Below, piece by piece: positions 1 through 49,542 of a stretch of 49,542 nucleotides of DNA. The position numbers were made by a program, and so were the translations under genes. Under the pieces are notes generated by a model. It did not search any database and was not told the DNA's origin. It saw only the letters and a program-made list of their open reading frames with translations. The stretch comes from Myxococcales bacterium. GTDB lineage: Bacteria > Myxococcota_A > Polyangia > Polyangiales > Houyiibacteriaceae. The DNA is taken from assembly GCA_019637115.1 (NCBI GenBank), contig JAHBWH010000046.1, positions 1 to 49,542 on the forward strand. Direction: 5' to 3'. Numbering within the stretch: the stretch's first letter is position 1; every line of letters starts with the position of its first letter.

Positions 1-90
1 CACGGACACGGACACGGACACGGACACGGACACGGACTCGGACTCGGACTCGGACTCGGACTCGGACGCGGACTCGGACGCGGACTCGGA
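1..90. repeat. Hexanucleotide tandem repeat (NNCGGA)n
   Basis: The window opens inside an array of six-base units. Six CACGGA copies are followed by CTCGGA copies and then alternating CTCGGA/CGCGGA copies up to about base 90. It may continue beyond the window edge and may belong to the end of an upstream gene. From 91 to the first CDS at 285 I see no gene; an open frame upstream of 285 exists but has no supporting start signal. Similar six-base arrays occur at 28382, 30557, 37272 and 38305. Confidence 0.85.
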
Positions 91-284
91 CGCACCTCTG
101 GAGCCGCCCCATTTCACCCCTTCCGCGCGCGGCACTTGGGGAATTACGCCCCAACCCCTCGAGCCGTCACCCGCGCGACGCGCGACCGAGTTTGAAATCA
201 CTCGGATTTTTCGGGACCACGAGGTGGCACGCCGTGTGCTTTGACGAGCGACCAGGCCGACGCGGCCTCGGAGGTTTTCCCCCC

Positions 285-779
285 ATGAACATGAAGCACA
301 TCGCCCTCGTCTCCCTCACCCTCTCGCTCGTCGGCGTGGGCTGCTCTCGCAACGCGACCGAGGAGTCGACCACCCCCGCCCGCACCTCGACCGCCGACAA
401 CACGGCCGGCGGGAGCGCGTCGCGCCAGCAGGCGCTGAACGACGGCGACCAGAACTGCCAGCTCCAAGAGGTCTACTTCGCGTTCGACTCGGCGGACCTC
501 GACCCCCGCGCGCGCGAGCAGCTCGCCGCCAACGCGCAATGCCTCCGCGTCAAGCGCGACGTGTCGGTCACGTTGGTCGGCATGACGGACCCGCGCGGGA
601 CCGAGGAGTACAACCTCGCCCTCGGTGATCGGCGCGCCCGCAGCGCCGCCCAGTACATGGGCTCGCTCGGCGTGGAGTCGAACCGGGTCGGCGTGCACTC
701 GGTCGGTGAGGAGCACGCGAGCGGTCGCGACGAGGCGAGCTGGGCGCGCGATCGTCGCGCCTCCATCCAGCCCCGCTGA
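285..779 (+). CDS. OmpA/Pal-like peptidoglycan-associated lipoprotein
   Basis: This 164-residue exported lipoprotein has an N-terminal MNMKH start, a hydrophobic segment and a lipobox-like VGVGC near residue 20. A Thr/Ser/Ala-rich linker follows, then an OmpA-like domain (about residues 60-164). The domain shows the YFAFDSADLDPRAREQLAANA signature, the TDPRGTEEYN segment equivalent to the usual G-x-TD-x-x-G-x-x-x-YN and an RRA motif near the end. Proteins of this family bind peptidoglycan non-covalently and tie the outer membrane to the wall. The start at 285 is chosen over an in-frame start at 192 because only it places the signal peptide at the N-terminus. The gene stands alone and is followed by a strong hairpin at 849. 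A canonical Pal or a Pal paralogue are both possible, since no tol genes are adjacent. Confidence 0.85.
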   Translation: MNMKHIALVSLTLSLVGVGCSRNATEESTTPARTSTADNTAGGSASRQQALNDGDQNCQLQEVYFAFDSADLDPRAREQLAANAQCLRVKRDVSVTLVGMTDPRGTEEYNLALGDRRARSAAQYMGSLGVESNRVGVHSVGEEHASGRDEASWARDRRASIQPR

Positions 780-848
780 TCCGAGGTGACCGGCCGGCAC
801 CCTCGCCGACCCGGGACCCAGAGAGCTTCCCATCACGCATCCAACCAG

Positions 849-878
849 CGCCCGCCGGAGCATTCGCTCCGGCGGGCG
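849..878. terminator. Strong hairpin, probable terminator
   Basis: A perfect 13-bp inverted repeat (CGCCCGCCGGAGC and its complement) encloses the 4-base loop ATTC. It lies 70 bases after the Pal-like gene and is followed by a pyrimidine-rich stretch but no true U-run. It sits between two convergent genes and could end transcription in both directions. The 17 bases of its right arm and flank (866-882) occur again at 1021-1037. No gene is seen in 780-1045. Confidence 0.6.
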
Positions 879-1045
879 TCCTCCTTCGTCGGCCCCTGCA
901 CGAGAAGCTCGGCAAGCCGCCCTATTGGACGGTGCGCAGCGAGCGGAGGGGCCCCGCGGGCTTCGCGCGCCAGGGGAGCAGCTGGCGACGCTCAGAGGAA
1001 GCCGACGACGAGGCCTCACGGCTCCGGCGGGCGTCCTTTGCCGCC

Positions 1046-1885
1046 TCACGCGGCGGGGTCCTGTGCGTAGAAATCTCGCAGGGCCTCGTACAGCGCGGGC
1101 GCCTTCGCGCGGAGCACGCCCGGCCGCTCGAAGAAGGTCTCGGTCGCCACGGCGAAGAGCTCGGCCTCGTTCGTGCCCGCGTAGCTGCGGAGCGGGGACC
1201 GCCCGCGGCGTACGCGCTCGAGCTCGTCGGCCAGGAGCGCGTCCCAGCCCTGCGTGCCGGCCTTCCCGTCTGCGTAGCCATCTGCGAGGTCGAGCACGTG
1301 GGCGAACTCGTGGATCGCGACGTTGTAGCCGTCGCTGGCCGCCGCCCAACCTCGGCGCAGCTCGCTGACCGCGAAGAGGATCGGCCCCTGCCGGACGACC
1401 TGCCCCGCGATGTCCGCCTTCGGGCCGCGCGCGTAGTCCTCGTCGAAGCTCGCCGGGTGCAGCACGATCGTCCGGTGCGCCGGGAGCGTCGCGCCTCGCC
1501 ACCCCTGCAGGAGGATCGCGGCGCCCGCGAGCGCGAGCATGCGCAGCTCGTCGTCCACTTCGACGCCCGCGACCCCGTCGAAGTCGTAGGCTGCCGCGAG
1601 CAGCTGGACGTTCCGCTCGAAGCGCGCGCGCCCCTCGGCGTCGAGCTTCCGGTAATACGGGATGTGGCCCTCCAACACCGCGCGCCAGGTCGCCGGGAAG
1701 GGGGCACGGAGCGCGCGATGCTGCCGGAGCGGGATGCGCAGGAGCACCCACGCGACGGTCGCGCCCCCGACGAGCGCGAGCGCGACGAGCCACGGCGCGC
1801 CGCGGAGCGCGCCGAGCGCCGCGAGCCCGCCCGCGACGAGCACGCCGAGCGAGAGCGACGGGAGCACGCGACGGATCGGCGTCAC
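1046..1885 (-). CDS. mtfA: MtfA-type zinc-dependent peptidase
   Basis: The protein has about 279 residues, close to the usual MtfA length of roughly 265. A short N-terminal region with two hydrophobic segments (about residues 10-50) is followed by the MtfA core: the HIPYYRKLDAEGRARFE segment, the VLHPASFDED region, and the zinc motif HEFAH in the sentence NVAIHEFAHVLD. Downstream NEAELFAVATETFFE matches the conserved glutamate-bearing segment of the family. In Escherichia coli MtfA binds the glucose repressor Mlc and has aminopeptidase activity; whether the Mlc link holds here is unknown, and the family is used more widely. The GTG at 1885 is preferred to an ATG at 1978 because the extra 31 residues look non-coding and would abut the divergent gene. 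The N-terminal hydrophobic part suggests membrane association, unlike the cytosolic E. coli protein. Confidence 0.85.
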   Translation of the reverse strand: MTPIRRVLPSLSLGVLVAGGLAALGALRGAPWLVALALVGGATVAWVLLRIPLRQHRALRAPFPATWRAVLEGHIPYYRKLDAEGRARFERNVQLLAAAYDFDGVAGVEVDDELRMLALAGAAILLQGWRGATLPAHRTIVLHPASFDEDYARGPKADIAGQVVRQGPILFAVSELRRGWAAASDGYNVAIHEFAHVLDLADGYADGKAGTQGWDALLADELERVRRGRSPLRSYAGTNEAELFAVATETFFERPGVLRAKAPALYEALRDFYAQDPAA

Positions 1886-1979
1886 GGCCGTGGACGATAG
1901 CGACCCGAGGGCGTTGTCGCGAGGCCCCACGATGACTGAATATCTGGACGCTCGGCTCGTCGAGCACCGGGGAGGCAAG

Positions 1980-3377
1980 ATGCTCGCGAGGCGTGTCGGT
2001 GCGTGGGTGGGCGTGATGGTCGTGATCGGCCTGGCCGGGAGCGCGCCCGCGTCGGCGCAGGTCCAGCTCGTCGCTGGGGACGGTGGCGAGCATTGCCCGG
2101 GCGGCTGGGAGCCGATGTCCGTCGCGCACGCGCAGGCGAACCAGAGCGCGGTCTGTCAGCAGCTCGGCCAATGGGTGATCGCGCGGCTCGCCGGCGGCGG
2201 GTCGATGGACGGCCCCGGGTACCGCTGCCAGATCCGGCCACGCGACGATCGAGGCCTCGGGCACACGCTCTGCGTGCCCTCGCCGCGCCGGTCCCCACCG
2301 CCGCCTCAGCACCGCCCGCCGCCGCCGCCACCGTCGCCCCACATGGTGGTCCCGACTGGCACCTACGACGCGATCCACCCGCGCTGGGGCCAACTGACGG
2401 TCGTGCTCGCCCCTGACGGCACCTACCAACGCTCGGACGGCCGCGACGGCGCTTGGCGCGTCGACGGGCACCTGCTCGTCATCGTCACGCGCCGCGGGGA
2501 GGAGTTCCTCTCGCCCCAAGCCGACGGCTCGTTCCGAGGCCCGAGCGGCTTCACGTTGACCCCGCGTCGTGTCCAGCCACCCCCTCCCCCGCCGCCCTCG
2601 ATGCAGGTGCAGGCGGGCGTCTACGACGGCATCCACCCGCACTGGCGCGACACCGTCACCCTCGCCCCCGACGGCACCTACCGCCGCGGCAACGGCGACC
2701 CCGGCCGCTGGTACGTCGAAGGTCACGTCCTCGTCCTCGACTGGCAGAACTGGGGCGCCGAGCGCCTCCACCGGCAACCCGACGGTAGCTTCCGCGCCCC
2801 CTCCAACGGCTTCACGCTCCGGTTCCGCGCCGCGCCGCCGCCGCCTCCTCCGCCGCCGCCGATGCAGGTGCAGGCAGGCGTCTACGACGGCGTCCACCCG
2901 CACTGGCGCGACACCGTCACCCTCGCCCCCGACGGCACCTACCGCCGCGGCAACGGCGACCCCGGCCGCTGGTACGTCGAGGGCCGCGTCCTCGTCCTCG
3001 ATTGGCAGAACTGGGGCGCCGAGCGCCTCCACCGACAACCGGACGGCAGCTTCCGCGCCCCCTCCAACGGCTTCACGCTCACCTACCGCGGACCGGCCGT
3101 CGTCGTGGTCCGCCCCGGTCCCGATCCTTCGACCCTCGCCGGGCTCTACGACGCGGTGCACCCGCGCTGGCGTGGCGAGGTGCGCCTGCGCCCGGACGGC
3201 TCCGTGCAGCGTGGCGCGCGGGTCGAAGGCCGTTGGACCTTCGACGGGTCGGGCGTCGTCATCACCTGGACACGCGGCAACCTGACCGAGCGCCTCGCGC
3301 TGCAACCCGACGGGAGCCTCGTGGCACCGAACGGCTTCACGCTACGAAAGCGCGTGGTCCGGGTGCGGACCCGCTGA
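1980..3377 (+). CDS. Secreted protein with four repeated ~75-residue domains and Pro-rich linkers
   Basis: The 465-residue product begins with a clear signal peptide ending ASAQ near residue 27. The ATG at 1980 is preceded by GGAGG. An N-terminal Cys-containing segment (CPGGWEP...CQQLGQW...CQIRP...LCVPS) is followed by four copies of a domain. Each copy starts with Y-D-x-(I/V)-H-P-x-W, contains LAPDGTY or similar, a W-x-(V/F)-(D/E)-G turn, and ends PDGSF-x-x-(P/A)-x-GFTL. Proline runs separate the domains. Copies two and three (bases 2601-2819 and 2862-3080) are nearly identical at DNA level, indicating recent duplication. The sequence resembles a small beta-rich module tested for ligand or lipocalin-like binding, but I do not recognise the family. 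It probably acts in the periplasm, outer surface or outside the cell. Its last 36 bases overlap the convergent hydrolase gene. Confidence 0.85.
   Translation: MLARRVGAWVGVMVVIGLAGSAPASAQVQLVAGDGGEHCPGGWEPMSVAHAQANQSAVCQQLGQWVIARLAGGGSMDGPGYRCQIRPRDDRGLGHTLCVPSPRRSPPPPQHRPPPPPPSPHMVVPTGTYDAIHPRWGQLTVVLAPDGTYQRSDGRDGAWRVDGHLLVIVTRRGEEFLSPQADGSFRGPSGFTLTPRRVQPPPPPPPSMQVQAGVYDGIHPHWRDTVTLAPDGTYRRGNGDPGRWYVEGHVLVLDWQNWGAERLHRQPDGSFRAPSNGFTLRFRAAPPPPPPPPPMQVQAGVYDGVHPHWRDTVTLAPDGTYRRGNGDPGRWYVEGRVLVLDWQNWGAERLHRQPDGSFRAPSNGFTLTYRGPAVVVVRPGPDPSTLAGLYDAVHPRWRGEVRLRPDGSVQRGARVEGRWTFDGSGVVITWTRGNLTERLALQPDGSLVAPNGFTLRKRVVRVRTR
2601..3080 (+). repeat. Two near-identical 219-bp in-frame direct repeats
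   Basis: Bases 2601-2819 and 2862-3080 match with only a handful of differences, offset by 261 bases. They encode the second and third domains of the repeat protein. The flanking copies (about 2341-2560 and 3130-3365) are clearly diverged at DNA level, so the middle pair is the most recent duplication. Confidence 0.9.
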
Positions 3378-4310
3378 TCGACCCGGAGATCCGACGAGGG
3401 GGCGAGGCGCCGCCGGCACGGCACCCTCGACCCAGCGCGCCAGCCACGACCAGCCGTGGCGGGCGTCGCGCTGGAAGTACCCGAAGTGCCCGACGCGCGT
3501 GCGCGCGAGGTCGTCGGGCGCGAGGTGAACCCGCTCGAGCCCAGGGCCGGGCTGCCAAGCGGCGAGGGCGTCGACGGCCGCACGCGGCGCGTAGCCGTCG
3601 TCGCTGAAGCTGACCACCAGTCGAGGCATCGCGAAACTCGCGAGTCGCTCCGCGGCGCCCTCGACCACGTCGGTGTAGTAGCCCGGCTCGCGGCACCACC
3701 GCGCCCACTCCTTCATCACCTGCGGCGGCAGGTCCTCCCCCGTGCCCAGCCTCCCCGGCGTGTAGCCGAGCACGCTCGTCACGAGGGGCGCGGTGAGGTA
3801 CCAGAGGGCCCCGAGCCGCCAGCGGCCCGAGCCCTCCCAATGTCGCCAATAGCCCGACTGCGCGGCGAGGAAGACGAGCGCGTCCGCGCGCCTCGTGGCG
3901 TCGCTCAGGCCGAGCGCTTGGCCGCCGAAGCTGTGCCCGACGATCAGCGTCGGGACGCCCGGCGCCTCGGCCTCCAGCGTCGCGAGCGCCGCAGGGTAGT
4001 CACGCGTCGCCCAGTCGAGGTACCGGTGGGGCGTGTTGCGCACGCTCCCGCGCCGTGACTCGCCGATGCCGCGGTAGTCGTAGGTCAGCACCGTGGCGCC
4101 GCGCGACGCGAGCCACGCGGCGAAGTGACGGTAGAAGCGGCCCGGGACGCCGGTCCCCGGGCTGACGAGCACGCGGAGCCTGGGGCGCGCCGTCGCCGCG
4201 TCGAAGACACGACCGCGAAGCACGTAGCCGTCGTCGGCGACGAAGCGGACACGACGCCCGAGCTCCGGGGACGTGAGTGAGATGCCGGCAAATGCGAGGT
4301 CCTCGTCCAT
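3342..4310 (-). CDS. Alpha/beta hydrolase
   Basis: This 322-residue cytosolic protein has the alpha/beta-hydrolase fold signatures. VSPGTGVPGRFYRHFAAWL supplies the oxyanion-hole strand, YDYRGIGES is the typical post-strand-4 motif, and the nucleophile elbow GHSFGG carries Ser127. A late acid is plausible in FSDDGYAP and a terminal His in RVGHFGYF. This arrangement resembles the YheT/serine aminopeptidase-like esterases; the substrate cannot be told. The ATG at 4310 has GGAG upstream and avoids a long Arg/Pro-rich leader. The gene is divergent from a LysR-family regulator with 119 bases between starts, the usual arrangement for a regulator and its target, so control by that regulator is plausible. 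Confidence 0.85.
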   Translation of the reverse strand: MDEDLAFAGISLTSPELGRRVRFVADDGYVLRGRVFDAATARPRLRVLVSPGTGVPGRFYRHFAAWLASRGATVLTYDYRGIGESRRGSVRNTPHRYLDWATRDYPAALATLEAEAPGVPTLIVGHSFGGQALGLSDATRRADALVFLAAQSGYWRHWEGSGRWRLGALWYLTAPLVTSVLGYTPGRLGTGEDLPPQVMKEWARWCREPGYYTDVVEGAAERLASFAMPRLVVSFSDDGYAPRAAVDALAAWQPGPGLERVHLAPDDLARTRVGHFGYFQRDARHGWSWLARWVEGAVPAAPRPLVGSPGRSAGPHPDHALS

Positions 4311-4429
4311 GACGCTTGCTCCTTCGTCGCCGCTTGCGGGTATCGTGACCGCGCCTCGGTGACCTTCCGAGCTTGGGGGGCGGGCGCGCCCGCCGGGAGG
4401 GTCGCTCGACGCAAGGCGGTCTTGCACGA

Positions 4430-5290
4430 ATGGATGAGCTCGATTGGAACCTCCTCCGGGTCGCGCTGGCCTGCGCGCGGGCACGCTCGGTGGGCGGCGC
4501 AGCGCGCAAGCTCGGGGTCAACGGCGCGACGATCAGCCGACGACTCGACGCGGTCGAGGAGAGCCTCGGTGTGCGGCTCTTCGAGCGCACCGCGCGCGGC
4601 CTCACGCTCACCGAGGCCGGACGACGGGTGGTCGAGCGCGCCGAGGCGGTGGAGGCGGAGGTGCGCGCGCTCGAGCGGGTCGCGAAGGGCGCGCTCGACC
4701 ACGTGAAGGGCCGCGTCGTCGTCACCGCGCCCCCGACGATGGCGCAGGAGACGGTCGCGCCCATCCTCGGCGAGCTCGTGCCGCAGCACCCGGAGCTCGA
4801 GCTCGTGCTGCGCGAGGATCCCGGCGTCATCAGCCTCGAGCGCGGCGAGGCCGACGTCGCGGTCCGCGTGGTCCGCCCCGAGCAGCAACGGCTGGTCGCG
4901 CGGCGCGTGGGGATCATCCGCTACGTCGTCGCGGCGACCCCCGCGTACCTCGACGCCCACGGGCGCGCGCTCGGCGACGGCGAAGGGCATGTCGTGCTCA
5001 GCTACGGCACGAGCTTCCCGACAACCGAGTCCGCTTGGCTCGCCGAGCGCCTGCCTCGCGCACGCGTCGCGCTGCAGACCGGCTCGGCCAGGGCGCAGCT
5101 CCTCGCCGCGCGCGGCGGCGCCGGGCTGGTGCTCGCGCCGCACACGATGTTGCGCGGCCTCGAAGCCGTCGAAGAGGCCGACGTGGCGCGCGAAGTCTGG
5201 ATCGTCTCGCACGAAGAGGCCCGCCACTCCCCCGCGGTGCGGGCCGTCGTCGATCACCTCGGCGCGCGCATCGGCGCTGGTCTACGCTGA
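4430..5290 (+). CDS. LysR-family transcriptional regulator
   Basis: The 286-residue protein has a winged helix-turn-helix at residues 5-63 (DLDWN/LLRVALACAR...GGAARKLGVNGATISRRLDAVEESLGVRLFERTARGLTLTEAG, shown here as separated motifs). A linker helix and a LysR-type substrate-binding domain follow, with GRVVVTAPPTMA opening the first lobe. The start is the ATG at 4430. The LysR family responds to a small co-inducer and often regulates a divergent neighbour; here that is the alpha/beta hydrolase at 4310. The next gene starts 37 bases downstream on the same strand and may be cotranscribed. Confidence 0.88.
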   Translation: MDELDWNLLRVALACARARSVGGAARKLGVNGATISRRLDAVEESLGVRLFERTARGLTLTEAGRRVVERAEAVEAEVRALERVAKGALDHVKGRVVVTAPPTMAQETVAPILGELVPQHPELELVLREDPGVISLERGEADVAVRVVRPEQQRLVARRVGIIRYVVAATPAYLDAHGRALGDGEGHVVLSYGTSFPTTESAWLAERLPRARVALQTGSARAQLLAARGGAGLVLAPHTMLRGLEAVEEADVAREVWIVSHEEARHSPAVRAVVDHLGARIGAGLR

Positions 5291-5327
5291 CCGCTCGGAG
5301 CTCCTCGCTCCCCCTCTCGGGCACCCC

Positions 5328-6014
5328 ATGTCACGACCTCTCTGGACCGAGCTCGTCCTCCCGTGCGAGCGCACGCCCGACGACGCGCTGTTGTGGAGCG
5401 TCGCTCCGCTCATCGCTCGGCTCCGTGCGGACGCGCTGAGCTGGCACTTCTTCTGGGAGCCGGATCTCTGGTTGCGCTTCCGTTGGCGCGACCAGCTCGC
5501 GCGCGAGGCGGGCGAGGCCGTGATCCGCGAGGCCATGGGCGAGCTCGATCGGCCGTGGGAGCTGCGCGCGTACGACGGCGACGCCGAGCACTTCGGCGCG
5601 GACCTGTGGCAGGCACACGAGGAGGCCTTCCGTGCTGGCGCAGAGATGGCTCTGGCGATCGCGCTCGGGGAGCGGGATGGCTCGTTGGTGCGTCATCGAG
5701 CGTTCCACTGGCATCGTCACGTGCATTGCTTCAGCAACCAGCTCCACGGCACGTGGGCGGAGGAGGCACGCCGCTCACTGCTCCAAGCGCGCTACCGCGC
5801 GCGGTTGATGGCCCGGGGAGACGGCGCGGAGGCTCAACGGGAGTCCTTGGCAGCCCTCGTAGAGTCCGTCGATCGAGCGCTGGAACAGGTCGGCGCCCTC
5901 GCGGATGCAGAACGCGCGGTCCTCGATCTGTGGCGATCGCGCGGACGTCCCGACCTCGCCGTCATGCTTCACCTCGAGCCAGACTTCCACCGAGATCCCA
6001 GCGAAGAGCCCTGA
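5328..6014 (+). CDS. Stand-alone thiopeptide-type bacteriocin biosynthesis (SpaB_C-like) domain protein
   Basis: The 228-residue protein starts with MSRPLWTELVLPCE. About residues 38-54 read SWHFFWEPDLWLRFRW, which mirrors the W-x-F-(I/L)-R-Y-x-x-P-x-x-H-L-R-L-R hallmark of the C-terminal elimination-type domain of lantibiotic/thiopeptide dehydratases. Later there are an AYDGDAEHFGADLWQAHEEAF stretch in the position of the family's RYGG/dS segment and a FSNQLHGTWAEEAR segment in the position of its N-rich helix. The canonical H of the HLRLR motif is replaced (DLWLRFRW), so either the protein has diverged or the match is only structural. No precursor peptide, LanB N-terminal domain or YcaO gene is seen nearby. 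It follows the LysR gene by 37 bases. The domain assignment is inference from motif pattern and needs a profile search. Confidence 0.6.
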   Translation: MSRPLWTELVLPCERTPDDALLWSVAPLIARLRADALSWHFFWEPDLWLRFRWRDQLAREAGEAVIREAMGELDRPWELRAYDGDAEHFGADLWQAHEEAFRAGAEMALAIALGERDGSLVRHRAFHWHRHVHCFSNQLHGTWAEEARRSLLQARYRARLMARGDGAEAQRESLAALVESVDRALEQVGALADAERAVLDLWRSRGRPDLAVMLHLEPDFHRDPSEEP

Positions 6015-6037
6015 GGCTCGGTGTGCGGCGATGGGGG

Positions 6038-7489
6038 TCAGGCGCTCTCCGGCGCTTCGGCCGGGTCTTCGAGCTCGTAGCGCTCGAGCTTGCGATAGAG
6101 CGTCTTGCGATCGAAGCCGAGGATGCGGGCGGCGAGGCTCTTGTTCCAGCCCGTCCGCTCCATGACGTGCAGGATGTAGCGACGTTCGACGGCGTCCATC
6201 GAGGGCAGCATGCTCGGCTCGAGCGGGATCGGCAGCGCGTCTTGCGCGGGCGGCGCGCGCCGGGTCACGCGCTCGGGGAGGTCCTCGAGCGAGAGCACGT
6301 CGTGGCGCGCGAGCGCGATCGCGCGCTCGATCGCGTTGCGGAGCTCTCGCACGTTGCCCGGCCAGGGGTACGCGAGCATCGCCTCGGCGGCGGCGGGCAG
6401 GATCTCGCGCACGGGCTTGCCGTAGGTCTCGGCGATCTCCCGCCGGAAGCGCTCGGCGAGCAGCAAGACGTCACGCCCACGGGCGCGTAGAGGCGGGAGC
6501 TCGAGGGTCACGACCTGCAGCCGGTAGAGCAGATCCTCGCGGAAGCGCCCCTCGCGGACCAACGCCTCGAGGTTCCGGTTGGTGGCCGCCACGATCCGCG
6601 CGTCGAAGGGGTGCTCCTTCGCGCTGCCGAGCGGACGCACCGTGCGCTCTTGCAACGTACGGAGCAGCTTCGCCTGGAGCGGGAGCGGGAGCTCACCGAT
6701 CTCGTCGAGGAAGAGCGTGCCGCCGTGCGCCTGCACGAAGAGCCCGACGTGGTCGGCGCGCGCGTCGGTGAAAGCGCCCTTCACGTGGCCGAAGAGCTCG
6801 CTCTCGAGCAAGTTCTCCGGGACGGCCGCGCAGTTGAGCGCGACGAACGCGCCGCGCCGCCCAGACAGCACGTGCAGCGCGCGCGCGACGAGCTCCTTGC
6901 CCGTGCCGCTCTCCCCCATCACGAGCACGCTCGAGGCGTGCGGGGCCACGCGCGCCACGAGCTCTCGAAGCTGACGCATCGGGTCGCTCGCCCCGGGCAA
7001 GAGCTCGTCGCCCGTCTCTCGGACGGCCTCGAGGCGCTGGATGCGACGGTGAAGGCGGCGGTGCGAGAGCGCGCGCGCGACGGAGAGGCGGAGCACGTCG
7101 CGGTCGACCGGCTTGGTGAGGAAGTCGAACGCCCCGAGCCGCAGCGCCTGCACGGCCGCCTCCATGCTGCCGAAGCCGGTCAGCAGGATGACCGGGAGGT
7201 CGGGTCGCGACTCCACGAGGTGGCGACAGAGCGCGAGCCCGTCCTCGCCGGGCATCCGCACGTCGGTGACCACGAGGTCGACGTCCTCGGACGCGACCCG
7301 GGCGCGCGCCTCCGCGGCGCTCGCACACACCTGGACGCGGTGACCGATGCGGGCGAGCGAGCTCGCGAGCACCTCCGCGAGGTCCACGTCGTCGTCGACG
7401 ACGAGCACGTAGGCAGGCTCCCCCAGGAGGGCTTCGGGCGGGTGGGCGCTCACGCGCGAAGGATGCGCGAGGCGGGCGGCGGAGGCCAT
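6038..7489 (-). CDS. NtrC-family sigma-54-dependent response regulator
   Basis: The 483-residue regulator has three domains. A receiver domain (about 25-140) carries the acidic pair in VVDDDVD, phosphoacceptor Asp76 in TDVRMPGEDG and the Lys of FLTKP. A sigma-54 AAA+ domain (about 165-390) shows Walker A GESGTGKE (192-199), the sigma-54-contacting loop GAFTDA (239-244), Walker B GTLFLDEIGE and the R-finger region. A Fis-type helix-turn-helix sits at the C-terminus (NKSLAARILGFDRKTLYRKL). Such proteins activate sigma-54 promoters after phosphorylation by a histidine kinase; no kinase is adjacent, so it is an orphan here. It lies 66 bases downstream of the enoyl-CoA hydratase gene on the same strand. 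A start a few codons inside (GTG near 7453) is also possible. Confidence 0.93.
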   Translation of the reverse strand: MASAARLAHPSRVSAHPPEALLGEPAYVLVVDDDVDLAEVLASSLARIGHRVQVCASAAEARARVASEDVDLVVTDVRMPGEDGLALCRHLVESRPDLPVILLTGFGSMEAAVQALRLGAFDFLTKPVDRDVLRLSVARALSHRRLHRRIQRLEAVRETGDELLPGASDPMRQLRELVARVAPHASSVLVMGESGTGKELVARALHVLSGRRGAFVALNCAAVPENLLESELFGHVKGAFTDARADHVGLFVQAHGGTLFLDEIGELPLPLQAKLLRTLQERTVRPLGSAKEHPFDARIVAATNRNLEALVREGRFREDLLYRLQVVTLELPPLRARGRDVLLLAERFRREIAETYGKPVREILPAAAEAMLAYPWPGNVRELRNAIERAIALARHDVLSLEDLPERVTRRAPPAQDALPIPLEPSMLPSMDAVERRYILHVMERTGWNKSLAARILGFDRKTLYRKLERYELEDPAEAPESA

Positions 7490-7555
7490 CCTCGCAGAAC
7501 GTCTGCGTGCAGCGCGAGGCGGGCGGCCGAGGCCTCTGTGCGCCTCGGACGTGCC

Positions 7556-8332
7556 TCACCGGCCGCGGAAGACGCCCTCTCGCCGCTCGAGGAACGACTG
7601 GAGCCCCTCCGCCGCGTCCTCGCTCGCCATCAGCGCGCGTGCGTGCCCGAGGAGCGCGTCGGCGGCCGCGCGCGGTCCCTCTTCGACCGCCTGGCGACAC
7701 GACGCGAGCGTCGCGCGGACGCCGAGCGGCGCGCGCTTGGCGATGGTGTCGGCGATGGCGCGCGCGGTGTCGCGCTGCGCGCCTGCCGGGGCGACCTCCT
7801 GCACGAGCCCGATGCGGTGCGCCTCGCGCGCTCCGAACATGTCGCCCGTGAGCAGCCAGCGCATGGCGTTCCCCCACCCGGCCACTTGAGGCAGCCGCAA
7901 GGTCGCGCCGCCGAAGGGGAAGATACCCCGCTGGATCTCGATCTGCCCAAAGCGGGCGTCGTCCGCGGCGACCCGGATGTCGCACGCGAGGGCGAGCTCG
8001 ATGCCGATGGTCAAGCACCACCCCTGCACCGCGATCACCGCGGGCTTCTTCCGCGCGCGCCCGTGGAGGCCGAGCGGGTCGACGTGGCCGTCGGGGAAGA
8101 GCGCGGCCCCCGACGCGACCGCGGGCCCCACCTCGGCCAGGTCGAGCCCCGCGGTGAAGTGGTCACCGTGCGCGAAGAGCACGAGGCAGCGCAGCTCCTC
8201 GTCGTCCTCGAAGAGCGTGTAGGCCTCGGCCAGCTCGCGGAGCATGCGCAGATCGAACGCGTTGCGCTTGTCCGCGCGGTTCAGCCCGACCTCGACGACG
8301 TGCCCGCGTCGCTCGTACGTGATGCGTTCCAT
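7556..8332 (-). CDS. Crotonase-fold enoyl-CoA hydratase/isomerase family protein
   Basis: The 258-residue protein begins MERITYERRGHVVEVGLNR and has the normal length for the crotonase family. It contains the RADKRNAFD start motif, HGDHFTAGLDL (oxyanion hole one), and the region WCLTIGIELALACDIRVAADDARFGQIE (given here in pieces of the family consensus) with the second oxyanion-hole Gly. The glutamate pair typical of hydratases is not clearly present: the first is replaced in LTIGIELAL and the second region reads EIQRGIFPFGG. The family also contains isomerases, dehalogenases and thioesterases, so the reaction is open. It likely acts in fatty-acid or aromatic acyl-CoA metabolism and may be cotranscribed with the response regulator below it. 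Confidence 0.87.
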   Translation of the reverse strand: MERITYERRGHVVEVGLNRADKRNAFDLRMLRELAEAYTLFEDDEELRCLVLFAHGDHFTAGLDLAEVGPAVASGAALFPDGHVDPLGLHGRARKKPAVIAVQGWCLTIGIELALACDIRVAADDARFGQIEIQRGIFPFGGATLRLPQVAGWGNAMRWLLTGDMFGAREAHRIGLVQEVAPAGAQRDTARAIADTIAKRAPLGVRATLASCRQAVEEGPRAAADALLGHARALMASEDAAEGLQSFLERREGVFRGR

Positions 8333-8479
8333 GCGGGTGGTTCTCGCACGAACGCGACCTCTCGCGGAAGCCGTACGTCGCGCGGCGTCAACCCGCGCGT
8401 CGCGTCGGAGCAGGTCGATCTCCGCCGCAACGCCGAGGTGTCGGATGAGCGTCGTTCGTGACATCATGGCGACGTGCGG

Positions 8480-9601
8480 ATGCGTCGTCTCTCGGGTCTC
8501 GTGAGCCTCGCCTGGCTCGCGTGTGGTGGGGATCCCAGCGTGATCGACGCGGGCCCAGAGGACGCATCGACCTTCGACGGCGGCGTCGACGGGAGCGTCG
8601 ACGCAGGCCCCGCGGACGCTGGCGCGCCGTGGCTCTTCGACGCGAGCTTCGAGCGGCGCGACGTCGACGTCGTACACCCGCTCGACGACGAGCTCCGCCT
8701 GAACCACGTGCAGGCGAAGGGCACCCACAACAGCTACCACCGGCTGCCCCCACGCATCGACCTGCCCGATTGGCGCTACGAGCACTCGCCCCTCGACGTG
8801 CAGCTCGGCGAAGAGGGCGTGCGTAAATTCGAGCTCGACACCTGGTGGGATCGCCACGAGGAGCGGTGGCACGTCTACCACGTCGCGGTGGTGGACGCGG
8901 AGACCACCTGCCAGCGCTTCATCGAGTGCCTCGCGACGATCCGCGGGTGGTCCGACGCGAACCCGGGGCACCACCCGATCTTCGTGCAAGTCGAGACGAA
9001 GGATCCCTTCGACCCGGACGTCAGCCCCGCGCGGCTCGAAGCGCTCGACGACGACATCCGCGCGGTCTTCCCGGACGAGCTGCTCGTCACGCCCGCCATG
9101 GTCCAGGGCGACGACGATTCCTTGCACGAGGCGATCACGACGCGCGGCTGGCCGACGCTCGGCGAGACGCGCGGCCGCGTCCTCTTCTTCCTCAACTGCG
9201 GCCGCGCCGAGTGTGTCCACTACGCGACCGACGGCCTGCTCGCGCGCCCCGCCTTCCCCGACTCGCGTGACGGCGATCCGTGGGCCGCGGTCCGTGTCAT
9301 GAACGACCCCCGCGACCCCGCGATCCCAAGCGTGGTCGAGGCGGGCCTGCTGGTGCGCACGCGCGCGATCAGCATGCCATCGGCCCTCGAGCTCGGGGAG
9401 GACGCGCTGCGGGCCGAGCTCGACGCCGCGCTCGCGAGCGGGGCGCACATGATCAGCACGGACGTGCCGACCCCGCGCGACGACGTCGCGCTGCACTTCG
9501 AGATGCCGGGCGGCACGCCGTCCCGTTGCAACCCACGCACGGCCCCCGCCTCGTGCACCTCTGAGGCCATCGAGGACCCCGCGCGGCTCGCGGGCGATTG
9601 A
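8480..9601 (+). CDS. Lipoprotein, calcium-dependent PI-PLC-like phosphodiesterase
   Basis: The 373-residue product has a short lipoprotein signal (MRRLSGLVSLAWLAC, lipidated Cys15) and then an Asp/Gly/Ala linker of about 40 residues rich in DAG/DGG motifs. The catalytic TIM-barrel follows. AKGTHNSYH (about residues 80-88) carries the first catalytic His, FELDTWWD the metal-binding Glu/Asp, and the VYHVAVVD segment the second His; VQVETKD supplies a further metal ligand. This pattern fits the bacterial and fungal Ca2+-dependent phosphoinositide-specific phospholipase C-like group (SaPLC1-like). It should hydrolyse phosphodiester bonds, perhaps in lipids, at the cell surface. A GTG six bases upstream (8474) is an alternative start. 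It is divergent from the enoyl-CoA hydratase gene. Confidence 0.8.
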   Translation: MRRLSGLVSLAWLACGGDPSVIDAGPEDASTFDGGVDGSVDAGPADAGAPWLFDASFERRDVDVVHPLDDELRLNHVQAKGTHNSYHRLPPRIDLPDWRYEHSPLDVQLGEEGVRKFELDTWWDRHEERWHVYHVAVVDAETTCQRFIECLATIRGWSDANPGHHPIFVQVETKDPFDPDVSPARLEALDDDIRAVFPDELLVTPAMVQGDDDSLHEAITTRGWPTLGETRGRVLFFLNCGRAECVHYATDGLLARPAFPDSRDGDPWAAVRVMNDPRDPAIPSVVEAGLLVRTRAISMPSALELGEDALRAELDAALASGAHMISTDVPTPRDDVALHFEMPGGTPSRCNPRTAPASCTSEAIEDPARLAGD

Positions 9602-9723
9602 CCCACGCTCGAGCGCGGTGAGCGTGTCGGGCGCGTCCAGGCGTCGCGAGCGCGCCGCGCGAGCTCGACCCGCACCTCGAGTCGCAGGTGTTTCGAGGGC
9701 CCGTGGCTGCTAACGTCGTCGGA

Positions 9724-11193
9724 GTGACGGCGCTCCGGCTCGTGATCCTCTTCACGTTCGCGTGCGAGCCCAACACGCTCGGATCCCTGCGTGGCCGCGA
9801 CGCCGGCCCGATCAACCCTTACGCCGACGGCAGCTTCGTGCCGCCGCTGGCGCCCGTCGAGGGCGCGCCGGAGGGCTTCGGTCTCGCCGCCGACGTCGAG
9901 ATCCTCGGCGCGGAGGCCTATCAAGCGGTCCGCGTGCCCCTCATCCAAGGTGGACGCCCGCTCGAGACGCGCCTGCCGCTCTTCGAGCGCAAGGATCTGC
10001 TGCTGCGTGTCTTCGCGGCCCCGACCGAGCGACCGGGTCGCCGCGCGGTGGCCGTCGTTCGGGTCGAGGGCGCGGGCGACCCGACGCTCGTCCGCTCCTC
10101 GGAGGTCGCGCTCGAGCGCCCGACGTCCGCGCTCGACGTCGTGCTGCCCGGGTCGGCGCTCGCTCCAGGCGCGGCGATCTCCGTCGCGCTCGTCGAGTTT
10201 GGCGGCCCCGGCGGCCCCGGCGCCCGTCTCCCGGCCCGCGAGGGTGAGACCTTCGAGCTCCCGCTCGTCCCAGGCGGGCGGCTCGAGCTGGTGGTGGTGC
10301 CCGTGGAGCACACGGCGGAGGGCGTCCGGCGGGTGCCCGTGACAGACGCCGCCGCCCTCGACGCGCTCGCGGCGGAGCTCCGCGCGCTCTGGCCCGTGGG
10401 CGAGGTCGCCATCCGCGTCCGCGCGCCGATGACCTGGACCGAGCCCCTGCCGCGGACCAACCCCGGCGCGTGGAGCGCGCTGCTCGACGCCGTCACTGCC
10501 CTGCGCACGTCCGACGGCCAGCCGGGCGAGTACTACCTGGCGCTGGTCAACCCTGGCGAGAGCTACGAGGAATATTGTGGCCTCGCGTGCGTCGCGGGGA
10601 TCGCTCCGGTCAACGAAGAGAACCTCGCGAGCATGCGGGTCGCCGTCGCGGTCGGCTTCGGAGACGCGCCGTCGCTCACCACCGCGATCCACGAGCTCGG
10701 GCACGCGCACGGCCGCGGGCACGCGCCGTGTGGCGTCACGACCCAGCTCGACACGTCGTTCCCGCACCCGGACGGCCACATCGGCGACTGGGGGTGGGAC
10801 CCGCGTACGCGTCGGCTGGTCGAGCCGTCGGTAGGCGACTTCATGGGCTATTGCGAGCCCACCTGGATCTCGGCGCACAACTACCTCCAGCTCCACCAGC
10901 GGCTGTCGACGACGGCGACCGCGCTCTCGTCTCGGCTCGCCGCCCACCACGTCTTCTCGCTCGCCCCCTTCCGCGCGCCCCGATGGGTCGCGAGGACCGA
11001 CGAAGCGCTCGCAGACGAAGGGCCCGTCGTCATGCTTCGCGTCCGGGATCCACGTGGGCGGTCGCTCGGCTGGGTCGGCGGGCGACGGATCCACCTCTCG
11101 GCCCTCGGTCTCGAGCGGATCGTGGTGCCCGAGGTCGAGGGTGTGGGGTGGTACGAGCTCCCCGCGGGTGGAAGCCTCGTGCCTGAGCCGTGA
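9724..11193 (+). CDS. Lipoprotein metallopeptidase with HExxHxxGxxH zinc motif
   Basis: The 489-residue protein starts best at the GTG at 9724, giving MTALRLVILFTFAC with lipidated Cys14. The N-terminal half (about 40-260) looks beta-rich and carries no motif I recognise. The catalytic part has HELGHAHGRGHAPC at about 323-336, matching HExxHxxGxxH, and a downstream DFMGYC that can serve as the Met-turn; together these identify a metzincin-like fold. The separation and the GxxHAxC context resemble the M66 (StcE/ToxR-regulated lipoprotein) group, but that placement is inference. Paired cysteines around the active site suggest a secreted, disulphide-stabilised enzyme. It belongs to the run of exported hydrolases between 8.5 and 16.6 kb. 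Confidence 0.82.
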   Translation: MTALRLVILFTFACEPNTLGSLRGRDAGPINPYADGSFVPPLAPVEGAPEGFGLAADVEILGAEAYQAVRVPLIQGGRPLETRLPLFERKDLLLRVFAAPTERPGRRAVAVVRVEGAGDPTLVRSSEVALERPTSALDVVLPGSALAPGAAISVALVEFGGPGGPGARLPAREGETFELPLVPGGRLELVVVPVEHTAEGVRRVPVTDAAALDALAAELRALWPVGEVAIRVRAPMTWTEPLPRTNPGAWSALLDAVTALRTSDGQPGEYYLALVNPGESYEEYCGLACVAGIAPVNEENLASMRVAVAVGFGDAPSLTTAIHELGHAHGRGHAPCGVTTQLDTSFPHPDGHIGDWGWDPRTRRLVEPSVGDFMGYCEPTWISAHNYLQLHQRLSTTATALSSRLAAHHVFSLAPFRAPRWVARTDEALADEGPVVMLRVRDPRGRSLGWVGGRRIHLSALGLERIVVPEVEGVGWYELPAGGSLVPEP

Positions 11194-11208
11194 CCCCCTT
11201 TCGGGGTC
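11192..11208. terminator. Short hairpin at the stop codon
   Basis: GACCCC and GGGGTC pair around the loop CTTTC. The hairpin starts inside the stop codon of the metallopeptidase gene. There is no U-run, so it is a weak terminator candidate. Confidence 0.35.
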
Positions 11209-11574
11209 GTGTGCGTCGTGATGTCGCGGCTACGGTCCTCGAGCTCGTCTGGCCGCTTCTTCCTCCGTGTACGTGCTCGCGGGTCGCCACGACGCTGAGA
11301 TCATTCGTTTCTGTGGCCGGCGGGGCCGACCGTCTCCAGCGTGCGACCATGCGCCGAGCTGCTGCGGACCGTCGTCCACAGTATGCCTAATCGACCAGTT
11401 CCTGGTCAGTGTCCCCGCCTTGCACGGCGAATCGGTGCGGACTCGACGACGCGGCGTCGCAGCTCGACGCACAACACGGCGTAAACACGAAAGAAAACCA
11501 CGTTCACTTTGCTGGCACGCGGCTCGCAAAGGGTCCCTCTGAACGCGGGAGCGTGGTGCGAAGAGGAGGACGGA
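11209..11574. other. Intergenic region before the NlpC/P60 gene
   Basis: I see no convincing gene. The part from about 11370 to 11520 is noticeably richer in A/T than its surroundings and probably holds the promoter of the gene at 11575. A GAGGAGG ribosome-binding sequence ends eight bases before that gene's ATG. Confidence 0.4.
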
Positions 11575-12498
11575 ATGGCGAAGGCACGAGACACCCACTG
11601 GCTGCTCATCATCGCGGCGCTCGGCGCGTGGGGCTGCACCGTCGACCTCGCAGGCGGCGCGGGCGGGTCGGGAGACGTGGGTGACGATCTCTTCGACAAC
11701 GAAGCCCTCGAAGGGGTGGACGAGGACGAGTTCCTCGCGGGCGTGGACGAGGCCTTCGCGATCCGCGGCAGCGTACCGAACGGCTCGACGCTCCGGACCA
11801 CCGCGAACCTGAACCTCCGCAGCGGCGCGTCGACGGGCCACCGGGTCCTCCTCACGATGCCGCGCGGCTCGACCGTCACCGTCGTGAACGGCAACCCCTC
11901 GAACGGCGTCTGGTACAACGTGCGCTTCGGCTCGACGAGCGGCTGGGCCCACGGTGGCTACATGGACCGGGTCAGCACCGGCGGGGGCAGCGGCAGCACC
12001 GGCGGCGTGAGCGGCACCGGCCGCGCCCGCGCGATGTCGGTCGCGCGCAGCGGCGTGGGCTTCTCCTACTGGTGGGGCGGCGGCGCGTGGGATCCGAACG
12101 GCGCGACCTCGTCGAACCGCGGCTCGTGCTCGGGCAGCTGCCCGAACTGCCGGCACTCGGGCCAGTACGGCGCGGACTGCTCGGGCTACGCGGCGAAGGT
12201 CTGGGCGGTGCCCAGCTCGAACACTGACATCCGCCGCAACACGCACCCCTACAGCACGGCGGACTTCATCAGCACGAACAGCCGCTACCCCTGGCGTCGC
12301 GTGAACCGCAGCAACGTCGTCCAGGGCGACGCGCTCGTCTACCGCTCCGGCGGCGCCGGCCACATCGTCATCTACGACTCCGGCTCGGCGTGGGGTCAGA
12401 TGTGGATGTACGAGGCGCGCGGCTGCAGCACGGGCATCGTCCGCAACCTCCGCTCGCTCGGCAGCCAGTACGTCGCGATCCGTCGCTCCGGCTGGTGA
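11575..12498 (+). CDS. Lipoprotein with SH3b and NlpC/P60-like peptidase domains
   Basis: The ATG at 11575 follows a strong GAGGAGG site. The 307-residue product has a lipoprotein signal ending ALGAWGC (Cys21), an acidic linker (residues 35-65), a bacterial SH3 domain (about 75-137, with NLNLRSGAS and GWAHGGYMD), a Gly/Ser linker, and a C-terminal cysteine-peptidase domain (about 155-307). GADCSGYAA carries the likely catalytic Cys202 and GHIVIYDS the catalytic His263. This order is typical of cell-wall endopeptidases or amidases that use the SH3 domain to bind peptidoglycan. An inserted Cys-rich loop (CSGSCPNC) before the catalytic Cys is unusual and could be disulphide-bonded. Possible roles are self wall remodelling or lysis of prey; the sequence cannot distinguish these. 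Confidence 0.88.
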   Translation: MAKARDTHWLLIIAALGAWGCTVDLAGGAGGSGDVGDDLFDNEALEGVDEDEFLAGVDEAFAIRGSVPNGSTLRTTANLNLRSGASTGHRVLLTMPRGSTVTVVNGNPSNGVWYNVRFGSTSGWAHGGYMDRVSTGGGSGSTGGVSGTGRARAMSVARSGVGFSYWWGGGAWDPNGATSSNRGSCSGSCPNCRHSGQYGADCSGYAAKVWAVPSSNTDIRRNTHPYSTADFISTNSRYPWRRVNRSNVVQGDALVYRSGGAGHIVIYDSGSAWGQMWMYEARGCSTGIVRNLRSLGSQYVAIRRSGW

Positions 12499-12516
12499 GC
12501 GCCCGATCCTGAGCTC

Positions 12517-12544
12517 GCAGCCCGTCGACCCGTCGGCGGGCTGC
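12517..12544. terminator. Probable terminator hairpin
   Basis: GCAGCCCG pairs with CGGGCTGC, and inside this stem CGAC pairs with GTCG, giving a long GC-rich hairpin 18 bases after the NlpC/P60 gene stop. No U-run follows, as is common in this composition. Confidence 0.55.
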
Positions 12545-12665
12545 GCTGCGTTCGGGCGCTGCAGCGCGTCGACTACCCGCGCGCGCCGACGTTCGTGAAG
12601 GACCAGCGCGCGTCGACGGCAGCGAAGCTATGCTCGCGCGGCGACCCCCTCTCGAAGGCACGACC

Positions 12666-13796
12666 ATGTCTCCCCGAAAGCTGCTCCCCCTCGCCCTGAT
12701 CGCCATCGTCGTCGGAGTCGGCGTCGCGATCTGGCTCCTCCGCGATCCGCGAGAGCCTGATGCACGGCTCGAAGTCGACCCTCACGGTGGCCGGCTGACG
12801 GATTCGGCGGGCGCTCCGCGACCGGGCCGTGAGCACCAGACCGAAGACGAAGCCTCCGAAGGCGACGACGAGCAGCCGCGCCCCGCGGACATCGAGCGGC
12901 GCGCCGGGGATGTGTTCGCGCGCTTCGACTGGGGCAGCGGGCCCGACCAGCTCGGACGCGATCGCCCCCAAGAGGCCAACCCCGAGGCCCCCATGAGCTT
13001 CGCCGCAGGACCCGATGGTCGCGTCTGGGTGCTCGACCAGGTCAACGGCCGCCTCGTCCGCCTCGGCCCCGACGGCGAGGTCTTGGGCACCACCCGCCTC
13101 GACCAGGTCGCGCCGCAGGACGTCGCGGTCGGCGACGACGGCACCGTCGCGGTGCTCGACCGGCTCGCGGACCGGAACGTCACCGTGCTCTCGCCCGACG
13201 GTGAGGTGGTCGGGACGATCCCCCTCGAGGGCGATCTCATCCCGGAGACGGGCGGCGTGACCGCCGTGATCATCGACGGAGACGACGTCTACGCCGAGCG
13301 CGAGCACGGCCCCCTCGTGCACATCGGCGACGTCCAGGGCCGCCCCGCCACCGCGCGCCACGAGGTGCCCGGCCGCCCGAGCCGCGACCAACAACTCTAC
13401 CTGCTGGCGGCGCTCGTCGACCCCGTCGCCGGTCGCTTCATCGTCAACGCGATCGAGCGCGAGACGGGGCGCCACCGCTTCACGAGGCAGCTCCAGGCCG
13501 TCGCGATGATCCGAGAGATCCTCCTGCTCGACACCGACGGCCAAGGCGTCATCTACGTCGCCATCGCGGGCGCCCCGGCCCCGGACCACCCCGAGTACGA
13601 GGAGGTCCACCTTGTCTGCCTCGCCGCGGCGGACGGCGCGACCATCGGCACCGCCATCCTCCCTGGGAACATGGGCGCCGAGGAGACGATGCGGCAGATC
13701 GCGGTCCTCCCGGGCGGTGGCGTCCTCTACGGCATCCGCACCGAGGCCGGGATGGCCTTCGAGCGCTTCGACTGCCGCGGCGGGATGGCACAGTAG
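12666..13796 (+). CDS. Membrane-anchored beta-propeller-like protein
   Basis: The 376-residue protein starts at ATG 12666 and begins with one transmembrane or signal-anchor segment (residues 5-25, LLPLALIAIVVGVGVAIWLL). A charged, Glu/Asp/Pro-rich stretch (about 35-90) leads to a region with repeated blade motifs such as AAGPDGRVWVLD, RLGPDGEVLG, AVGDDGTVAVLD and LSPDGEVVG. These are typical of NHL/SMP-30-like six-bladed propellers. No catalytic motif is seen, so it may be a scaffold or ligand-binding protein on the periplasmic face. It is convergent with the protease-lipoprotein gene, 97 bases away. The specific function is unknown. Confidence 0.75.
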   Translation: MSPRKLLPLALIAIVVGVGVAIWLLRDPREPDARLEVDPHGGRLTDSAGAPRPGREHQTEDEASEGDDEQPRPADIERRAGDVFARFDWGSGPDQLGRDRPQEANPEAPMSFAAGPDGRVWVLDQVNGRLVRLGPDGEVLGTTRLDQVAPQDVAVGDDGTVAVLDRLADRNVTVLSPDGEVVGTIPLEGDLIPETGGVTAVIIDGDDVYAEREHGPLVHIGDVQGRPATARHEVPGRPSRDQQLYLLAALVDPVAGRFIVNAIERETGRHRFTRQLQAVAMIREILLLDTDGQGVIYVAIAGAPAPDHPEYEEVHLVCLAAADGATIGTAILPGNMGAEETMRQIAVLPGGGVLYGIRTEAGMAFERFDCRGGMAQ

Positions 13797-13893
13797 GGTC
13801 GTCGTCGCCGAGCGCACCGCGCGCGAGCAGCGATTGGCGAGGTCGCCGCGCCTTCGCCAAGCGCACATGAGCAGCGAGATGGCCCTCGCGAGC

Positions 13894-15141
13894 TCACTCG
13901 CACGAGCGCGCGTCGCGCAGATCCGTGCACTCGGATGGGATCGTGCTGCAGAACGCGCCGTTCACGCAACGCCCGCACGACGCGCTCCATGCACAGCGCG
14001 CGTCGCCCCGAGCGCATGCGGTCTGCGTGGCGAAGCCACCGCACTCGACGCAGCTCGAGAGCCTCGACTGCCACTCCGTCTCGCAGGTGGCCATCTGCGA
14101 GCTCGCGATGCAGCCGGTGCCCGGACACCACCCGCAGGCTCGAAACGCCGGGTCGTCTCCGTTGCACTCGGAGCAAGTCGTGGCCGCTCCGCACGGGTCG
14201 GGCACGCACATGTGCATCCCATCGTTTTTGAACGCGCCGCCCGGCCCCGTCGCGACGATGGCGCGCCGCTCGTCCTCGAAGTAGCCGCGCACCCAGTTCA
14301 CCCGGACGCCGAACGACAGGTGATCCATCGTGCCGTCGGCGTCGACGTCGACGTCAGGCTCGAGGAGCGGACCCAGCATCGCGTTCGCACGCACCTCCGC
14401 CGCCGTGACGCGGCCGTCACCGTCGGCGTCGAGCACCATGATCCGCGGGTCGCCCTGGAAGCCAGCGAGGATCTGCGTCAGCACACCGTCGACCTCGGCG
14501 ACCGCGAGGAGCCCGCCGAGGTTCATCGTTGCGCGGAGGCTCGGCATCTCGCCGGCGGCTCGAACGCGCACGAGCGGAAGCTCGACCGCGTCACCACCCG
14601 AGAGCGGGAAGCGAACCCGCGCCGCGTCGGTGTCTCCCCGGAAGCGCACGTTCGGAGGTTCGTATCGGCCGCGGAGGTCGGCGAACGCACCGTCCGCCGT
14701 CGGCTGGTAGAGCCCCTCGCCGCTCGGATCGGGCGGTGTGCCCGGCTGCCCTCGGTAGACGCGGAGCGACGCGGCGCCGTCCTCTGCGAGGCCAAGGCGT
14801 CCGAGCAGGACGAAATCTCCCTCGAGCATCGTCTCGTAGATCATGCGGTTGAGGTCGACCCCGACGTCGGCGAGCGCGCTCGAGAGGGCGCCGAAGGCGT
14901 TGTCGACCTCCCCGTCGCCGTCCAGATCGACGCCGACGTCCCCGGAGCGTGCGCGTGTCAGGATGGAGCTGGCGACGTATCGATGTACGTGGCGGGCGTC
15001 GAAGTCGTCGGGCTCCACCTCGGCTCCGGCGTCGACGCGTGGCGCTTCGCGGCCGGCGTCGGGCGTGCCGGAGGGCCCCCCATCGCTCGAGCACGCCGCG
15101 ACGAACGACACGAGCGCCAGCACCCCAGTTCGCCACGCCAA
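13894..15141 (-). other. Possible separate translation unit: Cys-rich lipoprotein half of the fused ORF
   Basis: Within the 904-codon frame, GGGAGG lies nine bases before a TTG at 15141. Starting there gives LAWRTGVLALVSFVAAC, an ideal lipoprotein signal. The resulting 415-residue protein has two DxDGDG-type calcium loops and about twenty cysteines near the C-terminus in PSI/EGF-like spacing (CSECNGDDP, CGWCPGTGC, CSTIPSEC). Whether it is made independently, by cleavage of the fusion, or both, cannot be told from sequence. Confidence 0.5.
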
Positions 15142-16608
15142 GCCGCTCGACCTCCCGTGAACGGGGCTCGCCACCGAGCCGCGGGCGTCGCGACGCCACC
15201 CGACGATGACGAGGACGACGAAGACCGCGCCCCAAGGACTGCCGCCCGAGGCGTCGCAGCCACCGCGCCCCCCGCCGGGGCTGCTCGGCGCGGGGCTCGG
15301 CACGTAGGGGACGGGCGTGGTCGCCGGTGCGTTGCCGCAGAGGGAGTGGACACGGCCGTCGGCGCAGAGCCCGTCCAACGCGTACGCCGCGGACACGTGA
15401 AACGACGCCGTGCTCCGACCCGGTGGCACGAGATCTTCGAACAAACAACGCGACGTCTCTTCGCGGCAATACCCGTGCGGGGTTCCGGCGATCTGCTGCA
15501 TCACGCACGAGGTCCCGAGTCCAGCGACCAAGATGCCGACGAACGCATGGCCCCCGCCCTGTCGCGCGAAGGTACCTCCGCCGGAGTTTCCGCCGAGCAC
15601 GTCCGCGTGCGAGATGAAGAAGTCCCGCGCGAAGCCAGGCATGTCTCGGATGCTCTGGGAGATGTGCCGTGGGTTGTTGATCCCCCCGAGGAAGCCCGAA
15701 TTGTCACTGACGGTCATGATCTCGTCGTCGCTGATCTTCACCGGCAAACCGGCGCCATGGCCGATCGCCCAGATCGGTCGCCCATGCTGCGGCGCGCTGC
15801 GGTCGACGGGCACGGGCGCGTGGGGCTCGCTCACGGGGGAGGGGGTGGTGCCGCGACGCTCGCGCTTGATCGTGAACACGACGTAGTCGTCGCGCACGTC
15901 ATCGACGCAAGTGCTCTCGCAGCGGTTGACCATCCCCGAGGTGTCGCAGACCCCCTGCGCCCCACACCAAGCGTCCTCGTTGCAACGGCAAAAACCCGTG
16001 GTTCCCGAGGTGTCGCAGTCTGCGCCCGGCCCGCAATCCCCGTCGTCCACGCAAGTCGTCAGGCGCGGGCGGGGGCAGCTCGGCGCGACGCCGGCGAGGA
16101 TCTCGTGGCAGTAGTAGACGTCGCGGTCGTGGAGCACCTCGGCTCGTCGGCCTTCTGCCTCCATCCGGAAGTTGAAGACGACGGCGGTTCCGTCGCAAGG
16201 GAGATCTCCATCGAGGACGGCTTGGTCGAAGCAATGCCCCGCCGAGATCACCGTGTCACCGTCGACGAGCGTGCCACTGCAGAAGGGGACGACCTCCTCG
16301 CATTCGTACGGTTGGCCGGGGCACAGGCCTCGGTCGATACGGAAGACGCTCTGGAAGCGCGCTGCGCTCGAACCGGGCACGGGCGAAACCTCACCCGACC
16401 GGACCAGCGCCACCGTAGAGCGCTGCGCGAGCTGCTGCAGGTCCGGCGGCGCTTCGTACCAGTTCAGGCGGTCGTCGGTCCCGATGATCGCCGGTTGAGA
16501 CATGCTGCCGATCTCGTCCGCTCGGGTCTCACTTGGCGCCCACGACGCGGCTGTCGACATCGCGGCCAACAGCGCGAACCCGAACGTCACTCGTCGCTTG
16601 TCGTCCAT
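13894..16608 (-). CDS. Trypsin-like protease with MYXO-CTERM-like tail, in-frame fused to a Cys-rich lipoprotein
   Basis: One uninterrupted frame of 904 residues appears to hold two proteins. Residues 1-475: signal peptide, then a chymotrypsin-fold serine protease with VISAGHC (His125), DYVVFTI (Asp241) and GGNSGGG (Ser342). Inserted Cys-rich EGF-like segments (CVDDGDCGPGADC, CRCNEDAWC) sit between the His and Asp. It then runs through a Pro/Ser linker to GGCDASGG, a hydrophobic segment (458-470) and WRRDARG, which is the layout of a MYXO-CTERM sorting signal. Residues 490-904: a complete lipoprotein signal ending SFVAAC, DAG-rich linker, calcium-binding-like DLDGDGEVD and DADGDGRVT motifs, and a Cys-rich C-terminus. 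No stop exists in any frame near the junction and third positions stay GC-rich, so the fusion looks genuine rather than a sequencing slip. An internal TTG at 15141 after GGGAGG could also start the second protein separately. Confidence 0.85.
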   Translation of the reverse strand: MDDKRRVTFGFALLAAMSTAASWAPSETRADEIGSMSQPAIIGTDDRLNWYEAPPDLQQLAQRSTVALVRSGEVSPVPGSSAARFQSVFRIDRGLCPGQPYECEEVVPFCSGTLVDGDTVISAGHCFDQAVLDGDLPCDGTAVVFNFRMEAEGRRAEVLHDRDVYYCHEILAGVAPSCPRPRLTTCVDDGDCGPGADCDTSGTTGFCRCNEDAWCGAQGVCDTSGMVNRCESTCVDDVRDDYVVFTIKRERRGTTPSPVSEPHAPVPVDRSAPQHGRPIWAIGHGAGLPVKISDDEIMTVSDNSGFLGGINNPRHISQSIRDMPGFARDFFISHADVLGGNSGGGTFARQGGGHAFVGILVAGLGTSCVMQQIAGTPHGYCREETSRCLFEDLVPPGRSTASFHVSAAYALDGLCADGRVHSLCGNAPATTPVPYVPSPAPSSPGGGRGGCDASGGSPWGAVFVVLVIVGWRRDARGSVASPVHGRSSGLAWRTGVLALVSFVAACSSDGGPSGTPDAGREAPRVDAGAEVEPDDFDARHVHRYVASSILTRARSGDVGVDLDGDGEVDNAFGALSSALADVGVDLNRMIYETMLEGDFVLLGRLGLAEDGAASLRVYRGQPGTPPDPSGEGLYQPTADGAFADLRGRYEPPNVRFRGDTDAARVRFPLSGGDAVELPLVRVRAAGEMPSLRATMNLGGLLAVAEVDGVLTQILAGFQGDPRIMVLDADGDGRVTAAEVRANAMLGPLLEPDVDVDADGTMDHLSFGVRVNWVRGYFEDERRAIVATGPGGAFKNDGMHMCVPDPCGAATTCSECNGDDPAFRACGWCPGTGCIASSQMATCETEWQSRLSSCVECGGFATQTACARGDARCAWSASCGRCVNGAFCSTIPSECTDLRDARSCE
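15973..16007. repeat. 35-bp segment of the protease gene also found at 20326
   Basis: These 35 bases, which encode part of the Cys-rich insert of the serine protease, occur exactly at 20326-20360 between two other repeat segments. The second copy is outside any protease gene, so it is best read as a relic of a duplicated protease region. Confidence 0.85.
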
Positions 16609-16877
16609 CGATCGCTCCCTGCCGCGCAGAGGTCCCCAGCGCAGGTGCTGCTGGCGGCTGCCGTCGGGGCCTCGCTCGAGGCGCCGCGCGCGAGCAACGA
16701 GCGCTGGGGTGTCGAAGCAACGGCCACCTCACCGACTCTGTCGATCGTGGACCATGACGCGACGACAAACCGCGCTACGCGCCTATTTTTCAGCCGTGTC
16801 AGCGCTCCGATCCGCCAACATGTACAAGGTTGTCCAAGGTTGCCGCTCACCGCCGAGAGGACCCTCGGGTCGAGCCC

Positions 16878-17061
16878 GGTCCGCGTCGGCCGGCACTTCT
16901 GGCGGGTGATCGAGCAGCGCCCGCACGTTCAGGCTCGCCTCGTGATCGCGCGCCTCCGAGCTCGCGCGCGCCCTCCCAGAAGCCGCGCGCGCTCCGATTG
17001 CTCGCCGCGTGCGCCCGCGTCGCAAAGAACGTTCGTCAGGGCCCGGAGCGATCGAGCTCGT
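16878..17061. repeat. Direct repeat R1, copy A
   Basis: This 184-bp segment matches 20360-20540 with five substitutions and one 3-base indel, all in the first 50 bases; the rest is identical. It lies in the intergenic region downstream of the DUF6940-like gene. It contains no obvious gene or hairpin pair typical of a transposon. Confidence 0.9.
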
Positions 17062-17174
17062 GATCGCGCGCGTGCCAGAAGGCCGCGGGTTCCGACCGCT
17101 CGGGCCGCGCCCGTGTCGCGCAGCCGTTCGTCAGGGCCTGGAGCGAGCCGGGAGCGGTCGTTCTCTTCGTAACC

Positions 17175-17204
17175 TTCGACGTCGAACGAGCCTTCGATGC
17201 CGAA
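17175..17204. repeat. Paired TTCGACGTCGAA-type palindromes, second copy
   Basis: TTCGACGTCGAA is followed 18 bases on by the degenerate TTCGATGCCGAA. The flanks match the copy at 20548-20577. It lies about 30 bases beyond the stop of the DUF6940-like gene. Confidence 0.7.
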
Positions 17205-17235
17205 AGCCGAGAAGTCGATGGACATCGCTTTCGAC

Positions 17236-17837
17236 TCAGGCGCGCTTGTACGGCGCGTGCCGGTAGTACTTCGGGCGAGCGTCGAGGCGCACGTGGAGCC
17301 AATCGACGCCGAGGCCCGCCGTGCTGAGCCAGACGGTGGCCGCGGTGCGGGCCCGCAGCTCACACAGCGCGGCGCCGACGGCGGCGAAGAGCGCATCGAC
17401 CTGCGCGACGGCGCCCCGCGAACGAACGACGCGAGGTGCCCGTAGAAGGCGCGGCCGGCCGACTCCGATGGCACCACAAGCGTCGCGTCCCCACATAAGT
17501 TGGCGAAGGTCGCAACGAGCCCGACCGAGCGCTCGAGGTGCTCACGAAAGGGAGATGGATCCGGGGTCGTGCGCTCGAACGCTCGGGTGGGCACGAGCAC
17601 CCACTCGACCTCCGAGCTCGATCCCTCCCGCCATGGCGCGCACTCGAAGAAGTAGGCGCGGGCATCGGCGCTCGTGAGCGTCTCGATGAGGACCCGGCGC
17701 AGCGCGCTCTCGTCACGGAGGCCACGGGAGAACGCCTCCCAGCACAGCGGAGCGCCGTCGCGTCGCGGATGGTAGGTCGGCGTCGTGGCGTCGCGACGCT
17801 CGATCTCGAACCCATCGTGAGCAGCGACGACCGTCAT
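17236..17837 (-). pseudogene. DUF6940-like gene with a single-base frameshift
   Basis: Two overlapping frames together make a ~200-residue protein of the DUF6940 type. The first frame (17837 to about 17415) reads from MTVVAAHDGFEIER through CWEAFSRGLRDE, FFECAPW and NLCGDATLVVPSESAGRAFYGHLASFVRGAP. The second frame (about 17410 to 17236) continues with AQVDALFAAVGAAL, TVWLSTAGLGVDWLHVRLD and ends PKYYRHAPYKRA. The WLST-G-G-V-x-WLHVRLD-x-RPKYY ending is the family hallmark. One missing base near 17411-17416, in GGGGCGCC, restores the whole protein. The cause is a recent mutation or an assembly error. The function of the family is unknown. It lies 46 bases after the SRPBCC gene on the same strand. 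Confidence 0.78.
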
Positions 17838-17840
17838 GAC
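17793..17840. repeat. Repeat R4, copy A (5' end of DUF6940-like gene)
   Basis: These 48 bases cover the start of the DUF6940-like gene and match 23314-23361 with two differences. The second copy is a stray fragment, suggesting a former duplicate of this gene near 23.3 kb. Confidence 0.8.
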
Positions 17841-17883
17841 ACTCGACCGCAGCACGAGGCCTGGCAGCTCTCCCCGCGTTCCG

Positions 17884-18363
17884 TCACGCGGCCTCACTCG
17901 CGACACGCGACGGTGCGCCGAAACGGCGCCGGAGCTCACGATGCCGTGCCTCGAAGAGCGCGCGAACGAGCGGACGCACGAGCACGTCGGGGACGAAACG
18001 TGGCTCGACCTCGAGCCGGTCGGTGACGATGCAGCCATCGGACGTTGGCTCGATGGAGCGCTCGTGACGCCAGCGCCGCTGCAGCAATGACCAGCTCTCT
18101 TCGACGAAACCACGCTCGGAGACGGAGACCAGCGTCAGGTGGTGCCGATCGAACGGAAGCACCCCAAATGCGAGCAAGGAGCTGACGAAGGCCTCCTCGC
18201 CCCGCGGCGCGTCGTCGAGGCGCAGGCCACGCACGTGCGAGGGCACGGACATGCGGACGAAGGGCGCGAGCTCGGCGTTGACCCCGTCCATCGTCGACGC
18301 ATGCGCCCAGACCACGTCGGGAAGCGCATGGAGCGACGAACTCATCTCGAACGTGAACGACAT
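17884..18363 (-). CDS. SRPBCC-family (START-like) ligand-binding protein
   Basis: The 159-residue protein starts MSFTFEMSSSLHALPDVVWAHA, the typical first strand and helix of coenzyme Q-binding/START-like proteins. A centre rich in beta strands follows (FGVLPFDRHHLTLVSVSERGFVEES, written here as family-like features), then DRLEVEPRF and a long C-terminal helix (LVRALFEARHRELRRRFG). Such proteins hold hydrophobic ligands in a cavity; members are often uncharacterised. It is the first gene of a likely pair with the DUF6940-like gene. The 214 bases upstream (18364-18577) hold no gene but include an AT-rich patch near 18425-18445. Confidence 0.78.
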   Translation of the reverse strand: MSFTFEMSSSLHALPDVVWAHASTMDGVNAELAPFVRMSVPSHVRGLRLDDAPRGEEAFVSSLLAFGVLPFDRHHLTLVSVSERGFVEESWSLLQRRWRHERSIEPTSDGCIVTDRLEVEPRFVPDVLVRPLVRALFEARHRELRRRFGAPSRVASEAA

Positions 18364-18577
18364 AGCTCGGAACTCTAGCGCCTGCGGCGCGCAAGCGGGA
18401 AGCTGCGGGCCCGAGCAGGTCGTATGGTGCCTTTTTGTTATTGTGACCCGCCGATGGTTGATCTCCAGTCGCCCGCCAGCGCCCCGGCCTGTGGATCTCA
18501 TGGAGACTCTCGACGCGATGAAGGACTCGATCATCGAGGCCATGGAGGGGGTCTCGGAGTGCGGGTGAGCGCCGGGC

Positions 18578-19312
18578 TCACGGTGAGGACTGCCGAGTCC
18601 ACGTCGCGGACAGATCCTCAGCGATCTTCTGGACCTGCTCCACCCGCTCAATCGCGTAGAGCGGCGTCGATCGAAACGGCTCGGAAACCGTAAACACCAA
18701 CGTGCGATCACCAGGATTCCTCAGCTTCACGCCCTTCGGCACGATGACAGGGGCCGCCGTTCGCAGTTCGGTGTTGCCCTCCTTCATACCCCGATCAATC
18801 TGAGAGAGGATCCGCCGTGTCACCCCTCGCTTGATGCGGAAGGGCTCGTTCGGCGGATAGCCAGGACACGCGAGTCGGGCCTTGGAGAGGACGCCGCACA
18901 GTAGCTCGGGCTCGAAGCCCGATTCCCTCGGGTGGTAGATTCGGACGCGCACGAACGCGAGCGCGGAACCCTGGGGGACGTCGCGCGGCCCTGCGCGGCG
19001 CCGGTCGTCCTCCTGCTCGTCGTCCGACTCGTCACCCCCGTCGCCCTCCTCTCCCTCCTCCTCTTCGTCCCCGGCGATGCCGTCCTCCCCCCGCACGTAA
19101 AGTCTCCCCTTCCACTCTCGGAGGATACGGTTGGTCTCCCTGCCCTTCCCGGAGCCAGGGATCACGGGCCAGGCCACGAACCCGTGCTGGCCCATGGCCG
19201 TGTCGAGTTCTCGCAGCAGCGCGTCGACCTCGGAGTAGAGATCCAACACAGCGCGGACGGCCGTGCCGACCGCCTCCTTGAACTCGTCACGCTTCAGCTT
19301 TCCCTCGACCAT
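18578..19312 (-). CDS. Unknown protein with acidic low-complexity segment, partner of nuclease-like gene
   Basis: The ATG at 19312 has GGGAGGG five bases upstream, a strong site that supports an independent start even though the frame is open further upstream. The 244-residue protein has a helical N-terminal part (about 1-50, MVEGKLKRDEFKEAVG... LYSEVDALLRELD), a central GFVAWPVIPGSGKGRETNRI segment, a run of Glu/Asp/Gly (about 80-105) and a mixed C-terminal domain. No family is recognised. Its third positions are less GC-rich than those of neighbouring genes, suggesting transfer. It lies 28 bases after the inferred true stop of the nuclease-like gene at 19341, so the two look like one operon. 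A nuclease-associated regulator, inhibitor or specificity subunit is a possibility only. Confidence 0.72.
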   Translation of the reverse strand: MVEGKLKRDEFKEAVGTAVRAVLDLYSEVDALLRELDTAMGQHGFVAWPVIPGSGKGRETNRILREWKGRLYVRGEDGIAGDEEEEGEEGDGGDESDDEQEDDRRRAGPRDVPQGSALAFVRVRIYHPRESGFEPELLCGVLSKARLACPGYPPNEPFRIKRGVTRRILSQIDRGMKEGNTELRTAAPVIVPKGVKLRNPGDRTLVFTVSEPFRSTPLYAIERVEQVQKIAEDLSATWTRQSSP

Positions 19313-19340
19313 CTCGCCCTCCCAAGGCACATCCGCCCGA

Positions 19341-20197
19341 TCAGGCCCGGGTCGCCGGCGGCCACACGACGATGCACCCGCCCGCAGCCGCGACGCGAGC
19401 TCAAGCTTCCGGAGTGCCCCGTGCTCGGTCATCCAATCACGGAAACGCGGCTTCCACGGTTGCGGGCCCAGCCGCCGCTCCACGCGGGCGGCGCGCACGG
19501 CCCGCGCGACCTTCGTGCTCCACAGCCCTTGGAAGCCCTGGAATGCCTGGAGCCCGCGACGTTCGAGCAACGCCCGAAGGTCAGCCTCCCACCACCGGTT
19601 CGAGAGGTCCTCGCGCCGCGCTCGTGCAAGTAGCTCGGCGTGGAGATTCTCCCAAGTGAGCAGGTACAAGCGGGCGTCATCACCCAGGAGACCCCGCGAG
19701 GTCTCCAGCTCCTTCCTCGCCTTCCGCATAGCGCGCGCTCTGACGAGATAGACGACGCAACGCGAGGTCGTCCCGTCGATCGCCGCCCGCACGTCGCCCG
19801 GATAGAGCGCCGCCTGCTCCACGGGGGGATGAATCGAGCGCCACTGCCGCGCGAGTTGATCGCGCAGCGCGCCCTCCTCATCGTGGCCCGCGCCGCTTTT
19901 GCCCGAGAGGTACTTCGCCTCGATCAGGAGCAGGGAGGAGCCGATGCGCAGCAGTAGGTCGGGTTCGATCGTCTGCAACCGGGGCCAGAACCTGAACCAC
20001 TGTGGCCCCCCATCGCCGCTGCCGAGATCCAAACCATGTCCATCCTCGTCACGTGCGTGTCGAAGCCACGCGGTGACGAGATCCCACGCGCCAGCAAGGA
20101 AGAGCGTTCCCCAGACCGTGGAGGTGAGGACGTCCTCAGCGCGCTCGTGCTCGGGTGCGTCCGGGACGAGCTTTCCGTGGATCTCTGCATGGAACAC
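19341..20197 (-). CDS. PD-(D/E)XK nuclease-like protein, frameshifted near its 3' end
   Basis: With the GTG at 20197 the protein begins MFHAEIHGKL, followed by EDVLTSTVWGTLF and then IEPD-LLLRIGSSLLL-IEAK (Pro79, Asp80, Glu93, Lys95). That is a textbook PD-(D/E)XK catalytic pattern, so DNA cleavage is likely. The frame runs on uninterrupted into the next gene, giving 551 codons from 20233 to 18578, but the last part before 19312 has poor third-position GC and an Arg/Gly-rich translation. In the neighbouring frame from about 19385 the codons have GC at every third position and read GCIVVWPPATRA then TGA at 19341. A single missing base near 19381-19388 thus explains the apparent fusion. The full-length product would be about 285 residues. 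Family name not recognised; defence or DNA-processing roles are plausible. Confidence 0.72.
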
Positions 20198-20203
20198 GGC
20201 ACG

Positions 20204-20329
20204 AGGCTCGCATGATCCTCGTGCACCGGGCAACGTGGTGGCCCCGCTGCAGCCAGCCTCGGGACGTGCGTTCGGCGCGGCGAGTCCCGTCTCGACGAGG
20301 CGGTCGCGTGGAGCAGCGTTTCATGGTCC
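20204..20329. repeat. Direct repeat R2, copy B
   Basis: These 126 bases align without gaps to 23365-23490, with roughly ninety percent identity by eye. This copy begins seven bases upstream of the nuclease-like gene start. Confidence 0.88.
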
Positions 20330-20360
20330 TCGTTGCAACGGCAAAAACCCGTGGTTCCCG
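20326..20360. repeat. 35-bp relic of protease gene
   Basis: Exact copy of 15973-16007, located precisely at the joint between R2 and R1. Confidence 0.85.
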
Positions 20361-20540
20361 GTCCACGTCGGCCGGCGCCTCTGGCGGGTCGAGCAGCGCC
20401 CGCACGTTCAAGCTCGCCTCGTGATCGCGCGCCTCCGAGCTCGCGCGCGCCCTCCCAGAAGCCGCGCGCGCTCCGATTGCTCGCCGCGTGCGCCCGCGTC
20501 GCAAAGAACGTTCGTCAGGGCCCGGAGCGATCGAGCTCGT
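20360..20540. repeat. Direct repeat R1, copy B
   Basis: Second copy of the segment at 16878-17061. It extends a few codons into the 3' end of the lipoprotein gene at 20515. Confidence 0.9.
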
Positions 20541-21273
20541 CGCAACCTTCGACGTCGAACGTGCCTTCGACGTCGAAGCCTGGGAAGTCGATGGAGATCG
20601 TTCCGACCAAACGGCTTCGCTCTTCCTCGTGCACCAGCACGCGGGCCGGCGCGTAGGCGATCTCACCGGCCATCACGACCTGCGCTATCGCGTCGTGCTC
20701 GCCACGATAGAGACCGCGCTCGTCCCAGTGGAGCGGAAAGAGCCAAACGCCGAGCCGCGGTCGAGCGCATCCCTCGAGGGGCGAGGACGCAGCGAAGAGG
20801 AGGTAGACGTCCACCGCGAACGCGTGGGTGAAGCTCGCATAGCCATGCGCCAGCTCGAGGCGCCCGAGCGGCGTGTCGCCGGCGACGCTCGCCGCGCCGG
20901 CCTGACTCGCGCACCCCGTCTCGCGGCCTACCGAGCAAGAGTCCGGGATGCGGATGGGTCCGCCGCGCAGCCGCCCGTTCTCGCAGCTCCACTCCGCACC
21001 GCAGCAGAGGTCTCGCGCGTAGCAGCGCCGCTCGAACGCGCACGGATCGCCTTCGCTCGCCGCCAGCGCGTCCGCGCACGTGCGCGCGACCACCGCGCCA
21101 TCGGGCCAAGGCGCGTCCACGCCCGTGTCGGGGGCTGCGTCCTCCTCACTGTTCCCCCCGTCCGCCGCCGCGTCCACCTCGGAGTCGGGCTCGTGGCTCG
21201 CGGCGCACGTGCAAGCTTGCAGCCCGGCGTGCGCGAAGAGGATGAACATCACGAGCAAGGCGCGAGTCGTCAT
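20515..21273 (-). CDS. Lipoprotein with Cys-rich centre, unknown function
   Basis: The 252-residue protein starts MTTRALLVMFILFAHAGLQAC; the lipobox LQAC gives a lipidated Cys near residue 21. A linker rich in Asp, Glu and Ala follows (DSEVDAAADGG), then cysteines in ERRCYARDLCCGAEWSC and SCSVGRETGC, which probably form disulphides. The C-terminal half has beta-like segments (ARPRLGVWLFPLHWDERG). The last residues, ISIDFPGFDVEGTFDVEGCDE, are encoded by repeat sequence also found at 17175-17230, so the C-terminus may have been acquired by recombination. No family is recognised. It sits between the FGE-domain gene and the nuclease-like gene on the same strand. Confidence 0.78.
   Translation of the reverse strand: MTTRALLVMFILFAHAGLQACTCAASHEPDSEVDAAADGGNSEEDAAPDTGVDAPWPDGAVVARTCADALAASEGDPCAFERRCYARDLCCGAEWSCENGRLRGGPIRIPDSCSVGRETGCASQAGAASVAGDTPLGRLELAHGYASFTHAFAVDVYLLFAASSPLEGCARPRLGVWLFPLHWDERGLYRGEHDAIAQVVMAGEIAYAPARVLVHEEERSRLVGTISIDFPGFDVEGTFDVEGCDELDRSGP
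20548..20577. repeat. Paired TTCGACGTCGAA palindromes
   Basis: Two perfect 12-bp palindromes begin 18 bases apart. The same arrangement, with the second palindrome degenerate, is at 17175-17204. Here they encode FDVEG twice at the end of the lipoprotein. Confidence 0.75.
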
Positions 21274-21490
21274 GGCTGGCCAGCGTAGCAGCTGCGAGGG
21301 AATGCTCGCTGGAGGTGCTCTGGCAAGCGGACGAGGGCGACCTCGGCGCGTGCGGAGGGGTGGACGTGACGGCGGAGCGGTGAGACCGAAACGGCGGTGC
21401 TCCACCACCTGCCCCGCCAGGCGTCGACGAACGTGCGCGCTCGCCGGGCGCGACCACGAGCGCGCGCGCCTCGCGACCGACCCGGCGAGC

Positions 21491-23260
21491 TCACTGCAGC
21501 TGCGGTACGCGGAGACCCACGACGGGGCGGAGCGCGACCCCGAAGTCCCAGTCCTCCGCGCTACCTCGGACGGCGTTACAGAGGAGCTGCCACTCGCCGC
21601 ACGCCTGCCACGGATACACCATCGCCGCTCCGCCGCGTGCCACCACGGGGCCCTCGCCCTCGCGCGGAGCGCCATCGCTCGGCGCGCCCTCGTAACTCGG
21701 GTGCCATGCATCCGAGCAGAGCTCGGGGTTCACCCCGAACCCGGCGAGGCCGAAAGCGTTGGTGCGCTCCAGCCCGGCTTCCAGCACGGCTTGCAGCCAA
21801 GCCTCGTCAGGGACCTCGTGGCCCAAGTGCGTCAGCTCCCCAACCTTGCCGCCGCGGGACAAATACTCCCACTCGGCTTCGCTCGGCAGGCGGAACGGCG
21901 CCCTGCCGCGGATCATCCGAACGACCTCGGTGGGGTCGACCACGAAGTCCCCAGCGCGACAGGCGAGCAGCGGCCCGACCGCGACCTCCGCCAAGGGACG
22001 CATCACCGAGACCTGCTCGAGCAGGTGTTGGTACTCCTCGTCCCAGTTGTCGACCTTGCCCTCACGCGCGGCCGCGACCTCGCGTACCAGCGCCTCCTCC
22101 CGCTCGGAGAAGCCACGCACGTAGGTCCCGCCGGGCACCAGCGAGAGCGACATCCCGCTCTGGTGCTCGAAGAGCGCGATCGGCGGGCCACCGAACGAGG
22201 CCACCCGCACGAACCGGAACGCTTCACCCAGCGCGCTCGCCACCAAAGCGGCGATCGCCTCGCGGCGCTCGTCGCTCGCGGCAGACCACGTGGCCACGCT
22301 GCTCAGCTCTGCGGCGTCCACCGCGAGCACCCGCTCCCCGTGGAGGCGCCGGCACTCGGCGCCCGCGTCCTTCACGCGATGCTCGGCCTCGACCTGCTTC
22401 AGGTTGTAGTCGAGCGCGTGCTGAACCGTGGGGGTGAGCCCCCCGACGGGCGGAGGCCCGCCCCCTGCGCGGACCGCGGCGAGCAGCTCGGCCCAACGGA
22501 CGTCGTGCGCCAACGCCTCGCAGGCCGCCTCCACCTTCGCTCGCGTCGCCGGGCCCGCGAGATCGAGCACGGGGAGCACCCGCTGGAGCTGCCCCCGGCG
22601 CCCGTTGTCGTGCGAGGGAGCGCCGAAGAGGCGCGCGAGCACGGCGTCCCGCCGCTCGAGCGGCATCGGCTCCACCGTCTGGCGTAGCGCCCTCCAAGGC
22701 ACACCGAACGAAGCCAGCGCGTCGAAGCGCGCGTCGAAGGCGCCCTGATGGCGAGCCAACGCGGCGAGCGCCACTGCGCCGAGGGATTCCATCTTTCCAT
22801 CGAGCCCGAGCAGCACGTCGCAGAGGGCCTCGACGTAGTCGAGCGGAGCGTCCTCGAACACCTCGAGCAGCGCGATGGGGCTCGGCGCCCAACCCGGCGG
22901 CATCCGCGCGACGGCGCTGACCAACGCGCGTCGAACCTCGTCGTTGTCGAGGCCCGCATGCGCGAGGTCTTCGACGACCCCGATCCAACGAGCGGCGCTG
23001 GCGAGCATCGCGGGGCTGCCGCTCGCGAACCGACTCGCCACCCGCCGCAGCCCCCTCTCCGTCAGCGGCCGCTCGCGGGCACGGTCCATCAGCTCGGCGA
23101 TCGTGACCGATTCACCCCGAATCTCGATCTCGCGCGCGTCCAGCTCAGGGGCTTCCAACACAATCGCACCTCGTGAAGCGCCGATCGTGCGCGCAGCCTC
23201 GGATGAGGTCAAGAGTCGCCGCACCCGCCCTCGCGTACGCGCAGAAGACATCGACCACAT
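21491..23260 (-). CDS. Protein with C-terminal FGE-sulfatase (SUMF1-like) domain
   Basis: The 589-residue protein begins MWSMSSARTRGRVRRLL. Residues 1 to about 365 are helical, rich in Ala/Arg/Leu, without a recognised motif. The C-terminal domain (about 370-589) has the formylglycine-generating-enzyme fold hallmarks: LVPGGTYVRG, then FRLPSEAEWEYLSRGG (about 460), then FGLAGFGVNPELCSDAWH, and the closing WQLLCNAVRG...ALRPVV in place of the usual V-x-R-G-G-S-W...GFR. The two copper/substrate cysteines of true FGEs are not in their usual motif. It is therefore more likely a binding or scaffold use of this fold, as in many bacterial effectors and signalling proteins, than a sulfatase activator. 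No sulfatase gene is nearby. The gene is followed by a 217-bp spacer without a gene. Confidence 0.8.
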   Translation of the reverse strand: MWSMSSARTRGRVRRLLTSSEAARTIGASRGAIVLEAPELDAREIEIRGESVTIAELMDRARERPLTERGLRRVASRFASGSPAMLASAARWIGVVEDLAHAGLDNDEVRRALVSAVARMPPGWAPSPIALLEVFEDAPLDYVEALCDVLLGLDGKMESLGAVALAALARHQGAFDARFDALASFGVPWRALRQTVEPMPLERRDAVLARLFGAPSHDNGRRGQLQRVLPVLDLAGPATRAKVEAACEALAHDVRWAELLAAVRAGGGPPPVGGLTPTVQHALDYNLKQVEAEHRVKDAGAECRRLHGERVLAVDAAELSSVATWSAASDERREAIAALVASALGEAFRFVRVASFGGPPIALFEHQSGMSLSLVPGGTYVRGFSEREEALVREVAAAREGKVDNWDEEYQHLLEQVSVMRPLAEVAVGPLLACRAGDFVVDPTEVVRMIRGRAPFRLPSEAEWEYLSRGGKVGELTHLGHEVPDEAWLQAVLEAGLERTNAFGLAGFGVNPELCSDAWHPSYEGAPSDGAPREGEGPVVARGGAAMVYPWQACGEWQLLCNAVRGSAEDWDFGVALRPVVGLRVPQLQ

Positions 23261-23313
23261 CGTGTGACTTGGCGTCACGAACACTGCGCGATCTCTGGCG
23301 AAAACAGCGGCGC

Positions 23314-23361
23314 GCGACGCTCGATCGCGAACCCATCGTGAGCAGCGACGACCGTCACGAC
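23314..23361. repeat. Repeat R4, copy C
   Basis: 48 bases matching 17793-17840 with two differences. The matching gene body is absent here, so this is a relic. Confidence 0.8.
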
Positions 23362-23364
23362 TCC

Positions 23365-23490
23365 AAGCTCGAATGATCCCCGTGCACTGGGCAACGTGGT
23401 GGCCCTGCTGCAGCCCGCCGCGGGACGTGCGTTCGGCGCGGCGAGTCCCCTCTCGACGAGGCGATCGCGTGGAGCAGCGCTTCATGGTCC
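23365..23490. repeat. Direct repeat R2, copy C
   Basis: Gap-free match over 126 bases to 20204-20329. It lies about 105 bases upstream of the FGE-domain gene. Confidence 0.88.
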
Positions 23491-23571
23491 GTGTGGCGGT
23501 GCGGCCATGGCGCGGATCACCTTCGCGGCCGACGGGGTCGTCGACATCCCCTGGAACGAGTCCGCGAGCCC

Positions 23572-26500
23572 TCAGTCCGCCAGCAGGCGCTCGAGCTCGG
23601 CGAGATCGATGCGGCGGTCGGCGTCGCCCGCGTCCGAGAGGATGCTCTCCGCGAGCTCGCGCTTGCGCGCGTGCAGCTCGAGGATGCGCTCCTCGATGCT
23701 CTCGGCGAGCACGAGGCGATATACCGTGACCGGTCGCGTCTGGCCGATGCGGTGCGCGCGATCGCTCGCTTGGTCCTCCGCGGCAGGGTTCCACCACGGG
23801 TCGAGGTGGATCACGTAGTCGGCGGCCGTGAGGTTCAGCCCGGTGCCGCCTGCCTTGAGGCTGACGAGGAAGAGCTCACCTTCGCCGTCTTGGAAGGCCG
23901 CCACCCGCTCGGCGCGGGCCTTCGGCGGCGTCGAGCCGTCGAGGTATTGGTAAGCGATGCCCTCGGCGTCGAGCGCCTCGCGCGCGAGCGTGAGCAAGCT
24001 GACGAACTGGCTGAAGACGAGCGCGCGATGCCCGCCCTCTCGCAGCTCGGCGACGAGCTCGCGGAAGGCCTCCATCTTGGCGCTCGGCACCTTGGTACCG
24101 GGCGCGAGCAGGCGCGGATCGCAGCACGCCTGGCGCAGCCGCGTCAGCGCCGCGAGCAGCTCGAGGCGAGCGTCCTTGCCTCGGCCCCCGACCCGCTCCA
24201 GCCCCTCGCGCCGTACCGCCTCGATGAACGCGCGCTGCGCGTCGCTCGGATCGACGCGCAGGACGATCTCGGTCTTCTCGGGGAGCTCGCGGAGCACCTC
24301 GCGCTTGGTGCGCCGCAGGACGAAGGGGCGGACACGCTCGCGCAGCCGCTGCCCGGCGAGCCCCTCCGCGAGGCTCTCCTCGCGATCCATCGCCTTGAGG
24401 TAGCGCTGCTGGAACGCGCGTTGGCCGCCGAGCAGCCCGGGGATCAAGAAGCGGAAGAGGCTCCAGAGCTCGGCGAGGTGGTTCTCGATCGGTGTGCCGC
24501 TGAGCGCGACGCGCGCGTCGGCGTCGAGGCCGTGCACGATCTTGGCGGTCTTGGTCGTCGCGTTCTTGATCGCCTGGGCCTCGTCGAGCACGACGGTCGC
24601 CCACCGGCGTCCGCCGAAGAGTGCCGTGCGGCTCTGGAGCATGCCGTAGCTCGTGACGACGACGTCGAAGCCTTCGGCCGAATCGACCGCCCCTTCGGCG
24701 ACCTCCGCCGCGACGCCGGCGCGGAGCAGGTGCACGCGGAGCGAGGGCGCGAAGCGCTGCGCCTCGGTCGCCCAGTTCGCGAGCACGCTCGTCGGCGCGA
24801 CCACGAGCGCCGGACCCGAGCGCGCGCGGTCAAGCAAGACCGCAAGCGTCTGCACGGTCTTGCCGAGCCCCATGTCGTCCGCGAGGCAGGCCCCGAGGCC
24901 CGCGCGCGCCAGGCGCGCCACCCAGCGGAAGCCCTCGACCTGATAGGGGCGCAGCTCGGCCTCCAGCGTGCGCGGCACCGGCACGTCGGCCGCCATCGCC
25001 TCGCGGATGCGCTCGCGCTCGGCGGCGAAATCTCCTTCGCCCTCGAGGTCGAGCAACGGATCGTCGAGCAACGCGACGAGCGGGTGGAGGGTGCCGTCGT
25101 CCTGCGCGAACGCGTCGAGCCGCGCGAGCGTGCGCTGCAGCGCGCCCTCGATGGCGACGAAGCGGTCGTCGTCGACACGCACGAAGCGCTCGCCGCGGCG
25201 CAGCGCGCCGAGGAGGGCCTCGTAGGCGACGAGGACCGCGTCGTCGAGCTCGACGCCACCAGTCGGCTCGAGCCAATCCCCGCGCTGCGCCGCCACGAGC
25301 CGCACGCCCGACTCGGGTCGCTCGAGCCGGATCGGCGAACCCTCGACCCACTCGACGATCGCGTCGGCGTCGCGGAGCTCGGCGAGCAACGACAGACTCT
25401 CGATCACGTCGAGCGAGGCGATCTGTCGCCCCGCCAGCGTCGGCGCGGTCTCGTAGAGCGCGACGAGCCGCCCCGCCTCCTCGGCGAGGTCGCGCTCGGT
25501 GCGGCGGCCGCCTCCGATGAGCATCGCGTGGCCGCGCCCCGGCTCGGCGACCGGGCCGTCCTCCCCGAGCGGCGTCGCGACGATCTCGTAGCGGAGCCCT
25601 TCGCCCTCGCGACGGAGCCGGACGCGCGGCGCGGGGTCCGCCTTCACGTCCTCGAGCGCGCTGAGCGTCAGGGGTCCGCTGGCGTCGATGGGCGCGACCT
25701 CGGCGAGGCGCTCGAGCAGCGGCTCGAGCTCGTCCTGCGCCTCGAGCGGGATCTTCAACCCCTCCGAGATCGCCCGCGCGAGCGCCTCTTGGCGCGTGTC
25801 CAGCTTCACGACCTCGTAGCGATCGCCTCGATCGTAGATGCCCGACGTCTGCGGGCTGAGCTCGACGGGGAAGCTGTCGTCGCGCACGACGACGCGCAGG
25901 CGCGGCGTGGCGCGGACCACCGGGACGAACGTGTTGTCCTCGCGCACGACGCGCGGGTGTCCCACCAGCGCGTCGAGAAGCTCGCGGCGGGCGTGCACGC
26001 CGGACAGGTAGTAGCTCGCCCCCAACCCGCGCTCGCTCGTCGTGAAGCTCGCCCGCACCGCGTCGTCCTCGGGGCCGAAGGGCATCTTGCTGGGATCGTT
26101 GACGATGGCGCGCAGCTCGACGCGGCGCCCCTTGGTCCATCCCTTCGCGGTGCGTCGCTGCACGCGCGCGCTGAGATCGAAATGCCCCCCCCCAAGCGGC
26201 GTGAGAACCCATAGGAGCCGCTCGACCCGCTCCGACGCCTCCGCCTCGGCGGGAAGGATCGCCGCGCTCAGCCGGGCGAGCGCGCGGCGCCACGGCGGGG
26301 CGACCTCGACCCAACGCGTGAGGTAGCCCTCGTCGCGCTCTCCGCGCAGCGCGCGGGCGAGCGCGAGGTGCTCGCCGCGGATCCACCGGTGAGGGATCGT
26401 CGGCGCGGCCTCCTCGAGCAGCTGCGCGTGGGCCGCGCGCAATCGCGGATCGTCGTCGAGCCAATGGACGACGAGCGACGCGATGAGCCGGTCCCAGGCC

Positions 26501-27468
26501 GTGCGCTTGACGCCGTAGTTGCCGAGCACGGAGGTCGCATGGCGTGGGGTCCCCCGCAGCTCCGCGTGGAGGCGCTCGAGGTGCTCGTTCGCGTAGGGGT
26601 GGAGGAGCTTGGTGCTGAAGCGATCGGGCGGCGTGTCGTTCACGCACGAGAGCGCCTCCAAGAGCCCGAGGGCGCCGCGGAGCGGTCCGTGGCCGGGGAC
26701 CCGCGTCCGCGCCTTCTGGAAGAGCTTCGCGGCTTCGGCGCGGTTGGGCTTCGCCCGCCCGACGAGCGCGGCGAGCGCGCGCGTGGCGAGCGGGACCCAG
26801 AGCCGATCGTCGCCCTCGACCCGCGGGTAGTCCGCGAGCGCCTCGGGGCCCTCGTCGAGGAAGCGAAGCAACGCTTGCCGCGCCGTGAGCACGGGGGCGA
26901 GGGCGGCGTCGCTCGTCTGGAGGTCCGCGGGCCCCGCGATCATCTCCTCCCACGCCTCCGTCGCCCACCAGAAGCGGACGTAGTCTCGCGTGTCCGGCGC
27001 GAAGCGCTCGAGCTCGAAGGGAGTGGGCCCCCCATCGAACGCGAGCATGATGGGGTGCCGCCCCAGGTCGCGGTGGTTGAGGGCCTCCACGGCCCGCGAG
27101 ATCGAGGCCTCGTTCGCGCCGCCGAGGGCCAGCTGTCGAAGGTCTCGGAGCTCGGCGAACGTCCGGAGGCCCCAGTGGGGCGTGACGCCGACGCGCACGT
27201 CCTCGGTGACGGCGTCGAACCGCCCCTCGCGCAGGAGCGCCTCCGTCACCGCGCGCGTGACGCCCACCGTCGCCCGTACGCCCGCGCCCGCGGCGACGAG
27301 GACGACGTCCTCCGAGTCGAGGAGCTCCAGCGCCAAGAGGTACGCCTGGGTGGGATCGACCGTGCGGCGGAGCGCGCGCGAGAAGAGCGACGCGTCCCCA
27401 CGCGCATAGACCGAGCCGAAGGCGACGGCGACGTACTCGAGCAGCCTCGCCCGATCGTCGGGCGGCAT
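23572..27468 (-). CDS. SNF2-family helicase/ATPase with long unknown N-terminal region
   Basis: The 1298-residue protein has a C-terminal SNF2/Rad54-like motor. YQVEGFRWVARL opens lobe one, DDMGLGKT (about residue 863) is motif I, VVAPTSVLANW motif Ia, DEAQ (about 961) motif II and LSGTPIENHLAELWSLFRFL motif III. In lobe two FSQF, YLDGSTPP, LVSLKAGGTGLNLT and DPWWNPAAEDQASDRAHRIGQ are motifs IV-VI. About 835 residues precede it with no motif I recognise. This layout is common in bacterial SNF2 proteins acting on protein-DNA or RNA polymerase complexes; some are linked to phage defence (for example with methylases or nucleases), but no such partner is adjacent. The ATG at 27468 is chosen over the 27-codon Arg/Pro-rich extension. 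It is divergent from the CobW-type gene with 167 bases between. Confidence 0.92.
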   Translation of the reverse strand: MPPDDRARLLEYVAVAFGSVYARGDASLFSRALRRTVDPTQAYLLALELLDSEDVVLVAAGAGVRATVGVTRAVTEALLREGRFDAVTEDVRVGVTPHWGLRTFAELRDLRQLALGGANEASISRAVEALNHRDLGRHPIMLAFDGGPTPFELERFAPDTRDYVRFWWATEAWEEMIAGPADLQTSDAALAPVLTARQALLRFLDEGPEALADYPRVEGDDRLWVPLATRALAALVGRAKPNRAEAAKLFQKARTRVPGHGPLRGALGLLEALSCVNDTPPDRFSTKLLHPYANEHLERLHAELRGTPRHATSVLGNYGVKRTAWDRLIASLVVHWLDDDPRLRAAHAQLLEEAAPTIPHRWIRGEHLALARALRGERDEGYLTRWVEVAPPWRRALARLSAAILPAEAEASERVERLLWVLTPLGGGHFDLSARVQRRTAKGWTKGRRVELRAIVNDPSKMPFGPEDDAVRASFTTSERGLGASYYLSGVHARRELLDALVGHPRVVREDNTFVPVVRATPRLRVVVRDDSFPVELSPQTSGIYDRGDRYEVVKLDTRQEALARAISEGLKIPLEAQDELEPLLERLAEVAPIDASGPLTLSALEDVKADPAPRVRLRREGEGLRYEIVATPLGEDGPVAEPGRGHAMLIGGGRRTERDLAEEAGRLVALYETAPTLAGRQIASLDVIESLSLLAELRDADAIVEWVEGSPIRLERPESGVRLVAAQRGDWLEPTGGVELDDAVLVAYEALLGALRRGERFVRVDDDRFVAIEGALQRTLARLDAFAQDDGTLHPLVALLDDPLLDLEGEGDFAAERERIREAMAADVPVPRTLEAELRPYQVEGFRWVARLARAGLGACLADDMGLGKTVQTLAVLLDRARSGPALVVAPTSVLANWATEAQRFAPSLRVHLLRAGVAAEVAEGAVDSAEGFDVVVTSYGMLQSRTALFGGRRWATVVLDEAQAIKNATTKTAKIVHGLDADARVALSGTPIENHLAELWSLFRFLIPGLLGGQRAFQQRYLKAMDREESLAEGLAGQRLRERVRPFVLRRTKREVLRELPEKTEIVLRVDPSDAQRAFIEAVRREGLERVGGRGKDARLELLAALTRLRQACCDPRLLAPGTKVPSAKMEAFRELVAELREGGHRALVFSQFVSLLTLAREALDAEGIAYQYLDGSTPPKARAERVAAFQDGEGELFLVSLKAGGTGLNLTAADYVIHLDPWWNPAAEDQASDRAHRIGQTRPVTVYRLVLAESIEERILELHARKRELAESILSDAGDADRRIDLAELERLLAD

Positions 27469-27635
27469 GCTCCGGCCGCGCGGCGGGTCGGCGCTGCTCG
27501 TTGGGGCAGGACGCCGGGGGGTATGCGTTTGACGACGTCGAGCGGCCACGCCGCCGGTTCTTTCGACCCGGGCCGACGCTTGTCAAACGGCCGCGCCGCC
27601 TTGCGCGTCGTGGCGCCTCACCCAAGACCCGACGC

Positions 27636-28964
27636 ATGCCGGTTCCGGTCAACGTCATCACGGGCGCGCTCGGGTCGGGGAAGACGACCGCCATCCTCCA
27701 GCTCCTCGCGCGACGCCCCGCGGGAGAGCGCTGGGCCGTGCTCGTCAACGAAGCCGGGCAAGTCGGCGTCGACGGCGCGATCCTCGACGGCCTCGCCGCT
27801 GGAGCCGGCGTCGAAGGCCCGGGGGGCGTCACGATCCGCGAGGTCCCTGGCGGGTGCATGTGCTGCGTCGCGGGGCTGCCTTCGCAGCTCGCGCTCGTCG
27901 ACCTGCTCCGCCGCGCGAAGCCCGACCGCCTCTTGGTCGAGCCGACGGGCATCGGGCACCCGGCCGCGATCTTGGATTCGATCCGCGCCCTCGGCGACGC
28001 GGTGGAGCTCCGCGCCACGTTGACGCTCGTCGATCCGCGCCGCCTCAGCGATGAGCGCTTCCTGCGGCACGAGACCTTCGAGGATCAAGCGCAGCTCGCC
28101 GACGTGCTCGTCGCGACGCACGACGACGTGGTCAGCGACGCCGACCGCGCGCGCTTCTTCGAGTGGGCCGAGGGGTTCTTCCCGCGGAAGGCCGGGGCCC
28201 TGACGATCCGCGACGGCGCGCTCCCCGTGGAGTGGCTCGACGCACCCCACGCGGCGCGGGTGCCCCTACACCCCGAAGCCCACGCGCATGATCACGAGCA
28301 CCACCCGACGACACGCCGACACGACGAGGACGATGGCCACGGACAGCGCGCGGACGAGCGCGAGGCCGGGAGACGTGGACACGAACACCGGCACGGGCAC
28401 GACCACGACCACGGACACCCTCACGACCACGACCACGACCACGGACACGGTCACGGACACGGTCACGACCACGGTCACGGACACGGTCACGGTCACGGAC
28501 ACGGTCACGGTCACGGTGACGACCACGGACACGGTCACGGTCACGGTCACGGTGACGACCACGGACACGGTCACGACCACGGACACGGACACACGCACGA
28601 CCCACACGTCCCGAGCGCGCTGCCTCCCGCCAGACCAGGCGTCCCCCTCCGACTCGAAGGCAGCGGGAGCGGCGTGGTGACCTGCGGGTGGATCTTCCAC
28701 CGCGACGACCGCTTCGACGAGGACGCGCTCGTCGCGCTCTTCCGCCGACGCAGCCTGCCGGCGCGGGCCAAGGGGATTTTCCACGTGAGCAGCGGCCCCG
28801 CGTCCGGGGACGACCCCTACCTCGTCTTCAACCGCACCGTCGAGGGCCTCCACGTTCGACCGGTCGCCTATCGCGGCGAGAGCCGCGTCGAGCTCATCGC
28901 GCTGAGCGACGAACCCTTCGACGCAGACGAGGTCGAGGCCGCCCTCCTCGCCGCGCGACGCTGA
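27636..28964 (+). CDS. CobW/COG0523-type GTPase metallochaperone with His-rich insert
   Basis: The 442-residue protein begins MPVPVNVITGALGSGKTT, giving Walker A GALGSGKT at residues 10-17, then NEAGQVGVD and the metal-binding CMCC motif (Cys74, Cys76, Cys77). The G-domain ends near residue 210. A His/Asp/Gly-rich segment of over 100 residues follows (about 216-323, mostly HGHGHD units), and then the CobW C-terminal domain (about 335-442, with GWIFHRDDRFD). COG0523 proteins insert or deliver metals, mainly zinc, and His-rich loops bind it, so a zinc-handling role is likely. The expected GTP-base motif is replaced by VATHDD, which should be checked. The inverted repeat CGTTTGAC/GTCAAACG at 27526 and 27582 lies in the divergent promoter region. 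Confidence 0.9.
   Translation: MPVPVNVITGALGSGKTTAILQLLARRPAGERWAVLVNEAGQVGVDGAILDGLAAGAGVEGPGGVTIREVPGGCMCCVAGLPSQLALVDLLRRAKPDRLLVEPTGIGHPAAILDSIRALGDAVELRATLTLVDPRRLSDERFLRHETFEDQAQLADVLVATHDDVVSDADRARFFEWAEGFFPRKAGALTIRDGALPVEWLDAPHAARVPLHPEAHAHDHEHHPTTRRHDEDDGHGQRADEREAGRRGHEHRHGHDHDHGHPHDHDHDHGHGHGHGHDHGHGHGHGHGHGHGHGDDHGHGHGHGHGDDHGHGHDHGHGHTHDPHVPSALPPARPGVPLRLEGSGSGVVTCGWIFHRDDRFDEDALVALFRRRSLPARAKGIFHVSSGPASGDDPYLVFNRTVEGLHVRPVAYRGESRVELIALSDEPFDADEVEAALLAARR
28382..28596 (+). repeat. Hexanucleotide repeat CACGNN encoding a His-rich loop
   Basis: Units CACGAC, CACGGA and CACGGT alternate for over 200 bases inside the CobW-type gene and encode HD and HG pairs. The six-base period keeps the frame when units are gained or lost. 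Confidence 0.92.
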
Positions 28965-29298
28965 GCTCGGCGCCGCGGCGGCTCCGGTCCGGCACCTCAC
29001 CTGCGATCGTGTGGCGACCGAGTGATGGACATGGACTGGACGGATGAGACGAAAAGGACGTCCGGCGGTACGCTCCCTCGTGGAGCGCGCGATGACTCGA
29101 CGAGACACGACGAAGCGACGAGGCCCACTCGGAGCGGCCGAGCTCGTGCCCCCAACCCGAAGTTCCTTCCGGGTTGCCGTAGATGATCGGCGTGGAGGTC
29201 GTTTGCCGCGCAGGCGTTGGATAGGCCAAAGCCCATTCGCGGAGGTCGGCGAGCGAGATCCGCGCCCTTGGCCGCGGATACCCAGAACGAACTTCGGG
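28965..29298. other. Intergenic region with inverted-repeat element
   Basis: No gene is supported with confidence. The region contains an element bounded by inverted repeats at 29146 and 29308. The open frame that runs through it into the lipoprotein gene has an Arg-rich, non-protein-like translation. Confidence 0.5.
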
Positions 29299-29308
29299 TT
29301 GGGGGCAC
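29146..29308. mobile_element. 163-bp element with perfect 20-bp terminal inverted repeats (MITE-like)
   Basis: GTGCCCCCAACCCGAAGTTC at 29146-29165 is repeated exactly in inverse orientation at 29289-29308. The similarity continues inward imperfectly to about 33 bases per arm. Each arm can also fold locally (AACCCG with CGGGTT). There is no transposase and no obvious target-site duplication directly at the ends. A non-autonomous transposable element, or a long regulatory hairpin in the lipoprotein leader, are both possible. Confidence 0.55.
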
Positions 29309-29910
29309 TCGTGGTGCTCGCGGCGCTGGCGGCGGGTTGCGGGGGCGGAGAGCAGCGGACCGAGACGACGACCGCCACGTCGCCGCCGGCGGCCTCGGCG
29401 GACGAGGAGGTGCGCCCGATGCGATCTCCGCTCGTCGTCGGCGACTGGACCACGCTGCGTCTCGACCTGACCCTGATCCCGCCCGCCGGGGCGGCGCCGT
29501 CGTTGCGAGCGTTGAGCCTCGGCGCGCCGACACGCGCCGAGCCCGACGGCCAGTGGGCCGACGGCACCCCCGTCAGCGCGCACGCCGCGATCTCGCCCGA
29601 CCAGGCGGAGGCCATCGCTCGCGTGCTCACCGAGGAAGGCTTCTTCGAGCGGGCCTCCCACCACCACAGCGAGCGCCGACGGTCGCCCACCACCCCCGCC
29701 CCCGAGGGCACCGCGGGCCTCCCTCCCACAGCGCCCGGACCGCATGTGCGCGTGACCGTCGCGACTCACGACGACGACTGGCACCGCTACCGCATCCTGG
29801 ACCTCGACTGGGGCGCGCCGGCCCGCGGGCTCCTCGAACGGCTCCGTGCTCACCTCGGCGGCGAGCCCACCGCCCGACTCGACGAGCTGCTCCACCAACT
29901 CCCCGACTGA
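29299..29910 (+). CDS. Lipoprotein, unknown function
   Basis: The product has a hydrophobic segment ending VLAALAAGC (lipobox LAAGC), a Thr/Ser/Ala-rich linker and a C-terminal domain. That domain contains DWTTLRLDLTLIPPAG, PDQAEAIARVLTEEGFFE and HRYRILDLDWGAPARG. The EAIARVL...GFFE and the strand pattern recall bacterial proteins with a small protease-inhibitor-like fold, but no family is claimed. The start is uncertain: TTG 29299 or GTG 29311 give a short signal without positive charge, while ATG 29092 or 29044 give leaders running through the inverted-repeat element. It is possible that the element inserted into the original 5' end. Confidence 0.65.
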   Translation: MGALVVLAALAAGCGGGEQRTETTTATSPPAASADEEVRPMRSPLVVGDWTTLRLDLTLIPPAGAAPSLRALSLGAPTRAEPDGQWADGTPVSAHAAISPDQAEAIARVLTEEGFFERASHHHSERRRSPTTPAPEGTAGLPPTAPGPHVRVTVATHDDDWHRYRILDLDWGAPARGLLERLRAHLGGEPTARLDELLHQLPD

Positions 29911-30041
29911 TCTCCGGCACAAGCCAACCCGTCTCGGGCGGTCGCTCGGGCAGCGCTCATGAGCGCCGCGATCGAGCTCGACGTCGCGGTCGACTCCGCG
30001 GCGACGGGAGCCGATCGTCGACCCCTCGAGCCCGTAGCGCC

Positions 30042-31886
30042 CTATCGAACCCGCCGCGCCACGAGGTCGCCGCGCACCAGCGCGTCGCGGAGGGTCCGCC
30101 GGAGCACCTTGCGCGAGGGTCCGAGCGGGAGCGCGTCGACGAAAGCCACGAGCCGCGGCACCTTCGTCTTCGCGAGCCGCTCGCGCGCGAAGGCGTCGAG
30201 GTCCGCGAGCTCGACGGTCGCCCCCGCGCGGACGACGAGCACGGCGACCACCTCCTCGCCGAGCCGCGCGTCCGGCACGCCGACCACGGTGACCGCGGCG
30301 ACGCCCGGGTGCGTCGCGAGCGCCGCCTCGACCTCGCTCGGGTAGACGTTGTGCCCGCCGCGCAAGATCAGGTCCTTGCGCCGATCGACGACGAAGAGAC
30401 GCCCTCCGAGGTCGAGATAGCCGAGGTCACCCGTCCAGAGCCAGCCCCCCTCGGCGCCGCGCGACGCCGCGACACGAGCAAGCACGTCCTCCCTCCCGCG
30501 CGCCTCCACGCCCCCGCGCGCCTCCACGCTCCCGCGCGCCTCCACGCCCCCGCGAGCGTCCACGTCCACGTCCACGTCCACGTCCACGTCCACGACGTCC
30601 ACGTCCACGTGCGCGTGCGCGTGCGCGTTCTCCGACGGGGCCTCTAACCCCGACCCCGACCCCACGTCCGGCGGCCCGAAGACCGCGCGCGTCGCCGCGG
30701 GGTCGTCCAGGTATCCCCGCATCACGTTCTGCCCTCGGACCGTGATCTCCCCGAGCTCCCCCGCGGCCAACGCGCGACCGTCCGGGGCGCGCACCACCAC
30801 CTCCACGCCCCAGAGCGGGCGACCCACCGAGCCCGGCGTGCGCGGCTCGGGTGGAGCGTCGACGCTCGTGAAGGTGGCCTCCGTCAGCCCATAACCCTCG
30901 CGCACGTCGGCGCCGAGGCGAGTCTCCGCGCGCGCTCGGATCGCGTCGGCCAGCGGCGCGCCCGCGCTGAGGCACCACCGCAGCGCGGGCAGCGGCGGTC
31001 CTTCCGTCTGGCCGAACGCGTGGAACATCGTCGGCACCGCGGGCAGCCACGTCACCCCTTCGCGCGCCGCCCACGCGAGGCAGCGCTCGGCGTCGAAGCG
31101 ATCCACCAACGCCACCCGCGCGCCCGCGTAGAAGGGCGCGAGCACCCCCATGCGGATGCCGAAGCTGTGCGTGAGCGGCAGCGCGCCGAGCACGACGTCC
31201 CCCGCGTCGAGCGCGAGCGTGTGGTGCACGAGCGCGGCCGTGTGGAGCACCAGCGAAGCGTGCGTGATCGCGGCGCCCTTGGGCGTCCCCGTCGTGCCCG
31301 AGGTGTAGAGGATCATCCCCAGCCCGTCGGGCGGCGCGCGGAGCTCGAAGCGCGACGCCCCCGGTCTCTCGCGCTCCAGGGTCGGCGTGAGCTCGGCAGG
31401 GACCGGACGCGCGATGCGAGGCTCATTCGAGGCGACGTTGGGCTCGTCGGACATGCTCTCGGACAAGACGCGGCGCGCCACCCCCTCTGGCACGAGCGGC
31501 GCCCGCGCGGCGTCGACCAGCGCGAGCTTCACCCGCGCGTGCTCGACACGAAACGCGACCTCGGCGGGCGCCGAGACGACGGGGACCGGGACGACACACG
31601 CGCCCGCGTAGAGCGCGCCGAAGTACGCCGCGACGAAGGGCGCGCCGTTCGCCGCGCAGAGCAGGACGCGGTCGCCCGGGCCCACGCCGTCGCGCGCGAG
31701 GGCACGCGCGACCGCCGCCGCTGCCGCGTCCAGGGCCGCGTAAGAGACACTCTGCGCCTCGCCCTCACTCGAAGGCGCGCCTTCGCCCGAAGAGGTCCCC
31801 TCGCCGCGAAGCACGCGCAGCGCGATCGACGCCGGACGGCGGAGCGCGTTCTGCCGGAGGAGCTGCCCGACGTGCGCGCTCACCAT
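30042..31886 (-). CDS. AMP-binding acyl-CoA ligase with repeat-encoded insertion
   Basis: The 614-residue enzyme has the adenylate-forming signatures. YTSGTTGTPKGA is the phosphate-binding loop, SFGIRMG the A4-like segment, EGYGLTEAT motif A5, WLWTGDLGYLD motif A7, DRRKDLILRGGHNVYPSE motif A8 and a late PLGPSRKVLRR with the catalytic Lys. It should activate a carboxylic acid as acyl-AMP and pass it to CoA, probably a fatty or aromatic acid. About 60 residues are inserted just before WLWTGDLG: AHAHAHVDVDV, VD repeats, then GVEAR repeats, encoded by tandem DNA repeats. The ATG at 31886 overlaps the stop of the quinone oxidoreductase gene by seven bases, so translation is coupled. Confidence 0.9.
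   Translation of the reverse strand: MVSAHVGQLLRQNALRRPASIALRVLRGEGTSSGEGAPSSEGEAQSVSYAALDAAAAAVARALARDGVGPGDRVLLCAANGAPFVAAYFGALYAGACVVPVPVVSAPAEVAFRVEHARVKLALVDAARAPLVPEGVARRVLSESMSDEPNVASNEPRIARPVPAELTPTLERERPGASRFELRAPPDGLGMILYTSGTTGTPKGAAITHASLVLHTAALVHHTLALDAGDVVLGALPLTHSFGIRMGVLAPFYAGARVALVDRFDAERCLAWAAREGVTWLPAVPTMFHAFGQTEGPPLPALRWCLSAGAPLADAIRARAETRLGADVREGYGLTEATFTSVDAPPEPRTPGSVGRPLWGVEVVVRAPDGRALAAGELGEITVRGQNVMRGYLDDPAATRAVFGPPDVGSGSGLEAPSENAHAHAHVDVDVVDVDVDVDVDVDARGGVEARGSVEARGGVEARGREDVLARVAASRGAEGGWLWTGDLGYLDLGGRLFVVDRRKDLILRGGHNVYPSEVEAALATHPGVAAVTVVGVPDARLGEEVVAVLVVRAGATVELADLDAFARERLAKTKVPRLVAFVDALPLGPSRKVLRRTLRDALVRGDLVARRVR
30494..30627 (-). repeat. Composite tandem repeats inside the ligase gene
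   Basis: On the plus strand there are 18-bp units containing CCTCCACGCCCCCGCGCG (about 30494-30556), then GTCCAC units (30557-30609) and GTGCGC units (to 30627). Periods are multiples of three, so the reading frame is kept. They encode the GVEAR, VD and AH runs. Confidence 0.9.
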
Positions 31887-32869
31887 CGAAGCACGAGCTT
31901 GCCGAAGACCTCGTTCGACTCCATCCGCGCGTGCGCGGCGCCGATCTCGGCCATCGGCATCACCTCGTCGACCACCGGCCGGAGCACGCCACGCTCGAAG
32001 AGAGGCAGCACCTGCCGCGCGAACGCCTGCGCGAGCGTCGCCTTCTCTTCCAGCGGCCGCGCGCGCAGCACGGAGCCGCGCCAGGTCACGCGCCGGGCGA
32101 GCAGGCGCCCGAGATCGAGCTCGCCCTTGGCACCGCCCAGCAGCCCGAGCGTGACGACGCGGCCACCAGGCGCGATGGCGCGGAGGTTCTCGCTGAGGTA
32201 CTTCGCGCCGATCGTGTCGACGATCACGTCGGCGCCGCCCGGCGCGCGCTCGAGCACCGCCTTCGCGAACGTCCCGTCCGCGCTCACGATCGCGTCCGTC
32301 AGGCCGAGCTCTGCGCAGCGCGCGAGCTTCGCGTCCGATCGCGAGGTGCCGAGGACGCGCGCCCCCGCGGCCTGCGCGAGCTGGAGCGCCGCGGTTCCGA
32401 CGCCGCTCGCGACCGCGTGCACGAGCGCCACCTCCCCCATCGCGAGCTGCGCCTGCGGGAAGAGCGCGTCGTACGCGGTGAAGAAGACCTCCGGGATCGC
32501 CGCCGCGTCCTCGATCGACATCCCCTCGGGGACGCGCACGAGCTCGCGCTCGTGGAGCAGCGCGTGCGTCGCCATCGCGCCGCCGCCGGTGATCGCCATC
32601 ACGCGATCGCCCGGCGCCCACGCGCTCACGCCCTCGCCGACCGACTCGACCTCGCCGGCGAGCTCGAGGCCCGGGATGTCGGCTGGAAAGCCTGCCGGCG
32701 CGGGGTAGAAGCCTCGACGCTGCAGGCAATCAGCGCGGTTCAACCCCGCCGCGCGCACGGCCACGCGCACCTCACCGGGGCCCGGCGCGCGGACGATCGC
32801 CTCGTCAATCGAGAGGACCTCGGGCCCACCTGCGCCCCGGATCCGAACCGCTCGGCCGCGGATCTCCAT
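31880..32869 (-). CDS. Quinone oxidoreductase (zinc-independent MDR family)
   Basis: The 329-residue protein has the medium-chain dehydrogenase/reductase layout. The substrate domain opens MEIRGRAVRIRGAGGPEVL and contains AAGLNRADCLQRRGFYP and PGLELAGEV. The nucleotide-binding domain has VHAVASGVGTAALQLAQAAGARV with AxxGVG, then GTSRSDAKL. Zinc ligands of true alcohol dehydrogenases are missing. The NRAD-x-x-QRRG-x-YP motif is typical of the PIG3/NAD(P)H quinone oxidoreductase subgroup. It should reduce quinones or other carbonyls with NADPH. It is the middle gene of a three-gene operon: 13 bases after the ExbD-like lipoprotein gene and overlapping the ligase gene by seven. Confidence 0.92.
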   Translation of the reverse strand: MEIRGRAVRIRGAGGPEVLSIDEAIVRAPGPGEVRVAVRAAGLNRADCLQRRGFYPAPAGFPADIPGLELAGEVESVGEGVSAWAPGDRVMAITGGGAMATHALLHERELVRVPEGMSIEDAAAIPEVFFTAYDALFPQAQLAMGEVALVHAVASGVGTAALQLAQAAGARVLGTSRSDAKLARCAELGLTDAIVSADGTFAKAVLERAPGGADVIVDTIGAKYLSENLRAIAPGGRVVTLGLLGGAKGELDLGRLLARRVTWRGSVLRARPLEEKATLAQAFARQVLPLFERGVLRPVVDEVMPMAEIGAAHARMESNEVFGKLVLRW

Positions 32870-32882
32870 CAGCAGACCCCCC

Positions 32883-33872
32883 TCAGCGCTCCGGCACCTG
32901 GAAGAGGACGTGCGGCGCGCCCGTCCCGTTCGGGAACGCCGACCCGAGGAAGGTCAGGAGCGTGAGCGTCTGTGTGCCGCCCTCGGCGCGCATCACGACG
33001 CCACACGGCTGCGCGCCGCAGAGCGGACGAAGCGTCGCGGCGATCGGCGACTCGGCCTGCGTCGCGGCCTGGAAGCGCCACGTGAACGCGGCCGTCTCCG
33101 TCGGCGTGGGCGGGACCTCCTGCGGCTCGTTCGGGATGCCGTCGATCAGCGCGGGCCCCGGCCGGGGCGCCTCGATCGCTGGGCCGCGCACGCGGTCGAG
33201 CTCGACCTTCACGCCGCTGCCGCGCGCGAAGAGCGTGATCTGCATGTCGCCGCCGGGCGCGATGTGCTCGGCCCGCCACGAGCAGTCGACCTTGTGCTCG
33301 CTCGCCGAGCATGTCTCGGTCATCTGCGTCCAGACGGGCGCCAGCTCGTCCCAGCGGCGCTGGTGCGTGGGCGGCACGACCGCCGGCTCGTCGGACGTCG
33401 GCCGTACGTCGTAGCTGTCGAGCTTCAGGTAGCCGACGTCGTTCGTGGAGCCGCGGCGGACGGCGAAGCCGATCTCGCCGATGCGCGAGGCCTTGAGCGT
33501 CCCCACCGCGAGCATCGTCGTCAGGTAGGGCGTGCTCGCGTAGACGCGGAGGGTCGCCGAGCCGCGTGCGGGCGCGGCGGCGATCGCGTCGCGGAGCTTC
33601 GGGATGACCATGCCGTCGCGCTCCTCGGTCGGGACGCGCCCTCCGTCGAGCGCGAGGATCTCGCGACCATCGAGGCGCAGCGAGCTGGTCGAGATCTCGA
33701 CGCGGACGGGGTTCGACGGCTCGGAGTCGTGGCGGAGGCTGATGGGCAGCTCGAGGACGCCGACCGTGGGCTCGGTCGAGACCGCCTCGTCGGCGGCGTC
33801 GTCACCGCAGCCGACCGACGCGAGGCCGAGCACGCACGAGAGAACAGAGGTGAAGAGCGAGGCGCGATTCAT
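32883..33872 (-). CDS. Lipoprotein with ExbD-like periplasmic region
   Basis: The 329-residue protein starts MNRASLFTSVLSCVLGLASVGC, with a lipidated Cys in ASVGC. Residues about 40-150 follow the order of the ExbD/TolR periplasmic domain: a VRVEISTSSLRLDGREI strand pair, VPTEERDGMVIPKLRDAI helix, then ATLRVYAST-PYLTTMLAVGTLKASRIGEIGFAV. A second part (about 165-329) holds a few cysteines and beta-like segments. ExbD proteins are normally inner-membrane proteins of TonB systems; a lipoprotein with that domain would be a soluble-side relative. The assignment is from motif order and is tentative. It is the first gene of the operon with the oxidoreductase and ligase. Confidence 0.72.
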   Translation of the reverse strand: MNRASLFTSVLSCVLGLASVGCGDDAADEAVSTEPTVGVLELPISLRHDSEPSNPVRVEISTSSLRLDGREILALDGGRVPTEERDGMVIPKLRDAIAAAPARGSATLRVYASTPYLTTMLAVGTLKASRIGEIGFAVRRGSTNDVGYLKLDSYDVRPTSDEPAVVPPTHQRRWDELAPVWTQMTETCSASEHKVDCSWRAEHIAPGGDMQITLFARGSGVKVELDRVRGPAIEAPRPGPALIDGIPNEPQEVPPTPTETAAFTWRFQAATQAESPIAATLRPLCGAQPCGVVMRAEGGTQTLTLLTFLGSAFPNGTGAPHVLFQVPER

Positions 33873-34342
33873 GGCGCGCGACTCTACACCAGGCCCCAAG
33901 TCAGCGCTTCGCGCTCGCCTCGGCTTTTTTACTCAGCGGCTTTCGAAGCCCCCTCGGCGGCGGGAGCGAGCCCCCCGCTTCACCCGGAGACGCGCGCCTC
34001 CCGTGTCTGGCTCCGCAGACTCCTCACGAACGCGCCTGTCTTTTTGGGGGAGCCAGGCGCCGCGGATTTCGCGCGCCCGGGGCCGGTCGCGGGGGCGACA
34101 CCCCCGAGCCGTCCGAATGGGTGGCCGAGCCGATCGCGGGCCCGATTGAACCGTGTTCTAGCGCGCGCCCCGGCGACACCAAACGAAATCATTGCGCAAT
34201 TCGTCACACGTGTGGTTTCGCACCCCATCGTGAGCAAACGCGCAGCGGCTCGCCGGGACCCAACGACCATTCACCGAGATCCGCCTCCCTCTCACCCACA
34301 CAGGGACGCCACGTGGCTCGCGCACGAGGCACGTTCCGCCGC
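33873..34342. other. Long divergent intergenic region
   Basis: No gene is supported in these 470 bases. A run of six T follows a small hairpin AGCGC-TTC-GCGCT near 33903-33931. From about 34140 to 34260 the composition is clearly richer in A/T and holds two palindromes at 34191 and 34205, a probable control region for the HMG-CoA-synthase-like gene. Confidence 0.55.
34191..34214. promoter_or_regulatory. Adjacent palindromes, candidate operator
   Basis: ATTGCGCAAT (34191-34200) and CACACGTGTG (34205-34214) are perfect 10-bp palindromes four bases apart, in the AT-richer stretch about 130 bases upstream of the gene at 34343. Dimeric repressors such as TetR-family proteins bind sites of this kind. 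No regulator gene is adjacent. Confidence 0.45.
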
Positions 34343-35422
34343 ATGACGACCACCGGCATCGCCTCGCTCGGCCTCGCGCTCCCCTCGCGCTACCTCGACG
34401 TCCGTGACCTCGCGGCCCTCCGCGGCGTAGACCCCGACAAGTTCACCAAGGGCCTCGGCTGCCACGAGATCGCGCTGCTCGGCGAGGGCGAGGACGTCGT
34501 GACCTTGGCCGCCAGCGCGGCCGAGCGCGCGCTCGCGCGTTGGGGCGGGTCCCCCAAGGACCTCGGCCTCGTCGCCGTGGGCACCGAGACGGCGCAGGAC
34601 ATGAGCCGCCCGCTCAGCGCGTTCGTCGCCGACGCGATCGGCCTGCGCGGTGCCTACCGCAGCTACGAGACGAAGCACGCCTGCTACGGCGGCACGGTGG
34701 CGCTGCGGCAGGCGCTCGAGTGGAAGGCGAGCGGCGCCGCGCGCGGCAAGGCGGCCCTCGTCATCGCGTCGGATGTCGCGCTCTACGCCCCGAAGGATCC
34801 GGGCGAGCCCACGCAGGGCGCGGGGGCGGTCGCCTTCATCGTCGACGACGCGAGCGTCGCGGAGGTCGATCTCGAGAGCCACGCCTGGGCGGAGCCCGCG
34901 TTCGACTTCTGGCGCCCCGTGGGCGAGAGCTTCCCGCGGGTCGACGGCCCGCTCAGCCTCGCCTGCTACGAGACCGCGACGACCGAGTGCTTCCGACAGC
35001 TCGCCGGCGGTCGCCCGCTCGCCGATGTGCTCGAAGGCTTCGCCGCGCTCTGCTTCCACGTCCCCTTCCCGAAGATGGTGAAGAAGGGCGTGATGAAGCT
35101 CGGCGAGGCGCAGGGCTGGGACGAGGGCGCGACGAGCGCGCTCTTCGAGTCCAAGGTGATGCCGACGATGGAGTGGAACCGGCGCACCGGCAACAGCTAC
35201 ACCGCCGCGCTCTGGACCAGCGTCGCGAAGGCCCTCGCGGGCGCCGCGTCGGGCACGCGCGTCGCGGCGTTCAGCTACGGCTCGGGCTTCGGCAGCGAGC
35301 TGCTCACGCTCACCGCGGGGCCGGCGGCCGCCGCGGGTGCGTGGGTGGCGGACGTCGAGGGCGACCTCGCGCGCCGCGAGCGCATCGACGCGGACACGTA
35401 CCTCGCGTACCGCGGCGCCTGA
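34343..35422 (+). CDS. Hydroxymethylglutaryl-CoA synthase-like protein
   Basis: The 359-residue protein has thiolase-fold features of bacterial HMG-CoA synthase. GTETAQD contains the general-base Glu region (about residue 82), KHACYGG holds the nucleophile Cys114, and LCFHVPFPKMVKKG carries the His near 240. NSYTAALWTSVAKAL and FSYGSGFGSEL match the late conserved segments. The enzyme condenses acetyl-CoA with acetoacetyl-CoA, for the mevalonate pathway, or, in myxobacteria, related enzymes serve isovaleryl-CoA formation or polyketide beta-branching. No other mevalonate gene is in the window, so the pathway is open. Upstream palindromes suggest regulation. Confidence 0.88.
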   Translation: MTTTGIASLGLALPSRYLDVRDLAALRGVDPDKFTKGLGCHEIALLGEGEDVVTLAASAAERALARWGGSPKDLGLVAVGTETAQDMSRPLSAFVADAIGLRGAYRSYETKHACYGGTVALRQALEWKASGAARGKAALVIASDVALYAPKDPGEPTQGAGAVAFIVDDASVAEVDLESHAWAEPAFDFWRPVGESFPRVDGPLSLACYETATTECFRQLAGGRPLADVLEGFAALCFHVPFPKMVKKGVMKLGEAQGWDEGATSALFESKVMPTMEWNRRTGNSYTAALWTSVAKALAGAASGTRVAAFSYGSGFGSELLTLTAGPAAAAGAWVADVEGDLARRERIDADTYLAYRGA

Positions 35423-35601
35423 CCTCGGCCGCTCCGGCCGGGCGAGGCTGGACGTCTCAGGCGTCGGAGCCCCGAAGCTCGAGACGTCCCGCGTTGGCGC
35501 CCGCGGCGGGCGGTACGCCTCTGGTGCGCACGACCCGGTTCTCGGGCGCCCGTGAGCAGGTCGCGTGAGCAGGTCGCGAAGGTGTCGCGCGTGGCGCGTG
35601 G

Positions 35602-36018
35602 TCAGCGGATCGACCCGCAGTTGCCGCGGCAATAGCTCTCGAGGTTGCGGTCTCGGATCGAGCCGCAGTTGCCGCGGCAGAGGTGCTCGAGGTCGCTGTT
35701 GCGGATCGACCCGCAGTTGCCGCGGCAGAGGTGCTCGAGGTCGTTGTCGCGGATCGACCCACAGTTGCCGCGACAGAGTTGCTCGGCGTCGCCGTTGCGG
35801 ATCGACCCGCAGTTGTCTCGGCAGAAGTGCTCGAGGTCGTTGTTGCGGATCGAGCCGCAATTGCCGCGACAGGCGTGCTCGAAGTCGCTGCCACTCACCT
35901 GGAGCGCGACCGCCGCCGCCGCGAGGCGCTTGCCGCGATCTTGGCTCGACGCCTGACCGAGGGAGAAGCCGAGGGCGCCGACGACGACCATGAGCGCGAA
36001 GGTGGAGGCGAGCTTCAT
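35602..36018 (-). CDS. Small exported protein with six 16-residue Cys repeats
   Basis: The 138-residue product has a signal peptide (MKLASTFALMVVVGALGFSLGQA) and then, from about residue 43, six consecutive units of the form D-x-E-H-x-CRGNCGSIR-N/D. Each unit is 16 residues (48 bases) and carries two cysteines in a CxxxC spacing, twelve in total. CGSIR is invariant in all copies and CRGNC in five of the six. Protein ends one residue after the last unit. The regular cysteine pairs suggest a rod- or solenoid-like disulphide or metal-binding repeat exported to the periplasm or outside. I do not recognise a family. It is convergent with the HMG-CoA-synthase gene (about 180 bases apart) and divergent from the zinc-ribbon gene. 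Confidence 0.85.
   Translation of the reverse strand: MKLASTFALMVVVGALGFSLGQASSQDRGKRLAAAAVALQVSGSDFEHACRGNCGSIRNNDLEHFCRDNCGSIRNGDAEQLCRGNCGSIRDNDLEHLCRGNCGSIRNSDLEHLCRGNCGSIRDRNLESYCRGNCGSIR
35603..35890 (-). repeat. 48-bp tandem repeats, six copies
   Basis: Each 48-base unit encodes one Cys repeat of the exported protein. Copies differ at scattered positions, mostly in the four codons before the first Cys, while the bases for CRGNCGSIR are nearly constant. Confidence 0.88.
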
Positions 36019-36126
36019 GCTCTCCGAAATAACGGGTTCGCGCGGGGTGCCGCAACCCCCGCCGCCGGAGCGCGCGTCGGGCGCGTGCTATCCTCGTCGC
36101 CCCACGATCGCTCGAAGGAGGATCCG

Positions 36127-36303
36127 ATGCCCGTCTGTGCGTCCTGCAAAGAAGAAGTCGACGACGTCCTCACGGTGAAGGTGAAGGGCCGCAACAAGAA
36201 GCTCTGCGAGGACTGCGCCGACCTCGTCCGCGAGGAAGCGGAGATCGCCGAGGCGAGCGAAGAGGCCGTCCGCGACATGATGGGCTACAAGGGCCGCTGG
36301 TAG
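36127..36303 (+). CDS. Small zinc-ribbon protein
   Basis: The 58-residue cytosolic protein starts at ATG 36127 with GAAGGAGG seven bases upstream. It has two CxxC pairs, CASC (residues 4-7) and CEDC (about 28-31), which should bind one zinc ion as a ribbon. An acidic helix (VREEAEIAEASEEAV) and MMGYKGRW finish the protein. Small proteins like this are often nucleic-acid- or partner-binding factors; no specific role can be given. The stop codon falls inside the first unit of a 29-bp tandem repeat that continues after the gene. Confidence 0.8.
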   Translation: MPVCASCKEEVDDVLTVKVKGRNKKLCEDCADLVREEAEIAEASEEAVRDMMGYKGRW

Positions 36304-36406
36304 CCGCGAGCGGCTACGAAGGCCGCTGGTAGCCGCGAGCGGCTACGAAGGCCGCTGGTAGCTGCGAGCGGCTACGAAGCGGCCGCTGGTAGCTGCGAGC
36401 GGCGAC
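36293..36406. repeat. 29-bp tandem hairpin repeats spanning a stop codon
   Basis: Units read GCCGCTGGTAGCCGCGAGCGGCTACGAAG. Unit one is 36293-36321, unit two 36322-36350, unit three 36351-36381 (two bases longer), and unit four is partial. Each unit has the dyad AGCCGC-GA-GCGGCT or a one-base variant. They start with the last codons and stop of the zinc-ribbon gene and run to within 30 bases of the convergent gene, so they may act as a bidirectional terminator array. Confidence 0.88.
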
Positions 36407-36435
36407 GGCAGGGAGGCGACGGGGCGGCCCCGCGC

Positions 36436-37122
36436 TCAGCGGCCGCCCGGCAAGAGCTTGCCGAGACCAGGCAGCACCACGTGCGATCGCACCGAGCGCG
36501 CCGCGCCGCGCACCCCCACCGGGAGGGCGCGGAAGCTGATGTCCACGTGGTTGTCGTCGCTCTGCACGTTCGCCAGCGTGACGAAGCTGGTGAGCACACC
36601 GACCGCGCTGCGGACCAACGGGTTGTTGCCGATCTTCGGGTCGCGCATCAGGTCGAGCACGATGCGGTTGTCCCGTGCCTCGACGATGACCGGGCTGCGC
36701 TTGGGCATGAAGCCCACGAGCGTGCCGGGCTTCGAGAGGTCGAGCGCGCCGCTCTTGATGAGCGCGGCGACCGGCGTCTCGGCGTCGCCGTTCAGCTTGA
36801 GCAAGACCTCCTCGAGCCGGAGCGCGAGCGTGAGCTCGTCCTCGTTGAAGACGATGCGGTCGATGTAGATGACGGCGGACGCCCGGATCGGCGTTCCCAT
36901 CAGGTCCACGCTCGCGCCGACCTTGATGCCGGGCGGCACCGCGTCGATGCGGAGATCCTCGACCTTGCCGCTCTTCTCGGCCTGACGACCGAGCCAGCGC
37001 AGCGCGTTCAGCGGGACGCCGAGCCGGAGACCGAACACGTTCCGGACGGCGCGCGTGATCTCCTCGGGGTGGGTCTTCAGATAACCGCGAGCGGCATCGA
37101 GTGCTGCCTGTGCCATCGACAT
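36436..37122 (-). CDS. Conserved-looking protein of unknown function
   Basis: The 228-residue protein starts at ATG 37122 (MSMAQAALDAARGYLKTHPEE). It has no signal peptide. Helical N-terminus (1-55) is followed by a long mostly beta region with alternating hydrophobic residues (RIDAVPPGIKVGASVDLMGTPI, SAVIYIDRIVFNEDELTLALRLEEVLL, PVIVEARDNRIVLDLMRDPKI) and ends LPGLGKLLPGG. The pattern of amphipathic strands suggests a barrel or lipid-binding cup, but no family is recognised. Its codon use matches neighbours. It is convergent with the zinc-ribbon gene. Confidence 0.75.
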   Translation of the reverse strand: MSMAQAALDAARGYLKTHPEEITRAVRNVFGLRLGVPLNALRWLGRQAEKSGKVEDLRIDAVPPGIKVGASVDLMGTPIRASAVIYIDRIVFNEDELTLALRLEEVLLKLNGDAETPVAALIKSGALDLSKPGTLVGFMPKRSPVIVEARDNRIVLDLMRDPKIGNNPLVRSAVGVLTSFVTLANVQSDDNHVDISFRALPVGVRGAARSVRSHVVLPGLGKLLPGGR

Positions 37123-37442
37123 AGGCGCGCAGGATACCCTCGTGATCCCCTGCGTGCGCAACGCGAAATCGCAACGAAAACAACGACGCGCCGCGTCAAG
37201 CCGCGTCACGAGCGCTCGGCTCGGCTCCGACGAGGAGCCGTCGTCACCACCCGCGAGCCGCGCGCCTCGGCCTCGGATACCGACTCGGACGCCGACTCGG
37301 ACACCGACTCGGACACCGACTCGGACACCGACTCGGACACCGACTCGGACACCGACTCGGACACCGACTCGGACACCGACTCGGACACCGACTCGGACAC
37401 CGACCCGGACATCTACCGTTGGACGGCAGCGCGTGGCTCGAC
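37123..37442. other. Intergenic region with 12-bp repeats
   Basis: No gene is supported. The left part (to about 37200) is somewhat AT-richer and probably carries the promoter of the gene ending at 36436. The right part is filled by the dodecamer array at 37272. Confidence 0.6.
37272..37412. repeat. 12-bp tandem repeat ACCGACTCGGAC
   Basis: About eleven to twelve units of ACCGACTCGGAC follow each other, with small variants at both ends. Open frames cross it on both strands (Asp/Ser/Thr one way, Ser/Glu/Val the other), but nothing else supports coding. Confidence 0.92.
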
Positions 37443-38177
37443 TCAGACGCTGACGACGACGACGATCTGCGCGATCACGCTCATGACGACCGCGGCCGCG
37501 AGTGCCACCACCCGGCCCTGCTCACGCGCTGCTCGCGCGAGATGGACCGTGGGGTGGCCCGGCAGGAGCTCGACGAGCTCCTCCGTCTCGGCCCGGTAAG
37601 GGGCGTCGACGGGCGGACCCTCACGGCGCGCGATGAGGGTGGCCGACCCTGGCGTCACGTGCGTCGCGCTCCGCCCCAAGACGCCGTCGGGCAGCCGCAC
37701 TCGGCCCCCGGCCTCGACCTCCACCCACCACGACTGAGCGAAGAACCGCTCCCGCTCGCGTGCCTGCGCGTGTCCGACGCTCAACGCGCGGAGAGAGGCG
37801 AGCGCGAGCGCCAAGAGGAGCACCCAGCGCGGCCACGTCGGAGGAGGGACGCGGACCGGGGTGGGCGCGACCTCGAGCACCGAGAGGCGAGGACCGTCGA
37901 AGTGGAGGTAGCGGTCGCGCGGATAGGTGAGCACGAGCTGCGGCTCCTCATCGGGGAGATGCTGGTAGAGCTTACAGCGCTGCGGCCCGCACACGCGGCG
38001 GACGTGGAAGATTCGCCATCCGTCGTCGGCGAAATCACCCGTGAGCGGCCGCAAGGTCCAACGCAGCTTCGCGGCCCGATGCTCGCGCTCGGCGAACGCG
38101 CCGTGCATCGTCACGCCGGAGCAGACGACGAACGCCGCCAGCAAGATGCGGATCATCCATCGATGTGTAGTGCTCAT
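37443..38177 (-). CDS. Membrane protein of unknown function
   Basis: The 244-residue protein has hydrophobic segments at about 9-28 (RILLAAFVVCSGVTM), 118-134 (WVLLLALALASLRAL) and 224-244 (VVALAAAVVMSVIAQIVVVVSV). This suggests three transmembrane helices with a ~85-residue region after the first that contains a CGPQRC pair, probably periplasmic. The middle part after helix two resembles a cytosolic beta-rich patch (WWVEVEAGGRVRLPDG). No family is recognised. The gene starts at ATG 38177. The C-terminal helix ends the protein exactly, as in tail-anchored proteins. Confidence 0.75.
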   Translation of the reverse strand: MSTTHRWMIRILLAAFVVCSGVTMHGAFAEREHRAAKLRWTLRPLTGDFADDGWRIFHVRRVCGPQRCKLYQHLPDEEPQLVLTYPRDRYLHFDGPRLSVLEVAPTPVRVPPPTWPRWVLLLALALASLRALSVGHAQARERERFFAQSWWVEVEAGGRVRLPDGVLGRSATHVTPGSATLIARREGPPVDAPYRAETEELVELLPGHPTVHLARAAREQGRVVALAAAVVMSVIAQIVVVVSV

Positions 38178-38401
38178 CGGCGTAGCAACGCGCAGCCGCG
38201 CCGACGCGCATTCCGACCGCGCGCGATTGACGAAACGTCACCGGCGCGCGGCGACGATCGGCCGAGATCATGGGAGATGTCGGTCGTCGCACGAACGGCC
38301 CGACAGGGGCACGGGCACGGGCAGGGGCAAGGGCAAGGGCAGGGGCAAGGGCAGGGGCAAGGGCAGGGGCAAGGGCAGGGGACTGTGTGCCCTTCGAGGC
38401 G
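38178..38401. other. Spacer with GGGCAAGGGCAG repeat
   Basis: No gene is seen in these 224 bases. An array of GGGCAG/GGGCAA hexamers fills 38305-38381, just past the end of the YebC gene, and the rest is unremarkable. Confidence 0.5.
38305..38381. repeat. Hexanucleotide tandem repeat GGGCAG/GGGCAA
   Basis: Thirteen or so six-base units alternate GGGCAC, GGGCAG and GGGCAA. The last ones alternate strictly as a 12-base unit. Confidence 0.9.
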
Positions 38402-39139
38402 TCAGCCCAGGTTGTGGAAGACGTGCTGGACGTCGTCGTCCTGCTCGAGGAGGTCGACGAGCTTGAGCACCTCGGTCGCCTGCTCCTCCGAGAGCTGCAC
38501 CAGGTTCTGCGCGATGAACTCCGACGCGGTCGACACGGGCACGATCTTCCGCGCCTCGAGCGCCTCTTGCAGCCGCCCAAAGTCCGCGAGCGGGCAGCGG
38601 ATCACCACCTGCGGCTCCCCCTTCTCGCCGCTCGCCTCGCCCATCTCCTCGAGGCCGTGATCGATCAGCTCGAGCTCGAGCTCCTCGAGGTCCAAGCCCG
38701 CCTTCTTCAGCGCCTCCGCGTCGAGCCGGAAGACACCCATGCGCGTGAAGGAGAAGGAGACGCTCCCCGGCGTGCCGAGGCTGCCGTGGCCCTTGTTGAA
38801 GCAGACGCGGACGTTCGCGATCGTGCGCGTCGGGTTGTCCGTCGCCGCGACGACCATCACGGCGACGCCGTGCGGCGCGTAGCCCTCGTAAATGAGCTCC
38901 TGGTAGTCCGCCGCGTCCTTGCCGAGCGCCCGTTTGATCGCGGTCTCGATCTTGTCCTTCGGCATGTTCACCGCGCGCGCGTTCTGGATCGCACGGCGCA
39001 GCGCGGGGTTCGTGTCGGCGTTGTCGCCGCCTTGCCGAACGGCCACCGCGATCTCGCGGCCGCAGCGGGTGAAGGCCTTCGCCATGCGGTCCCACCGCGC
39101 GAACATGGTGGCCTTGCGGGTCTCGAAGATGCGTCCCAT
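38402..39139 (-). CDS. yebC: YebC/PmpR-family regulator (TACO1-like)
   Basis: The 245-residue protein has the usual length and motifs of the YebC family. An N-terminal [20 protein letters not shown] segment replaces the common H-K-R-A-A-x-D-A-K-R-G-K. [30 protein letters not shown] is followed by [43 protein letters not shown] and a C-terminal ferredoxin-like part. Members act as transcription regulators or as translation factors that relieve ribosome stalling at proline runs. The N-terminus differs from the canonical MAGHSKWANIKHRK, placing it in the second paralogue group. It stands alone between two repeat-bearing spacers. Confidence 0.95.
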
Positions 39140-39216
39140 CGGTTCCTCGTGGTCTCGAGCCCGCGGTATTAGCAGCAGCTTTTCCGGGCGTCGACAGCGC
39201 GTTCGCGGAGAAAACG

Positions 39217-39253
39217 GCGTGCCGGAAAACCGCGTGCCGGAAAACCGCGTGCC
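39217..39253. repeat. 15-bp tandem repeat, 2.5 copies
   Basis: GCGTGCCGGAAAACC occurs at 39217-39231 and 39232-39246, with a partial third copy. It lies in the 168-base spacer between the thioesterase and YebC genes. Confidence 0.75.
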
Positions 39254-39307
39254 AGTGAATGCGAGCGCGCACTCTCGCGCCCAGCGCCTCCCGCGAAGAG
39301 CGCGAGC

Positions 39308-39718
39308 TCACCCCTCGACGAGGTGGCGCGAGAAGAGCTCGCGAAACACGTCGGGGATCGCCACGCCGCGGAAGGTCTTCATGTCGATGCACGCGACCGT
39401 GATGCGCGCGCTCGCCGTCCGCCGTCCGCCGACGCTCGCTTCGTAGACGAAGGTCGCAGACTTCGTGCCGAGCTCCGCGACCGAGACGTCGATGTCGAGG
39501 TCGTCTCCGAAGCGGATCGGCGAGTGAAAATCCGTCTCGACGTGCACCGCCGGCCAGCCGAAGCCGTCCTCGTCGAGCACGCGCCGGTAGGGGTGCCCCT
39601 GGTGGTCGAAGAAGTCCTCGAACGCGCAGTGGAAGAAGTGGATGATGCGCGGGAAGTAGACGATCCGCGCGTGATCCTCGTCGCCGAAGCGAACCCGCAG
39701 CGTCGTTCGGAACGCCAT
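39308..39718 (-). CDS. Hotdog-fold acyl-CoA thioesterase (4HBT family)
   Basis: The 136-residue protein starts MAFRTTLRVRFGDEDHARIVYFP. The FGDEDHARIVYFPRI segment is the 4-hydroxybenzoyl-CoA thioesterase/YbgC motif with the catalytic Asp region, and VHVETDFHSPIRFGDDLDIDV supplies the usual strand pair. It should cleave acyl-CoA thioesters; chain preference is unknown. The gene starts two bases after the stop of the Cys-rich lipoprotein gene, so the two are cotranscribed, though a functional link is not obvious. Confidence 0.9.
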   Translation of the reverse strand: MAFRTTLRVRFGDEDHARIVYFPRIIHFFHCAFEDFFDHQGHPYRRVLDEDGFGWPAVHVETDFHSPIRFGDDLDIDVSVAELGTKSATFVYEASVGGRRTASARITVACIDMKTFRGVAIPDVFRELFSRHLVEG

Positions 39719-39720
39719 CG

Positions 39721-40167
39721 TCAATCTCCGCTCGGCGGCGCGCCGCAATAACCCTTGGGCTCTTCACCCGCGGGGAGACACGCCTCGCCCGCGCTGCAGA
39801 CCACGGCCGCCCGCCGGTCGCACGCGCGGCGACAGAAGGCCGCGGCGCCCGGCTCCTCGGCGACGCAGACGAGCCCCTGCTCGCAGTCCGCGCTGCTCGC
39901 GCAGCCTGCGCCGAGCGCCACCGAGCCGCCGAGGTAGCAGAGCGAGACGTCACTCTCGGTGGCGAGGCAGACGCTGCCGTCCGAGCAGAGGCGCTCGTCC
40001 TCGCAGACGGTCATGCAGTAATTCCCCGCGCGTGGGATCGGGAAGCAGAGGGTGCCCTCGACGCACTCCGCGCTCGTCAGGCACGCGCTCCCCGCCGGGC
40101 CAGGCCCGTTGTCGGCGCAGCCGAGCGCGAGGGCGAGCGCGAAGCAGGACATCCCCAGGCGGAGCAT
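39721..40167 (-). CDS. Small Cys-rich lipoprotein
   Basis: The 148-residue product has a lipoprotein signal, MLRLGMSCFALALALGC, and then about sixteen cysteines in paired motifs such as CLTSAECVEGTLC, CASSADCEQGLVC and CRRACDRR. These resemble the Dickkopf/EGF-like modules widespread in Myxococcota surface proteins. They probably form disulphides in the periplasm or on the cell surface. Function is unknown. It is the first gene of a two-gene operon with the thioesterase. Confidence 0.83.
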   Translation of the reverse strand: MLRLGMSCFALALALGCADNGPGPAGSACLTSAECVEGTLCFPIPRAGNYCMTVCEDERLCSDGSVCLATESDVSLCYLGGSVALGAGCASSADCEQGLVCVAEEPGAAAFCRRACDRRAAVVCSAGEACLPAGEEPKGYCGAPPSGD

Positions 40168-40379
40168 CTCGGGCTCCTACTCCACCCCGCCCATTGGGGC
40201 AACGACGTCCCCACCGAGACCGGCCCCGTCACCCATCCCCATTTGGCGCTGACCGCGTCCCGACGACCACCACGTGCGCCGCGGCAGAGGCAGGCTCCTC
40301 CGAGCACGCCAGCCTTTAGTGACTCTAATTTGCGTTGCGCTCTTGTTTCCTGGTCGTGACCGGTTCACTCTTCCGCGCC

Positions 40380-41476
<1,097 letters not shown>

Positions 41477-41480
<4 letters not shown>

Positions 41481-43702
41481 CGATGCAGCCTCGGCGATGG
41501 CGAGGCCGCGCGCGCCTCGCGCCCGGCGGCGTCGGCGGCGCCCTCGTGCGCGCGGGGCTCGTGCTCGCGGGGCTCGTCTTCGCTGCGCCCGCCGCCGCGC
41601 AGACGCGCGTCCACCTCTGGCACGCCTACGGCGACGCCGAAGAGGACGCCATGCGCGAGGTCGCGCGGGCCTTCGAGCGCGAGAACCCCGGCGTGCGCGT
41701 CGAGCTCTTGGCGAACGCCTTCGGCGCCTACGCCTCGAAGCTCGAGTCCGCGATCCCGACGGGCCGCGGGCCCGACGTCTTCATCGACGCGCACGAGCGC
41801 CTCGCGAGCTACCTCGAGCGCCGCCTCGTCGTGCCGCTCGAAGGAGCCGACACGAGCGACCTCGAGCCCGCGCACCTCGACGCCCTGCGCAGCGGCGGCG
41901 CGCTCTACGGTCTGCCGCTGAGCGCGAAGTGCGCGGCGCTCTATCTCAACGACGCGCTCTTCCCGCTGCCTCCCGGCGAAGGCCCCGCCACGCTCGAGGA
42001 CGTCCTCGACGCGCCGCGCCCCCCACGCGGCAGCAACCTCGTCTTCGAGGCCGAGAACGCCTACTACGCCGCGGCGTTCGTGCACGCCTTCGGCGGCCGC
42101 ATGCTCGACGACGAGGGTCATTACGCCTTCGTGGGCGCCGAGGCCGAGCGCGCCCTCGCCTTCCTCGCCGAGCAGGTCCGCCGCGGCGCCATCCCCGAGG
42201 AGGCCTCGGGCGAGCTGGTGCGCCGCAGCTTCCGCGGGGGCACCGCCATCGCCGCCATCAGCGGCCCCTGGCTCGCCCCCGATCTGCCCGACGACCTCCC
42301 CTGGCGCGTCGTGCCGCTGCCGACCCTCCGGGCCAGCGGCGCGCCCCTGCGACCCTACGCGACGGTCGAGGCCGCCTTCGTCGCGGCCAACGCGCGCAAC
42401 GAGGGCGCCGCGCGCCGCCTCGCGGCGTTCCTCGCGAGCCCCGAGGCCGCCCGCGTGCGCGCGCTGCGTGGACGCCAGGTCGTCAGCAGCCGCGCCGCGT
42501 GGGACGACCCCGCGCTCGCGGGAGACGCCTTCCTCGCGACCTTCCGTGACGCCTCGCGCGAGGCCGTGCCGATGCCGACGCACCCCAACATGCGCGTCGT
42601 CTTCGAGCCGGCGCAGCGCGCGCTCCGCCGCGTGCTGCGCGGGGGCGCGCCCATCGAGGACTCACTCGAGGGCGGAGCGCGCGCCTTCGACGACCTCACG
42701 CGGCCGATGCCGGCCCCACGCGACCCGACCTTCGGGCTGCTCTTCTTCGGGCTGCTGCTGCTCGCGGTCGTCTTCTCTTGGGTGAAGGCGCTGCGGGATC
42801 CGAACCAGCGCGCCGCGCTCCGCGCCTCGATCCCGGCGTACAAATACCTCTGGCACGCCTTCCTCGCCGTCGGTCTGCTCGTCATCCTGCCGCTGGTCGT
42901 CGGCGGGCTCACGAGCCTCTTCGCCGGGCGCGGCACGGACCTGCACTACGTCGGCCTCGCGAACTACGCGGACATCCTGAGCGCGCGCGGCGGCCCGCTG
43001 CTCGCGCCCGGATCGTTCTGGGTCGTCTTGCTCGTCACGATCCTCTGGACGGTCTCGAACCTCCTCCTTCACGTGGCGATCGGCGTCTCGCTCGCGGTCG
43101 TGCTCCACCGGCCGACGCTCAAGCTCAAGGGCCTCTACCGCGTCTTGCTCATCCTCCCGTGGGCGGTGCCGAGCTACGTCACGGCGCTCGCGTGGAAGGG
43201 CCTCTTCCACCGCCAGCTCGGCGCCATCAACGCGATCCTCGAGAGCCTCGGCGCGGAGCCCGTGAGCTGGTTCGCGCATTGGTCGACCGCCTTCGCCGCG
43301 AACCTCTCCACCAACGTCTGGCTGGGCTTCCCCTTCATGATGGTCGTCACGCTCGGCGCGCTCTCGAGCATCCCGCGCGAGCTCTACGAGGCGGCCGACG
43401 TCGACGGCGCGACCCGCTGGCAGCGCTTCCGCTACATCACGCTGCCGATGCTGCGGCCCGCGCTCGCGCCGGCGGTCGCGATGGGCGCCGTCTGGACCTT
43501 CAACATGTTCAACGTCGTCTTCCTCGTCAGCGGCGGTGAGCCTGACGGCACGACCGAGATCCTCGTCAGCGAGGCCTACCGCTGGGCCTTCACCCGCGGC
43601 AGCCAATATGGCTACGCCGCCGCCTACGCGGTCCTCATCTTCGGCATCCTCGTGGTCGCCACGCGCCTCTTCGGGCGGAAGCTCACGGAGGCCTCGTCAT
43701 GA
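41477..43702 (+). CDS. Fused sugar-binding protein and MalF-type permease
   Basis: The 741-residue protein joins two normally separate ABC components. Residues about 18-42 form a signal-like segment (LVRAGLVLAGLVFAAPAAAQ). Residues 43-415 are an extracellular solute-binding protein of the MalE type (VHLWHAYGDAEEDAMREVARAFERENPG, with GRGPDVFIDAHERL). From about 418 a transmembrane helix follows, then MalF-type helices with the EAA loop EAADVDGATRWQRFRYITLPMLRPA at about 637-661. The binding domain is thus tethered to its own permease in the periplasm. The start GTG (41477) overlaps the stop of the ATPase gene; an ATG six bases later is an alternative. Confidence 0.9.
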
Positions 43703-44565
43703 GCCAGCCGAGCGCCGCCGACCGCACGACCGTCCTCGGCAGCGTGCTCTCGCATTTCGTGCTCGTGCTCGCCGTGATCTTCGCGCTCTACCCGATCCTC
43801 TGGGTCGTCGCGCTCGCGTTCTCGGCCGGCGAGTCCCCGGACCTCGGGCCCATCCCGCTCCCCGTCGACTTCTCGCTCGAGCACGTCGAGTCGGTCGCGC
43901 TGCGCACCAACGAGGCCGGCGAGTGGCTCTTCGCGCGGCAGCTCGCCAACAGCTTGATCGTCGCGATCGTCACCTCGCTCTTCGCCGTCGCCATCGCGAC
44001 GCCCGCCGCTTACGCGCTCAGCCGCTTCACCTTCGTCGGCAAGCAGCTCTCGCTCGGCGCGATGCTGGCGACGCAGATGTTCCCGGGCGTCGCCGCCGCG
44101 ATCCCCCTCTACCTGATGATGGACGCCGTCGGCCTCATCGACACCCGCACGGGCCTCGTCCTGGTCTACGCGACGAGCGCCGTCCCCTTCGCGATCTTCC
44201 AGCTCCGCAGCGCGTTCGACGCGATCCCGCGCGACCTCGAGGAGGCCGCGATGGTCGACGGCGCGACCCGCTTCGGCGCCTTCGTGCGCGTCGTGCTCCC
44301 GACCGTCCGCCCCGCGCTCGCGATCACCTTCCTCTTCGCGTTCATGACCGCGTGGAACGAGTTCATCCTCGCGGCGACCTTCCTCAACCGCGAGCAGAAC
44401 TACACCCTCCCCGTCGTGCTGCAGCGCTACGTGGGCGAGCACTCCGCCCAATGGGGCGACTTCGCGGCCGGCGCCATCCTCGTCAGCGTACCCGTCATGG
44501 CGCTCTTCTACTGGCTGCAGCGCAACCTCGTCGGTGGCCTCACCGCAGGCGGCGTGAAGGGCTGA
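43699..44565 (+). CDS. MalG-type ABC permease
   Basis: The 288-residue permease starts with an ATG that overlaps the previous stop by four bases. It has about six transmembrane helices and the EAA loop LEEAAMVDGATRFGAFVRVVLPTVRPAL at about 176-203, which contacts the ATPase. FNREQNYTLPVVLQRYVGE matches the periplasmic segment before the last helices in MalG proteins. It completes the carbohydrate importer with the genes at 40380 and 41477. No sugar hydrolase or regulator gene is adjacent to tell the substrate. Confidence 0.94.
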   Translation: MSQPSAADRTTVLGSVLSHFVLVLAVIFALYPILWVVALAFSAGESPDLGPIPLPVDFSLEHVESVALRTNEAGEWLFARQLANSLIVAIVTSLFAVAIATPAAYALSRFTFVGKQLSLGAMLATQMFPGVAAAIPLYLMMDAVGLIDTRTGLVLVYATSAVPFAIFQLRSAFDAIPRDLEEAAMVDGATRFGAFVRVVLPTVRPALAITFLFAFMTAWNEFILAATFLNREQNYTLPVVLQRYVGEHSAQWGDFAAGAILVSVPVMALFYWLQRNLVGGLTAGGVKG

Positions 44566-44632
44566 TCCCATCCTGAGGGCGGCCCTTCGCGAGGGCTCGA
44601 GGCTCGACCGCTATAGACGAGCGCGCGATCGC

Positions 44633-45448
44633 TCAATCACGGACGACGACAGGGCAGGCGTCTCGGCCCGCGTCCGACAAGCTCATGACCGGCAGCGTCT
44701 GCGTGTGGGTCGCGCCACCGACCATGACGTCGAAGCGCACCTCGTCGCGGTCGTCGGGGACGCCGAGGAAGATGCAGTCCCAAAAGCGCGTCTCGGTCTC
44801 GATGTCGCCAGCGTCGACGCGGATCTCGAAGCTCTCGTCGAAGCCGCGGACCTGCGAGGTGCCCTGCTTGCCGTACAGACGCACGCCAACCATCTCCTCG
44901 CACCCCGCGAGCAGGTGCTCGCGCTCGACGTCCTGCGCGAGCACCACCTGCACTTCGTCGACGTCGTAGGTGTCGATCGCGAGGCGGTCGAAGAGCTCAC
45001 CCGAACTGGGATCGACGACGCGAACGAAGGCGGTCCCCTCGCTCACCGCGCGCAGCACGAGGTGCGCGTCGACGGCATAGAGCGGCTCTCCGGCCGCCGT
45101 CGTCGGGCCGAAGACACCTGTGCCTCGCTCGGCGGTGAAGATGTCGACGGGGGTCTCGATCGCGAACTCCGGCAGGTCGGCGCTGACGATGCCGAGCGCG
45201 AACGTGCCGCCGGTGATGACGGGGCCCAGGCGCAAACGGGGCTCGTCGAAGAACGCTCGGCCGACGAAGATGAGGCCGTTCGGGGTCAGCTCCGAGCAGC
45301 GCTCGTCCGGCGGACACTCGCCGGAGGCCGCGCGGTCGCCGTCGACGCTGGCGAGGCACGCGGCGCAGAGCGCGAGCAGCAGCCCCGATGTTACGAGGGC
45401 TCTCGCGAGCCGCGCGTGAGGAGACGAGAGTCGAAGCTTGGCGAACAT
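44633..45448 (-). CDS. Lipoprotein of unknown function
   Basis: The 271-residue product starts at ATG 45448 with a GGGGGA sequence upstream. MFAKLRLSSPHARLARALVTSGLLLALCAAC gives a signal with lipobox LCAAC; the signal part is given here in outline (charged N-region, then 14 hydrophobic residues). A CPPDERCSELTPNGL segment with a Cys pair follows. The remaining part looks like a series of immunoglobulin-like strands (GGTFALGIVSA, VVLRAVSEGTAFVRVVDPSSG), a style common in bacterial Ig-like surface lipoproteins. The 224 bases upstream (45449-45672) hold no gene. Confidence 0.78.
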   Translation of the reverse strand: MFAKLRLSSPHARLARALVTSGLLLALCAACLASVDGDRAASGECPPDERCSELTPNGLIFVGRAFFDEPRLRLGPVITGGTFALGIVSADLPEFAIETPVDIFTAERGTGVFGPTTAAGEPLYAVDAHLVLRAVSEGTAFVRVVDPSSGELFDRLAIDTYDVDEVQVVLAQDVEREHLLAGCEEMVGVRLYGKQGTSQVRGFDESFEIRVDAGDIETETRFWDCIFLGVPDDRDEVRFDVMVGGATHTQTLPVMSLSDAGRDACPVVVRD

Positions 45449-45672
45449 GGATCCCCCCGTGGCAACCTGGCGCTGCGCGCCGCACGACCGAGCAAAGCAA
45501 CTTGCGCACCACCTCGAGCCCCGGCCAACGAGCCGCGAATCGGAGGCCATAGCGTGGCATCGGCGGCACACCCTGGGCCAGCACGGCCCACCCCGTGTCG
45601 CGGTTCACCGGGCACGCGAAAAGGGGCCGACCGTCGCGCCGCGGAGACGGCGGCCGACCCCTCGGGCGCGGC

Positions 45673-47226
45673 TCACGGCTGGGGTCGGGTGCGCGTGTCG
45701 AGCCAGCTCAGGAGGTTGTCGATCTCGGCGTCGTGGCCGAGGCGTAGCTCGCGGCCACGGTGGGCCAGGGTGGGATCGAGGAGGGAGACCGTACCCTCGC
45801 GATCGACGGCAGCGATGGCCCAGCGCCACCCCCATCGATTCGCGTCCGCGTCCATCCGTTTCCACTCGGTCTTGGAGAATCGCAGCGGGAGGGGGGAGCG
45901 CTTCACTTGGAGGCCCAGCTGATCGGGGCCTCGGAGCGCGAGCAGGTCGAAGGCGCCGCGGGAGCCGCGAGATTGGTAGACGAGATCGAAGCCGAGCGCC
46001 GCGAGATGGGCGGCGACCGCGCGTTCGGCTTCGTCGCCCAGGACCGTCATGGGGACGACGGTGCCACCTGGACTTCGCCACTGGAGCCAGGTGCCGAAGA
46101 GGCGGTCGGTGACTTGGTATTTGCCGTCGTCGTCACGCGACACCGCGTCGCCGAGGCGCTCCAGGTAGCGGGCGGTGGAAGCGGTCGAGGCGCCCGTCGC
46201 GCGCGCGACATCCGTGAGGCGCGCGGGCTGGAGGGTAGCGACGGCGCGCAGCGTGGCGGCGAGCGTCGCGGCGTTGCCGACGAGGCGCGCGTACTCGGCC
46301 TGGAAGTAGAGCCCGAGGCGACCAGTGCGGGAGAAGACGAGACTCTGGAGCGCGGCCTTCACGGCAGCGTCGTCGTAGGGAGGGTCCTCCTTGGTGAGCG
46401 CCTCCCCGGCCATCTGGAGATAGAACGGGTGGCCACCGATCACGTGAACGATGCGCTCTGCGACGTCGCGAGCGATGAGTCGTTCGGGTGGAGCCTCGTC
46501 GACGAGGAGGTTGACCGCGTCCGCGGGCTGAAACGCGCCGAGCTCGAAGAGATGGAAGTGTTGGAAGAACGGGGAGTGTCGGGCGGTGACGAGCGCGCGG
46601 AGCACGGTGGGCTCCGAGCCAGAGAGCACGTACGCGACGCGTTCGTGCTGCTGCCAGACCGCGCGCATGACGGGAAAGGGCTCGAAGCCACCGCGGGCGA
46701 CCTGCGCGAGCTCTTGGACCTCGTCGATGGCGAGCACGAGATGTCGGTCGAGCGCGCGGCACACGTCTTCGGGGATCTGGAGCCAACGCCGGACGGCATC
46801 CGGAGTGGCCTGTTCGTCGGGGATGCGGTCGAGGTCGCTGCGGAGCGCGGGCGTGACACCAGCGAGAGCTCCGACGTGGTCGAGGCGCTCCCGAAACTCC
46901 GCAGGTACGTGGAGGCGTCGCGCGAGGGAACCGCCCGCCTCCTCAGCCAGGAGCGCGTCGAGGGCGCGGGCGACGAGGAGACGGAATATCTCGAGGTCGA
47001 GCGGCGTGCGCTCGAAGACGTCGAGCACGGCTACGTCGAGACCCGCATGGGCGCGGCGCGCAGCTTCTAGGAGCAGGCTCGTCTTTCCGACCTTGCGGGG
47101 CCCCACGATCGCGAGCCAGCGCGGTGTCCCGCGGCGGAGCGCGTCGAAGCAGTCGAGCACCTCACGCAGAGCGTCGGCACGATCGTGGAAGCTCGAGGAA
47201 GTGACTGGAGCGCTCGAACGGAACAT
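45673..47226 (-). CDS. AAA ATPase with C-terminal PD-(D/E)XK nuclease-like domain
   Basis: The 517-residue protein opens MFRSSAPVTSSSFHDRADAL, then Walker A GPRKVGKTS (42-50) and Walker B LVLAIDEVQEL (about 163-173), with the arginine-sensor segment VLSGSEPTVL. A winged-helix region (about 310-375, ATLQPARLTDVARATGAS) follows. The C-terminus (about 395-450) reads ERAVAAHLAALGFDLVYQSRGS, then GAFDLLAL, then GLQVKRSP: Glu, Asp and a Q-x-K in the order of restriction-endonuclease-like folds. This is the architecture of the ATPase_2/DUF234-type and pHJR-like families common in archaea and scattered in bacteria; their role is unclear. Start is ATG 47226. Seven 16-bp iteron-like repeats sit just upstream of the start codon. 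Confidence 0.85.
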   Translation of the reverse strand: MFRSSAPVTSSSFHDRADALREVLDCFDALRRGTPRWLAIVGPRKVGKTSLLLEAARRAHAGLDVAVLDVFERTPLDLEIFRLLVARALDALLAEEAGGSLARRLHVPAEFRERLDHVGALAGVTPALRSDLDRIPDEQATPDAVRRWLQIPEDVCRALDRHLVLAIDEVQELAQVARGGFEPFPVMRAVWQQHERVAYVLSGSEPTVLRALVTARHSPFFQHFHLFELGAFQPADAVNLLVDEAPPERLIARDVAERIVHVIGGHPFYLQMAGEALTKEDPPYDDAAVKAALQSLVFSRTGRLGLYFQAEYARLVGNAATLAATLRAVATLQPARLTDVARATGASTASTARYLERLGDAVSRDDDGKYQVTDRLFGTWLQWRSPGGTVVPMTVLGDEAERAVAAHLAALGFDLVYQSRGSRGAFDLLALRGPDQLGLQVKRSPLPLRFSKTEWKRMDADANRWGWRWAIAAVDREGTVSLLDPTLAHRGRELRLGHDAEIDNLLSWLDTRTRPQP

Positions 47227-47238
47227 GAGACCAGCATG

Positions 47239-47350
47239 CTGGCAAGATTGCCTACTGGCAAGATTGCCTACTGGCAAGATTGCCTACTGGCAAGATTACC
47301 TACTGGCAAGATTGCCTACTGGCAAGATTGCCTACTGGCAAGGTTGCCGA
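47239..47350. repeat. Seven 16-bp iteron-like repeats (CTGGCAAGATTGCCTA)
   Basis: Seven head-to-tail copies start at 47239, 47255, 47271, 47287, 47303, 47319 and 47335. Each has the dyad GGCAA-GA-TTGCC; the fourth (ATTACC) and the seventh (AGGTTGCCGA) are variants. The composition is more AT-rich than the surroundings. The array ends 12 bases before the start codon of the ATPase-nuclease gene. Confidence 0.93.
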
Positions 47351-47382
47351 CGACACCGCGACGTCGACGACACCGCGACGTC
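47349..47382. repeat. Two 17-bp tandem repeats GACGACACCGCGACGTC
   Basis: Two exact copies, 47349-47365 and 47366-47382, directly follow the iteron-like array. Confidence 0.85.
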
Positions 47383-47567
47383 GCGCGCTGCGCGAGCGAC
47401 TGGCTTTCCTCATCACCGTCGATGCGGTACACGACCTGCACACAGCTCATCCGCGGCGACTCGGATCGAGGCACCGGTCGGGCGTTCGAGCCCACGATCC
47501 GAGGCACCTCGAGGAGGAACGCAGGTTCGTGGTCGCCACGTGGCGACGCGAATCAGGAGAAATCGCC

Positions 47568-48416
47568 TTGGCCGAACGACAGACCCACGCATCGACTGAC
47601 CCACACGAGGCGCGCGTCCTCACGCGCGCCGGAGCGGGCATCCATCATTGGACGGCGGGGCCGGACGACGCCCCCGCGGTCGTGCTCACGCATGGGGTCA
47701 CGCTCGATCACGGGACGTACGCGGGGCAGGTCCCCGCCCTTCTCGAGGCGGGCTATCGAGTCATCACCTGGGACCTGCGCGGGCACGGGCGCAGCCGACC
47801 CACGGTCGAGCGCTTCGGCATCCAGAGCACGGTCGACGATCTGCGCGCGCTGCTCGACGAGCTTCGCGTCGAGCAGGCCGTGTTGGTCGGACAGTCGTTC
47901 GGTGGGTCGATCGTTCAGGAGCTCTACCGGCGAACTCCGGAACGCGTCGCGGGGCTCGTCCTCGTGGGGACCCCCGCGCTGGGGGAGCCGGTGCCCTGGC
48001 ACCACCGCGTGCTCAGTCGCGCGCGGCCTGGCGTGTTGCGCTTGTGGCCAGAGGGGCCGCTGCGCCGGACGCTGCCGGGTTTCATGTCGAAGAAGGACTC
48101 CGTGCGGCGCTACGTCGCGGAGGCGACCCGCCCCTTGTCCAAGGCCGATCTCGTCACCGTCACCGAGGCCGCGGTGGAGGTGCTCTTGGATCTTCCGCCC
48201 CTCGAGGAGGTTCGTGTGCCGGTCCTGGTCACCATGGGCGACACGGAGATGCCCATGGTTGCGGCGATGATTCGTGCGTGGGCCGAGCGCGACCCGCAGG
48301 TGCGTGTCGCGGTGGTCGAGGGCGCCGGGCATCTGGCCAACCAAGACAACCCGGACGCGTTCAATGGGATCCTGCTCGACTTCCTCCGACGGCACGCGCC
48401 GGTCGGCGGCCCCTGA
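47568..48416 (+). CDS. Alpha/beta hydrolase
   Basis: The 282-residue hydrolase is best started at the TTG at 47568, which has AGGAG eight bases upstream; the frame is open for 96 more codons across the repeat array, but that part is repetitive. VVLTHGVTLDHGTYAGQVPALLEAGYRVITWDLRGHGRS, described as oxyanion strand and post-strand-4 motif, is followed by the nucleophile elbow GQSFGG (Ser110), an acid near TMGDTEM and the His in EGAGHLAN (about 262). This is the typical pattern of haloperoxidase/carboxylesterase-like members. The substrate is unknown. It is divergent from the ATPase-nuclease gene. Confidence 0.85.
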   Translation: MAERQTHASTDPHEARVLTRAGAGIHHWTAGPDDAPAVVLTHGVTLDHGTYAGQVPALLEAGYRVITWDLRGHGRSRPTVERFGIQSTVDDLRALLDELRVEQAVLVGQSFGGSIVQELYRRTPERVAGLVLVGTPALGEPVPWHHRVLSRARPGVLRLWPEGPLRRTLPGFMSKKDSVRRYVAEATRPLSKADLVTVTEAAVEVLLDLPPLEEVRVPVLVTMGDTEMPMVAAMIRAWAERDPQVRVAVVEGAGHLANQDNPDAFNGILLDFLRRHAPVGGP

Positions 48417-48626
48417 AGCGCGCCGGCACTCCCCCGAGGTCGACACGCAGCTACGAGGGGAGCGAACGCCCACCTCGCGACGTCGGCCTCCCGAGGCCGC
48501 GCGACGTCGGCTCCCAAAGGAGGAGCGCGCGCCAGCGCGAGCCGGGCCGAGAGGCCAACGAGCGCGCGGGCCGAAGGAGCGAATGCGAGCCGTGACGAAC
48601 ACGTGCGCGCCAGGTAGCGTCGCCCC
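48417..48626. other. Spacer before the dehydrogenase gene
   Basis: No gene is seen in these 210 bases. CGACGTCGGC occurs twice (about 48478 and 48504) around the palindrome GCCTC-CC-GAGGC. A hairpin terminator for the hydrolase gene or an operator for the next gene are possible. Confidence 0.4.
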
Positions 48627-49542
48627 GTGACCCGAGAAGCCCTCCCCGATGCCGTGGCCGAGGTCATCGCGCCCTTCGCGCCCGAGCGCGTCGTGCGGGT
48701 GGCCGAGCCCTCCCTCGATCTCGTCGCGTACATCGTGCTCGACAGCACCGCGCTCGGCCCTGCCGCGGGTGGGGTGCGCACCAAAGCATACGCGAGCGAG
48801 GCGGACGCCGCGCTCGACGCTTGCCGACTCGCGCGCTCGATGACCTACAAATGCGCGCTCGGCGGGCTCGACGCGGGCGGCGGCAAGGCCGTCGTGCTCG
48901 CGTCGCCTTCGCTGGATCGCGCGCGCGCGTTCGAGCTCCTCGGGGAGCGCGTCGAAGCGCTCGGCGGCGCCTTCCGCACGGCCGGCGACCTCGGCACCAC
49001 CGCGGACGACCTCGCCGCGATGGCCCGCCGCACGGCCTACGTCCACACGGACACACCCAGCCTCGCGGCCTCGGTCGGTCGCGGGGTGCTGCGCTGCGTC
49101 GAGGCGTGCGCCGCGCTCGAAGGTCACGACGTCCGCGGCCTGCGGGTCGCGGTGCAGGGTTGCGGGGACATCGGCGGCGCGGTCGCCGATGCGCTGGCGG
49201 CGGCGGGCGCGTCGCTGCTCGTCGCCGACCTCGACGCCCAGCGCGCGGGCGAGGTGGCGGCGCGCACGGGCGCCGAGGTCGTCGCGCCCGACGCGATCCT
49301 CGACGCCGCGGTCGACGTCGTCGCGCCCTGCGCGGTCGGCGGCGCGATCGACGAGTCCGTCGCGGAGCGCCTGCGCGCGTGGGCGGTGTGCGGAGGCGCG
49401 AACCACGTCGTCGCCTCGGAGGCGGTCGACGTGCTCCTGCATCATCGTGGGATCGCGTTCGTGCCCGACGTGATCTCGAGCGCAGGCGCGGTCATCGACG
49501 GCGTGGGCCACATGGTTATGGGGATCGCGGATCGCGGGCCCC
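48627..49542 (+). CDS. Glu/Leu/Phe/Val dehydrogenase, 3' end cut by the window
   Basis: The frame is open from the GTG at 48627 to the end of the window (305 codons), so the true stop lies beyond. The first domain has GPAAGGVRTKAYASEADA and SMTYKCALGGLDAGGGKAVV with the substrate and catalytic lysines, followed by AGDLGTTADDL. The second is a Rossmann fold with VQGCGDIGGAVADAL and CGGANHVV. The compact ~340-residue form without long N-terminus points to a leucine or phenylalanine dehydrogenase rather than a glutamate dehydrogenase. It would convert a branched-chain or aromatic amino acid to its keto acid with NAD. In myxobacteria this could feed isovaleryl-CoA formation, but no other gene of that route is adjacent. 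Confidence 0.9.
   Translation, partial: MTREALPDAVAEVIAPFAPERVVRVAEPSLDLVAYIVLDSTALGPAAGGVRTKAYASEADAALDACRLARSMTYKCALGGLDAGGGKAVVLASPSLDRARAFELLGERVEALGGAFRTAGDLGTTADDLAAMARRTAYVHTDTPSLAASVGRGVLRCVEACAALEGHDVRGLRVAVQGCGDIGGAVADALAAAGASLLVADLDAQRAGEVAARTGAEVVAPDAILDAAVDVVAPCAVGGAIDESVAERLRAWAVCGGANHVVASEAVDVLLHHRGIAFVPDVISSAGAVIDGVGHMVMGIADRGP

Follow-up and report, generated by a model that had tools for sequence, protein, structure and literature searches.

A putative PD-(D/E)XK nuclease and its partner in one reading frame: a candidate fused form of the PDC-M15 module in a Myxococcales bacterium

The locus studied here raises two connected questions: whether the nuclease-like and acidic sequences at its centre belong to two genes or to one, and whether they serve in defence, in a toxin-immunity system or in some other function. 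The window (the whole stretch of 49,542 nucleotides that was analysed, contig JAHBWH010000046.1) had received a first-pass annotation made from its letters alone, which described a nuclease gene followed by a gene for an acidic partner and did not recognise the pair as a named system. The pair is already catalogued, since PADLOC-DB 2.0 lists PDC-M15A and PDC-M15B as a putative two-gene defence candidate, one of many such candidates that lack a mechanism. The PDC families are putative, were named by 'guilt-by-embedding' and are mostly untested (PMC12988326, PMC10855318), and we found no literature on PDC-M15, experimental reports included. New here are the candidate single-chain form, a partner that is likely shared more widely than current models detect, and a lead on the fold of that partner.

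One reading frame and its two parts

The minus strand of 18578-20197 is one uninterrupted ORF of 539 codons with a GTG start at 20197, which is exactly the extent annotated at first pass; the 'two genes', however, have no stop codon between them and form a single frame (Table 1). The frame is open back to a TTG at 20233, but the start at 20197 is favoured because it gives the V/M-x-H-A start of the family. The earlier split is understandable, since the start of the second part (B) and its Shine-Dalgarno sequence survive inside the fusion. The ribosome-binding site described as strong is indeed so, with GGGAGG 5 nt before the internal ATG, and GGAGG occupies the Shine-Dalgarno position of only 3 of the 311 in-frame start codons found inside twelve other ORFs of the window. 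The atypical third-position composition ascribed to the second part was not borne out, its GC3 of 0.72-0.88 being covered by the values for the first part (0.68-0.87) and the neighbours (0.79-0.93), and the stretch at the A-B junction is coding-like with a GC3 of about 0.8. We also considered a frame shift at the junction and rejected it; none is needed, as the B start lies in the frame of the A-type tail (PWKPRFR..., ...RRP).

Table 1. Positions of the features discussed in the text, numbered along the window
Feature	Positions	Strand	Remarks
Candidate fused PDC-M15A-like nuclease and PDC-M15B-like partner	18578..20197	-	539 aa, single frame without stop, conserved V/M-x-H-A start
A part: predicted PD-(D/E)XK nuclease, codons 1 to about 286	19340..20197	-	45% identity to G086 A; AF2 core
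B part: partner domain, codons 296-539, from internal ATG 19312	18578..19312	-	34% identity to G086 B
Predicted catalytic P79-D80	19958..19963	-	invariant in 8 sequences
Predicted catalytic E93-A94-K95	19913..19921	-	E93 and K95 invariant in 8 sequences
E21-D22 (ED-x-LTS motif), first helix	20132..20137	-	invariant in 8 sequences
Retained Shine-Dalgarno GGGAGG, 5 nt before internal ATG	19318..19323	-	same GGAGG and 5-nt spacing at G086 B
Acidic loop DEEEEGEEGDGGDESDDEQEDD, about codons 377-399	19001..19072	-	common to the window and G086 only
Direct repeat immediately upstream of the gene	20206..20329		copy at 23367-23490, 93%
Direct repeat	20357..20540		copy at 16875-17061, 96%

The A part carries the (V/M)FHAEI...EDVLTS N-terminus and the PD...EAK pattern at the residues first reported (P79, D80, E93, A94, K95), and in an alignment of eight divergent members, the window included, E21, D22, P79, D80, E93, K95 and Q114 are invariant. 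An A-family profile built without the window protein and without its closest relative, the A protein of the Kofleriaceae MAG G086, matched the window protein at E = 2e-22 among 1366 ORFs. The window A part is 45% identical over residues 2-224 to its counterpart in G086 itself (L012; E 1.8e-32), where A is a separate gene, and the alignment extends to RRP, just before the stop codon of that gene. The direct match to the PADLOC model PDC-M15A is weak (E 0.0017), while G086 A reaches 2.4e-9 against the same model. Neither A nor B matched any Pfam family at its cut-off, no meaningful sequence relatives were found in the PDB, and likenesses to Hjc-type resolvases and NERD nucleases were weak and stayed below threshold.

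The AlphaFold2 model, computed from the window protein and three partial relatives, has a core at residues 13-213 with a pLDDT mostly of 70-90, the remainder being of low confidence. Its elements follow the order helix-helix-strand-strand-strand-helix-strand-helix-strand. PD falls at strand two and EAK in strand three, which places the PD...(D/E)xK residues on neighbouring strands of an alpha-beta-beta-beta-alpha-beta core, as expected for the superfamily in this predicted structure. The best solved matches of the A-part model, all with modest scores, are mostly PD-(D/E)XK enzymes (R.BspD6I2 and FokI, Z 6.8; Can2, 6.6; LmuA, 6.0; McrC, 5.6; Shedu, 5.3), and Foldseek alone gave no match at E < 0.001. 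McrC, Lamassu LmuA, Shedu, Can2 and the type IIS enzymes thus share with A the predicted core fold and the catalytic motif (Z about 5-7), although no sequence similarity to them was detected and the window protein has no ATPase, CARF or other recognised sensor domain. The structural check that the first-pass annotation had proposed came out in its favour, and the model points to the A part being a probable PD-(D/E)XK nuclease that cuts DNA.

The B proteins fall into three groups, namely those of the window and G086, which have the acidic loop; those of G213, G010, G077 and Aquibacillus; and PDC-M15B proper. The Glu/Asp-rich stretch reported in the second part is this loop. The window and G086 B proteins gave no direct match to the PDC-M15B models, and thin B profiles gave no link between the groups. 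Once G077 and Aquibacillus had been added to the profile of the second group, no other sequence from outside that group ranked above the window among the 1366 ORFs (E 0.0011). In hhalign, B of the window and G086 matched B of G077, G213, G010 and Aquibacillus with P 2.7e-5 across some 59 residues at the N-terminus, and a profile joining the first two groups gave P 0.0035 against PDC-M15B over 167 columns. These comparisons suggest that B is likely homologous across the family, which its position and pairing support. Further B-like matches in the phylum, obtained with a two-sequence profile, were set aside as they look like acidic low-complexity matches.

The model of G213 B (pLDDT 56.6) consists of a long helix, four to five strands and a C-terminal helix, and the full-length model of the window protein shows in its B part, at low confidence, a long helix (303-334), four strands and a C-terminal helix (519-536). 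Nearly all of the best structural matches of the G213 B model (Z 5-7.7) belonged to three kinds of protein, namely the Fbxo7/PI31 FP domain, class I secretion chaperones and YbjN, and Foldseek returned no significant match for it. YbjN proteins are thought to act through protein contacts, without enzymatic action (PMC5398634). The YbjN and secretion-chaperone folds resemble G213 B in the order of long helix, strands and helix; they differ in having no sequence match to B, and the comparison is made at a pLDDT of 56.6 and with Z below 8, so that the resemblance of the predicted B fold to these proteins is only a lead.

Relatives and genomic context

A whole-protein search of the phylum led to G086, where both halves are separate genes in the same order (A of 297 aa; B of 238 aa, matching the window B part at E 6e-22). 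The two genes overlap by GTGA, and GGAGG-5nt-GTG precedes B with the spacing seen inside the window ORF. In the Polyangia MAG G213 the A-B overlap is ATGA, and the pair lies directly after hsdR-hsdM-hsdS on the same strand (hsdR-hsdM-hsdS-A-B). The search of the phylum with the PDC-M15A model placed A also in G092, G030, G230, G010 and G344. In each of these but G344, which has no recognisable B beside A, the A gene overlaps at its end with a B gene; tblastn with G092 A then gave two distant plasmid relatives, one from Vibrio rumoiensis and one from Ochrobactrum sp., where A and B share 14 bases. For the window protein itself no plasmid relatives were found. Overlapping A-then-B pairs are thus present in eight genomes or plasmids (G086, G213, G092, G030, G230, G010 and the Ochrobactrum and Vibrio plasmids), a favourable outcome of the co-occurrence check proposed at first pass, and the nuclease gene comes first in every pair. 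A and B are also adjacent in G077.

Two loci depart from this picture. In G077 (L005, 1159-2498) A keeps the LT-x-S-V N-terminal motif and seems to be without PD...EAK, and B is well kept; going by its sequence, G077 A is possibly a catalytically dead nuclease, in which case nuclease activity may not be universal across the wider family. Aquibacillus rhizosphaerae (L014, 8001-9156 and 15507-15962) has a broken PDC-M15-like pair in which A runs out of frame after 8375 and B is interrupted. On the far side of an Mrp-antiporter-like operon there is another, near-identical B segment, an arrangement that would fit insertion of that operon into B and duplication of a part of B. PDC-M15A was not found in 146 genomes related to Aquibacillus.

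In regards to the catalogued family, the relatives from the same phylum match both PADLOC-DB models strongly (G092 A, 3.6e-26 to PDC-M15A, and B, 6.1e-26 to PDC-M15B; G230 A, 4.6e-17, and B, 3.4e-20), as do the plasmid B proteins with PDC-M15B (Ochrobactrum, 1.6e-56; Vibrio, 1.7e-30). The window gene is tied to PDC-M15 by the homology of its A part, weak in the direct comparison and stronger by way of G086 A and the family profile, and by the same A-B order and small partner size. It differs in that A and B, side by side in the expected order, are fused in one ORF and are not two overlapping genes, and in a B part that is too diverged for the models and has the acidic loop missing from the PDC-M15B-type members. 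With moderate confidence, and through these sequence intermediates, we regard the window gene as the PDC-M15 pair fused into a single gene; current family models miss divergent members such as this one.

A location in or beside known defence genes is seen for G213, Vibrio, G092 and G086 and is not seen in the window; such a location is how the candidate was named and, as far as known, is not required by the PDC-M15 model. In G092 a gene for a PDC-S06 ATPase follows A-B, and in G344 SoFic lies near A. The neighbours of the window gene encode a trypsin-like protein, a polyketide-cyclase-like (SRPBCC) protein, an FGE-domain protein and an SNF2 helicase, and no recognised defence gene was found in this neighbourhood. 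The SNF2 gene (23572-27549) was examined as a candidate DpdE or ZorD and rejected, its high score coming from the general SNF2 helicase part, of which paralogues are common in related genomes. Of the first-pass proposal of a defence or toxin-immunity pair in a variable locus, then, the pairing and the link to defence elsewhere stand, and a recognisable defence island in the window does not.

Two of the related loci have further genes of their own. On plasmid 2 of Vibrio rumoiensis (L023, 3910-12871) the order is hsdM-hsdS-SoFic-PDC-M15A-PDC-M15B-hsdR, all in one direction, which makes it a nested defence locus. In G086 (L012, 6758-7882) a ThsB_TIR protein (Pfam, 1.9e-15) is encoded directly upstream of the A-B pair, and no ThsA was evident near it in the stretch examined.

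Of the genomes sampled in the phylum, about 2% carry the A family. The gene is missing from the one other sequenced genome of the genus and from the genomes sampled for its family, a patchy presence as for mobile defence genes, as far as these sequences indicate. Scans of IMG/VR, INPHARED and PHROGs gave no relatives, and a phage or viral origin was rejected.

Proposed function and competing readings

Our preferred reading, to which we give a probability of roughly 50%, is that the gene encodes a fused PDC-M15 in which a PD-(D/E)XK DNA nuclease and its dedicated partner form a complex cutting incoming phage or plasmid DNA. The N-terminal part would be the metal-dependent nuclease, and the C-terminal part would bind it and most likely control or target it. 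Where the pair is linked to type I restriction, the complex would probably add a complementary restriction activity. The locus could yield the fusion protein alone, or the fusion together with free B from the internal start. Because the genes overlap in the relatives and are fused here, we infer that A and B would form a stoichiometric physical complex; DNA is its presumed substrate, B is presumably regulatory in nature, and the gene context suggests a putative anti-phage role. A parallel in organisation is offered by TgvAB of Vibrio cholerae VPI-2, a restriction module of two genes embedded in a type I R-M operon, comparable to the Vibrio rumoiensis pair, in which both genes are needed and which blocks phages (PMC11411939); TgvAB is GmrSD-related as published (PMC11411939) and, as neither A nor B reached the cut-off of any Pfam family, is not taken to be a relative of A-B. 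A more specific version, which is speculative and to our mind rather improbable, would have a chaperone-like B of the secretion-chaperone/YbjN type hold or aim the restriction nuclease, the window gene being its single-chain form in nature, and free B being produced as well. If true, it would represent a restriction class where a chaperone-like partner, and not a methylase or an ATPase, decides DNA cutting.

The overlapping two-gene layout, with a small, fast-diverging B beside A, is also what a toxin and its immunity protein or antitoxin could look like, and the PD-(D/E)XK-like pairs CdiA-CT/CdiI and TseT-TsiT are among the structural matches. A would then be a DNase harming the host, in abortive infection or as part of a toxin-antitoxin system, B would neutralise it until infection, and the fusion would be a self-inhibited toxin. 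However, every pair begins with the nuclease gene, no domain for export or toxin delivery was seen, the A gene of G344 has no recognisable B adjoining it, and the genes linked to the pairs are mainly those of restriction operons and not of secretion or toxin-antitoxin loci. We hold this alternative to be less supported than a restriction-type defence, and on balance doubtful. The weak likeness to Hjc-type resolvases and NERD nucleases, together with the lack of an adjoining defence gene in the window genome, could instead suggest a housekeeping nuclease for DNA repair or recombination with an accessory subunit, but such a role fits poorly with a family of so restricted an occurrence in the phylum, missing from the other genome of the genus, and with relatives that are carried on plasmids and linked to restriction genes, and we consider it very unlikely.

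The single frame reflects either a genuine variant or an error in the sequence at one stop codon. Loss of the A stop codon through faulty sequencing or assembly, at a locus that really holds two overlapping or abutting genes, is suggested by the separate genes of all relatives, by the intact start and Shine-Dalgarno sequence of B and by an assembly fragmented into 434 contigs; yet A and B are in the same frame, the stretch between them is coding-like, and a single change suffices for the loss of a stop in nature too, and we lean away from an error. If the fusion is real, it would indicate that nuclease and partner work as one complex, and it would offer studies of structure and activity both parts in a single chain. 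For the restriction-type defence that we favour, the relatives inside type I restriction operons are clonable forms for phage tests.

Repeats around the gene

The recombination repeats that were said to flank the pair are present as direct repeats on both sides of the ORF, any role in recombination being putative. In addition to those in Table 1, direct repeats pair 17787-17840 with 23309-23361 and 15973-16007 with 20326-20360. The four pairs are 93-100% identical, lie within an 8-kb region and occur nowhere else in the genome at such strength. One copy of a 35-nt repeat lies inside the trypsin-like gene. In an empty-site comparison with the other genome of the genus, the best SNF2 match ended at a contig edge. 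Short tandem repeats were also found within ORFs of the window at 28335-28617, 35597-35890 and 37272-37411, with spacings of 12/18, 48 and 12 nt, respectively.
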